Positions 1 to 39,119 of a stretch of DNA of 39,119 bases are shown in pieces; within the stretch, counting starts at the first letter, position 1, and the number at the start of each line of letters is the position of its first letter. The translations under genes were made by a program, and so were the position numbers. The stretch is from Clostridia bacterium (GTDB lineage Bacteria > Bacillota > Clostridia > Oscillospirales > Acutalibacteraceae), in NCBI GenBank assembly GCA_017454485.1, contig JAFTCX010000067.1, positions 1-39,119 of the forward strand. The letters run 5' to 3'. Under the pieces are notes generated by a model. It saw nothing but the letters and a program-made list of their open reading frames with translations. It ran no database searches and had not been told where the DNA came from.

Positions 1-2622
1 AAGCACCTTGCTGCTGCGATTCCGGAGACCGTCAAGAAAATTGCGGTGCTCGACCGCACCAAGGAACCCGGCGCGCTGGGCGAACCGCTCTATCTCGACG
101 TCATCGCCGCGCTTAATGAGACCGGCCGCACCGGCATCGAAGTCATCGGCGGCCGCTACGGCCTCGGCTCCAAGGATACCCCGCCGGCCAGCGTGTTCGC
201 CGTGTATGATGAGCTTGCAAAGGCGGACATGAAGAAGCACTTCACCATCGGCATCAACGACGACGTGACCTATCTTTCGCTTGAAGAGAAGGAAGCCCCG
301 AACACTGCGGCGCCCGGCACCATCGAGTGCAAGTTCTGGGGTCTGGGCGGCGACGGCACCGTCGGCGCGAACAAGGACTCCATCAAAATCATCGGCGACC
401 ACACCGATAAATATGTGCAGGCCTACTTCCAGTATGACTCCAAGAAGACCGGCGGCGTGACGATCTCCCACCTGCGTTTCGGCGATGCGCCGATCAAGAG
501 CCCCTACTACATCAACAAGGCCGACTTTGTGGCTTGCCACAACCCGTCCTATGTGGAAAAGGGCTACAAGATGGTCAACGATGTCAAGCCCGGCGGCGTG
601 TTCCTGATCAACTGCCAGTGGAGCCCGGAGGAGCTTTCTCAAAAGCTCAACGCTGAAGCCAAGCGCATCATTGCCAAAAACAACATTCAGCTTTACACCG
701 TGAACGCGATTGACCTTGCCGCACAGATCGGCCTTGGCAAGCGCACCAACACCGTGCTGCAGTCTGCGTTCTTCTCTCTGGCCAAGGTGCTGCCCGCTGA
801 GGACGCCATCGGCTATATGAAGGAAAAAGCCCAGAAGTTCATGAAGAAGGGCAAAGAGATCGTTGAAATGAACGAAAAAGCGATCGACGCCGGCGCCACG
901 GCCTATGTCAAGATCGACGTGCCCGCCGAATGGGCAAACGCCGAAGACTGCAACTGCGCCAAAGCCGACGAAGGCAAGAGCGCGCTTGCGAAGCAGGTCG
1001 ACGAGATCATGAAGCCCGTCGGTCTGATGAACGGCGATGCGCTGCCGGTCTCCGCGTTTGAAGACCACGCAGACGGTACCTTCGAGCAGGGCGCTGCCGC
1101 CTTTGAAAAGCGCGGCGTTGCCGTCATGGTGCCCGAATGGAACGCGAGCACCTGCGCACAGTGCAACCAGTGCTCCTATGTCTGCCCGCACGCAACGATC
1201 CGTCCGTACTGCCTGACAGAAGCCGAAGCTGCGGCTGCGCCGGAAAAGGCGATCCTTGTTGACAAAAAGGCCGGCAAGGGCAAGGGCGTTTACAAATACA
1301 CCCTCGCGGTCTCCCCGATGGACTGCATGGGCTGCGGCGTCTGCGTCGGCGTTTGCCCGACCAAGTCGCTCAAGATGGTCTCCAGAGAGAGCCAGGACGA
1401 CATGCAGCCGGTGTTCGATTACATGGTCAAGAACGTCACCGTCAAAGACGACGTGGCAGACAACACCGTGATCGGCTCCCAGTACAAGACCCCGCTGCTT
1501 GAGTTCTCCGGCTCCTGCGCAGGCTGCGCCGAAACCGCGTATGCCCGCCTGATCACCCAGCTCTTCGGCGACCGTATGTACATCTCTAACGCGACCGGAT
1601 GCTCCTCCATCTGGGGCGGCCCGGCTGCAACCTCTCCGTACACTGTCAACGCCAAGGGTCACGGTCCCGCATGGGCGAACTCCCTGTTTGAAGACAACGC
1701 AGAGCACGGCTACGGCATGCTGCTCGGCCAGAACGCCATCCGCAATTCTCTGATCGCGAAGGTCAAGGACATCGCCGCTTCCGAAAAGGCGCCCGAGGAT
1801 GTCAAGGCTGCCGCTGCCGCCTACCTCGACACGCTCTCCGACGGCGAAAAGAACGGCAAGGCTGCCGACGCCTTTATTGCCGCGCTCGAAGCGTTTGACT
1901 GCGATTGCGAAAACCGCAAGGCGATCCTCGCCAACAAAGAATATCTCGCCAAGAAGTCCGTCTGGATCTTCGGCGGCGACGGCTGGGCCTATGATATCGG
2001 CTTCGGCGGTGTGGACCATGTCCTTGCCGCAGGCGACGACGTGAACATCATGGTCTTCGATACCGAAGTTTACTCCAACACCGGCGGCCAGGCCTCCAAG
2101 GCGTCCCAGATCGGTCAGGTGGCACAGTTCGCCGCGGCCGGCAAGCAGATCGCCAAGAAGAGCCTGTCCGAGATCGCGATGAGCTACGGCTACGTCTATG
2201 TTGCCCAGATCGCGATGGGCGCGAACATGAACCAGACGATCAAGGCCATTGCCGAAGCAGAGGCATATCCCGGCCCGTCGATCATCATCGCTTACGCGCC
2301 GTGCGAAATGCACTCCATCAAGGGCGGCATGACGAACTGCCAGTCCGAGATGAAGAAGGCGGTCGAGTGCGGTTACTGGAACCTGTTCCGCTTCAACCCG
2401 GCGCTCAAGGCCGAAGGCAAGAACCCGTTCACCCTCGACTCCAAGCCGGGCGTGAAGGAAAACTACCGCGCCTTCCTGCTCAACGAAGCGCGCTATTCCG
2501 CGCTGACCCGCTCCTTCCCGGAGAGAGCTGAAAAGCTGTTTGCCGAGGCCGAGGACAAGAGCGTTGAGCGCTATGAGCACCTGCTGCGCCTGAAAGAGCT
2601 GTATGCGCCGAAAGCAGACTGA
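1..2622 (+). CDS. nifJ: Pyruvate:ferredoxin (flavodoxin) oxidoreductase, 3' part
   Basis: Converts pyruvate and CoA to acetyl-CoA, CO2 and reduced ferredoxin; the central fermentation enzyme of anaerobic Clostridia, cytosolic. The frame is open from base 1 and codes for 873 residues, so about 300 N-terminal residues of the usual ~1,170 lie outside the window. Visible in order (numbering from base 1): the KEPGALGEPLYLDV block of the N-terminal half; a two-cluster ferredoxin domain (CAQCNQCSYVCP near 385, CMGCGVCVGVCP near 442); and the TPP domain with GDGWAYDIG near 660 and NTGGQASKA. Four cysteines expected to bind the proximal [4Fe-4S] cluster are present (C506, C509, C534, C768). All expected motifs are intact. 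The codon GTG at 46 is internal, not a start. Followed by a heptad array and a hairpin. Confidence 0.97.
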   Translation, partial: KHLAAAIPETVKKIAVLDRTKEPGALGEPLYLDVIAALNETGRTGIEVIGGRYGLGSKDTPPASVFAVYDELAKADMKKHFTIGINDDVTYLSLEEKEAPNTAAPGTIECKFWGLGGDGTVGANKDSIKIIGDHTDKYVQAYFQYDSKKTGGVTISHLRFGDAPIKSPYYINKADFVACHNPSYVEKGYKMVNDVKPGGVFLINCQWSPEELSQKLNAEAKRIIAKNNIQLYTVNAIDLAAQIGLGKRTNTVLQSAFFSLAKVLPAEDAIGYMKEKAQKFMKKGKEIVEMNEKAIDAGATAYVKIDVPAEWANAEDCNCAKADEGKSALAKQVDEIMKPVGLMNGDALPVSAFEDHADGTFEQGAAAFEKRGVAVMVPEWNASTCAQCNQCSYVCPHATIRPYCLTEAEAAAAPEKAILVDKKAGKGKGVYKYTLAVSPMDCMGCGVCVGVCPTKSLKMVSRESQDDMQPVFDYMVKNVTVKDDVADNTVIGSQYKTPLLEFSGSCAGCAETAYARLITQLFGDRMYISNATGCSSIWGGPAATSPYTVNAKGHGPAWANSLFEDNAEHGYGMLLGQNAIRNSLIAKVKDIAASEKAPEDVKAAAAAYLDTLSDGEKNGKAADAFIAALEAFDCDCENRKAILANKEYLAKKSVWIFGGDGWAYDIGFGGVDHVLAAGDDVNIMVFDTEVYSNTGGQASKASQIGQVAQFAAAGKQIAKKSLSEIAMSYGYVYVAQIAMGANMNQTIKAIAEAEAYPGPSIIIAYAPCEMHSIKGGMTNCQSEMKKAVECGYWNLFRFNPALKAEGKNPFTLDSKPGVKENYRAFLLNEARYSALTRSFPERAEKLFAEAEDKSVERYEHLLRLKELYAPKAD

Positions 2623-2627
2623 TCAGC

Positions 2628-2655
2628 CGTTAGCAGTTAGCTGTTAGCTGTTAGC
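2628..2655. repeat. Tandem 7-bp repeat array (GTTAGC type)
   Basis: Four consecutive heptamers (CGTTAGC, AGTTAGC, TGTTAGC, TGTTAGC) start 5 bp after the nifJ stop codon and lie directly before a hairpin. First member of the dispersed heptad family in this window. Confidence 0.85.
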
Positions 2656-2662
2656 AAGTTAA

Positions 2663-2692
2663 GCCCGCCGTGGGAGGAATCCTGCGGCGGGC
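2663..2692. terminator. GC-rich hairpin after nifJ
   Basis: Stem GCCCGCCG / CGGCGGGC with a 14-nt loop, 41 bp after nifJ. No strong T-tract follows (GAATTTGTTT). The same CCCGCCGTGG core recurs at 3100, 5112, 6954, 9368, 26249 and 34058. Confidence 0.6.
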
Positions 2693-2709
2693 GAATTTGT
2701 TTAGAATGC

Positions 2710-2738
2710 TTGACAGCGTTTGATAAATCTGTTATGAT
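2710..2738 (+). promoter_or_regulatory. Sigma-A promoter of the holin-like toxin gene
   Basis: TTGACA (2710-2715), 17-bp spacer, TATGAT (2733-2738). The transcript would start near 2745, with a GGTGC-TTCG-GCACC hairpin close to its 5' end and a ~100-nt leader. CCCTCC in that leader could pair with the G-rich ribosome binding site. Confidence 0.8.
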
Positions 2739-2847
2739 TTCTTCGGTGCTTCGGCACCCTTGAGAGTGATCCATAACGGTGGACGGTTTGCCCTCTTTGC
2801 GGAGGGATATTTCCGAGTCCCTCCGACGAAAAGGGGGGGATGCCTTT

Positions 2848-2958
2848 ATGCAGTATGTGACCTGGTCAGATTTGCTGGCGTTGCTGTTGTTGCTTGCAAC
2901 AATCATCAATTTTGCCTTTGGCTTTTTTGCTTACATCACGCATAATAAAAAGAAATAA
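2848..2958 (+). CDS. Small holin-like membrane peptide, probable type I toxin
   Basis: A 36-residue peptide preceded by AAGGGGGGGA seven bases before ATG. It starts MQYVTWSDLLALLLLLAT, spans one hydrophobic segment (about residues 9-30) and ends in the charged tail HNKKK. This layout (aromatic/acidic N-terminus, one membrane span, basic C-terminus, under 40 residues) matches the 'putative holin-like toxin' peptides of Firmicutes, which are toxins of type I toxin-antitoxin loci of the TxpA/BsrG kind. Context supports this: a consensus promoter and long structured leader upstream, a terminator hairpin that starts within the last codons, and an opposing consensus promoter at 3043-3071 for a short antisense RNA. 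Toxicity is inferred. Otherwise it could be a small membrane regulator. Confidence 0.72.
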   Translation: MQYVTWSDLLALLLLLATIINFAFGFFAYITHNKKK

Positions 2959-3036
2959 CCGCCCCAAGTCCAAAAAGCGGCAGTTATTTCTATAACCATG
3001 TTTGAGGGCTGACCGTGAACCGGATCGCTCTCTTGC
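2945..3036 (-). ncRNA. Candidate antisense RNA (type I antitoxin)
   Basis: Inferred from the minus-strand promoter at 3043-3071 and the bidirectional terminator at 2951-2991. The ~90-nt transcript would be complementary to the last codons, stop codon and 3' end of the holin-like peptide mRNA, the arrangement known for TxpA/RatA and BsrG/SR4 in Bacillus. Both ends are estimates; there is no reading frame in it. Confidence 0.6.
2951..2991. terminator. Bidirectional terminator overlapping the toxin stop codon
   Basis: AGAAATAAC (2951-2959) pairs perfectly with GTTATTTCT (2983-2991), and CGC/GCG extends the stem. On the minus strand it is followed by a T-rich run (TTATTTCTTTTTATT), which suits termination of the antisense RNA. 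On the plus strand it ends the toxin message. Confidence 0.7.
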
Positions 3037-3042
3037 ATTTTT

Positions 3043-3071
3043 ATTATACGCTTTTCTGTTTGATTTGTCAA
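3043..3071 (-). promoter_or_regulatory. Sigma-A promoter of the antisense RNA
   Basis: On the minus strand TTGACA (3071-3066), 17-bp spacer, TATAAT (3048-3043): a full consensus with no gene in front of it except the convergent toxin gene. Confidence 0.78.
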
Positions 3072-3099
3072 GCAGTGTCCGTTGTTTTGATTGCTTTTG

Positions 3100-3180
3100 C
3101 CCGCCGTGGGAGAAATCCTGCGGCGGGTTCCTTTTCTTTTTGGAAAGAAAAGGAACCAAAAGAAAACCATGCAGAAAAGG
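3100..3180 (+). repeat. Dispersed hairpin element, copy 1
   Basis: CCCGCCG/CGGCGGG hairpin (3100-3127), then a palindrome TTCCTTTTC-TTTTTG-GAAAGAAAAGGAA and CAAAAGAAAACCATGCA. The same module occurs at 5109-5195 (reverse) and 23135-23220. A minus-strand hairpin just right of it (about 3188-3220), followed by a run of T on that strand, may end the RHH gene. Confidence 0.7.
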
Positions 3181-3219
3181 GCATAAAAAAACTCCGGTCG
3201 TCTGTATTGACGGTCGGGG

Positions 3220-3396
3220 TCATTTGTTGTTTGGCTGTTCAAGATGATCTAACGCATAAATAATGCATTGATTGATGAGCTCGTTACGACTGAGGTCTGC
3301 TTTTGCAGCGCTTTCATCCACTTTCTTTAGCAATATAGTCGGCAGACGAATGGATATAACCTCTTTCTCTTCTTTCTTCGGTGAAAAAGCTTCCAT
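3220..3396 (-). CDS. Ribbon-helix-helix (CopG/Arc-type) DNA-binding protein
   Basis: A 58-residue basic protein too small for most ORF filters. It reads MEAFSPKKEEKEVISIRLP, then TILLKKVDESAAKADLSRN and ELINQCIIYALDHLEQ: a beta strand (VISIRLP), helix 1, the SRNE turn and helix 2, the classic pattern of the RHH fold, which binds operators as dimers through the strand. It is divergent from the secreted lectin-like gene at 3496. Only about 100 bp separate the starts, and these hold the consensus promoter at 3413-3441 and an inverted pair GTATTC/GAATAC near 3448-3479 that could be its operator. Likely role: local repressor of 3496 and of itself (inference). No toxin or relaxase gene is next to it. 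Confidence 0.82.
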   Translation of the reverse strand: MEAFSPKKEEKEVISIRLPTILLKKVDESAAKADLSRNELINQCIIYALDHLEQPNNK

Positions 3397-3412
3397 AAAT
3401 TTTAAAACCCCC

Positions 3413-3441
3413 TTGACAATATTATATTCATTTTATATAAT
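3413..3441 (+). promoter_or_regulatory. Promoter of the lectin/peptidase-like gene
   Basis: TTGACA (3413-3418), 17-bp spacer, TATAAT (3436-3441). Downstream are the inverted half-sites GTATTC and GAATAC and the ribosome binding site AAAGGAG before ATG 3496. Confidence 0.85.
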
Positions 3442-3495
3442 TTGTATGTATTCAAAATATAATATTAAAATACGAATACAAAAGGAGATATTTTT

Positions 3496-5091
3496 ATGAA
3501 AAAAGCAAAACAGGTTTTATCCATTTTTTTAACGGTGCTGACGCTGGGAATGACAGTTGCTGTCTGTGTATTGCAAGTTGGAGCGGTAAGTATTCCGGCA
3601 GATGCAGTGAAATACGGCAGTCATTATTATAAGGCCTACGACGATCCTATGTCGTGGACTGATGCAAAAGTGTATTGTGAGAGTTTAGGTGGACATTTAG
3701 CAACTGTTACTTCATCAGAAGAGAATGACTTTATTTTTAGTATCATAAGGAATAAGACAAAAAACATATATTGGCTTGGTGGCACAGACAAAGAAACCGA
3801 AGGCATTTGGACATGGATAACCGGAGAAACTTGGAACTTTGCAAATTGGTCTTTGGGTAATCCTGATTATGGTGCACCCCCAAAACCCGATTGCGTTCGG
3901 GATGAAGATGATTATTTACAGATATATCGATCAGATATGACAGGAAATCCGCCAGGAACGTGGAACGATGATCCGGATGACGCAGAAAACCCAATAGAGT
4001 TTTATGCTTTGAATCATATTGGTTTTGTCTGCGAATGGGACAATATTTACAACCTTGGCGAAGAAACCTACAGTTTCAAAAACTATGGAGATGCGGATTC
4101 CAAAGGCGGTCATTGTTTTGGAATGTCTATTACCAGTTCTGCCTATTATACTAAACTGCTGAACATGAACGCACTCGGTGAAAAGAATGCACTTTATGCG
4201 TATAGCGATAGTGCATCAGTGCGTACGCCAATCTGTTACTATCAGGCAATCCAAGGTTCCACCTCACTTTCGGCAACGATTGCCGGCGGCAGTTCATATT
4301 ATGGACGTTCATCTGATATTCTGTCAGACTGGAACGCCGTCATAGACGCTGTAAAAGACCACCAAAATGACGACCGAGGAACACTGCAAATCGGTTTTCG
4401 CGGCGCAACTTATGCCGGCAACGGAAGTGTTGTACGTGGCGGTCACGCAATCAACTTCCTGCGCTATGAAGTTGTAGACGGACAGGAACGCGTATATGCA
4501 TATGACAATAATTTTCCGTCAACTGAAACATATTTTTATCTTGATGAAAACGGAGCCGTGCGACAAGCGCCTTTAGCAACTTTCCCCGTATCCATTGATT
4601 GTATTGCTATCAGAAGTGTGGCTGCATATATTGAAGGCGCGGGCAGATTCAATAAAATGCGCGCAATCTATGCAGACAAAGATTTGATTGCTATTGATGG
4701 AATCAAACCATATCTTATGGACGGTGATATAGAGTTTGGGGAACACGTTATGTTTGAACTCCCCGATGACTTGAGCCAAGTCAGAATCACGCCGCTGGCT
4801 GACGGAGCAAGCTTTACTTATATGGACGAAGTTTATACCTTCGACAAAATTGACAAAGACACCTATGGCATGTTGACGCTCGCTAAAGCAGATACAGACA
4901 AAGGAGTTTTGATCATAAATAACGCACCTGAAAAGATGATTGACGAACCTGTGAATCCGGATTTAAATCAACCTCAGCCGCAACCAGCTACCAACCTCTG
5001 CAAATACTGCGGCGAAGTCCACATCGGATTCTTCGGCAGTATCATCGGCTTTTTCCACAGCATTCTCGCCTTGTTCGGTCTGCACAAGTAA
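3496..5091 (+). CDS. Secreted C-type lectin-domain / papain-like cysteine peptidase-like protein with CxxCG tail
   Basis: A 531-residue exported protein. Signal peptide at residues 1-30 (KKAKQ, then hydrophobic). Residues ~38-181 form a C-type lectin-like domain: HYYKAYDDPMSWTDAKVYC, GGHLATVTS, WLGGTD, GTWND and the closing FVCEW, with C61/C179 as the expected disulfide. Residues ~190-375 look like a papain-fold peptidase: GGHCFGMS (C207), GGHAINFL (H317) and YAYDNNF (D337/N338) supply a possible Cys-His-Asn/Asp triad. A proline-rich linker (PQPQPAT) leads to the tail CKYCGEVHIGF...IGFFHSILALFGLHK, nearly identical to the tail of the protein at 23432-25414. The body is AT-richer than the neighbours, while the tail-coding DNA is GC-rich. 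Peptidase activity is inferred from motifs only. Start set by AAAGGAG. Confidence 0.8.
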   Translation: MKKAKQVLSIFLTVLTLGMTVAVCVLQVGAVSIPADAVKYGSHYYKAYDDPMSWTDAKVYCESLGGHLATVTSSEENDFIFSIIRNKTKNIYWLGGTDKETEGIWTWITGETWNFANWSLGNPDYGAPPKPDCVRDEDDYLQIYRSDMTGNPPGTWNDDPDDAENPIEFYALNHIGFVCEWDNIYNLGEETYSFKNYGDADSKGGHCFGMSITSSAYYTKLLNMNALGEKNALYAYSDSASVRTPICYYQAIQGSTSLSATIAGGSSYYGRSSDILSDWNAVIDAVKDHQNDDRGTLQIGFRGATYAGNGSVVRGGHAINFLRYEVVDGQERVYAYDNNFPSTETYFYLDENGAVRQAPLATFPVSIDCIAIRSVAAYIEGAGRFNKMRAIYADKDLIAIDGIKPYLMDGDIEFGEHVMFELPDDLSQVRITPLADGASFTYMDEVYTFDKIDKDTYGMLTLAKADTDKGVLIINNAPEKMIDEPVNPDLNQPQPQPATNLCKYCGEVHIGFFGSIIGFFHSILALFGLHK

Positions 5092-5108
5092 TTCTTTTAT
5101 GATACATC

Positions 5109-5195
5109 AACGCCCGCCGGGAATCTCCACGACGGGCATTTTCTATTTCTTTGCACGGTTTTCCTTTGCTTCTTTTCTTCCAAAAAGAAAAGAAG
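5109..5195 (-). repeat. Dispersed hairpin element, copy 2 (inverted)
   Basis: Hairpin GCCCG/CGGGC (5112-5137), then the reverse complement of the module at 23166-23220 (read on the minus strand: GCTTCTTTTCTTTTTGGAAG, then AAAGGAAAACCGTGCAAAG). Directly follows the secreted lectin-like gene and may double as its terminator. Confidence 0.68.
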
Positions 5196-5279
5196 CTCGG
5201 CATTTTATGTATAATCAGAAAATAATATGAATAAAAGGTGAATTATTTTGCGCGGTTTGTGAATAATTAGACAAATGTA

Positions 5280-5307
5280 TTGCATTTTTTTGAATTTGCG
5301 CTATGAT
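5280..5307 (+). promoter_or_regulatory. Promoter of the serine hydrolase gene
   Basis: TTGCAT (5280-5285), 16-bp spacer, TATGAT (5302-5307), 33 bp before the GTG start. Confidence 0.6.
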
Positions 5308-5339
5308 GAAGGAGAAATAAAACGATAGGAGTTGATACC

Positions 5340-6932
5340 GTGTCAGAATCTGTGATGACCCGTCTCCCCCGCGCCGCAACGCCCGAAGAGGTCGGCGTCT
5401 CGTCCCGCGCCGTTGAGGCTTTTTTACATGATTGTGATCGTTTGGGGCTCAACCTGCATACGATTATGATCACACGCGGCGGAAAAGTCGCTGTGGAGTG
5501 CGCATGGGCGCCCTTTGACCTTTCCATCCCGCACACGATGTTCTCTTTTTCAAAACAGGTGACCAGCATCGCCATCGGCTTTTGCGTGGACGAGGGTCTG
5601 CTCAGTTTGGACGACCCGGTCAGCAAATTTTTCCCTTATGCTTCCGGCAGCCAAAAGCACGACACGCGAAACAATGCCATTACGGTCTATGATCTGATCA
5701 CACAGCGTTCCGGCAAAAACATCTCCATTTTTACAACCAACAACGAGAAAAATGAATGGCTGAACAACTGGCTTGCCGCGCCGTTCAAAGGCAAAACCGG
5801 CGAAAGCTGGAATTATCTGAGCGAAAATATCTATATGCTTTCGCGCATTGTGACCAAGGTTTCCGGTCAGGGGCTGACCGAGTTTTTGACGCCGCGGCTG
5901 TTTGAACCGCTCGGCATTGAAACGCCCTATTGGGAGCATGACCACAACGGCTTCAACGCCGGCGGCTGGGGCGCGTTTTTGAAAACCGAGGATATGGCGA
6001 AGATCGGCGTATGCTTTTTGCAAGGCGGCGTTTATGACGGTCGGCAGGTGATTCCCGCCGATTGGATCCGTCAGTCCACGACCCGCCATCTGCAAAAGGT
6101 GCCGCCCACGTTTACCGATCCCTTGAGCTACGGGTTCCAGCTCTTTATTCAGCCGGAGTTCCGGGGCACCTATTCCTTTAACGGCCTGTATACCCAGTTT
6201 GATATTATGTATCCGGAGTATGACGCGGTCTTGACCTGCACTGCGGGCGAGCTGCGCGAGGCGGATTTTTTGCATAATGTGCATAAACACTTCCCGGGCA
6301 TTTTTACAAAAGCCACGGAAGCGGACGCAGAGGGCTTTGCGCTGCTGCAGGCCTATGAGCAAAAAATTGCAGAGCGCAAACCGCCGATGGCGCGCCGCCG
6401 TCCCGAAACGGAAACCAAAATCAACGGCAGAACCATTCGGACCACAGCGCGCAAGAACGCGAGCATCCTCGGCAGCGGCAACAACTTCTATCTTTATGCG
6501 CGGGCCGGCAAGATCAACGATTTCTGCTTCAAGTTTACCGAAGATTCGCTGCAGGTGGAGTTTTCCGAAAAAAACAGTCCGCCCGCTGTGATCAAGGTCG
6601 GGCTGGACGGCGAATACCAGTATTCCGAGCTGCAGCTTGCCGAGCTGAAGGTGCCGGTTGCAAGCTACGGCACCTGGGTGAGCGAAAATGTGTTCAAGCT
6701 GGTGGTTGTGCCGCGCAACATGGCGCAGTACCGTGAGTTTTATTTCCGCTTTTTGCCGATGGACGTTGTCCATATCTCGAGCCGCGCGTTTCCGACCATC
6801 AAGGATACGTTTGAGTTTTATCTGCAATTCAACGGCATGAAGCCGTCCAAACTGCTCAGCGGCGTTTGCGCAACCGCAGCCGCCGTGCTCGGGCTGGGCG
6901 TTGACCCGAATTTCTACGGAGTCATCAAATAA
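5340..6932 (+). CDS. Serine hydrolase, beta-lactamase/penicillin-binding-protein fold
   Basis: 530 residues with a GTG start after GATAGGAG. The N-terminal ~330 residues carry the class C beta-lactamase-like fold: FSFSKQVTS gives the catalytic S-x-x-K, YLSENIY the second motif region and FNAGGWG the third (replacing KTG). The C-terminal ~180 residues form a separate domain rich in beta-type sequence, not recognised. No signal peptide or membrane segment, so probably cytoplasmic; such proteins hydrolyse small esters or amides, and the substrate cannot be told from sequence. Base composition is like the housekeeping genes. Stands alone: its own promoter upstream and a strong terminator downstream. 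Not a resistance beta-lactamase by any feature seen. Confidence 0.82.
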   Translation: MSESVMTRLPRAATPEEVGVSSRAVEAFLHDCDRLGLNLHTIMITRGGKVAVECAWAPFDLSIPHTMFSFSKQVTSIAIGFCVDEGLLSLDDPVSKFFPYASGSQKHDTRNNAITVYDLITQRSGKNISIFTTNNEKNEWLNNWLAAPFKGKTGESWNYLSENIYMLSRIVTKVSGQGLTEFLTPRLFEPLGIETPYWEHDHNGFNAGGWGAFLKTEDMAKIGVCFLQGGVYDGRQVIPADWIRQSTTRHLQKVPPTFTDPLSYGFQLFIQPEFRGTYSFNGLYTQFDIMYPEYDAVLTCTAGELREADFLHNVHKHFPGIFTKATEADAEGFALLQAYEQKIAERKPPMARRRPETETKINGRTIRTTARKNASILGSGNNFYLYARAGKINDFCFKFTEDSLQVEFSEKNSPPAVIKVGLDGEYQYSELQLAELKVPVASYGTWVSENVFKLVVVPRNMAQYREFYFRFLPMDVVHISSRAFPTIKDTFEFYLQFNGMKPSKLLSGVCATAAAVLGLGVDPNFYGVIK

Positions 6933-6950
6933 TACGGTTGTACGAACAAA

Positions 6951-6995
6951 TCACCCGCCGTGGATGTGAAAATCCACGGCGGGTGATTTTTGTTT
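6951..6995 (+). terminator. Strong intrinsic terminator
   Basis: Perfect 15-bp stem TCACCCGCCGTGGAT (6951-6965) / ATCCACGGCGGGTGA (6972-6986), 6-nt loop, then TTTTGTTTTT. 18 bp after the serine hydrolase stop. Confidence 0.92.
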
Positions 6996-7041
6996 TTCTT
7001 GAAATGCTTGATTTTTTGGGGAGGATGTGGTAAAGTAAGGA

Positions 7042-7258
7042 TGCTACACATATCGGAATTAGTTACACTAATCTGATTACATCTTAATATTTTATTTGGC
7101 CGAGTGTGTATTTTTATCATTTTGGTAAAAATACCAACTCGTTATTTTCGCGCTCGGCAAGTATTATTATTTGTAATCAGTGAAAATAGATATGTGTAGC
7201 AGCAATCAGAGTTGAGTATTTTTCGTGCGTAGCTCTGAGGGCTGCGCATTTTTTGTTG
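7042..7258 (+). ncRNA. Large folded non-coding element ending in a terminator
   Basis: Nested perfect stems: TGCTACACATAT (7042-7053)/ATATGTGTAGCA (7190-7201); CTGATTACA (7073-7081)/TGTAATCAG (7172-7180); GCCGAG (7099-7104)/CTCGGC (7153-7158); and inner hairpin GTATTTTTA (7108-7116)/TAAAAATAC (7126-7134). A side hairpin TTAGT-TAC-ACTAA lies in one bulge. A terminator follows: GCGTAGC (7227-7233)/GCTGCGC (7241-7247), then ATTTTTTG. A weak promoter-like TTGATT-17-TAAAGT (7010-7038) lies just upstream. The region is AT-rich and has no reading frame. It could be a small RNA (a 6S-like long hairpin was considered), a leader, or a MITE-like insertion. Confidence 0.55.
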
Positions 7259-7264
7259 TCTTTT

Positions 7265-7295
7265 ACCGTTCATCCCGAAAAAACGACCGTTCATC
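7265..7295 (+). promoter_or_regulatory. Direct-repeat activator site, LytTR-like
   Basis: ACCGTTCATC occurs at 7265-7274 and again at 7286-7295, 21 bp start to start (two helix turns), ending 9 bp before the -35 box. LytTR-type response regulators (AgrA family) bind such paired direct repeats, with a GTT core and 21-bp spacing, just upstream of the promoter. No LytTR gene is in the window. Confidence 0.65.
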
Positions 7296-7304
7296 GAAAA
7301 GGTA

Positions 7305-7333
7305 TTGTGTTTCGCGTTTTAGCACTTTAGAAT
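7305..7333 (+). promoter_or_regulatory. Promoter of the acyltransferase pair
   Basis: TTGTGT (7305-7310), 17-bp spacer, TAGAAT (7328-7333). The poor -35 box fits a promoter that needs an activator bound at 7265-7295. Confidence 0.6.
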
Positions 7334-7362
7334 GATGGAAAGATTCAGAAACAGGTGATGCA

Positions 7363-8238
7363 ATGTACAATAGATTCTTGAAATACTTGTTGGACAATGA
7401 TTCCAAAGCCGGTTTGTCAAAAGCAGGCTATGTGATCAGAAAAATCATCAACCCTGCAATTCGTTTTGGAATTCCCTTTACAACCAAAACGAAACTGGTA
7501 ATTGTTCGGCGCGAGTATGTTCCGAAAGACATGCCGGTCATTTTTGCGGCAACGCACGGCTTCAAAGAAGATATTGTTGACACCCTCGTTGTGATTGACC
7601 GTCAGGCGTACATTCTGATTGGGAGTTTGTCGCAGATTTTTCATGCAATTGAAGGCGTTTCCGCTTGGGCGGCCGGAACCATTCTGGTTGACAGGCTCAA
7701 CAAAGAATCCCGTCGGGCGTCAAAAGAAAAAATGATTCACGCGGTCAACATGGGTGCAAATGTTATCATCTTTCCGGAGGGTACATGGAATAAATCGCCG
7801 AACCAAATGGCAAGTGGCTTGTTTCCGGGCGTTTACGACATTGCAAAAGCAACCGGCGCATTGGTTGCACCGGTTGCCACACACAGAGACGGCGAATATG
7901 TATACGGAATTCTGGAACAGGCTTTTGATATAACGAAATATGATAGAGCCGAGGGCGTTGCGGTCTTACGGGACAAGCTTTCAACCATGCGTTATGAGTT
8001 GATGGACAACTATTCTCATATTGAGAGAGCCGCATTGCCGTTCGGCGAAGAAGCTGAACGCTATTGGAATACGTTCATTGACGACCTTATGCATGAGGTG
8101 GAATTCTATGATTATGAGGACGAACTTCACACGAAGTTTGTCGACAAGTCCATCACTGAACCCGAAGATGCTTTTGCGCATCTTGCAGAACTGAAGCCGA
8201 ATCGAAACAATGCGTTTTTGTTGAACAAGAGGTTATAA
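7363..8238 (+). CDS. PlsC-like (LPLAT family) acyltransferase A
   Basis: 291 residues, ATG after AGGTGA. Motif I is HGFKED (H65, D70; the H-x4-D charge relay of glycerolipid acyltransferases) and motif III is FPEGTWNKS (E139), in the right order and ~70 residues apart. The usual Arg of FPEGTR is replaced by Trp. No signal peptide or clear membrane span; probably a peripheral membrane enzyme moving an acyl chain from acyl-ACP/CoA onto a lipid or other alcohol. Overall resemblance to housekeeping PlsC is limited to these motifs. Followed after 2 bp by a paralogue with the same H-G-F and FPEG-x-WNK signatures, so the two are co-transcribed and perhaps act in sequence. Base composition is AT-richer than nearby housekeeping genes. 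Substrate unknown. Confidence 0.78.
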   Translation: MYNRFLKYLLDNDSKAGLSKAGYVIRKIINPAIRFGIPFTTKTKLVIVRREYVPKDMPVIFAATHGFKEDIVDTLVVIDRQAYILIGSLSQIFHAIEGVSAWAAGTILVDRLNKESRRASKEKMIHAVNMGANVIIFPEGTWNKSPNQMASGLFPGVYDIAKATGALVAPVATHRDGEYVYGILEQAFDITKYDRAEGVAVLRDKLSTMRYELMDNYSHIERAALPFGEEAERYWNTFIDDLMHEVEFYDYEDELHTKFVDKSITEPEDAFAHLAELKPNRNNAFLLNKRL

Positions 8239-8240
8239 GT

Positions 8241-9341
8241 ATGTTTTCAACGCAAAAAGAAAAGCTGAATCGAAAAATCTTTGAGCAATATAAAGACTCC
8301 TTATCATCGTTTCATGATCTTGTCGGCGACGATTGTTCTGGTATGTCTAATCTGTTTTATCTCATAAACAAACGGTTTTTGCATTGGTTGGACAACGACC
8401 CTGAAATTGCTGTTTCAGAAAAGGAAATCTTGTTTCGACGCAAGTTTTATCGGATACTTCAGAAAATAGGTCCGGGCATTCTGAAATGCACGCAAGTTTA
8501 CGAAAACAGAGAAGATATAGATCCCTCTTATGAAAAAAGGCTCCCTGTTGTTTTGCCTGAAAAACCGGTGATTTTTGTTGCAAATCATGGCTTTCACGAT
8601 GATGTATTAGCAACCTTATTAGCAGCAGGCCGTCACCCCTATTTCGTTTGGGGTAGTTTACCTTTGCTATACAACACAATTGATGGGTTAGCCAGTGCCA
8701 TGGTCGGCGGTATTTGCGTGAACAGAAAAAACAAGCAAAGCAGAAAGGCATCTATTCCAAAGGCACTGAAAGCAATGGAATATGGTGCAGATTTGATCGT
8801 GTTTCCGGAGGGCGGTTGGAACAAAACATCGGAACGATTGGTGCTTGATCTTTGGAAAGGTGCCTATACTCTTTCCAAAGCGGCAGAATGCGAAGTTGTT
8901 CCGATTGTTCATTATGTGAGGGATATGGAAATCCTGGATAAAAAGAGCATTATCCATACCGTTATAGATGATCCGATCCCACTCTATCAGATGACGCAGG
9001 AAGAGGCGTTGACTTGTTTGCGCGAAATCATTGCGTCATGGCAGTGGAAGATGGCAGAGTTGTATGGTCAATCCACACGTGAAGCGGAAATGAAAGGCTT
9101 TTCGACCAGCGACGAAAAGTGGAGAGCACACCTGACGGAGCGTATGAAAGGTGTTGCTAGATACGATTCAGAGGTTGAAAAAAACTCCGAATACAGATCA
9201 AAAGAAATCATACGCGCAGAAGATGTCTTCCGCCCAATTGCCAACATTCAAAACATCACACCGCAAAACGTGAAAGATGTTCTTTATGCAAAAGAGCTTG
9301 TAAAAACCATTGAAGAAAGCGATTGGCAAAAACTGTTTTGA
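8241..9341 (+). CDS. PlsC-like (LPLAT family) acyltransferase B
   Basis: 366 residues, starting 2 bp after gene A; GAGG of the ribosome binding site lies inside the end of A. Motif I is HGFHDD (H116, D121) and motif III is FPEGGWNKT (E190). It has ~50 extra N-terminal residues compared with A and a longer charged C-terminus, with no signal peptide or clear transmembrane segment. It shares with A the Trp in place of the Arg of FPEGTR and a following SRKAS/SRRAS-K block, so the two are diverged duplicates or a functional pair. Transcription is expected from the promoter at 7305; a terminator follows. Could modify lipids, lipoteichoic acid or a secreted product; the sequence does not say which. 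Confidence 0.78.
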   Translation: MFSTQKEKLNRKIFEQYKDSLSSFHDLVGDDCSGMSNLFYLINKRFLHWLDNDPEIAVSEKEILFRRKFYRILQKIGPGILKCTQVYENREDIDPSYEKRLPVVLPEKPVIFVANHGFHDDVLATLLAAGRHPYFVWGSLPLLYNTIDGLASAMVGGICVNRKNKQSRKASIPKALKAMEYGADLIVFPEGGWNKTSERLVLDLWKGAYTLSKAAECEVVPIVHYVRDMEILDKKSIIHTVIDDPIPLYQMTQEEALTCLREIIASWQWKMAELYGQSTREAEMKGFSTSDEKWRAHLTERMKGVARYDSEVEKNSEYRSKEIIRAEDVFRPIANIQNITPQNVKDVLYAKELVKTIEESDWQKLF

Positions 9342-9365
9342 ACGTCAACAAACGCAACCACCCAA

Positions 9366-9404
9366 CCCCGCCGTGGATTTTCACATCCACGGCGGGTGAT
9401 TTTT
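9366..9404. terminator. Bidirectional terminator between acyltransferase B and mfd
   Basis: CCGCCGTGGAT pairs with ATCCACGGCGG (to 9395), 6-nt loop, followed by GTGATTTTTG on the plus strand. It lies between convergent genes and next to a heptad array. Confidence 0.85.
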
Positions 9405-9406
9405 GT

Positions 9407-9455
9407 CCGCTAACAGCTGACAGCTAACAGCTAACGACTAACGACTACCGACTAC
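9407..9455. repeat. Tandem 7-bp repeat array (CAGCTAA / CGACTAC)
   Basis: Seven heptamers in one register: CCGCTAA, CAGCTGA, CAGCTAA twice, CGACTAA, CGACTAC twice. The mfd stop codon (9445-9447, minus) lies inside the array. Confidence 0.9.
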
Positions 9456-12400
9456 CGGCCTCCATCAATTTCAGCACCTCTCCCAGCACATCCGTCGCGC
9501 TTTGGCCGCGCATGCGCACCGTGAGATAGGAGCGTGTGCCGGCGGCGGAGACCATCACGCGCGAGCGCATGAATTTGCTCAGCGTGCCGATCACATTCGG
9601 GTCGATGCGCGGCAAAAACAGCAGCAGGGCGTCGCCGCGCTGAGAAATCTCCGTGATGCCGAGGGCAGCGGCGCGGTTGCGGATGCGCGAAACGTCGATC
9701 AGCCCCTGCACGCTGGCGGGCACGTCGCCGTAGCGGTCGATGCATTCGTCGATCACGTCCATCGCGTTGTCGTCGGTGCGGATGGAGGCGATGCGCTTGT
9801 ACATGGCAATGCGGTTTTTCACCGCCGAAATATAGGTTTCGGGGATGTGCGCGTCGATCGCAAGGTCGATCAGACACTCCTTTTCCTCGGGCAGCGCGTC
9901 GGCTTCGGCGTCGTCGCCGTCCTTTTCGGTGTCAACCGCCTCTTTGAGCAGTTGCAGATACATATCGTAGCCGACCGCCTCCATATGGCCGTGCTGCTGT
10001 GCGCCGAGCACGTTGCCCGCGCCGCGAATTTCAAGATCGCGCATGGCGATGCGAAAGCCCGAGCCGAACTCCGTGTATTCGCGGATGGCGGAAAGCCGCC
10101 GTTCGGCTTCTTCCGAAAGCTGCTTTTGCGGCTGGTAGGTGAAATAGGCAAATGCGCGGCGGGCCGAGCGTCCCACGCGGCCGCGAATTTGATGGAGCTG
10201 CGCAAGCCCCATGCGGTCGGCGTTTTCAATGATGAGCGTGTTCACATTCGGCACATCCACGCCCGTTTCGATGATCGTGGTGCAAACGAGGATGTCGATC
10301 TCGTCCTCCAACAGCTGCCGCCAGATTTCGCTCAGCTCCTCCTCGCTCATCTTGCCGTGCGCAGTCGCAATGCGTGCGTCGGGCAGGCGCTGCTTGATTT
10401 TTGCCGCCGTGCGGTCGATGGATTCCACGCGGTTGTGCAGGTAGTAGACCTGTCCGCCGCGGCGCAGCTCACGCTCCATCGCTTCGACAAGCACATCCAT
10501 ATCGTGCGGCAGCACATAGGTCTGCACCGGATGGCGGTCGGCGGGCGGCAGCTCCAGAATGGACATATCGCGGATGCCGCTCATGGCCATGTTCAGCGTG
10601 CGCGGAATCGGCGTTGCCGAAAGTGTGAGCACGTCCACCATCGGAAAGCGCGCCTTGAGCTTTTCTTTTTGCGCAACGCCGAAGCGCTGCTCTTCGTCCA
10701 CGATCAGCAATCCGAGGTCTTTGAATTCCACATTTTTGGAAAGTACCGCGTGCGTGCCGACAATCAGATCGATGCTGCCGCGCGAAAGGCCCTTTTTGAT
10801 TTTTGTGCGCTCGGCGGGCGTGCGGAAGCGCGAGAGCATCTCCACCTCGATCGGGAAGCCGTCAAAGCGCTTTTGGATCGTTTGGAAATGCTGGAACGCA
10901 AGGATCGTGGTGGGCACGAGAATGGCGCACTGCTTGCCGTCGGCAACGCATTTGAACGCCGCGCGCAGCGCCACCTCGGTTTTGCCGAAGCCCACGTCGC
11001 CGCAAAGCAGACGGTCCATCGGGTAGGGGCGCTCCATGTCGCGCTTGATCTCGTCCACGGCGACAAGCTGATCTTCGGTTTCGTCAAAAGCAAAACGGCG
11101 TTCAAAGTCGCTTTGCATATCGATGTCGGGCGAAAAGGCGAAGCCCTTTGCCTGAATGCGCTTTGCGTAAATGCGTGCGAGCTCGGCGGCCATGTCCTTG
11201 ACAGCCGTGCGCACGCGCTGTTTTGTTTTTTTCCATTCGTCGGAACCGAGCCGGTTGAGCTTGACGGGCTTGTCGGTGTCCTTCGGAGAGATGTATTTGG
11301 CAACGAGGTCGAGCTGCGTGACCGGCAGATACAGCACGTCTGTGCCGCGAAAGTTGATCTTGATGTAGTCCTTGATCCTGCCGTCCACAGTCATGGTCTT
11401 GATGCCGTCGAAGATGCCGATGCCGTGCACAGCGTGCACAACGTAATCGCCGCGCGTGATCTCTTCCAGGCTCGTGATGGACTTGCCCTGCTTGAATTTG
11501 CGGCGGTTCTTGCGCGCCGTGGCGCTTGCGCCGGTTTTGCGTAGGGAGATCAGCGCCGCGTTCAGATCGGGATAGGAAAACCCGCTGCTGAACGAGCCGG
11601 CAATCACGTTGACGGAAGAAGCGGAGAACGCCGCCGGGATGACCGGGTAAAAATGCGCTGGGATGCCCTCGGTCTCCAGATCATACGCCAGCTCCTTCGC
11701 GCTCTTTTCCGTGCCGGCGGCAACGATGCAGCAAGCGCCCTTTTCGCGCAGCGGTGCAAGATCCTCCTTGAGATAGGACAGCGTACCGTCCCATTGAAAG
11801 CCCGCCAGTGCGTTGACGCTCAGCAGGTCTTTGACCGGCAGATCGAAGGAGCCGCGCGCGAGGTTATCGGCAAACACGGCGCCTCTTTGCGCGTAAATGT
11901 CGAGCAGGCCCTGCCACGGCAGCGCAAGGTCGGCGAGCGCTTTGGTCAGGTTCCCTTCTTCGAGCATGAGCTTGATATCCTCAAGCAGCAGCTTTTCCGC
12001 GCCCTGCGCCTTTTGCTTGACCGCGCCGGATTCGCTGACAAACAGCAAGAAGTCGTCCGTATAATCAAACAGCGTTGCCGGCGTTTCATAAGCCAGCGCG
12101 AGATAGCGATCCAAACACGACAGGCGCACGCCGTTTTCCAAAAGATCCATATCCGCCGCAATCGCCGCCTTCGCTTTGACGCTGCCCTTGCCCTTGATGG
12201 TCGGCAAAAACGCGCGCAGCTTTTCCAGCAGTGCGCCGTCGCTGTCAAAGAGCACCTCGGTCGCCGGGGTGATGGAAACGGAATCCACCCGGTCGGTGCG
12301 GCGCTGCGTCTGCGGATCGAACAACGAGACGGTGTCGATCTCATCGCCCCAAAATTCCAACCGCAGCGGCACGGCGGTCTGCGGCGGAAACACATCCAAT

Positions 12401-12933
12401 ATGCCGCCGCGCAGCGAAAATTGCCCAACGCCGTCCACCTGCGGCGTGCGGCTGTAGCCGGCGGAAAGCAGCGTTTCGGTCACGGTTGTCGGCGAGATCT
12501 CGTCGCCGGTATGCAGTGTCAGGCTGCGGGAAAGCAGGGTTTCCTTCGGCAGCGTGTGCTGCATGGCCGCGTCCACGCTGCAAAGCACAAAATTGCAATC
12601 GCCGTCCAGCACATTGCGCAGAACGCCGATGCGCTGCTGCTCATAATCGCGCGAACAACTGTCCGTGGTACGAAAATGAAAGTCGCGCGCGGGATACACG
12701 GCGGCTTTTTCCGAAAAAAGATTGAGGTCGGCGCAAAGCTTGACGGCGTGCGCTTCGTCGGGACAGAGAATCAGCGCCTTTTTGCCGAGGTGGGCGCACA
12801 CGGCGGAGATCCAGTGCGCTTTTTGCACGCCGGAAAGGCCGAGCAGACCCAGCGGCGTTCTGCCGGTTTGCAGATCGTCGCTGAGTCGGATAAATTCACG
12901 ACTGTGCTTTAAAAGAGATGTAAATGCGGACAT
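9445..12933 (-). CDS. mfd: Transcription-repair coupling factor
   Basis: A 1,162-residue DNA translocase that removes stalled RNA polymerase at lesions and recruits UvrA. Full length for the family. In order: the UvrB-like N-terminal domains (LGLSGVQKAHW, GGILDVFPP, RLEFWGDEID); the RNA-polymerase-interacting domain with DYVVHAVHGIGIFDG; the RecG-like helicase with Walker A GDVGFGKTE (near 648), DEEQRFGV (near 746) and GRVGRS (near 920); the TRG motif region; and the C-terminal UvrA-masking domain. The start ATG has AGGT upstream on the minus strand. It is downstream of a patatin gene with 75 bp between. The last codons and the stop run into a heptad array, so the extreme C-terminus (EAGSR) is repeat-derived. 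Confidence 0.97.
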   Translation of the reverse strand: MSAFTSLLKHSREFIRLSDDLQTGRTPLGLLGLSGVQKAHWISAVCAHLGKKALILCPDEAHAVKLCADLNLFSEKAAVYPARDFHFRTTDSCSRDYEQQRIGVLRNVLDGDCNFVLCSVDAAMQHTLPKETLLSRSLTLHTGDEISPTTVTETLLSAGYSRTPQVDGVGQFSLRGGILDVFPPQTAVPLRLEFWGDEIDTVSLFDPQTQRRTDRVDSVSITPATEVLFDSDGALLEKLRAFLPTIKGKGSVKAKAAIAADMDLLENGVRLSCLDRYLALAYETPATLFDYTDDFLLFVSESGAVKQKAQGAEKLLLEDIKLMLEEGNLTKALADLALPWQGLLDIYAQRGAVFADNLARGSFDLPVKDLLSVNALAGFQWDGTLSYLKEDLAPLREKGACCIVAAGTEKSAKELAYDLETEGIPAHFYPVIPAAFSASSVNVIAGSFSSGFSYPDLNAALISLRKTGASATARKNRRKFKQGKSITSLEEITRGDYVVHAVHGIGIFDGIKTMTVDGRIKDYIKINFRGTDVLYLPVTQLDLVAKYISPKDTDKPVKLNRLGSDEWKKTKQRVRTAVKDMAAELARIYAKRIQAKGFAFSPDIDMQSDFERRFAFDETEDQLVAVDEIKRDMERPYPMDRLLCGDVGFGKTEVALRAAFKCVADGKQCAILVPTTILAFQHFQTIQKRFDGFPIEVEMLSRFRTPAERTKIKKGLSRGSIDLIVGTHAVLSKNVEFKDLGLLIVDEEQRFGVAQKEKLKARFPMVDVLTLSATPIPRTLNMAMSGIRDMSILELPPADRHPVQTYVLPHDMDVLVEAMERELRRGGQVYYLHNRVESIDRTAAKIKQRLPDARIATAHGKMSEEELSEIWRQLLEDEIDILVCTTIIETGVDVPNVNTLIIENADRMGLAQLHQIRGRVGRSARRAFAYFTYQPQKQLSEEAERRLSAIREYTEFGSGFRIAMRDLEIRGAGNVLGAQQHGHMEAVGYDMYLQLLKEAVDTEKDGDDAEADALPEEKECLIDLAIDAHIPETYISAVKNRIAMYKRIASIRTDDNAMDVIDECIDRYGDVPASVQGLIDVSRIRNRAAALGITEISQRGDALLLFLPRIDPNVIGTLSKFMRSRVMVSAAGTRSYLTVRMRGQSATDVLGEVLKLMEAGSR

Positions 12934-13008
12934 AGTACCTGGCTTTCCGTTTATTTCAGTAGTTTTTTGCCCTGCAGGGCGGTTTCAAAAATCATGGCCT
13001 TGTGTGCA

Positions 13009-14121
13009 TCAGTGGCTGCTCAGTTGTTCCAAAATTTTGATGGCCTCTTTATATTCGTTTTCATTGCGGCGCTGCAAAAGCCGGCGCAGAAGGTTGTTGC
13101 GCCATTCCTTTTCATATGCGCCGTTGGGCTCTTTTTCGTTCATCTGTTCACTTTGGTGCATCAGCTCGCGCTTTTCGCCGAATTCCTGTTGCAGCGCGGC
13201 GAGAAATTCTTCGAGCGTATACACGCGCAGCGTTTCCACGCCCAGCGCGTACGCCAGCTCCTCCATTTGTTCAAACGCGCGAAAGCCGAAGCGTTTCACC
13301 AGTGCGCGGAAGTCGTCCGGCGAAAAATAATAGATTTTGCCGAGCAGATAGGAAAACGCCTTTTTCGCGTCCAGATAGCCGAGCTGCTTTCTGCGTTCGT
13401 TCATCTCGCTGCTGAAATCAAACGACGCGCCCAGCTCATCAATGTTGTACGGGCGGATATAGGTGACCTCGCAGTTTTGAAAATCGAGGTTATAGTTGAC
13501 GCCCTTGATCGACGCGATATCCACCACAACAATGCGGTTATAGCCGCTGCGGCGCAGCATGGCCACCGGCGTGTTGTCGTAAATTCCGCCGTCCAAAAAG
13601 CGTTCGCCCTGCGGGCCGATGTTGTTGGCCAGCGGGATGCACGCCGAAGCGAGAATGTAATCGAGCAGTTGCCCTTCGGGGATGTCGTCGAGGAACAGCT
13701 CCAGTCCGGCGGGTTCGTTTTTGGAAAGCTGCACCGTGACCACGCCGTAGGGAATGCCGGCGGCGCGAATTTTTGCTTCGTCAATGTGCGGCGCAAGAAA
13801 ATCGCGCACGGGCGACGCGTCAAAGCCGCGGTTTTTCAAAAATTCCCGCAGCAGCGCCGGATAATTTTTTTTGCTGAATAAATTGTCGGGGTCCTTGAGC
13901 GGCGTTGAGAAGTTGACGCCTTTGTCCAGCTCAATTTCGTTCCAAAGCTGTTCGGCGCCGAGATAATCGTCCGCGACGACCAGCGCACCGTTGATTGCGC
14001 CGATGGACACGCCGGCCACCGCGTCAAACTGCACGCCGAGCTCACGCATGGCTTTCCATGCGCCGAGCTGATAGGCGCCCTTTGCGCCGCCGCCGGCAAG
14101 GACAAGTCCGTAGGGTTTCAT
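13009..14121 (-). CDS. Patatin-like phospholipase
   Basis: 370 residues. Patatin fold: oxyanion loop GLVLAGGGAKGAYQLG near residue 5, nucleophile elbow GVSIG (S39) and catalytic Asp in FLDGGIYDN (D177), forming the Ser-Asp dyad. No signal peptide or transmembrane span, so an intracellular lipid acyl hydrolase acting on membrane phospholipids or acylglycerols. The C-terminal ~110 residues are charged and helical (RRKQLGYLDAKKAF onward) and not part of the core fold. Upstream of mfd on the same strand and preceded by GGAGG. A repeat-filled gap of 373 bp separates it from hemW. Confidence 0.9.
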   Translation of the reverse strand: MKPYGLVLAGGGAKGAYQLGAWKAMRELGVQFDAVAGVSIGAINGALVVADDYLGAEQLWNEIELDKGVNFSTPLKDPDNLFSKKNYPALLREFLKNRGFDASPVRDFLAPHIDEAKIRAAGIPYGVVTVQLSKNEPAGLELFLDDIPEGQLLDYILASACIPLANNIGPQGERFLDGGIYDNTPVAMLRRSGYNRIVVVDIASIKGVNYNLDFQNCEVTYIRPYNIDELGASFDFSSEMNERRKQLGYLDAKKAFSYLLGKIYYFSPDDFRALVKRFGFRAFEQMEELAYALGVETLRVYTLEEFLAALQQEFGEKRELMHQSEQMNEKEPNGAYEKEWRNNLLRRLLQRRNENEYKEAIKILEQLSSH

Positions 14122-14153
14122 AGTTGGGTTCGCCTCCGGGAAAAGTAAGGGGG

Positions 14154-14272
14154 TAAGGGATTGAGGGGATAAGGGATTGAGTGAAGAGTGGAGAGTGAAG
14201 AGTGGAGAGCAGGGAACAGTGGACAGGGGTCAGGGAACAGGGGTCAGGGAACAGGGGACAGGGAGCAGGGAA
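14154..14272. repeat. Long heptad array (17 units)
   Basis: Seventeen consecutive 7-bp units in one register: TAAGGGA, TTGAGGG, GATAAGG, GATTGAG, then alternating TGAAGAG/TGGAGAG, then alternating CAGGGAA with CAGGGGT or CAGGGGA. The unit sequence changes along the array while the 7-bp period is kept. Located just upstream of the patatin gene. Confidence 0.92.
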
Positions 14273-14377
14273 TAGAAACCGTAGGGGCGGCCAGTGGCCG
14301 CCCGTGTGTCGGGCGTGATCGAACTCTGTTGAACTATGTCACTGATTCTTTTAATTTACCGATATGCAGAACTCGCG
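14273..14377. other. Palindromic spacer between two heptad arrays
   Basis: Contains GAAACCGTAGGGGCGGCC and the hairpin GGGCGGCC-AGT-GGCCGCCC (about 14286-14304). A near copy of the first motif (GGAAACCGTAAGGGCGGCC) lies at 19436-19454 beside another repeat island. No reading frame is convincing here. Confidence 0.6.
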
Positions 14378-14447
14378 CAGGGAACAGGGGACAGGGAACA
14401 GGGGACAGGGAACAGGGGTCAGGGAACAGGGGACAGGGAGCAGGGAT
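14378..14447. repeat. Heptad array (CAGGGAA / CAGGGGA)
   Basis: Ten perfect-register heptamers alternating CAGGGAA with CAGGGGA/CAGGGGT, ending CAGGGAG, CAGGGAT. Same unit pair as the right half of 14154-14272, in the same orientation. Confidence 0.92.
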
Positions 14448-14459
14448 CTTAGATCGATC

Positions 14460-14501
14460 TCTCCACTCTCAACTCTCCACACTTGACTCTTCCCTCAATC
14501 C
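14460..14501. repeat. Heptad array (TCTCCAC), inverted relative to 14182-14209
   Basis: TCTCCAC, TCTCAAC, TCTCCAC, ACTTGAC, TCTTCCC, TCAATCC. Its reverse complement matches TGGAGAGTGAAGAGTGGAGAG in the array at 14154-14272 with two differences, so the 14154-14501 island has inverted ends. The hemW stop codon (14495-14497) lies in the last unit. Confidence 0.82.
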
Positions 14502-15601
14502 CTCACATCCAGCAGCTTTCCGATCACACTGTTCGACACCAGAAAGCCCTGCTTTGTTAAAGCGATCGTGCCGTCTTTTACGGTCAAAAGGCCGTGGGGT
14601 TCCAGCGCTTTTGCTTTTGCAAACACCCCTTCGGGCAGGTGTTCGCCGAAGCGGGCAAAAAAAGCGCGGTCGTTCAGCCCTTCCGTCAGCCGCAGGCGCA
14701 GCATGCAGAATTCGTCTTTGCCGCCGCCTTCGCCGTCGGGCACCGGGGAATCCCCGCGCAAAAACGCTGCAAAATCGCGCGGAAAGTAAAACCGTTTGCC
14801 GCCCCAAAAGGAATGTGCCGCCGGGCCGAGCCCGATGTATTCCTCGGTATGCCAGTAATGCAGGTTGTGGCGGCTTTCAAAGCCGGGAAGGGCGAAGTTG
14901 GAAATTTCATACTGCCGCAGACCGTTTTGTTCGAGCACTTCGGCGGTGTGCAGATAAAAATCGCACACACTGTCCTCGTCGGGCAGCGGCAGCGTGTCGG
15001 CCTGCTTGGCAAGGGGCGTGCCGTTTTCAATTTTGAGCAGATATGCGCTGATATGCTGCGGCGAAAGCGAAAGCAGAAAGGCAAGGCTTTCATCCAGCGT
15101 TTCCGGCGTTTGCGCCGGAATGCCGAGCATCAGATCGAGCGAGATGTTTTCGATGCCGGCGTCTTTGCAGCTTGCAACGGCGCGTTTGACCGTTTCGCCG
15201 TTCGACACGCGGCCGAGCAGGGCGCGTTCGTGCGAAAGTGCCGATTGCACGCCCAGCGAAACGCGGTTCACGCCCGCTTTTTTCAGCGCACGAAAGAGTG
15301 CCGGCGACGCAGAACCGGGGTTGCATTCCACAGTGATCTCCGCGTCGTCGGTCAGCACAAAGGATTCTTTTGCCGCGTTCAGCACCGTCGTCAGGCGCTC
15401 TTTGCCGAAAAACGAGGGCGTGCCGCCGCCGAAATAAACGGAATCGAACGGCACTGTGACGTCGCCGGCAAAATCACGCACACTGCGGCACAGCGCGTCT
15501 TTGTAAGCATCCATCTGCGCGCTTGTTGGCGCAAAGGAGTAAAAATCGCAGTAGCCGCATTTCTTTTGGCAGAACGGGATGTGAAAATACAGCCCCGGCA
15601 T
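14495..15601 (-). CDS. hemW: HemW-like radical SAM protein
   Basis: 368 residues. The N-terminal radical SAM motif is HIPFCQKKCGYCDFYSF (C11, C15, C18, binding the [4Fe-4S] cluster), followed by YFGGGTPSFF and the SAM-binding EVTVECNPGS-like stretch; a HemN C-terminal-type domain covers the end (MLRLRLTEGLNDRAF). Long annotated as oxygen-independent coproporphyrinogen III oxidase, but this group lacks the extra cysteine of true HemN and acts as a heme chaperone. The start ATG overlaps the lepA stop (ATGA at 15601), so it is translationally coupled to lepA, a common Firmicutes order. The C-terminus runs into a heptad array. Confidence 0.94.
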   Translation of the reverse strand: MPGLYFHIPFCQKKCGYCDFYSFAPTSAQMDAYKDALCRSVRDFAGDVTVPFDSVYFGGGTPSFFGKERLTTVLNAAKESFVLTDDAEITVECNPGSASPALFRALKKAGVNRVSLGVQSALSHERALLGRVSNGETVKRAVASCKDAGIENISLDLMLGIPAQTPETLDESLAFLLSLSPQHISAYLLKIENGTPLAKQADTLPLPDEDSVCDFYLHTAEVLEQNGLRQYEISNFALPGFESRHNLHYWHTEEYIGLGPAAHSFWGGKRFYFPRDFAAFLRGDSPVPDGEGGGKDEFCMLRLRLTEGLNDRAFFARFGEHLPEGVFAKAKALEPHGLLTVKDGTIALTKQGFLVSNSVIGKLLDVRD

Positions 15602-17412
15602 CAGTTTTCTTCCAGCTTGAGCACAGCCATGAACGCCTCCTGCGGCACTTCGACCGTGCCGAACTGGCGCATGCGCTTTTTGCCCTCCTTCTGCTTTTCA
15701 AGCAGCTTCTTTTTGCGCGTGATATCACCGCCGTAGCACTTGGCTAGCACGTCCTTGCGCATGGCGCGCACGGTCTCGCGGGCGATGACCTTTGAGCCGA
15801 TGGCGATCTGGATGGGGATCTCGAACATCTGGCGGGGAATGGTCTCCTTGAGCCGTTCGGCAATGCGGCGCGCGCGCGGCATGGCTTTGTCGGCGTGGAT
15901 GATGAACGAGAGCGCGTCGATGATGTCGCCGTTGAGCAAAACGTCCAGCTTTTGCAGATTCGCACGCTCATAGCCGGCGATCTCGTAATCGAAGGACGCG
16001 TAGCCGCGCGTGCGCGATTTGAGCACATCGAAAAAGTCATAGATGATCTCGGCGAGCGGCAGCAGATAATGGATATCCACGCGTTCGGGCGTGATATAGG
16101 TCATATCCTTAAAGGTGCCGCGGCGGTCCTGACAAAGCTCCATGATCACGCCGACATAGTCCGCCGGCGCATAGATGTGCGCGTTTGTGACCGGCTCTTC
16201 GGCAAAGTCGATGTCCGCCGGGTCGGGGTAATGCGTGGGATTGTCCACCGAAACCACAGAGCCGTCGCGCAGGTGGATTTTGTAGATGACGCTCGGCACG
16301 GTTGTCACAAGGTCAAGGTCATATTCGCGCTCAAGGCGTTCCTGAATGATCTCCAGATGCAGCAATCCCAAAAAGCCGCAGCGAAAACCGAAGCCCAATG
16401 CGCCCGACGTTTCCGGCTCAAAGGAAAGCGACGCGTCGTTGAGCTGCAGCTTTTCCAGCGCGTCGCGCAGCGCTTCATAGTCCGCGCCGTCCGCCGGATA
16501 AACGCCGCAGAACACCATCGGGTTGACCTTGCGGTAGCCGGGCAGGGGCTCTTCGGCCTGCCACTGGGTCTTTGTCACCGTGTCGCCGACCTTCGCGTCG
16601 CGCACGGTTTTGATGGAGGCGGTGATATAACCGACCTCGCCGGCACGCAGCACGTCGCACGGCTCCATGCCCGTGGCGCGCATATAGCCGACCTCCACCA
16701 CATTGAACTGTGCGCCGGTGGCCATCATGCGCATCGTTTCGCCCGCTTTGAGCGTGCCCTCCATCACGCGCACATATACGATGACGCCCTTGTAGTTGTC
16801 ATAGACGGAATCGAAGATCAGCGCGCGCAGCGGCAGCTCGTCGTTTGCCTCGGGTGCGGGGATGTCCTGCACAATACGCTCAAGAACCTCCTGCACGTTT
16901 TCACCGGTCTTTGCGCTTACACGCGGCGCATGGGCGCAGTCCAGCCCGATGACATCCTCCACCTCGGCGGCAACGCGCTCCGGCTCGGCGGCGGGCAGGT
17001 CGATTTTGTTGATGACCGGCACAAGCTCCAGATTGTGGTCGAGCGCGAGATAGGTGTTTGCCAGCGTCTGTGCTTCAATGCCCTGCGACGCGTCCACCAC
17101 AAGCAGCGCCCCTTCGCACGCGGCAAGGGAACGCGACACCTCGTAGTGAAAGTCCACATGCCCCGGCGTGTCGATCAGATTCAGCGCGTAGGTGTTGCCG
17201 TCCTTGGCCTTGTAATCGAGCTTGACGGCGTGCGCCTTGATCGTGATGCCGCGCTCGCGCTCGAGATCCATATCGTCGAGCAGCTGCGCGGTCATATCGC
17301 GGATGGCCACCGAATCGGTCAGCTCCAGCAGCCGGTCGGCCAAAGTGGATTTTCCGTGGTCGATGTGGGCGATGATCGAAAAGTTGCGAATTCGTTCTTT
17401 GGGGATCGCCAA
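15601..17412 (-). CDS. lepA: Elongation factor 4 (back-translocating GTPase)
   Basis: About 603 residues, full length. A translational GTPase that acts on stalled or mis-translocated ribosomes. G1 is [14 protein letters not shown]2 is in [11 protein letters not shown]3 is DTPGHVDF and G4 is NKIDLP; the EF-G-like domains II, III and V follow ([19 protein letters not shown]), then the LepA-specific C-terminal domain (KSTGDIARKKK-like [18 protein letters not shown]). Start chosen as TTG at 17412: AAAGAGGTGA lies 4-9 bases before it, whereas the upstream in-frame GTG at 17421 is part of that ribosome binding site. First gene of the lepA-hemW operon, divergent from sufC. Confidence 0.96.
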
Positions 17413-17443
17413 AGGACTCACCTCTTTGAAATAGTATCATGTT

Positions 17444-17472
17444 ATTATAGCACAGATCCCGCGTTGTTGCAA
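17444..17472 (-). promoter_or_regulatory. lepA promoter
   Basis: Minus strand TTGCAA (17472-17467), 17-bp spacer, TATAAT (17449-17444). Confidence 0.75.
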
Positions 17473-17499
17473 TTATTTTCCAAAAAAATCATGGAACGG

Positions 17500-17528
17500 T
17501 GGACAAACTGCGGATTTTATGCTATGAT
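17500..17528 (+). promoter_or_regulatory. sufCB promoter
   Basis: TGGACA (17500-17505), 17-bp spacer, TATGAT (17523-17528); back-to-back with the lepA promoter, 27 bp apart. No IscR-type box was recognised. Confidence 0.7.
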
Positions 17529-17571
17529 TAAATCTCAAAAGAACAGCCAAAATAACACAGAGGTGAAAAAC

Positions 17572-18327
17572 ATGCTGGAGCTGCAACATCTTTCCTTCCT
17601 CGTTGACGTGGACGGAAAAGACAAAGATATTATCCGCGACATCAGCCTGGAGATCCCCGACGACAAGCTGGTTGTTGTGACCGGCCCGAACGGCGGCGGA
17701 AAATCCACGCTTGCCAAGCTGATCGCCGGTGTGGAAACGCCCACAGGCGGCAAAATTTACTTTCAGGGAGAGGACATCACGAGCTTTTCCATCACCGAGC
17801 GCGCAAAACGCGGCATTGCTTTTGCGTTTCAGCAGCCGGTCAAATTCAAGGGCATCCGCGTGATCGATTTGCTGCGCATCGCGTCGGGCAAGCGCCTTTC
17901 CGTGGCCAACGCCTGCGACTATCTTTCCGCCGTGGGGCTTTGCGCACGCGACTACATTGACCGCGAGGTCAACGCCAGCCTTTCCGGCGGCGAGCTCAAG
18001 CGCATTGAAATTGCAACGGTGCTTGCGCGCAAAGCGGCGCTTTCGGTGTTTGACGAACCCGAGGCGGGCATCGATCTTTGGAGCTTTCAAAATCTCATCG
18101 AGGTCTTCCGCAACCTGCGCAAAAGCGACCAGGCGCGTTCGATCCTCATCATCTCCCATCAGGAGCGCATCCTTGAAATTGCGGATGAGATCATCGTGCT
18201 CAAAGACGGCATGGTGGATCGCCGCGGCAGCCGCGACGAAATTTTGCCCTCGCTGATCGGCACCTCCGCCGCCGTGAACTATTGCAGCAAAATGGACGCA
18301 ACAACAGGAGGAAACGCACCATGCTGA
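17572..18327 (+). CDS. sufC: Fe-S cluster assembly ATPase SufC
   Basis: 251 residues, ATG after AGAGGTG. An ABC-type ATPase without membrane partner: Walker A GPNGGGKST near residue 41, Q-loop FQQPVKF, signature SGGELKRIEIA, Walker B LSVFDEPEAGIDL and switch histidine SHQ. It drives conformational change in the SufB scaffold during iron-sulfur cluster assembly. The stop overlaps sufB by 7 bp, so the two are coupled. No sufD, sufS or sufU gene follows. This is the two-gene arrangement described as SmsCB (SUF-like minimal system) in anaerobes and archaea. A long frame that extends it upstream to 15895 is an artefact antisense to lepA. Confidence 0.95.
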   Translation: MLELQHLSFLVDVDGKDKDIIRDISLEIPDDKLVVVTGPNGGGKSTLAKLIAGVETPTGGKIYFQGEDITSFSITERAKRGIAFAFQQPVKFKGIRVIDLLRIASGKRLSVANACDYLSAVGLCARDYIDREVNASLSGGELKRIEIATVLARKAALSVFDEPEAGIDLWSFQNLIEVFRNLRKSDQARSILIISHQERILEIADEIIVLKDGMVDRRGSRDEILPSLIGTSAAVNYCSKMDATTGGNAPC

Positions 18328-19247
18328 AGCTTGACCCCATTCAAATGCGCCTGCTCGAAGAGATCGCCGATCTCCATTCCGTGCCCGAAGGCGCCTATAA
18401 CATCCGTTCCAACAGCCGGTCCGCCGGACGGCAGTCCTCCGCGAACATTGAAATCACGCCCAAGACCGACGTTTCCGGGCTGGATATCCGTATCAAACCC
18501 GGCACAAAAAACGAAAGCGTCCACATCCCCGTGGTCATGACCGAAAGCGGCCTGAAGGAGCTGGTCTATAACGACTTTTACATCGGCGAGGGCGCCGACG
18601 TCGTCATCGTTGCCGGCTGCGGAATCGACAACTGCGGCACGCAGGATTCCGAGCACGACGGCATCCACCGCTTTTACGTCGGCAAAAACGCGCACATCAA
18701 ATATGTGGAAAAGCACTATGGCTCCGGCTCCGGCAGCGGCAAACGGATTTTGAATCCCGGCACCGAGGTCTATCAGGAGGAGGGCAGCTTTGTGGAGATG
18801 GAAATGGTGCAGATCAAGGGCGTGGACGATACCGAACGCACCACGACCGCCGAGCTTGCCGCAAACGCAAAGCTGCTTGTGCGCGAACGGTTGATGACGC
18901 ACGAAAGCCAGCGTGCGATCAGCACCTACATTGTTTCGCTGAACGGCGAGGGCGCAAGCGCAGACGTTGTGTCGCGTTCCGTTGCGCGTGACAAGTCCTA
19001 TCAAAAATTCGACGCAAAGATCATCGGCAACGCCCCCTGCTCCGGCCACACCGAGTGCGATTCGATCATCATGGATGAGGGCCGCATTCTCGCGGTTCCG
19101 GGCCTTGAGGCGAACGACCTCGACGCCGCGCTGGTGCACGAGGCCGCCATCGGCAAAATCGCCGGCGACCAGATCATCAAGCTCATGACGCTCGGTCTGA
19201 CAGAGGCCGAAGCGGAAGAGCAGATCATCAACGGATTTTTGCAGTGA
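18321..19247 (+). CDS. sufB: Fe-S cluster scaffold SufB (short SmsB-type)
   Basis: 308 residues, much shorter than the ~470-residue SufB of six-gene SUF operons. ATG follows CAGGAGG inside the end of sufC. The SufBD core is recognisable: HIPVVMTESG, the parallel beta-helix stretch RFYVGKNAHIKYVEKHYG, and near the end NAPCSGHTECDSI, MDEGRILAVPGLEA and LVHEAAIGKI, the conserved EA-x-IG region. It carries the cysteine and histidine ligands expected to hold a nascent cluster. With SufC it would form the whole cluster-building complex; the sulfur donor must be encoded elsewhere or be sulfide. The heptad array begins immediately after the stop codon. Confidence 0.93.
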   Translation: MLKLDPIQMRLLEEIADLHSVPEGAYNIRSNSRSAGRQSSANIEITPKTDVSGLDIRIKPGTKNESVHIPVVMTESGLKELVYNDFYIGEGADVVIVAGCGIDNCGTQDSEHDGIHRFYVGKNAHIKYVEKHYGSGSGSGKRILNPGTEVYQEEGSFVEMEMVQIKGVDDTERTTTAELAANAKLLVRERLMTHESQRAISTYIVSLNGEGASADVVSRSVARDKSYQKFDAKIIGNAPCSGHTECDSIIMDEGRILAVPGLEANDLDAALVHEAAIGKIAGDQIIKLMTLGLTEAEAEEQIINGFLQ

Positions 19248-19278
19248 AAGTCGGTAGTCGATAGTCGTTAGTCGATAG
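19248..19278. repeat. Heptad array (TAGTCGA)
   Basis: AAGTCGG, TAGTCGA, TAGTCGT, TAGTCGA, TAG, beginning at the base after the sufB stop codon. Confidence 0.85.
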
Positions 19279-19302
19279 CAACCCGACGGGGCGTTTGTCA
19301 AA

Positions 19303-19344
19303 TTCGGAATTCGGAATGCGGAATTCGGAATGCGGAATTCGGAA
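19303..19344. repeat. Heptad array (TTCGGAA / TGCGGAA)
   Basis: Six units: TTCGGAA twice, TGCGGAA, TTCGGAA, TGCGGAA, TTCGGAA. It runs straight into the inverted-repeat arm at 19344. Confidence 0.9.
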
Positions 19345-19425
19345 TTGATGTCGCGGGGTAAAGCGTGCGTGGACAGAGCGTGCGTACCGCGGCGATATGT
19401 GCGGCGAAACAGTAAGCTCGTAGAT
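19344..19425 (+). repeat. Left arm of a long inverted repeat
   Basis: ATTGATGTCGCGGGG (19344-19358) is repeated exactly, inverted, at 20131-20145. The similarity continues inward with substitutions through CCGCGGC and GTGCGGC blocks to about 19425. About 640 bp separate the arms. Confidence 0.72.
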
Positions 19426-19463
19426 TGCATATACGGAAACCGTAAGGGCGGCCGATGTCGCAG

Positions 19464-19490
19464 AAAAAAAGCTCCGGCGGGGCTTTTTTT
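19464..19490 (+). terminator. Terminator-like hairpin in the repeat island
   Basis: AAAAAAAGC (19464-19472) pairs with GCTTTTTTT (19482-19490) around a GC-rich loop. It could stop transcription in either direction, including read-through from sufB. Confidence 0.55.
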
Positions 19491-19568
19491 CGTTGCGATT
19501 TGTTTGCTGCGGCAGCAACAAAGCACTTTCAAGACGCCCGTTTTTTGCAAGAAGGAATTGCTTTTTCG

Positions 19569-19825
19569 TGTGCGCTTTCCTTTTTGGTACCCACTGATGA
19601 ACTCGAATATGCAAACCTTAGCGGCATATTTTCACATACCGAGTTCATCAGCGGGTACTTTGCGCGCAGCTTCGCTGCGCGCACGCGGCGGCGGGATGAA
19701 CCGTGCGACGCACGGTTCAAAAACGAAGCGACGCTTCGTTTTTCGCGCGGCAATCTGCCGCGCGATCCCGCCGCCGGTTTGCGCACGGCGTTCGCCGTGC
19801 GCAAATACGCTGCGGAAAGCGCACA
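19569..19825. other. Multi-helix palindromic element with perfect four-way cloverleaf
   Basis: Closing stem TGTGCGCTTTCC (19569-19580)/GGAAAGCGCACA (19814-19825). Inside are: an 18-of-19-bp stem 19587-19605/19640-19658 with an inner AATATGC/GCATATT; hairpin 19662-19682 (9 bp); stem CGGCGGCGGGAT (19686-19697)/ATCCCGCCGCCG (19765-19776) enclosing three abutting hairpins 19698-19718, 19719-19743 and 19744-19764 (9, 11 and 9 bp, triplet loops); and hairpin 19778-19805 (12 bp, GTTC loop). Almost every base from 19662 to 19805 is paired. No gene, tRNA or known RNA recognised; either a DNA cruciform-forming repeat or a structured RNA. Confidence 0.75.
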
Positions 19826-20064
19826 TAAAAAAGAAATGGTCTCCGCCGTTCATCCCAATGGAGCTGTGACGGTTTTGAAAAATGCGGCTGCGACTGACGC
19901 TTCGCTTTGACACGCGCTTTGCGGTTCACGACCTCACCCGCCATCGCGCAAATCTGCGTGCGCTTTTTCCGTCTGCGTTCGCCGCGCGATGCCACCCTCT
20001 CCGAAGGAGAGGACAAGATCGGTTCGCGTTTTCCGCCGCGTTCGCCTCAAAACAAATACAGCTC

Positions 20065-20145
20065 ATCAACGATCGTACCGTATTGCCGCACGCATTGCCG
20101 CGGCGCGCGCGTTCTTTCCATACGCACTTCCCCCGCGACATCAAT
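20065..20145 (-). repeat. Right arm of the long inverted repeat
   Basis: Inverted partner of 19344-19425; the exact match is CCCCGCGACATCAAT (20131-20145). Beyond it (20150-20220) lies degenerate, roughly 7-8-bp periodic pyrimidine-rich DNA (CTTATTTCCTTATTCCCTTA), mirroring the left heptad array. The stretch 19826-20064 shows no gene. Confidence 0.68.
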
Positions 20146-20241
20146 CTGTTCCCTATTCCACTTTCCGACGCCACACTTCCCTTATTTCCTTATTCCCTTA
20201 TTCCCTCAATCTGTCCCTCGCGTCAAATTTTATCTTTCCCC

Positions 20242-20270
20242 TTGATACTTTTTTCGGAGTATGCTACAAT
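20242..20270 (+). promoter_or_regulatory. trpS promoter
   Basis: TTGATA (20242-20247), 17-bp spacer, TACAAT (20265-20270). The leader before ATG 20306 is under 40 nt, too short for a T-box. Confidence 0.75.
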
Positions 20271-20305
20271 AACACAGTAGCAACCAAAAGGAAGGACGAA
20301 ATCTT

Positions 20306-21331
20306 ATGGAAAACGAAAAACAACCGGCGGTGCAGCCGGAACAGAAAAAACGCATTTTAAGCTGCATCCAGCCGTCCGGCATTCCGACGCTGGGCAACTA
20401 TCTCGGCGCGCTGAAAAACTGGAAGACGCTCGGCGATGAATTTGACGGCGCGTTTGCCGTGGCGGATCTGCACGCCATCACGGTGCGGCAGGAGCCGGCC
20501 AAGCTGCGTGCGCAGACCACGCAGGTGCTCGCGCTGCTGCTTGCGATCGGGCTGGACCCGGAAAAGAGCATTTTGTTCATCCAAAGTCAGGTGCCGGCGC
20601 ATGCCCAGCTTGCGTGGATCCTCAACTGCTTCACACAGTTCGGTGAAATGGCGCGTATGACGCAGTTCAAGGATAAATCCGCCACCCACGCCGACAACGT
20701 GAATGTGGGTCTGTTCTCCTATCCCGTGCTGATGGCGGCGGATATTTTGCTGTATCAGGCGGATCTTGTGCCTGTCGGCGCGGATCAGAAGCAGCACCTT
20801 GAGATTGCCCGCGACATTGCGAACCGCTTCAACACCTTGTATTCCCCGACGTTCACCATCCCCGAGCCCTACATCGGCAAGCAGGGCGCACGCGTGATGT
20901 CGCTGCAAAACCCGCTGAAAAAGATGAGCAAGAGCGACGCGAACCCGAAGGGCTTCATCTCGGTGTTCGACGACCCTGCCGTGATTATGAAAAAGATCAA
21001 AAGCGCGGTCACCGACTGCGACGGCAAGGTCTTTTACGGCGACGGCAAGGACGGCATCAACAACCTGATGGGCATCTATGCCTGCTGCACCGGAAAAAGC
21101 TATGATGAAATTGCCGCGGCGTTTGACGGACAGGGCTACGGCACGTTCAAGACCGCCGTTGCCGAAGCTGTCATCGAAGAGCTGCGTCCGGTGCGCGAAC
21201 GCTATGAGCGCTATATGAACGACAAGGCGTATCTCAAGGAGGTTGCCGCCAAAGGCGCCGAACGTGCGTCGCGCATTGCCGACCGCACACTGCAAAAGGT
21301 GATGAAAAAAGTCGGCTTCGTGCTGCCGTAA
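20306..21331 (+). CDS. trpS: Tryptophanyl-tRNA synthetase
   Basis: 341 residues, normal length for this class I synthetase, which charges tRNA-Trp in the cytoplasm. The HIGH-like motif is SGIPTLGNYLGALKNW (histidine replaced by threonine, as in many TrpRS). The tryptophan pocket is around LMAADILLYQADLVPVGADQ and the KMSKS loop is KKMSKSDANPKG near residue 208. Preceded by AAGGAAGGA. First of a probable three-gene unit: the next gene starts 31 bp downstream with its own strong ribosome binding site and no promoter or terminator between. No T-box or other attenuator is visible, so control of trpS here appears simple. Confidence 0.97.
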   Translation: MENEKQPAVQPEQKKRILSCIQPSGIPTLGNYLGALKNWKTLGDEFDGAFAVADLHAITVRQEPAKLRAQTTQVLALLLAIGLDPEKSILFIQSQVPAHAQLAWILNCFTQFGEMARMTQFKDKSATHADNVNVGLFSYPVLMAADILLYQADLVPVGADQKQHLEIARDIANRFNTLYSPTFTIPEPYIGKQGARVMSLQNPLKKMSKSDANPKGFISVFDDPAVIMKKIKSAVTDCDGKVFYGDGKDGINNLMGIYACCTGKSYDEIAAAFDGQGYGTFKTAVAEAVIEELRPVRERYERYMNDKAYLKEVAAKGAERASRIADRTLQKVMKKVGFVLP

Positions 21332-21362
21332 TCAATTCGATAAAAATGAAGGAGGACTCCTG

Positions 21363-22127
21363 ATGAAACAGCGTTTTTATGAAACAAAGCTGTTCGGTGT
21401 GTTTGCCCTTTTGTTTGGTTTGTTCGGTCTGTTATTGCTTGCGCACCACATCGCCAGCTATGAAACCATTCTGCGTCCGCACATGGATGATCTGATTGCA
21501 AACAAGGTCATCACCAACGATATCAGCGGGCCGACCTTCCTGTATTTTTTCACCAACCAGTCCAATATCTTTGTGGATGTGTATCTGCTTCTTTATGCGT
21601 TCGGTCTGTTCGGCAACCGGGCGCTTTACCGCTTTACGCACAACGAAACCCTGCGCTGCGCCGTGACGCTGAATATTCTTGTCACGGGCATCATCTATTG
21701 CGGCGTTCTGCTTCCCTTTCAGTCGGCGAGCTTTCCGATGGAAAAGGGCATCTGGTTTTCCAATGTGGTCAACATCTGGGCGCACATGGTTGTGCCGTTT
21801 TGCTTCACTGCCTTTTGGTTTTTCCCGCTCGATCAAAGGCCGCTGAAAAAGGTGAAAACGGCGCTGCTTTGCCTGATCTATCCGCTGGGCTATTTTGCGT
21901 TTTCCGTTGTGCGCGGCGCGTTTGCGCATTTTTATCCTTACCCGTTTTTGAACAGCCGCCAGCTTTGGGAAACCCTGTTCAAAGACAAGCCCTATGACGC
22001 GGTGACCGGCGTTCTGCTGCTCGCTGCCGTGATTGTCGCTTTGAGCGGCATCTTCTTCGGACTTGCCTGCGCGCTGTGCGCAGTGCATAATAAAATCTGT
22101 CAAAGAAAAGGAGCTGAATCCGCATGA
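21363..22127 (+). CDS. Pr6Pr-like polytopic membrane protein
   Basis: 254 residues, ATG after GGAGGACTCCTG. About six membrane spans. Conserved-looking pieces are FFTNQSNIFVDVYLLLY in the second span region, an HMVVPFCF span, YPLGYFAFSVVRG and YPYPFLN near the end. This order (TNxSN, H-x3-P, Y-P-x-x-Y, YPFL) is the pattern of the Pr6Pr family of bacterial membrane proteins, whose function is not settled. It overlaps the next gene by 4 bp (ATGA), so the two are translationally coupled and may work together. Assignment rests on motif order recalled from the family, not a search. Confidence 0.7.
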   Translation: MKQRFYETKLFGVFALLFGLFGLLLLAHHIASYETILRPHMDDLIANKVITNDISGPTFLYFFTNQSNIFVDVYLLLYAFGLFGNRALYRFTHNETLRCAVTLNILVTGIIYCGVLLPFQSASFPMEKGIWFSNVVNIWAHMVVPFCFTAFWFFPLDQRPLKKVKTALLCLIYPLGYFAFSVVRGAFAHFYPYPFLNSRQLWETLFKDKPYDAVTGVLLLAAVIVALSGIFFGLACALCAVHNKICQRKGAESA

Positions 22128-23116
22128 ACCCCTTCTCCCTCGCATGGCAGGCGATCATCACCTTCAGCCTGTCCGACACCCTGGCACAGATTTCCGACGC
22201 ATTGCACAACCTGCACTTTATCCCCTGGTATTCCCTGTCCCTGCTGAGCTGGGACGACATTGCAAACCTCATCAAAGGCGGCGATTCGTTCACCAGCACG
22301 CCCTTCGGCGAATACTGCGCGCAGTATTCCGCGGTGATGACCAACTGGGCATACACCATGGCGGCCATCGTCTGCATCCTGCTGCTGCTTTGCAAGCGCA
22401 ACAAAAAGTGGTTCTGGTACATGTTCTTTGCCATCGTTGCCGTCATGAGCGTAACCTCGGTCGGCATGCACACGGCGGACTACGGCGAATTTGAACCGGG
22501 AAAAATCACAACCAAGCTGCTGGCAAGCTTTGTGGATATGTCCTTCACCGAGCTGATGGCCTGGTCCGGCGTGGTCTGTTTCATCTTTGAGTTTTACACC
22601 GAAAACAAGCGCGTGCGCAACCGCTTTGCCTGGGGCGTGACCGCCTGGGCGATCTTTGTGCTGCTGCTTCTGACGTTCGAGGTCTTTGTGCAAAAGAACC
22701 GCCCGCTTTGGATCGGCGGCCGCGACGAATTCGGTATGCCCTACGACATGGGCGGCAGCTACGGCGGACTTTCCTTTGCGGAGTTCGGCTGCTTCATCAC
22801 CTGTCTGCCGCTGCTGTTTATTCTCTTCACAAAGTTCAAAACGATCCCGAAACGCGAGCGCGGGCTGGTCATCATGCTGCTTTCCACCTTTGCCATTGCC
22901 TTCGTCATCACCTCGCTTTGGGGCGATAATGAGATCAACGCCATTGCGCAGGGCAACTTCCAGGGACATTCCCTGTGGCACCTGCTGACGGCCATCGGCA
23001 CGATGATCGCCGGCATCTGGGTTGACAACCGCACGGAGAATCAGAACCGTCAGCGGGAGATCGACGCCGCTGTGCAAAAAGCGCTTGCCGCGCGCGACGG
23101 TATTCCCGTCGATTAA
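22124..23116 (+). CDS. CREST-superfamily membrane hydrolase candidate (ceramidase-like)
   Basis: 330 residues with about seven membrane spans and a charged cytoplasmic tail (residues 300-330). The residues that define the CREST superfamily (alkaline ceramidase, PAQR, Per1, SID-1, TMEM8) are present in order: S112-x3-H116 in an early span, D138 at the start of the next, and H282-x3-H286 (GHSLWHLLTAIG) in the last span. In that superfamily these bind zinc and hydrolyse amide bonds of lipids. The start overlaps the Pr6Pr-like gene by 4 bp. A terminator follows. Substrate unknown; a ceramide-like or N-acyl lipid is an inference. The family call is by motif spacing only. Confidence 0.65.
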   Translation: MNPFSLAWQAIITFSLSDTLAQISDALHNLHFIPWYSLSLLSWDDIANLIKGGDSFTSTPFGEYCAQYSAVMTNWAYTMAAIVCILLLLCKRNKKWFWYMFFAIVAVMSVTSVGMHTADYGEFEPGKITTKLLASFVDMSFTELMAWSGVVCFIFEFYTENKRVRNRFAWGVTAWAIFVLLLLTFEVFVQKNRPLWIGGRDEFGMPYDMGGSYGGLSFAEFGCFITCLPLLFILFTKFKTIPKRERGLVIMLLSTFAIAFVITSLWGDNEINAIAQGNFQGHSLWHLLTAIGTMIAGIWVDNRTENQNRQREIDAAVQKALAARDGIPVD

Positions 23117-23134
23117 AGGTTTCATGCAAAATAC

Positions 23135-23175
23135 AGACCCGTCGTGGCTTGACCTGCGACGGGTCTTCTTTTCTT
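23135..23175 (+). terminator. Terminator after the CREST-like gene
   Basis: AGACCCGTCG (23135-23144)/CGACGGGTCT (23157-23166), perfect 10-bp stem, then TCTTTTCTTTTT. The T-rich side is also the start of the dispersed hairpin element. Confidence 0.85.
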
Positions 23176-23271
23176 TTTGGAAAGAAAAGAAGCAAAAGAA
23201 AACCATGCAAAGAAATAGAAAACGCCCAGAGATAGAAAACGCCTGTCGTGAATGAACCACGGCGGGCGTTG
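23166..23271 (+). repeat. Dispersed hairpin element, copy 3
   Basis: Palindrome TTCTTTTCTTTTTG/GAAAGAAAAGAA, then GCAAAAGAAAACCATGCA, AAGAAATAGAAAACGCC and a second hairpin (AACGCC...GGCGTT, about 23241-23271). Nearly matches 3128-3180 and the inverted 5109-5195. Confidence 0.72.
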
Positions 23272-23283
23272 GTATATTTGCTG

Positions 23284-23423
23284 TTACCCCCTCAGTCACC
23301 TGCGGTGACAGCTCTCGTTAGGGTGGCTTGTTGCTGCCGCAACAAGATTGGAATCGCGACGGAAAAACGCTTTGCAAAAGCCTTCCCCGATTCATCGGGG
23401 AAGGGGAACCGGCGAATGCCGGT
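23284..23423. repeat. Hairpin cluster downstream of the amidase-like gene
   Basis: Four short perfect palindromes in a row: GTCACC/GGTGAC (23295-23309), CTTGTTG/CAACAAG (23327-23346), CCTTCCCCGA/TCGGGGAAGG (23381-23404) and ACCGGC/GCCGGT (23408-23423). The TTGTTGCTGCCGCA part resembles the reverse complement of 19500-19522. Probably a non-autonomous repeat; no gene in it. Confidence 0.62.
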
Positions 23424-23431
23424 GGAAGGGG

Positions 23432-25414
23432 TCATTTCCGCAGCCCGAACAGCGCGAGGATGCTGTGGAAGAAGCCGATTAAAATACCGGGGAAGCCGGT
23501 ATGCGTCTGACCGCAGTAGGCGCAGCCGCCGGAGGGCTGGGGCTGCGGCGCCGGATTCGTCGGCTGGGTCGGGTTGGTTGGATTTGTCGGGTTGGTCGGC
23601 TCATCGGGCTTGGTCAGTTTTGGAATCACCGTACCATAGGAAAGCGTCTGTTTGCAGACCGTGCAATAGGTGTCGCCGGTGTAACCTTCGGCGGTGTAGG
23701 TCGCGTCTTTGGCGTTGATGGTCGTGACTTTGTGCGCGGCAAGCGCCTGCTCCGTATGGCCGCTGATATACTTTTTGCAATCATTGCAGTACACACCGGC
23801 GGTATAGCCCCTGACCGTGCAGGTGGAAGCGGTTGCAGCGACAGATTTGGTGTTGACGTGGTTGGAGGGGTTGATGGCGATGGGTTCGTTGTAGGTGGCA
23901 CTGCAGCCCTTCACTGTACAGTGGTATGTGCGCAATCCGGTTGTGCTGCAAGTTGCAGCCTTCGTAACGCTTGCAGAATAGTTATGTGTATGGTTTGGGT
24001 TGTAAACAGTCCAATTCACTCTGCTACTGTCAATGTATCCACAGTCATTCCATGCAGTTACATATGCTGAAAAATCACCTGTAAAATTACAAACATATGC
24101 ATAGGATGGATTCGTTAAAACCATAGTCACAATCCTTGAACCGTCTGTTTCAATGCCGATTGTATAGTGTGTGGCAAGGTCGCTCTCAAACTCAAAGGAA
24201 ATTGTATCATTCAGACGAACTAATTCTGCACTCGCTGTAATGTTGCTGTATGATGGTTTGGTATCATAAACAGTCCATGAAACTTTTTCGCTATCAACAT
24301 ATCCAAGGTCATTCCTTGAAGTTACATAGGCTGTGTAATTACCAACGGCTTCACACTTATAAGAATATGATGTGTCTGATAAAACTTTTGTTAAAACTCG
24401 CTGACCATTTCTTTCAACTCCAATGGTAAAATTTGTCGCTACATCACTTTCAAAAGCAAGCAAAATACTGTTATTAATTTTAACAAAGTCTTCACTCTTT
24501 GTGATTCTGCTATAAGATGGCTTAGAATCATAAACAGTCCATGAAACTTTTTTGCTATCAACGGTTCCAAGTTCATTCCATGAAGTTACATAGGCCGTGT
24601 AATTACCAGCGGTTTCACACTTATAAGAATATGTTGTGTCGGTTAAAACTTTTGTTAAAACCCGCTGACCATTTCTTTCAACTCCAAGGGTAAAATTTTC
24701 TTTAACATCACTGTCAAAAGTGAACAAATTATTGTTTCCAAGTTTTAAACAAGTATATTCAGCTGAAATGGTTGCATAAGTGGGGGCTTGACTTGGCGCT
24801 GTGGAGCCGTTCATTTTTACCACATAAGTACATGGATAACTACTACTAAGCGCAGAAGATGCAGTACAGGAATTGTGAGCAGCATAATATACTTTTCCGT
24901 CGGCATCTTTTTCAACGCAGATACCAACATGATCATCTCTACCGTTGACGTTTCTATTTGTCCCGTAAAGAAATACGACATCACCTATATCAATTTGTGA
25001 ATTTGAAGGATCACTTATTATCTGATATCCACACTCAGAAAAGTATACCAACTGTGCCTCCGAACAAGAAAATGGATTTGTATAGTTTCCTAGAGTTCCT
25101 CCTATGTTATTATAAGATCGTTGTGAAGATTTGTAATAGCTATAATTTGGAATTGACACACCACCTTGTTCAAGACAAGCAGAAACAAATCCAGCACATA
25201 GCCATCCATTTGAGCAATACCCGGCCCCATATTTTTTTGGTCCGGCATTGTAATGATCAATATCATACTGTGCATGAGATTTTGCAAATGCAACTGCCGC
25301 TGATGCATTATAAGACGCTGCACTTGCCTTCAATCCTATATTCATCACCGTCACAGCACCCACCAGCATCACCACAGCCAACAAAATGGATAAATACTTT
25401 CTTGTTTTTTTCAT
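23432..25414 (-). CDS. Secreted amidase-like protein with Ig-type repeats and CxxCG tail
   Basis: 660 residues, ATG after GGAGG. Signal peptide 1-32. Residues 33-200 resemble Amidase_6/NlpC-P60-like cysteine hydrolases: YNASAAVAFA, WLCAGFVSACLEQGG (C73 nucleophile), GDVVFLYG, DDHVGI (H162), AAHNS. Three ~86-residue beta-type repeats follow (~212-296, 297-383, 384-472; each with SWTVYD- or NWTVYN-like ends), the first two nearly identical at DNA level. Residues ~475-600 are Cys-pair repeats (TCSTTGLRTYHCTVKGC, YCNDCKKYI, YCTVCKQT), then PTNPTNPTN linkers and the tail CAYCGQTHTGF...IGFFHSILALFGLRK shared with the protein at 3496. Likely acts on peptidoglycan or peptides outside the cell (inference). 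The 5' two-thirds are AT-rich, the 3' third GC-rich. Confidence 0.78.
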   Translation of the reverse strand: MKKTRKYLSILLAVVMLVGAVTVMNIGLKASAASYNASAAVAFAKSHAQYDIDHYNAGPKKYGAGYCSNGWLCAGFVSACLEQGGVSIPNYSYYKSSQRSYNNIGGTLGNYTNPFSCSEAQLVYFSECGYQIISDPSNSQIDIGDVVFLYGTNRNVNGRDDHVGICVEKDADGKVYYAAHNSCTASSALSSSYPCTYVVKMNGSTAPSQAPTYATISAEYTCLKLGNNNLFTFDSDVKENFTLGVERNGQRVLTKVLTDTTYSYKCETAGNYTAYVTSWNELGTVDSKKVSWTVYDSKPSYSRITKSEDFVKINNSILLAFESDVATNFTIGVERNGQRVLTKVLSDTSYSYKCEAVGNYTAYVTSRNDLGYVDSEKVSWTVYDTKPSYSNITASAELVRLNDTISFEFESDLATHYTIGIETDGSRIVTMVLTNPSYAYVCNFTGDFSAYVTAWNDCGYIDSSRVNWTVYNPNHTHNYSASVTKAATCSTTGLRTYHCTVKGCSATYNEPIAINPSNHVNTKSVAATASTCTVRGYTAGVYCNDCKKYISGHTEQALAAHKVTTINAKDATYTAEGYTGDTYCTVCKQTLSYGTVIPKLTKPDEPTNPTNPTNPTQPTNPAPQPQPSGGCAYCGQTHTGFPGILIGFFHSILALFGLRK

Positions 25415-25467
25415 AATAACCTCCAAAGAATATAATTTGTTCCGACTTTAGGAACTATTCTTCCTGC

Positions 25468-25496
25468 ATTATAGCAGTATACTTCCTTTTTGTCAA
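25468..25496 (-). promoter_or_regulatory. Promoter of the amidase-like gene
   Basis: Minus strand TTGACA (25496-25491), 17-bp spacer, TATAAT (25473-25468): full consensus, overlapped by the palindrome at 25481-25510. Confidence 0.85.
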
Positions 25497-25510
25497 GAGA
25501 CAAAGGAAGT
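25481..25510. promoter_or_regulatory. Palindromic operator between amidase-like and XRE genes
   Basis: ACTTCCTTT (25481-25489) and AAAGGAAGT (25502-25510), with TGTC/GACA inside. It covers the -35 box of the leftward promoter. A further AGGAA/TTCCT pair lies at 25450-25465. The likely binder is the XRE protein at 25547. Confidence 0.65.
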
Positions 25511-25546
25511 AAAATACCTATTATAAGGATGATGGGAGGAAGAAAA

Positions 25547-25873
25547 ATGCTGATTTTAGATTTAGAGACCATCGGAAAGCGTCTGTATGCAATTCGAAAA
25601 AAGGCAGGCCTGACACAAGCAGAAGTTGCCGAAGCCGCAGGGCTTTCCGACCGCACCTATGCAGATATTGAGCGCGGGTCTGTCAATATGAGAACGGAGA
25701 CCATTCTGCGCATTTGTGAAGCGTTGCAGATTACGCCGAATGAAATCTTTACAAACTCCACGCCGGAAGAACTCCATTTTCAGGAAACGTTTGACCGCCT
25801 TGCAAAATGCAAGACGAAAGAGCAGCAGACAGCGCTCCGATTGATTTCCGTCTATCTGGATTCTCTTTCATGA
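25547..25873 (+). CDS. XRE-family transcriptional regulator A
   Basis: 108 residues, ATG after GGAGGAAG; an upstream in-frame start at 25490 lies inside the operator and is not used. Residues ~6-62 form the cro/C1-type helix-turn-helix: IGKRLYAIRKKAGLTQAEVAEAAGLSDRTYADIERGSVNMRTETILRICEALQI in pieces, with AGLTQAEVA and SDRTYADIE as the two helices. The C-terminal 40 residues (ELHFQETFDRLAKCKTKEQQTALRLISVYLDS) are helical and probably dimerise. Divergent from the secreted amidase-like gene over a promoter with a palindrome, so it probably represses that gene and itself. Other XRE proteins of this size belong to phages and mobile elements, but no such genes are near. Confidence 0.88.
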   Translation: MLILDLETIGKRLYAIRKKAGLTQAEVAEAAGLSDRTYADIERGSVNMRTETILRICEALQITPNEIFTNSTPEELHFQETFDRLAKCKTKEQQTALRLISVYLDSLS

Positions 25874-25877
25874 GCTT

Positions 25878-25934
25878 TCAACGGTGAACAACTTCCGCCA
25901 ACATCATGGATAAGATTTGTTTGACTTTTTTCAT
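25878..25934 (-). pseudogene. Truncated start of a secreted-protein gene
   Basis: Eighteen codons with a strong ribosome binding site (AAAGGAGG) and a consensus promoter, reading MKKVKQILSMMLAEVVHR and then stop. The first ten residues match the signal-peptide start of the lectin-like gene at 3496 (MKKAKQVLSI). The frame then departs and ends 4 bp from the stop of XRE regulator A. Best read as the 5' remnant of a third secreted-protein gene whose body was lost. A functional short leader peptide is possible but less likely. Confidence 0.6.
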
Positions 25935-25965
25935 TTGATTTGACCTCCTTTTATTGTTTAATCCA

Positions 25966-25994
25966 ATTATATGACAATTTGTCATAATTGTCAA
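25966..25994 (-). promoter_or_regulatory. Promoter of the truncated secreted gene
   Basis: Minus strand TTGACA (25994-25989), 17-bp spacer, TATAAT (25971-25966). The operator 25971-25985 fills the spacer. Confidence 0.85.
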
Positions 25995-26017
25995 GACAAA
26001 AAATGACATAATGTCAT
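25971..26017. promoter_or_regulatory. Two TGACA-N3-TGTCA operators
   Basis: ATGACAATTTGTCAT (25971-25985) and ATGACATAATGTCAT (26003-26017) are perfect palindromes with the same half-site and 3-bp centre, 32 bp apart. A further TTGTC-AA-GACAA lies between them. The first blocks the leftward promoter; the second is 11 bp before the ATG of XRE regulator B, its likely binder. Confidence 0.78.
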
Positions 26018-26028
26018 AGGGTGGTGTT

Positions 26029-26241
26029 ATGAAAACCAATCTGCGCGCGCTGAGAAAAGCCAGAGGGTACACGCAAATTGCAGTGCAAATGAAAACCGGC
26101 ATTGAGCAGGCGCTGCTTTCCAAATATGAAACCGGAGATCGCATTCCGCCCACGGAAACACTGGTTGTGCTGGCTGATTTTTACAATGTCAGCATCGACT
26201 ATCTCCTTTGCAGAACGGAAAACCCGGACATTAACAAATAA
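26029..26241 (+). CDS. XRE-family transcriptional regulator B (small)
   Basis: 70 residues, essentially a bare cro/C1-type helix-turn-helix: MKTNLRALRKARGYTQIAVQ, the second helix in GIEQALLSKYETGDR, then PPTETLVVLADFYNVSIDYLLCRTE, the usual closing of SinR/Xre-like domains. Ribosome binding site GGGTGG. Two matching operators lie directly upstream; one overlaps the region around its own transcription start and the other the promoter of the truncated leftward gene. Probably an autorepressor that also controlled the secreted protein formerly encoded leftward. Followed by a hairpin and a heptad array, then gltX. Confidence 0.88.
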   Translation: MKTNLRALRKARGYTQIAVQMKTGIEQALLSKYETGDRIPPTETLVVLADFYNVSIDYLLCRTENPDINK

Positions 26242-26248
26242 AAAGCTC

Positions 26249-26286
26249 CCCGCCGTTGACAAACAATCCACGGCGGGCGTTCTTTT
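26249..26286 (+). terminator. Terminator after XRE regulator B
   Basis: CCCGCCGT (26249-26256)/ACGGCGGG (26270-26277), 13-nt loop, then CGTTCTTTT. Confidence 0.75.
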
Positions 26287-26299
26287 CACCAACACCCAT

Positions 26300-26334
26300 C
26301 AGCTAACAGCTAACTGCTGACAGCTAACAGCTAA
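26300..26334. repeat. Heptad array (CAGCTAA)
   Basis: CAGCTAA, CAGCTAA, CTGCTGA, CAGCTAA, CAGCTAA; 23 bp after the hairpin at 26249-26277 and 17 bp before the gltX promoter. Confidence 0.88.
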
Positions 26335-26351
26335 TAAACGCCGAAAAAACC

Positions 26352-26380
26352 TTGCTTTTTGCGCGTTCCTATTGTATAAT
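26352..26380 (+). promoter_or_regulatory. gltX promoter
   Basis: TTGCTT (26352-26357), 17-bp spacer, TATAAT (26375-26380). The leader is only ~20 nt, so no T-box is possible. Confidence 0.75.
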
Positions 26381-26409
26381 AATATGAATATGTTTTTGAG
26401 GTGATCCCT

Positions 26410-28074
26410 TTGACCGAATTTGAACAACTCGCATCGCTCCTGTTTCCGGATGTGACGGAAACCGTGGAGGACTTGGAGGCGCGTTTTCCCGTCCGTAATC
26501 TGAAAGAAGGCGCGCGTGTGACGCGCTTTGCGCCGTCGCCGACCGGCTTTTTGCACATCGGCGGTCTGTTTTCCGCGCTGATTTCCAAGCTCAACGCCGC
26601 AACGACCGGCGGCGTGTTCCTGCTGCGCATTGAAGATACCGACAAAAAACGCGAGATCACCGACGGCGTTTCCGAGATCATCAAGGGTCTGAACGCCTTC
26701 GGCATCGACATTGACGAGGGTGTGGTCGGCTTTGAAAAAGAGATCGGCGCCTACGGCCCCTATACCCAGAGCCACCGCGCCGCCATCTACCATACCGTGG
26801 CGAAGCGGCTGGTGGAGCAGGGACTTGCCTATCCGTGCTTTTACACCGAGGAGGAGCTGACCGCCATCCGCGAAGCGCAGGAGACAGAGGGCACGCCCAT
26901 CAAAGGCATCTTCGGCAAATGGGCAAAGTACCGCGACGCGTCATTTGAAACGCAAAAGGCGCTGCTGGCAGAAGGCAAGCCCTACACGCTGCGTCTGCGT
27001 TCCCCGGGCAGCGAGGACAGGCGCATCAGCTTTGACGATCTCATCAAGGGCAAGATCGAAATGCCCGAAAATGTGCAGGATGTGGTGCTGCTGAAAGCCG
27101 ACGGCATCCCGACCTACCACTTTGCGCACGCGGTGGACGACCATTTCATGCGCACGACCCATGTCATTCGCGGCGACGAATGGATCTCCTCTGTGCCGCT
27201 GCACATCCAGCTTTTCAAGGTCTGCGGCTTCCGTGTGCCGAAATATGCGCACATCTCTCCCGTGATGAAGGAGGAAAACGGCGGCAAGCGCAAGCTCAGT
27301 AAGCGCAAGGACCCCGAAGCGGCCGTGACCTATTACGCCGAACAGGGCTACCCGAAGGAGAGCGTGCTCGAATATCTGCTGACGCTGGCGAACTCCAACT
27401 TTGAGGACTGGCGCCGCGCCAACCCCGACGCACCGCAGAGCGCGTTTCCGTTCAACCTCAAAAAGATGAGCGTCTCCGGCGCGCTGTTCGATCTGACCAA
27501 GCTGACCGACGTGAGCAAAAACGTCATCTCCCGCTTTTCCGCCGAAAAGGTGCTGGCCGATACGCTCGCGTGGGCCGGGGATTACGACGCACAGCTCGCG
27601 GCGCTGCTCGGCGCAGACGAGGCGTTTGCCAAAGCGATCTTTTCCATTGACCGCGGCACGGCAAAGCCGCGCAAGGACATCGGCAAATGGAACGAGGTGC
27701 GCGATTATGTGGCATATTTCTATGAGGCGCTGTATGAAAACGATCTGTCCGCGCTGCCGGAAAATCTGAGCAAAGCGGACTGCGCCGAAATCCTGAAAGC
27801 GTATCTTGCCGCCTATGACCCAACCGACGACAAGGACGGCTGGTTTTCGCGCATCAAGGCGCTGTGCGAACCGCTGGGTTACACGCCGAACGTCAAGGAA
27901 TACAAAAAGAACCCCGCGGCGTTCAAGGGACACGTCGGCGACGTTTCCACCGTGATCCGCGTGGCGATCACCGGCCGGCGCAACACACCCGACCTTTACT
28001 CGATTTTACAAATTCTCGGCGAAGACGCCGTGCGCGCGCGTCTGAGCGCCGCGATGCAAACGCTGGAAGGCTGA
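26410..28074 (+). CDS. gltX: Glutamyl-tRNA synthetase
   Basis: 554 residues, longer than the usual ~480-500. The class I HIGH motif is RFAPSPTGFLHIGGL near residue 42, after an unusual ~37-residue N-terminal extension (TEFEQLASLLFPDVTETVEDL). IEDTD follows the Rossmann strand, GDEWISSVPLHI lies in the connection and the KMSKS loop is KRKLSKRKDPEA near 295. The helical anticodon-binding region follows. TTG at 26410 is preferred as start: GAGGTGA sits 5 bases before it, and the upstream GTG at 26401 lies inside that site. Charges tRNA-Glu. Directly followed by glnS (16 bp), so both glutamate and glutamine charging are co-transcribed. Confidence 0.94.
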   Translation: MTEFEQLASLLFPDVTETVEDLEARFPVRNLKEGARVTRFAPSPTGFLHIGGLFSALISKLNAATTGGVFLLRIEDTDKKREITDGVSEIIKGLNAFGIDIDEGVVGFEKEIGAYGPYTQSHRAAIYHTVAKRLVEQGLAYPCFYTEEELTAIREAQETEGTPIKGIFGKWAKYRDASFETQKALLAEGKPYTLRLRSPGSEDRRISFDDLIKGKIEMPENVQDVVLLKADGIPTYHFAHAVDDHFMRTTHVIRGDEWISSVPLHIQLFKVCGFRVPKYAHISPVMKEENGGKRKLSKRKDPEAAVTYYAEQGYPKESVLEYLLTLANSNFEDWRRANPDAPQSAFPFNLKKMSVSGALFDLTKLTDVSKNVISRFSAEKVLADTLAWAGDYDAQLAALLGADEAFAKAIFSIDRGTAKPRKDIGKWNEVRDYVAYFYEALYENDLSALPENLSKADCAEILKAYLAAYDPTDDKDGWFSRIKALCEPLGYTPNVKEYKKNPAAFKGHVGDVSTVIRVAITGRRNTPDLYSILQILGEDAVRARLSAAMQTLEG

Positions 28075-28090
28075 GCAGAAAGGAAGCACT

Positions 28091-29740
28091 ATGGAAGAAC
28101 AGAATTCCAATTTCATTCACGATTTTATTGACGAGGATCTTGCAAACGGCGTTTACGACCGTGTGCAGACCCGCTTTCCGCCCGAACCGAACGGCTATCT
28201 CCACATCGGCCACGCCAAGGCGATCCAGATCAATTTCACAACCGCCCAAAAATACGGCGGCGTGTGCAATCTGCGTCTGGACGACACGAATCCCTCCAAG
28301 GAGGATATGGAATATGTGGACGCGATCAAGCAGGACATTCAGTGGCTGGGCTATCAGTGGAACGACGTCTACTACGCGTCGAGCTACTTTGATTTCATCC
28401 ACGACTGCGCGATCCGGCTCATTGAGCTGGGCAAGGCCTATGTGGACGATTCCACAGCCGATGAGATCCGCGCCGCGCGCGGTACGCTGACCGAACCGGG
28501 CAAGGAAAGCCCCTATCGCAACCGTTCGATCGAAGAAAACCTCGATTTGTTCCGCCGCATGACAAACGGCGAATTCCCCGACGGCGCCCGCGTTTTGCGC
28601 GCAAAGATCGACATGGCTTCGCCGAACCTCAATATGCGCGACCCCGTGATCTATCGCATCGCGCACATCACCCATCACCAGACCGGCGACAAATGGTGCG
28701 TCTATCCGCTGTATGATTTTGCGCATCCGCTGTCCGACTTTAAGGAGGGTGTGACGCATTCGCTCTGCTCGCTGGAATTTGAAAACCACCGTCCGCTGTA
28801 TGACTGGTTTTTGCGCGCGCTTTCTCTGCCGCAGCCGCCGCGCCAAATTGAATTTGCGCGGCTGAACCTGAACTACTGCCTGACCAGCAAGCGCAAATGC
28901 CTGCAGCTTGTGAAGGAGGGCATTGTGGACGGCTGGAACGATCCGCGTATGGCAACGATCTGCGGTATGCGCCGGCGCGGTTATCCGGCAGCGGCAATCC
29001 GCGATTTTATCAGTCGCGTCGGCGTGTCAAAGGCCTATTCCGTGGTGGATTTCGGTCTGCTGGAGGCCTGCGTGCGCGACGATTTGAACCGGAACGCGCC
29101 GCGCTGCATGGCGGTGCTGCGCCCGTTGAAGGTCATCATCGATAATTTCCCGGACGAGCTGACCGAAGACATCGAGCTGCCCGTGCATCAGGACAAGCCC
29201 GAGCTCGGCACGCGCATCACGAAGTTTTCCAAGGTGATCTATGTTGAAAAAGAGGACTTCATGATCGAACCGCCGAAAAAATACTTCCGTCTCTTCCCCG
29301 GCAACGAGGTCCGTCTGCGCGGCGCGTATTTTGTGAAATGCGTCGGCTACGATACGGACGAAAACGGTGAAGTCACTGCCGTGCACTGCACCTATGATCC
29401 CGAAAGCCGCGGCGGAAATTCACCCGACGGCCGCAAGGTCAAGGGCACGCTGCACTGGGTCAGCGAAACGGGCAGCGTTCCCTTTGAAGCGCGGCTGTAT
29501 GACCGGCTGTTCAATAAGGAGAATCCGTCCGATGAAAGCAGCGGCTCGTTCAAGGACAATCTGAACCCGGATTCGCTGACCGTGCTGACCGGCTGCCGGC
29601 TGGAAAGCGGCGTGTCCGGTTTAAAACCGGGCGACACCTTCCAGTTTATGCGTCAGGGCTATTTCTGTGTGGACATCTCCTCCACGGACGACGCGCTGAT
29701 CTTTAACCGCACGGTGCAGCTCAACTCCTCATGGAAATAA
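28091..29740 (+). CDS. glnS: Glutaminyl-tRNA synthetase
   Basis: 549 residues, ATG after AAAGGA. The GlnRS-type catalytic core has RFPPEPNGYLHIGHAKAI (HIGH motif near residue 42), LRLDDTNPSKEDMEYV, and PVIYRIAHITHHQTGDKWCVYPLYDFAHPLSD in pieces. The KMSKS loop reads YCLTSKRKCLQ, with Thr where Met is usual. The C-terminal half is the two-barrel anticodon-binding domain (EDFMIEPPKKYFRLFPGNEVRLR). GlnRS is patchily distributed in Clostridia, many of which make Gln-tRNA by GatCAB, and is thought to have been acquired by transfer from a eukaryote-like source. Co-transcribed with gltX and the downstream membrane protein. Confidence 0.95.
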   Translation: MEEQNSNFIHDFIDEDLANGVYDRVQTRFPPEPNGYLHIGHAKAIQINFTTAQKYGGVCNLRLDDTNPSKEDMEYVDAIKQDIQWLGYQWNDVYYASSYFDFIHDCAIRLIELGKAYVDDSTADEIRAARGTLTEPGKESPYRNRSIEENLDLFRRMTNGEFPDGARVLRAKIDMASPNLNMRDPVIYRIAHITHHQTGDKWCVYPLYDFAHPLSDFKEGVTHSLCSLEFENHRPLYDWFLRALSLPQPPRQIEFARLNLNYCLTSKRKCLQLVKEGIVDGWNDPRMATICGMRRRGYPAAAIRDFISRVGVSKAYSVVDFGLLEACVRDDLNRNAPRCMAVLRPLKVIIDNFPDELTEDIELPVHQDKPELGTRITKFSKVIYVEKEDFMIEPPKKYFRLFPGNEVRLRGAYFVKCVGYDTDENGEVTAVHCTYDPESRGGNSPDGRKVKGTLHWVSETGSVPFEARLYDRLFNKENPSDESSGSFKDNLNPDSLTVLTGCRLESGVSGLKPGDTFQFMRQGYFCVDISSTDDALIFNRTVQLNSSWK

Positions 29741-29756
29741 CAGAAAGGGTGATTGT

Positions 29757-30506
29757 ATGAAACTCGCATATCGAATCGTTACCCCGATCCTCGCGGTCGG
29801 CGCAGTGGTGATGGGACTGTTTCTCAAGCTGTTTACCTTTGTTGTCGGCAGCACAGACGAATCAATCAACAAGCTGATCGGCGCTGTGACGCAGCTTGTC
29901 AATTCACTGGACACAAAATTTGAATTTTCGGCGTTTGAGCTGATCAAGATGCTCTTCTCCGGCCCGGCGAACCCCGACGCGGACACCACGTTTCAGGAGG
30001 CGGCCGGCGCGATTATTCCCGATCTGATCGCCTTCTCCGTGGTCTTTGTGCTCATCTTGCTTGTCATGATCGCCGTCGGCGTGTTCGGCGCGCTGGCAAA
30101 CAGCAAAAAGCGCCGCAACCTGGTGATCCCGATCTGCGCGGGCGGGCTGGTGCTTTGCTTTGTGGCAATCATCATCAGCAACGACGCGTTTGGAAAGATC
30201 ATCAACGGCGACGTGAGTCTGTCCCGTCTGGTGTCGCTGATGAGTGAAAACGTGCTTGCAACGCTTGCAACGGCGATCATCACCGTGACCAGCGCAACGC
30301 TTTCCGCCGGGTTTTACGCGCTGTTCGGCATGTTCCTGATCATCATCATCTGGACGATCTTCGCAAACTTCCTGATCAAGAACCCGATCCGCGTGAGCAA
30401 GACCTACCACCGCAAAAACCCGAAGCGCACCGTGATTAAGGCGCCGAAAAAGAAAGCGGAAGCCGCCGACGCACCCGCACCCGACGCCCCGACCCCCGCA
30501 GAGTAA
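29757..30506 (+). CDS. Polytopic membrane protein of unknown function
   Basis: 249 residues, ATG after AAAGGGTGATT, 16 bp downstream of glnS and so in the gltX-glnS unit. Four hydrophobic segments: residues ~6-32, ~92-118, ~126-146 and ~178-212. A stretch between the first two (STDESINKLIGAVTQLVNSL) is probably extracellular. The tail (residues 212-249) is strongly basic, then Pro/Ala/Asp-rich (KKKAEAADAPAPDAPTPAE), cytoplasmic and disordered. No known family recognised. No enzymatic motif, so it may be a structural or accessory membrane protein. Its place behind two tRNA synthetases gives no clear hint of role. Confidence 0.75.
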   Translation: MKLAYRIVTPILAVGAVVMGLFLKLFTFVVGSTDESINKLIGAVTQLVNSLDTKFEFSAFELIKMLFSGPANPDADTTFQEAAGAIIPDLIAFSVVFVLILLVMIAVGVFGALANSKKRRNLVIPICAGGLVLCFVAIIISNDAFGKIINGDVSLSRLVSLMSENVLATLATAIITVTSATLSAGFYALFGMFLIIIIWTIFANFLIKNPIRVSKTYHRKNPKRTVIKAPKKKAEAADAPAPDAPTPAE

Positions 30507-30514
30507 AGAAAGAA

Positions 30515-30556
30515 AAAGATGGCAGTTCAAGTTTTACTGCCATCTTTCTTTTTTAC
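30515..30556 (+). terminator. Strong terminator of the gltX operon
   Basis: AAAGATGGCAGT / ACTGCCATCTTT (ending 30547), 12-bp perfect stem, 8-nt loop, then CTTTTTTAC. Confidence 0.92.
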
Positions 30557-30560
30557 TATT

Positions 30561-30605
30561 GACTACAGACTACCGACTACCGACTACAGACTACAGACTA
30601 CCGAC
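30561..30605. repeat. Heptad array (GACTACA / GACTACC)
   Basis: GACTACA, GACTACC twice, GACTACA twice, GACTACC, GACTGAT; between the terminator above and the stop of the ABC exporter gene. Confidence 0.9.
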
Positions 30606-30614
30606 TGATGGAGT

Positions 30615-32354
30615 TTACTCCATCCCCCGATACAGCTTTGCGTAAATGCCGCCCTTTTGCAGCAGCTCCTCGTGTGTGCCGGTCTCCTCAATCCCGTTTT
30701 CCGTGAGCACAAAAATGCGCGCGGCGTTGCGGACGGTGGACAGGCGGTGGGCGATGGTGAAGGTCGTGCGGCCCTTGGCGAGGGTGGCAAGCGAATGCTT
30801 GACAAGCTGTTCGCTTTCGTTGTCGAGCGCGCTGGTGGCCTCGTCGAGCACGAGTACCGGCGGATTTTTCAAAAACACGCGCGCGATGGAAATGCGCTGC
30901 TTCTGCCCGCCGGACAACCGCACGCCGCGTTCGCCGACCTCGGTGTCATAGCCCTGCGGCAGGCGGGAAATGAAGTCGTGCGCGTCCGCAAGAACAGCCG
31001 CTTCGATGAGCGCGTCCTCGCTTGCATCGGGGCTGCCGTAAAGGATGTTTTCGCGGATTGTGCCCGAAAACAGATAGACGTCCTGGTCAACCACGCCGAT
31101 GGCGCTGCGCAATTCGCCGAGAGAAAGGTCGGCGATGTTGTGCCCGTCCAGCAAAATCTGTCCGCCGTCGGTGTCGTAAAAGCGCGAAAGCAGGCTGCAC
31201 ATGGTGGTTTTTCCGCTGCCGGAGGGGCCGACGATGGCCACGTTTTCGCCGGGATGAACGGTGAGGTTCAGGTGCGTGAGCACATTATGCGCCTCGTTAT
31301 AGGCGAAGGTGACGTCGCGAAATTCCACAGCGCCCGCAACGTTTGCCAGCGTTTTTGTCTCGTTCAGATAGCCGCGTTCGGGTGTGACGTCCATCACCTG
31401 AGCAAAACGGGCAATGCCGGTCATACCCTTTTCAAACTGTTCGGTGAATTCCACAATGCGCTTGATCGCGGCGATGAGCATGGCAACGTATAGGAAATAT
31501 GCGGTGTAGTCCGCGGCGGTGATCTTGCCGCGCATGAGAAACACGCCGCCGAGCAGGATCATTACAACGTACATCAGTCCGTCAAAAAAGCGCACCATCG
31601 CGTTCAGCCGCGCCATATAGCGGTAGGACGCCTTTTGCACTTTACTGAGCTTTGTGCTTTCGGCGTTGAACTTTGCGCCCTCTGCGTTTTCGCCGGAAAA
31701 GGATTTCACCACGCGGATGCCGAGCAGGGCGGTCTCTGTTTTTGCGTTGACCTCGCCGGCGATCTCGCGGCGTTCCTGAAAGACCTTGCGCATTTTTTTG
31801 CGGAAATACATGGTGCCGAAGAACATGAACGGCAGCAGCACAAACGCGCAGACCGTCAGCGGCAGATTGATTGTGCAAAGGAAGACGAAGGCGGCGATCA
31901 CCTTGACAAAGAAGATGAAGAATTCCTCCGGACAGTGGTGGGAAAACTCCGAAATGTCAAACAGGTCGGTCGTGATGCGCGCCATGAGCTGACCGATCTT
32001 CGTGGTGTCGTAATACCCCAGCGGCACCCGCAGCAGATGAGCGAACATATCCTCGCGCATATCCTTTTCAATGTCCACGCCCATGGAGTGACCGACAAAG
32101 ATCATATAGTAGCCGGCGAGCATGTCCACCCCCTTCAGAAAGGCGTACAGCGCCGCGGAGATGAGCACAAGGCGCAGCGTCAGCGCGGCGGGATTTTCGA
32201 TCGCCACGGCGGCGATGCGGCGCACGAGGATGGGCAGCACGATCTCGTTGAGCGTAGTCAGCGCGGCGCAGAACAGATCGAGCAGGGCTATGCGCTTATG
32301 CTTGAGATAATACGGGAAAAACCGCCGTTTGAGATCGATCTTTTTTTCGGGCAT
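30615..32354 (-). CDS. ABC exporter, fused membrane and ATPase domains
   Basis: About 579 residues. Residues ~1-320 are a type IV exporter membrane domain with six spans (FFPYYLKHKRIALLDLFCAAL, TLRLVLISAALYAFL, VIAAFVFLCTINLPLTV, YVVMILLGGVFLMRG among them). The ATPase domain follows, with Walker A GPSGSGKTT near 376, Q-loop VDQDVYLFSG, signature RLSGGQKQRISIA, Walker B VLVLDEATSALD and the switch AHRLST. A homodimeric MsbA/Sav1866-type half transporter exporting lipids, drugs or peptides; the substrate is not evident. Start chosen at ATG 32354: GAGGTGA lies 5 bases upstream, while the longer GTG start at 32363 is part of that site. Just downstream of the ArsC-like gene, so co-transcribed with it. 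Confidence 0.92.
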   Translation of the reverse strand: MPEKKIDLKRRFFPYYLKHKRIALLDLFCAALTTLNEIVLPILVRRIAAVAIENPAALTLRLVLISAALYAFLKGVDMLAGYYMIFVGHSMGVDIEKDMREDMFAHLLRVPLGYYDTTKIGQLMARITTDLFDISEFSHHCPEEFFIFFVKVIAAFVFLCTINLPLTVCAFVLLPFMFFGTMYFRKKMRKVFQERREIAGEVNAKTETALLGIRVVKSFSGENAEGAKFNAESTKLSKVQKASYRYMARLNAMVRFFDGLMYVVMILLGGVFLMRGKITAADYTAYFLYVAMLIAAIKRIVEFTEQFEKGMTGIARFAQVMDVTPERGYLNETKTLANVAGAVEFRDVTFAYNEAHNVLTHLNLTVHPGENVAIVGPSGSGKTTMCSLLSRFYDTDGGQILLDGHNIADLSLGELRSAIGVVDQDVYLFSGTIRENILYGSPDASEDALIEAAVLADAHDFISRLPQGYDTEVGERGVRLSGGQKQRISIARVFLKNPPVLVLDEATSALDNESEQLVKHSLATLAKGRTTFTIAHRLSTVRNAARIFVLTENGIEETGTHEELLQKGGIYAKLYRGME

Positions 32355-32364
32355 ACCGTTCACC

Positions 32365-32715
32365 TCATTTCAAAAGCGCTTCCCATTCTGCGGGACGAAA
32401 GCCGACGAGCACGCGGTCGCCGCAGATCAGCAGCGGACGCTTGACAAGCATCCCGTCGGACGCAAGCAGCAAAAGCTGCTCCTCTTCGCTCATAGAAGGC
32501 AGCTTGTCCTTGAGCTGTAAATTTTTATACAGCAGACCGCTCGTGTTGAAAAAGCGCTTGAGCGGCAGACCGCTTTGCGCGTGCCATGTTTTGAGCTCGT
32601 CATAGCTCGGCTTTTCTTCTTTGATGTTGCGTGCGGTAAAGACCGCGCCGTTTTCTTCCAAAAAGCTTTTCGCTTTTTTACAGGTGGAGCACTTGGGATA
32701 TTCCAGAAACAGCAT
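32365..32715 (-). CDS. ArsC/Spx-family thioredoxin-fold protein
   Basis: 116 residues, ATG after AAGGGTGATC. Thioredoxin-like fold with a C9-x2-C12 pair (YPKCSTCKKAKSFLEENG), then the family's RNIKEEKPSYDELKTW, the NTSGLLYK block and KRPLLICGDRVLVGFRPAEW at the end. The CxxC and this C-terminal KRP-x-L motif place it in the ArsC/Spx/YffB group. Arsenate reductases of this group use a single Cys and three Arg, while Spx binds RNA polymerase through a Gly that is not evident here, so a YffB-like redox protein or thiol reductase is most likely. First gene of a two-gene unit with the ABC exporter, 10 bp apart. A possible -10 (TATACT, minus strand) lies near 32742. Confidence 0.88.
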   Translation of the reverse strand: MLFLEYPKCSTCKKAKSFLEENGAVFTARNIKEEKPSYDELKTWHAQSGLPLKRFFNTSGLLYKNLQLKDKLPSMSEEEQLLLLASDGMLVKRPLLICGDRVLVGFRPAEWEALLK

Positions 32716-32802
32716 AAGATCACCCTTTCAAACAGATGCTTCAGTATACCATAAAAAACAGAAAAAAGCTACGTTTTGCGCTTTTTGTTTAATCATTTTT
32801 AA

Positions 32803-32831
32803 TTGACCGCACCTGCCAAACATGGTAAGAT
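32803..32831 (+). promoter_or_regulatory. Lipase promoter
   Basis: TTGACC (32803-32808), 17-bp spacer, TAAGAT (32826-32831). Confidence 0.68.
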
Positions 32832-32854
32832 GTGCCTTGGAAGGAGATGGTCCC

Positions 32855-34012
32855 GTGAAAGCGATCACCCATCAAGTACTTTATAAACTGCTCAGCCTTG
32901 CGCTGGCCCTTGCCCTGCTGTTCGGCATCAGCGGCAAAAGCATCAAGCTTTCCGGCGAGGACTGGAAAACGAACTATGCCTATGTGTTTGTGCACGGGCT
33001 TTCCGGCTGGGGCAGCTACGACACGGTTTATAAGCTCATGCCGTACTGGGGCATGCTCGGCGGCGACCTGATGGAATATTTGAACCAAAAGGGCTTTCAT
33101 ACCTATGCCGCGTCGGTTGCGCCGACCGACAGCGCGTGGGATCGCGCGTGTGAGCTTTATGCCCAGCTCACCGGCACACGGGTGGATTACGGCAAGGCGC
33201 ACAGCGAACGCTGCGGCCACGAGCGCTATGGCACAGACTTTACCGGGCGCGCACTGATTCCGGCGTTCAGCAGCAAAAACAAGATCAATCTGCTCGGACA
33301 TTCCTTCGGCGGCGCAACGGTGCGTATGTTTGCGTCCATGATGGCGAACGGCAGCGCCGAAGAGAAAAAGGCGACGCCGAAAAAGGAGCTTTCGCCGTAT
33401 TTTGCCGGCGGCAAGGCCGACTGGATCTACAGCGTGACAACGCTTGCCGCGCCGCACAACGGCACAACGGCCTATGTCCATGAGGGCGACCCCAAAGAGG
33501 AGCAGTCGCTGCTGCAAAAAATGATGGACAAATTCCAGAAGGAGCCGGACCGTCCGGAAAACGACACGGCGGATTATGATATGACGATCGACCACGCGCT
33601 GGCGCTCAACAAGACGCTGCCGATCAGCAATTCCACCTATTACTTCTCCTTCGCCTGCTCTTCCACAAAAAAGCAGGCGGACGGCACCTACGCCGCGATC
33701 AACAGCAAAACGGAGCCGATGTTCCGCTCTTCGGCAAACCGGCTCGGCAAGCTGAAGGGCGTCACAGAGGGCGGCTTTGTGTTTGACGAAAGCTGGCGCG
33801 AAAACGACGGACTGGTCAACACGATTTCCGCCAAGGCGCCCATCGGACAGCCGCAGCAGGCGTTTGACGAAAACAAGATCACGCGCGGCGTCTGGAACAT
33901 TATGCCGGTGTATGAAGGCGACCACATGTCGCTTGAGGGCGGTTTTGTCGTCAATATCAACGACATCAAGCCGTTATATGTCGATCATTTGAGTATGATT
34001 AATAGTCTGTAG
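32855..34012 (+). CDS. Secreted lipase, family I.5-like (staphylococcal/Geobacillus type)
   Basis: 385 residues. GTG at 32855 is the start (GGAAGGAGAT 5 bases upstream); an earlier in-frame ATG at 32822 overlaps the -10 box. Signal peptide ~1-27 (hydrophobic LLSLALALALLFG). Alpha/beta hydrolase: oxyanion FVHGLSGWG near 45, TDSAWDRACELYAQL and TRVDYGKAHSERCGHERYG (lid and metal-site region of I.5 lipases), nucleophile GHSFGG (S150), SVTTLAAPHNGTT, ENDGLVNT, and the catalytic histidine in EGDHMSLEG (H357). The whole order matches Geobacillus thermostable lipases. Hydrolyses acylglycerols outside the cell. Its last codons and TAG stop lie within a heptad array. Confidence 0.92.
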   Translation: MKAITHQVLYKLLSLALALALLFGISGKSIKLSGEDWKTNYAYVFVHGLSGWGSYDTVYKLMPYWGMLGGDLMEYLNQKGFHTYAASVAPTDSAWDRACELYAQLTGTRVDYGKAHSERCGHERYGTDFTGRALIPAFSSKNKINLLGHSFGGATVRMFASMMANGSAEEKKATPKKELSPYFAGGKADWIYSVTTLAAPHNGTTAYVHEGDPKEEQSLLQKMMDKFQKEPDRPENDTADYDMTIDHALALNKTLPISNSTYYFSFACSSTKKQADGTYAAINSKTEPMFRSSANRLGKLKGVTEGGFVFDESWRENDGLVNTISAKAPIGQPQQAFDENKITRGVWNIMPVYEGDHMSLEGGFVVNINDIKPLYVDHLSMINSL

Positions 34013-34044
34013 TCGATAGTCTGTAGTCTGTAGTCGATAGTCAA
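34003..34044. repeat. Heptad array (TAGTCTG / TAGTCGA)
   Basis: TAGTCTG, TAGTCGA, TAGTCTG twice, TAGTCGA, TAGTCAA. The lipase stop TAG (34010-34012) begins the second unit. Confidence 0.92.
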
Positions 34045-34055
34045 TAGCAATGGGA

Positions 34056-34090
34056 AACCCCACCGTGGAATTTAAATCCACGGTGGGGTT
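34056..34090. terminator. Bidirectional hairpin between convergent genes
   Basis: AACCCCACCGTGGA (34056-34069)/TCCACGGTGGGGTT (34077-34090), 14-bp perfect stem, flanked on each side by a heptad array. It has no T-tract, so termination strength is uncertain. Confidence 0.78.
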
Positions 34091-34095
34091 GCTAA

Positions 34096-34137
34096 TAGCT
34101 AACAGCTAACAGCTACCGACTACCGACTAACGACTAT
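34096..34137. repeat. Heptad array (CAGCTAA / CGACTAA)
   Basis: TAGCTAA, CAGCTAA, CAGCTAC, CGACTAC, CGACTAA, CGACTAT. The stop codon of the YfcC-type gene (34134-34136, minus strand) lies in the last unit. Confidence 0.92.
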
Positions 34138-35639
34138 TTATATCCGATTGCGACGGCGAAGAGCATGAACGCGACGGACACGATTGCTTCCAGCAAAAAG
34201 AGCTTTGCGCTCCATTTCAGCCACTTGCGGTAGGAGACCCCGATCATGCCGATGGCGATGATCATCAGGCCGCTTGTCGGATACAGCAGATTCGTAAAGC
34301 CGTCCGCAAAGCAGAAGGTGATCACCATCGACTGGCGCGTCAGACCGAGCAGATCGCACAAAATCGACATCAGCGGCACAACGAGAAACGCCTTGGCTGT
34401 GCCGGAGCCGATGAAGAATTCCAGCAGCGCGATGAACAAAAACATCAGCAGAATCACGCCGTAGGGCGAAAGCCCCTGCATTGCGCCGCTCAGGGCGTTG
34501 AGCATGGTGTGCATGATCATGCCCTCGTCCAGCACATAGGTGATCGCAAGAATGAACACGATCAGCGGCACCACCGGCAAAATGGTTTTCACACCCTCGC
34601 CGAACGCGCCAAGCAGCTTTTTGCCGCGCAGCCCTGCCGCTTTTCCGGCGAGCAGACCGCCCACCGGGAAGAAGATCGCCATACAGGCCATCGAGCCGTA
34701 GCTGCCAACCGTTTCCAGCAGCGCGTTTTCACTTTTTGCGCTGAACAGGCTGACAATGAACGCGCCGAGTGTGCCGGCCAGCACGCAGCACAGCGAGATC
34801 ACGAACACGCGCGTGGCCTTGGCGACGTTTTTGTCGTGCAGCGTTTTTTGGCATTCCTCCAGCGGATAGCGCTCACGCAGCGCGTCGTCGGTTGCAAACG
34901 CCGGCGATTTTTCCGGGTGCTTTTCGATCTTTTTGGCATAGAAGATCAAAAAGCCGGTCAGCGTGGCATAGACGGCCGCAAAAATGATCAGACGCAGCCA
35001 CATGCCGGACAGTACCTGCAGACCCGCGAGCTTTTGCACGGTGATGACGTTGAAGGGATTGAAGGTCGCCGCCGTAAAGCCGAACGCCACGGCAACAAAG
35101 CTCATCCCGACGCCGGTCAGCGAATCCCAGCCCATGGCGAGCGAGATGGCGACCGCGATCGGCACAAGGGTCAGGCTTTCTTCCAGAATGCCGGCGGTCG
35201 AGCTGAGAAACATGCACGCGAAGGTCATCACGGCAATGAGCAAAAACCGCCGCTTTGAAAAGCGGTTCACGATCGCCGCCATCAGATATTTCAGCACCCC
35301 GATCCGGTCAAGAATCAAAAACGTGCCGCCGACGAGGATCAGGATCGCGATGATCGCAAGGCCGGTGACCGCGTTGCCGCTGGTGAACGCCAGCACGGGG
35401 GAGAGCGCGATCTTCCAGATCGGTATGCGGTAGTCCGGGTTTTCCGTATAGGTGCCTGCGATGACGGAGCCGTTTTCATCCAGCGAAAACTGACCGCGCG
35501 GCAGCACCTGGGTCAGCGTTCCTGCCACAACAAGGATGAATACCAGCAGCAACGCGATGCCGAAGAGCGTTTTTTTGTCGATGTTCAGCCCTTCCTGCTT
35601 TTTCTGCGGTTCCTGCGTTTTGACCGTGTTCGGTTCCAT
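34134..35639 (-). CDS. YfcC/DcuC-family membrane transporter
   Basis: 501 residues, ATG at 35639 chosen (GTGGGGATC upstream; a GTG 12 bases earlier is inside it). A basic N-terminal tail, then ~12 spans. Typical pieces of the C4-dicarboxylate anaerobic carrier/YfcC family are VLPRGQFSLDENG in the first loop, the re-entrant-type FGFTAATFNPFNVITVQ in the first half, and the mirrored GSGTAKAFLVVPLMSILCDLLG and DGFTNLLYPTSGLM in the second. Members take up or exchange carboxylates, amino acids or peptides; the substrate here is unknown. Convergent with the lipase gene. Promoter at 35703-35731. Confidence 0.85.
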   Translation of the reverse strand: MEPNTVKTQEPQKKQEGLNIDKKTLFGIALLLVFILVVAGTLTQVLPRGQFSLDENGSVIAGTYTENPDYRIPIWKIALSPVLAFTSGNAVTGLAIIAILILVGGTFLILDRIGVLKYLMAAIVNRFSKRRFLLIAVMTFACMFLSSTAGILEESLTLVPIAVAISLAMGWDSLTGVGMSFVAVAFGFTAATFNPFNVITVQKLAGLQVLSGMWLRLIIFAAVYATLTGFLIFYAKKIEKHPEKSPAFATDDALRERYPLEECQKTLHDKNVAKATRVFVISLCCVLAGTLGAFIVSLFSAKSENALLETVGSYGSMACMAIFFPVGGLLAGKAAGLRGKKLLGAFGEGVKTILPVVPLIVFILAITYVLDEGMIMHTMLNALSGAMQGLSPYGVILLMFLFIALLEFFIGSGTAKAFLVVPLMSILCDLLGLTRQSMVITFCFADGFTNLLYPTSGLMIIAIGMIGVSYRKWLKWSAKLFLLEAIVSVAFMLFAVAIGYK

Positions 35640-35702
35640 GAAGATCCCCACTTTCCGAGTGTAAGTACCCGCTGGTGAATATTTATGCGATTTTATACAC
35701 GG

Positions 35703-35731
35703 ATTATATCATGTATATTCACAAAACGCAA
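35703..35731 (-). promoter_or_regulatory. Promoter of the YfcC-type gene
   Basis: Minus strand TTGCGT (35731-35726), 17-bp spacer, TATAAT (35708-35703). GTGAATAT (from 35674) and ATATTCAC (to about 35723) flank it as an inverted repeat, a possible operator. Confidence 0.72.
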
Positions 35732-35760
35732 GCGTTTTTTCAAAATGGACGCCACGCTGC

Positions 35761-35789
35761 TTGCGTTTTTGCGCAAAGTCTGCTATAAT
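35761..35789 (+). promoter_or_regulatory. Promoter of the small membrane protein gene
   Basis: TTGCGT (35761-35766), 17-bp spacer, TATAAT (35784-35789). Confidence 0.72.
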
Positions 35790-35808
35790 GCTGCATGGAG
35801 GCGATGGT

Positions 35809-36327
35809 ATGAAGAAGAAACAAACCCTGCCGCTGGTGCTCAGCGGTGCGCTGAGCGCGGTTTTGCTCGGCGTGATGGATCTTTTCCTGCTGCCCGCAAT
35901 CGAACGGGCCGCCGGCGGCCTTCGCTGCTTTGATCTGCAGCTTTCCGGCTATGATTTTGAGACGGCGCGCGCGTTTGTGCAAGCGCTTTCCGCACAGGGG
36001 CGGCAGCTTTATCTGTTTGCGTATCTTCCCGTGGATTTTGTTTTTATCGCCGCATACACCGTATTTTTTGTGCTGGTGCTGAAACGGCTGTCTGCGCCGC
36101 GGGCAATGGTTGTTTGGCCGGCGGTGCTGGCCGCGAGCGATTTTTGCGAAAACTGCTGCACGGCGGTTTTACTGTGCGGCTTTGAGCGGCTTTCGCCCGC
36201 AACTGTTGCGGTGTTCGGCAAGGTGACCGGGTTCAAATCGCTGATGATGTACGCCGTGTTTGTGGCGCTGGTGATCAGTGCGGTTCGCTTTTTGCTGAAC
36301 AGGCGCAAGGTACGGCGTGCGGCGTAA
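35809..36327 (+). CDS. Small polytopic membrane protein, unknown
   Basis: 172 residues; ATG at 35809 after TGGAGGCGATGG, since the earlier ATG at 35761 would overlap the promoter. Four hydrophobic segments: residues ~8-26, ~66-88, ~98-118 and ~138-158. A soluble, probably external loop sits between the first two (FDLQLSGYDFETARAFVQALS). Notable are paired acidic/Cys residues in ASDFCENCC. Ends basic (NRRKVRRAA, positive-inside). No family recognised with confidence; the size and layout resemble small DUF-type membrane proteins. Transcribed alone from its own promoter, divergent from the YfcC-type transporter. The 209 bp that follow hold no supported gene. Confidence 0.72.
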   Translation: MKKKQTLPLVLSGALSAVLLGVMDLFLLPAIERAAGGLRCFDLQLSGYDFETARAFVQALSAQGRQLYLFAYLPVDFVFIAAYTVFFVLVLKRLSAPRAMVVWPAVLAASDFCENCCTAVLLCGFERLSPATVAVFGKVTGFKSLMMYAVFVALVISAVRFLLNRRKVRRAA

Positions 36328-36536
36328 CAGAAAGCATAGAGAAAAACCGCTCCCATTGACAGCGCGGCACAGGCGCCGTCCTCTGTCTTGTCGACCGTTT
36401 CCTCGTTTTTGATCGGGAGAACCTGATCGTTTCCATCTGAATGATATAAACATTCTCTTTGTGAGCGAATGATCCGGACAGCACGCCGCGCTATGAAAAC
36501 ACTTATGTATATGCCATTCTGAAAGAAGGAAAAAGA

Positions 36537-37271
36537 GTGAAAATGAAAGCTTTTGAGAACTACAGCACACATATTCGCAGCACACGGAGAGAACTTCTTT
36601 TTGAGTATTTTCTGCCTCTGCTCGCGGAGTTTTTGATACTGATCCTGTGCATGGTGCCTTTCAGATTGCTGAAGGCGCTTGGCCCTATGATCGAAGAGCC
36701 GGCCCTGGTCGGCGAAGAACAGACCAAGCCCACGGCCGGCAGGCTGGCGTTCGGCGTCGTCGCGCTGGCGCTATGGTTTGTTTTTACGTTTATCGCGTCA
36801 CGAGCGGCGAAAAAAGACAAGCACTACGCATCTTCGTTTTTCGGGTTTGCGGCGGGGATCCTGCTGTGGCAGTTCATCGGTGAAATCTCATGGCATTATT
36901 CGGTGGGCGGGGTCCATTTCGTTCCGTTTGAAAGCGTAACGACCTTCCCGATCGCATGTATGTTCATCCTGTTGCTGATTTACGGCAAAAAACACCACAG
37001 CTTTGACTGGGGCGTCTGGTGTATGCTTCTCTCGTTTGCGTTCAACTGGATGGGACATTACGTGATGGAGGGCACTTATCCGTTTGTCGCATCCATGGTG
37101 GATCAACATACATGGTACATCGGCGCTTCGCTTGCGGCAGGCAGCTGCTGTCTGATCTACAGCATCGTATTTCTGCTGTTTCGCGTCAAAACCAGACGGG
37201 GCAGACTCCTTGCCTCTATGTTGACGTACATCTCCATCGGTGTGATTGCTTTCGGCCTCATGGAAGGATAA
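36537..37271 (+). CDS. Polytopic membrane protein, unknown
   Basis: 244 residues. GTG at 36537 has AAGGA six bases upstream; ATG at 36543 is the alternative. About seven spans, beginning FEYFLPLLAEFLILILCMVPF. The second cytosolic/external loop is acidic (MIEEPALVGEEQTK). Residues of note are in WQFIGEISWHYSVGG, HFVPFESVTTFP, FNWMGHYVMEGTYP and DQHTWYIG: several His, Glu and Trp at membrane edges, which suggest metal binding or a membrane enzyme, but no family is recognised. Stands between two monocistronic genes, and the next gene starts 93 bp downstream. Base composition is slightly AT-richer than the mfd-suf block. Confidence 0.72.
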   Translation: MKMKAFENYSTHIRSTRRELLFEYFLPLLAEFLILILCMVPFRLLKALGPMIEEPALVGEEQTKPTAGRLAFGVVALALWFVFTFIASRAAKKDKHYASSFFGFAAGILLWQFIGEISWHYSVGGVHFVPFESVTTFPIACMFILLLIYGKKHHSFDWGVWCMLLSFAFNWMGHYVMEGTYPFVASMVDQHTWYIGASLAAGSCCLIYSIVFLLFRVKTRRGRLLASMLTYISIGVIAFGLMEG

Positions 37272-37364
37272 CGGGCAGCATTACGAAGCGGACTGGTTTT
37301 TTTTAGAAAACAGGAAAGAAACCGAGGACTGCTTTATGAAAAAAATAAATTCTGCGGAGGCAAT

Positions 37365-38810
37365 ATGATGAAAAACAAGCGATTGAAATCAGCGGCAAAA
37401 CGAAAAAACATGAAAAAGGTTTTATGTGTAACGGTCAGTATTGTAATGCTGCTCGGCATATGCGGCGGATTTCCGGCTACGGCAGCATCCGACTATACAA
37501 TCGTATCGCCGTATGAGGACGTTGTATGGAGCGGAGATCACGCATGGGGCGCATACAAAGGCGTTCTTCATTCGCATACGACCTGGAGCGATGCCGATGA
37601 GGATCTCCCGACAATGGTAAAGGAATATTATTCTCTCGGTTATGACTTTCTCGCCAACAGCGATCACGCTGTTACAGGCGTTGCGTGGAACAAAGAACCC
37701 GAGCTTGTGTCTCCGTATTGGTATCAGTATTTTCTGGGCAACAAGCTGAGTGTGCTTACCGATGAAGAGTACGAGGCGATCACTTCCGGCACCTACAACA
37801 ACAGGGGTTACGGTATGACCTGCATCACCGGCGCAAATGAGCTGAACCATCTTACGCTCTCAAAAAATCATGTGAACGGATATTTTCTTCCAAGCGGCGT
37901 CGGCAACGGATTTGCCGGGTATTATCCGGGGAAGAATATTACGGACCCCTCGGGCTATGTCAGTGAAAATGAGGTCGGTATTGAAAACGCCTTAAGATTT
38001 GTGGAAGACAACGGCGCGCTTTCTCATATCAATCACCCCGGGGACGTGCTTGATTCCACCAGACATCCCGAGGTCGTAACAGATCCTGAAACGATCGGCT
38101 TTTACGGCGATCTTCTGCTGAAATACAAGAGCTGTCTCGGAATAGAAGCGCTCAACGAAGTCAACAGCGTAACGCGCTATGACAGAGTCCTGTGGGATCA
38201 GCTTCTTATGTACTGCCTGCCCTATGGCAAAACCGTCATCGGCTTCAGCAATACGGACGCCCATTCTCTTCTCAACTGCGACAGCTCTTTCAGCGTATTC
38301 ATGATGAAAGAGAACACACAGGAAGAAGTAAAAAAGACCATGCAGTCGGGCGCTTTCTTCTGTGTGTCGAAGTGCCTTCCGGGAAACGACGTTTATGAGA
38401 TAGGTCCCAAAGAGGATATTGACGTCAGAGGCAAGGGTATCCCATATCCGATGTTCAACAGCGTTGAAGTCAACGGGCACAAGGTTTCTGTCACTGTCGA
38501 AAACGCTGATGAAATACAGTGGATCGCGAACGGCAAAGTCATCATGAAGGGCAAAGTAGGCGCAGATCCGATCGTTCTGGATCTTGACGCTGTTGAAGGC
38601 AGCGAGGATTTTCGGTATATAAGAGCAGAGATCTTAGGGGAAGGCGGAATTTGTCTGACGCAGGCGCTTGTGATCGACGACGGAACACAGCCGCTTGCAT
38701 TTCATGCAAAAGCGCACACGCCGAGCCTTATTGAAAGAATCATCCTGTTCCTGCGCGGATTGAAGCTTTACAACATCTTTGTTGAGATCTTCCGCGCTGT
38801 TAGAAAATAA
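37365..38810 (+). CDS. Secreted PHP-domain metallo-phosphoesterase-like protein
   Basis: 481 residues, ATG after GCGGAGG. Exported: basic N-terminus (KRKNMKK), hydrophobic stretch to ~36 and ATAASD as a likely cleavage site. PHP fold motifs: GVLHSHTTWSDAD (H69, H71; motif I), DFLANSDHA (D100, H101; motif II), GALSHINHPGD (motif III) and GFSNTDAHS (motif IV), the residues that bind two or three metal ions. Intracellular PHP proteins hydrolyse phosphoesters; secreted ones are poorly known. A C-terminal beta-type domain covers ~375-450 (VEVNGHKVSVTVENADEIQWI). It ends in an amphipathic, basic helix (LIERIILFLRGLKLYNIFVEIFRAVRK in part), functionally reminiscent of, but not matching, the CxxCG tails elsewhere in the window. 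Confidence 0.85.
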   Translation: MMKNKRLKSAAKRKNMKKVLCVTVSIVMLLGICGGFPATAASDYTIVSPYEDVVWSGDHAWGAYKGVLHSHTTWSDADEDLPTMVKEYYSLGYDFLANSDHAVTGVAWNKEPELVSPYWYQYFLGNKLSVLTDEEYEAITSGTYNNRGYGMTCITGANELNHLTLSKNHVNGYFLPSGVGNGFAGYYPGKNITDPSGYVSENEVGIENALRFVEDNGALSHINHPGDVLDSTRHPEVVTDPETIGFYGDLLLKYKSCLGIEALNEVNSVTRYDRVLWDQLLMYCLPYGKTVIGFSNTDAHSLLNCDSSFSVFMMKENTQEEVKKTMQSGAFFCVSKCLPGNDVYEIGPKEDIDVRGKGIPYPMFNSVEVNGHKVSVTVENADEIQWIANGKVIMKGKVGADPIVLDLDAVEGSEDFRYIRAEILGEGGICLTQALVIDDGTQPLAFHAKAHTPSLIERIILFLRGLKLYNIFVEIFRAVRK

Positions 38811-38847
38811 GATTAATACATCATTTTCCGCTGAAAATTTCACACAT

Positions 38848-38899
38848 TCGACAGACCTCCGTCTCTTTGGTATGATAAAGACACCAAAGAAACGGAGGT
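38848..38899 (+). promoter_or_regulatory. Promoter set inside a 17-bp palindrome
   Basis: TCGACA (38848-38853), 17-bp spacer, TATGAT (38871-38876). ACCTCCGT-C-TCTTTGGT (38855-38871) and ACCAAAGA-A-ACGGAGGT (38883-38899) are inverted, with one mismatch and an 11-bp centre that holds most of the -10 box. The right arm contains the ribosome binding site ACGGAGG of the short frame at 38904. It may also terminate the PHP gene. Confidence 0.6.
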
Positions 38900-38903
38900 T
38901 TTC

Positions 38904-38963
38904 ATGATGAAAGACACTTTGCTAATTTGTATATGTATGATGATTGCTTATACTAAACACTAA
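38904..38963 (+). pseudogene. Short or truncated reading frame with good start signals
   Basis: Nineteen codons (MMKDTLLICICMMIAYTKH) with promoter and ACGGAGG ribosome binding site at normal spacing. It stops at 38961-38963. Either a small peptide or a gene cut off early; not recognised. Confidence 0.3.
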
Positions 38964-39119
38964 TTAAAAACAGACAACAACCAATTTCTACCCGTGATGA
39001 TTTTTATCGTATCTTTTGTCAGGTTTTGTATCGTCTCACACAGTCTGTCTACAACCTTATCAAGCGATGCAAAGATTTCATTCCTAAATCCCTGCGTTCG
39101 AATCTCTCTCCATATTTGT
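38957..39119 (+). other. Open frame at the window edge, partial
   Basis: One frame stays open from 38957 to the end (…RQQPISTRDDFYRIFCQVLY, then LTQSVYNLIKRCKDFIPKSL) without an early start codon. It has a protein-like composition and could be the beginning of a gene or remnant continuing outside the window. Nothing else is seen here. Confidence 0.25.

Follow-up and report, generated by a model that had tools for sequence, protein, structure and literature searches.

A conserved Cys/His tail on diverse secreted proteins of a Clostridia lineage: a putative exported zinc module for non-covalent tethering

Secreted proteins with unrelated bodies in a Clostridia bacterium and its relatives share a tail of approximately 30 residues, in which a CxxC-x3-H knuckle is followed by a basic amphipathic helix with a further conserved His. 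Based on the sequence, we give a probability of about 0.5 to the reading that this tail is an exported zinc mini-domain serving as a non-covalent tether, with the membrane as its probable target. Two copies lie in the window, i.e. the whole stretch of 39,119 nucleotides analysed here (contig JAFTCX010000067.1).

The tail in the window and in its genome

P0001 ends in CKYCGEVHIGFFGSIIGFFHSILALFGLHK, with the stop codon immediately after, and P0002, read on the minus strand from 25414 down to 23432, ends in CAYCGQTHTGFPGILIGFFHSILALFGLRK (Table 1). Over their 30 residues the two tails share 73% identity, and they matched each other with an E value of 7e-11 in a search of the whole genome; within the window, the in-frame module pattern was present at both tails and nowhere else, against 0 of 100 shuffles, which excludes chance. 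Thus, the near-identical ends described in the original prediction are real, and they were correctly located, with the minus strand of the second carrier left unstated. The bodies are unrelated, as had been claimed, and the lectin assignment of P0001 was confirmed (Lectin_C, 3e-16), whereas its supposed peptidase-like part found no confirmation in Pfam. P0002 had been called amidase-like with Ig repeats; its matches to NlpC/P60, Ig-like and PKD-like domains were weak and all under the Pfam cut-offs. A Pro-rich linker ahead of the tail is present in both proteins, as predicted.

Table 1. Features of the window and genes found near tail genes (positions with genome and contig handles lie outside the window)
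Feature	Position	Strand	Basis
P0001, 531 amino acids: signal peptide, C-type lectin domain, further body, Pro-rich linker, tail	3496-5091	+	Pfam, translation
Pro/Gln-rich linker of P0001, ahead of tail	4942-4998	+	translation
P0001 tail module: CxYCGxxHxG knuckle and amphipathic helix, then stop codon	4999-5088	+	
P0001 knuckle with putative ligands C1 (4999-5001), C4 (5008-5010), H8 (5020-5022)	4999-5022	+	
P0001 putative fourth ligand H20, inside helix	5056-5058	+	H20 in 97/97 tails
P0001 hydrophobic/amphipathic helix with basic end	5032-5088	+	extent inferred from sequence
P0002, 660 amino acids: signal peptide, weak NlpC/P60-like amidase region, Ig-like repeats, Cys repeats, Pro-rich linker, tail	23432-25414	-	
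P0002 Pro/Thr/Asn-rich linker	23525-23608	-	
P0002 tail module, second in window	23435-23524	-	
Plain basic amphipathic C-terminal helix without Cys/His knuckle, secreted protein 37365-38810	38721-38807	+	
LytTR+GHKL pairs, G004 and G020	G004:C6:180680-182719 and 191510-193547 (L150); G020:C54:2318-4351 (L143)		
LytTR+GHKL pairs, G000	G000:C49:22327-24511 (L062); G000:C41:25916-27972 (L057)		
Tail-less secreted family	G000:C38:3472-5589, C53:5469-7247, C76:30532-32277, C86:44746-46395; three in G019		

Elsewhere in the window, the gene directly after P0001 (5340-6932, plus strand) codes for a serine hydrolase domain of PF00144 (Beta-lactamase family); next come two acyltransferase-domain genes (7363-9341), and the minus strand carries a patatin-like gene at 13009-14121.

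In the source assembly (G000; 2.42 Mb, 87% complete), a protein search found 30 matches: 29 real tails spread over many contigs and one antisense chance match (C82). The tail ends its protein in 27 of the 29 cases, the exceptions being an internal copy (C49) and one with a 62-residue extension (C59). In the latter (G000:C59:5347-7425, plus strand, L045), the frame continues past the tail near the contig end, which may be a genuine change or stem from the edge of the assembly. Altogether, 97 tails were read in regions fetched from five genomes (G000, G001, G004, G019 and G020), with ORFs called mechanically. When fewer than 45 residues between the first Cys and the stop were taken to define a C-terminal tail, 95 of the 97 were C-terminal. 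A signal peptide was detected by a simple rule in 82 of the 87 5'-complete tail ORFs.

Pfam analysis of 22 of the 29 own carriers identified, above cut-off, C-type lectin, ricin-type lectin, CHAP, M6 peptidase, LRR_5, GH25, transglutaminase core, papain plus lectin-like, DUF6273, Listeria-Bacteroides repeats, metallophosphoesterase, PKD and one Ig-like domain; four of the 22 had no family, and two more had sub-cut-off matches only. Clustering of the bodies by BLAST was unusable (shared repeats merged 71 of the 97), and the diversity of the cargo is therefore stated from the Pfam results for these 22 of 29 proteins. Given this varied cargo, the tail is a transferable module and not a single paralogous family, and its 29 own copies on diverse bodies extend well beyond the two window proteins. 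DNA homology between carriers often barely exceeds the module (approximately nt 205-303, counted over the final 300 nt and the stop). In a recent subset (C39:23435, C77, C53, C62, C52 and C26), about 300 nt or more are shared, up to the stop. The module therefore appears to spread as a 3' cassette.

Conserved ligands, helix and internal copies

The pattern CxxC-x3-H-x11/12-H fits 95 of the 97 tails; of the other two, one has a shortened CxC and one is without Cys4. The helix His (H20) was found in all 97 tails, and each of the 26 aligned tails has C1, C4 and H8; C1, C4, H8, G10 and H20 are the dominant residues among 89 unique tails. The 'half' knuckle of two Cys and one His originally proposed has thus to be replaced by a conserved set of two Cys and two His (C1, C4, H8, H20), i.e. 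a set of four Cys/His ligands as in a zinc-binding domain.

In the four tails read that are without H20 (three from G029, one from G032), column 17 is Cys in 4/4 cases, as opposed to one (G003) among 103 H20-bearing tails (Fisher 1e-6, with the variants picked by reading from two genomes and relatedness ignored). As Cys17 sits one helical turn before the lost H20, this looks like a ligand replacement, and it is the best sign of metal binding; we consider it likely that the tail binds a metal. The tail is also under strong selection, as seen from a dN of 0.028 at a dS of 0.385 in nine G000-G019 orthologue pairs (body identity >70%; nine pairs out of the 29 own tails).

The residue pattern agrees with the hydrophobic amphipathic helix with a basic end that had been predicted. 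Hydrophobic residues of the 89 unique tails fall on positions 15, 16, 18, 19, 22, 23 and 26 and polar-side residues on 13, 17, 20, 21 and 24, and the column-averaged helical moment peaks at 100 degrees. For single tails, the median moment was 0.40 versus 0.20 for shuffles, with 32% exceeding the 95th percentile of shuffles. Over the part of the tail that starts at column 14, 95 tails have 1670 residues in all, 230 of them K/R and 7 D/E, and K/R occurs in the last three residues of 91 of the 95. A KD19 value of at least 1.6 was reached by 29 of 95 helices, with 66 below; together with the modest single-tail moments, this places the helix in between a surface helix and a membrane span.

In the C49 phosphoesterase, the module lies between the signal peptide and the catalytic domain. 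This internal arrangement is kept in three further proteins (G001:C17, G020:C20 and G020:C32; ~50% identity to the C49 protein), giving four secreted phosphoesterase genes in three genomes. Six phosphoesterase paralogues whose N-termini were read have neither a visible signal peptide nor the module; the family fragments G001:C2 and G020:C48 were left out of this reading. The tail thus occurs with many upstream domains, as foreseen for a profile scan in the original prediction, but not at the C-terminus only. A cleavage tag could not serve at the internal position, because it would sever the enzyme; a tether or docking domain could.

Basic amphipathic C-terminal helices also occur without a knuckle. 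With thresholds that were chosen after examples had been seen, such a plain helix ended 9 of 35 secreted tail-less ORFs versus 0 of 124 non-secreted ones in the fetched regions; of 4800 stretches drawn at random from inside the bodies of tail proteins, 6 passed the same test. The tails, being more hydrophobic, passed in 27 of 97 cases, which makes the analogy imperfect. One of the nine is the secreted window protein at 37365-38810 (plus strand), which ends in PSLIERIILFLRGLKLYNIFVEIFRAVRK and had no Pfam family at E 0.001; its helix is a possible functional counterpart of the tail. A secreted CotH-kinase protein (G000:C32:15719-18118, minus strand, L046), also counted within the nine, ends in CTHMCH-x20-CECGEAHY, in which Cys and His are arranged differently around a C-terminal helix. 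Very large proteins of G002 and G014 (L106 and L080) have CxCxCH-helix ends. In the papain family, 10 of whose 21 matches had readable ends, homologues carry the tail (G000, G019, G004, G020, G023), a plain helix end (G020, L279) or neither of them (G007, G009, G021, G029); the family shows an apparent exchange of C-terminal ends on one body type.

Distribution and genomic neighbours

Within the genus (34 genomes, E 0.01), 10 genomes had 15-39 matches, seven had 1-2 and 17 had none. Among the tail-poor genomes, 12 of the 53 listed matches were read, in addition to the metagenome-assembled genome 'Ruminococcaceae bacterium RUG13427'. Real tails were confirmed by reading in G003, G005, G006, G029, G031 and G032; the weak matches read in G002, G014 and G015 do not represent this module. 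An rpoB tree covering 26 genomes groups its seven tail-rich members in one clade (99/98); the tail-rich G010, G012 and G013, which had no rpoB match, are omitted from this tree. The best full-length tails of G006, G005 and G032 (L074, L075, L121) are located on one orthologous secreted protein, named phosphatase/phosphodiesterase-like by eye, which is perhaps an old carrier; its G032 tail is without H20 and has Cys17.

Outside the genus, convincing tails were found in G050, from another family of the order, and in RUG13427, whose tail is real and has one extra residue. Profile searches of 391 genomes of the class and 394 of the order revealed no convincing tail beyond these two. The class search gave 16 weak non-own matches in 15 genomes, of which one (L095) was read and has no tail. 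All six weak matches of the order search were inspected: two are borderline, namely a Cys-rich 108-aa frame with fitting spacing (G543) and a partial 46-aa frame (G755); the G553 match and the other three are no tails. In G553, which belongs to the same family but another genus, a large protein (L246) ends in the helix FWQKILKFIHTVLNWFRNLFK, in which the His is present without a CxxC knuckle. A general clostridial spread of the system, as the original prediction had it, was therefore not borne out.

A pattern scan of 85k species gave two matches, namely the RUG13427 tail and a Longimicrobiales frame that is unrelated and internal. The pattern was one base short and its last two codons were out of frame, so both matches are fortuitous and the near-empty result is no evidence of rarity, and rarity outside the genus is judged from the class and order profile searches only. 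No tail was found in phages and plasmids by tblastn, and viral contigs contained neither a P0002 relative nor the in-frame module pattern.

The predicted absence of LPXTG from the tails was confirmed, and one regular expression found no LPXTG-like end on the 3'-complete ORFs of at least 150 aa in the regions fetched from five genomes. Co-occurrence with one processing gene, by which the original prediction would have recognised a sorting signal, was not observed: none of sortase, exosortase and rhomboid co-varies with the tail in the 34 genus genomes. Pfam sortase matches are present in 34/34, tail-rich and tail-poor alike, and do not track the tail. Exosortase was found in 0/34 (the control in only 1 of 14 genomes) and rhomboid in 0/34 (the control in 14 of 14).

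A low-scoring sortase pair (G000:C71:8635-9893) has similar counterparts, grouped by score and size only, as pairs in G019:C52 and G020:C54 and as one member in G012:C72; G016 has an ambiguous fragment. The pair was seen only in tail-rich genomes, yet it is missing from at least five of the ten (G001, G004, G010, G013 and G023) and thus cannot be a general partner.

Recurrent neighbours were of two kinds, and neither resembles a processing enzyme. LytTR response regulators paired with GHKL histidine kinases, which we take to be agr-like, were found five times by tail genes, in 4 of 82 regions and three of five genomes; four of these pairs were confirmed by Pfam and the fifth (C41) only by its similarity to the other four. 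The pairs in G004 (twice) and G020 immediately precede a tail gene of the same strand; the C49 pair lies after the phosphoesterase and before a secreted gene with a plain-helix end, and the C41 pair follows a tail gene. This proximity suggests local sensory control of some tail carriers. A secreted family without the tail recurs near tail genes in 7 of the 82 regions (G000 and G019); several members have basic helix ends, and the one member scanned (C53) belongs to no Pfam family. There was no candidate for a docking receptor among the recurrent neighbours in the 82 fetched regions of five genomes.

Candidate functions and comparison with known systems

In the preferred reading, the tail would be a mobile, autonomous mini-domain of ~30 residues acting outside the cell. 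Its CxxC-x3-H knuckle and the helix His would bind one metal ion, most likely zinc, and the bound metal would staple the knuckle to the helix; the basic, nearly acid-free amphipathic helix would then tether the cargo non-covalently, probably to the outer membrane face, and the tail would not be cleaved. We infer zinc, fold, membrane binding and non-cleavage alike. The conserved ligands, the Cys17 replacement, the low dN/dS, the signal peptides, the internal copy and the plain-helix ends count for a tether, whereas the 29 of 95 helices hydrophobic enough for a membrane span (KD 1.6 or more) count against a non-spanning one. The high copy number in one clade would equally be expected from a dedicated receptor or processing enzyme. 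That a metal-stapled membrane tether holds much of one clade's surface proteome, without sortase, lipid or cleavage, is a further-reaching proposal that we regard as doubtful; under it, the local metal level could set retention versus release of dozens of enzymes and adhesins.

The original prediction, a sorting, anchoring or docking signal, is supported in part, by the varied bodies, the signal peptides, the C-terminal position of nearly all tails and the spread of the genes over many contigs. Against a classical sorting signal stand the internal copies, the lack of a co-varying enzyme among the three classes, the four conserved ligands of metal type and a helix that is in many tails too polar to span a membrane. 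Its narrower form, a tripartite C-terminal sorting signal that is cut by a membrane transpeptidase or a CPBP-type protease so that the protein is moved to another anchor, is possible and ranks second, though we hold it to be unlikely. The tail has the same layout as LPXTG, PEP-CTERM and GlyGly-CTERM (PMC3237569, in the text accessible to us), and an invariant Cys is likewise a property of MYXO-CTERM (PMC11980579, accessible part); 15-39 matches per rich genome with near absence elsewhere, basic residues at nearly every end and homologues with and without the tail would fit as well. However, cleavage would sever the enzyme in the four phosphoesterase genes with conserved internal copies, exosortase and rhomboid gave no match in the genus while sortases do not track the tail, metal-type ligands including a His within the helix are not expected of a cleavage motif, and 66 of 95 helices stay under KD 1.6.

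Dockerins bind cohesins, and by analogy the tail might be a folded zinc mini-domain that binds a proteinaceous surface receptor, such as a scaffold or an S-layer-like structure. The folded-domain signature with its conserved ligands, the many unrelated cargo bodies, the use both C-terminally and internally near the N-terminus, and the expansion in one clade would all suit such docking. We nevertheless give it a low probability, in view of the absence of a receptor candidate among the recurrent neighbours in the 82 regions and of a helix that is nearly acid-free, with a hydrophobic conserved face, and thus more like lipid binding; the plain helices on other secreted proteins suggest a use for the helix alone. 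An ordinary C-terminal transmembrane anchor with incidental Cys and His is very improbable: the KD19 values of the 29 more hydrophobic tails and the basic ends are compatible with it, but the other 66 fall below 1.6, and neither the near-absolute C/C/H/H conservation nor Cys17 in all four read H20-less variants would be expected.

Earlier paralogous C-terminal domains led to new surface-sorting systems. The present tail has up to 39 matches per genome and no Pfam or NCBIfam match, and its ligand set and internal copy point to a folded tether rather than a cleavage tag. If the tether reading is right, it would explain the surface retention of lysozyme-, papain-, M6- and lectin-type proteins and provide a portable tag of 30 residues.

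The tail is without a name in the libraries searched. Pfam gave no significant match for 90 tails (best E 0.08 for any family, Zn-ribbon 0.18 and above), NCBIfam none for five tails (best E 0.08), and the tail profile matched no PDB chain up to E 10. Literature searches, including terms sought in the accessible part of PMC5817068, revealed nothing recognised as this tail. In its CxxC knuckle and two His it resembles small C2H2 and zinc-ribbon knuckles, from which it differs in being exported, mostly C-terminal and spaced C-x2-C-x3-H-x11-H.

The nearest concept is that of Haft's paralogous C-terminal sorting domains (PMC3237569). According to the accessible text of that study, GlyGly-CTERM/rhombosortase, PEP-CTERM/exosortase and LPXTG/sortase involve lineage-specific paralogous C-terminal domains on unrelated secreted proteins with signal peptides; the layout is a motif, a hydrophobic helix and a basic end, and tail-bearing and tail-less homologues exist. 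The tail is like them in layout, including the basic end (91/95), in cargo signal peptides (82/87), unrelated cargo and tail-less homologues. In contrast to the tripartite signals, it is not exclusively C-terminal, has four metal-type ligands, an amphipathic and often non-spanning helix and a conserved internal use, and its genus yielded no exosortase or rhomboid and no matching sortase pattern.

MYXO-CTERM, as described in the accessible part of PMC11980579, combines an invariant Cys, a hydrophobic helix and a basic end on dozens of proteins per genome, and is cut by a CPBP protease (myxosortase) in dependence on the conserved Cys. The tail has the same four properties, but it has two Cys plus two His and occurs in internal copies. 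In its presumed way of working, with no homology claimed, it can be likened to the anchor of pestivirus Erns, a C-terminal in-plane amphipathic helix that favours lipids of negative charge and has been tied to retention versus secretion, although the ratio of secreted to retained protein is reported not to be set by lipid affinity (PMC4536213); the Erns helix is long, and the accessible text of that paper mentions no zinc knuckle.
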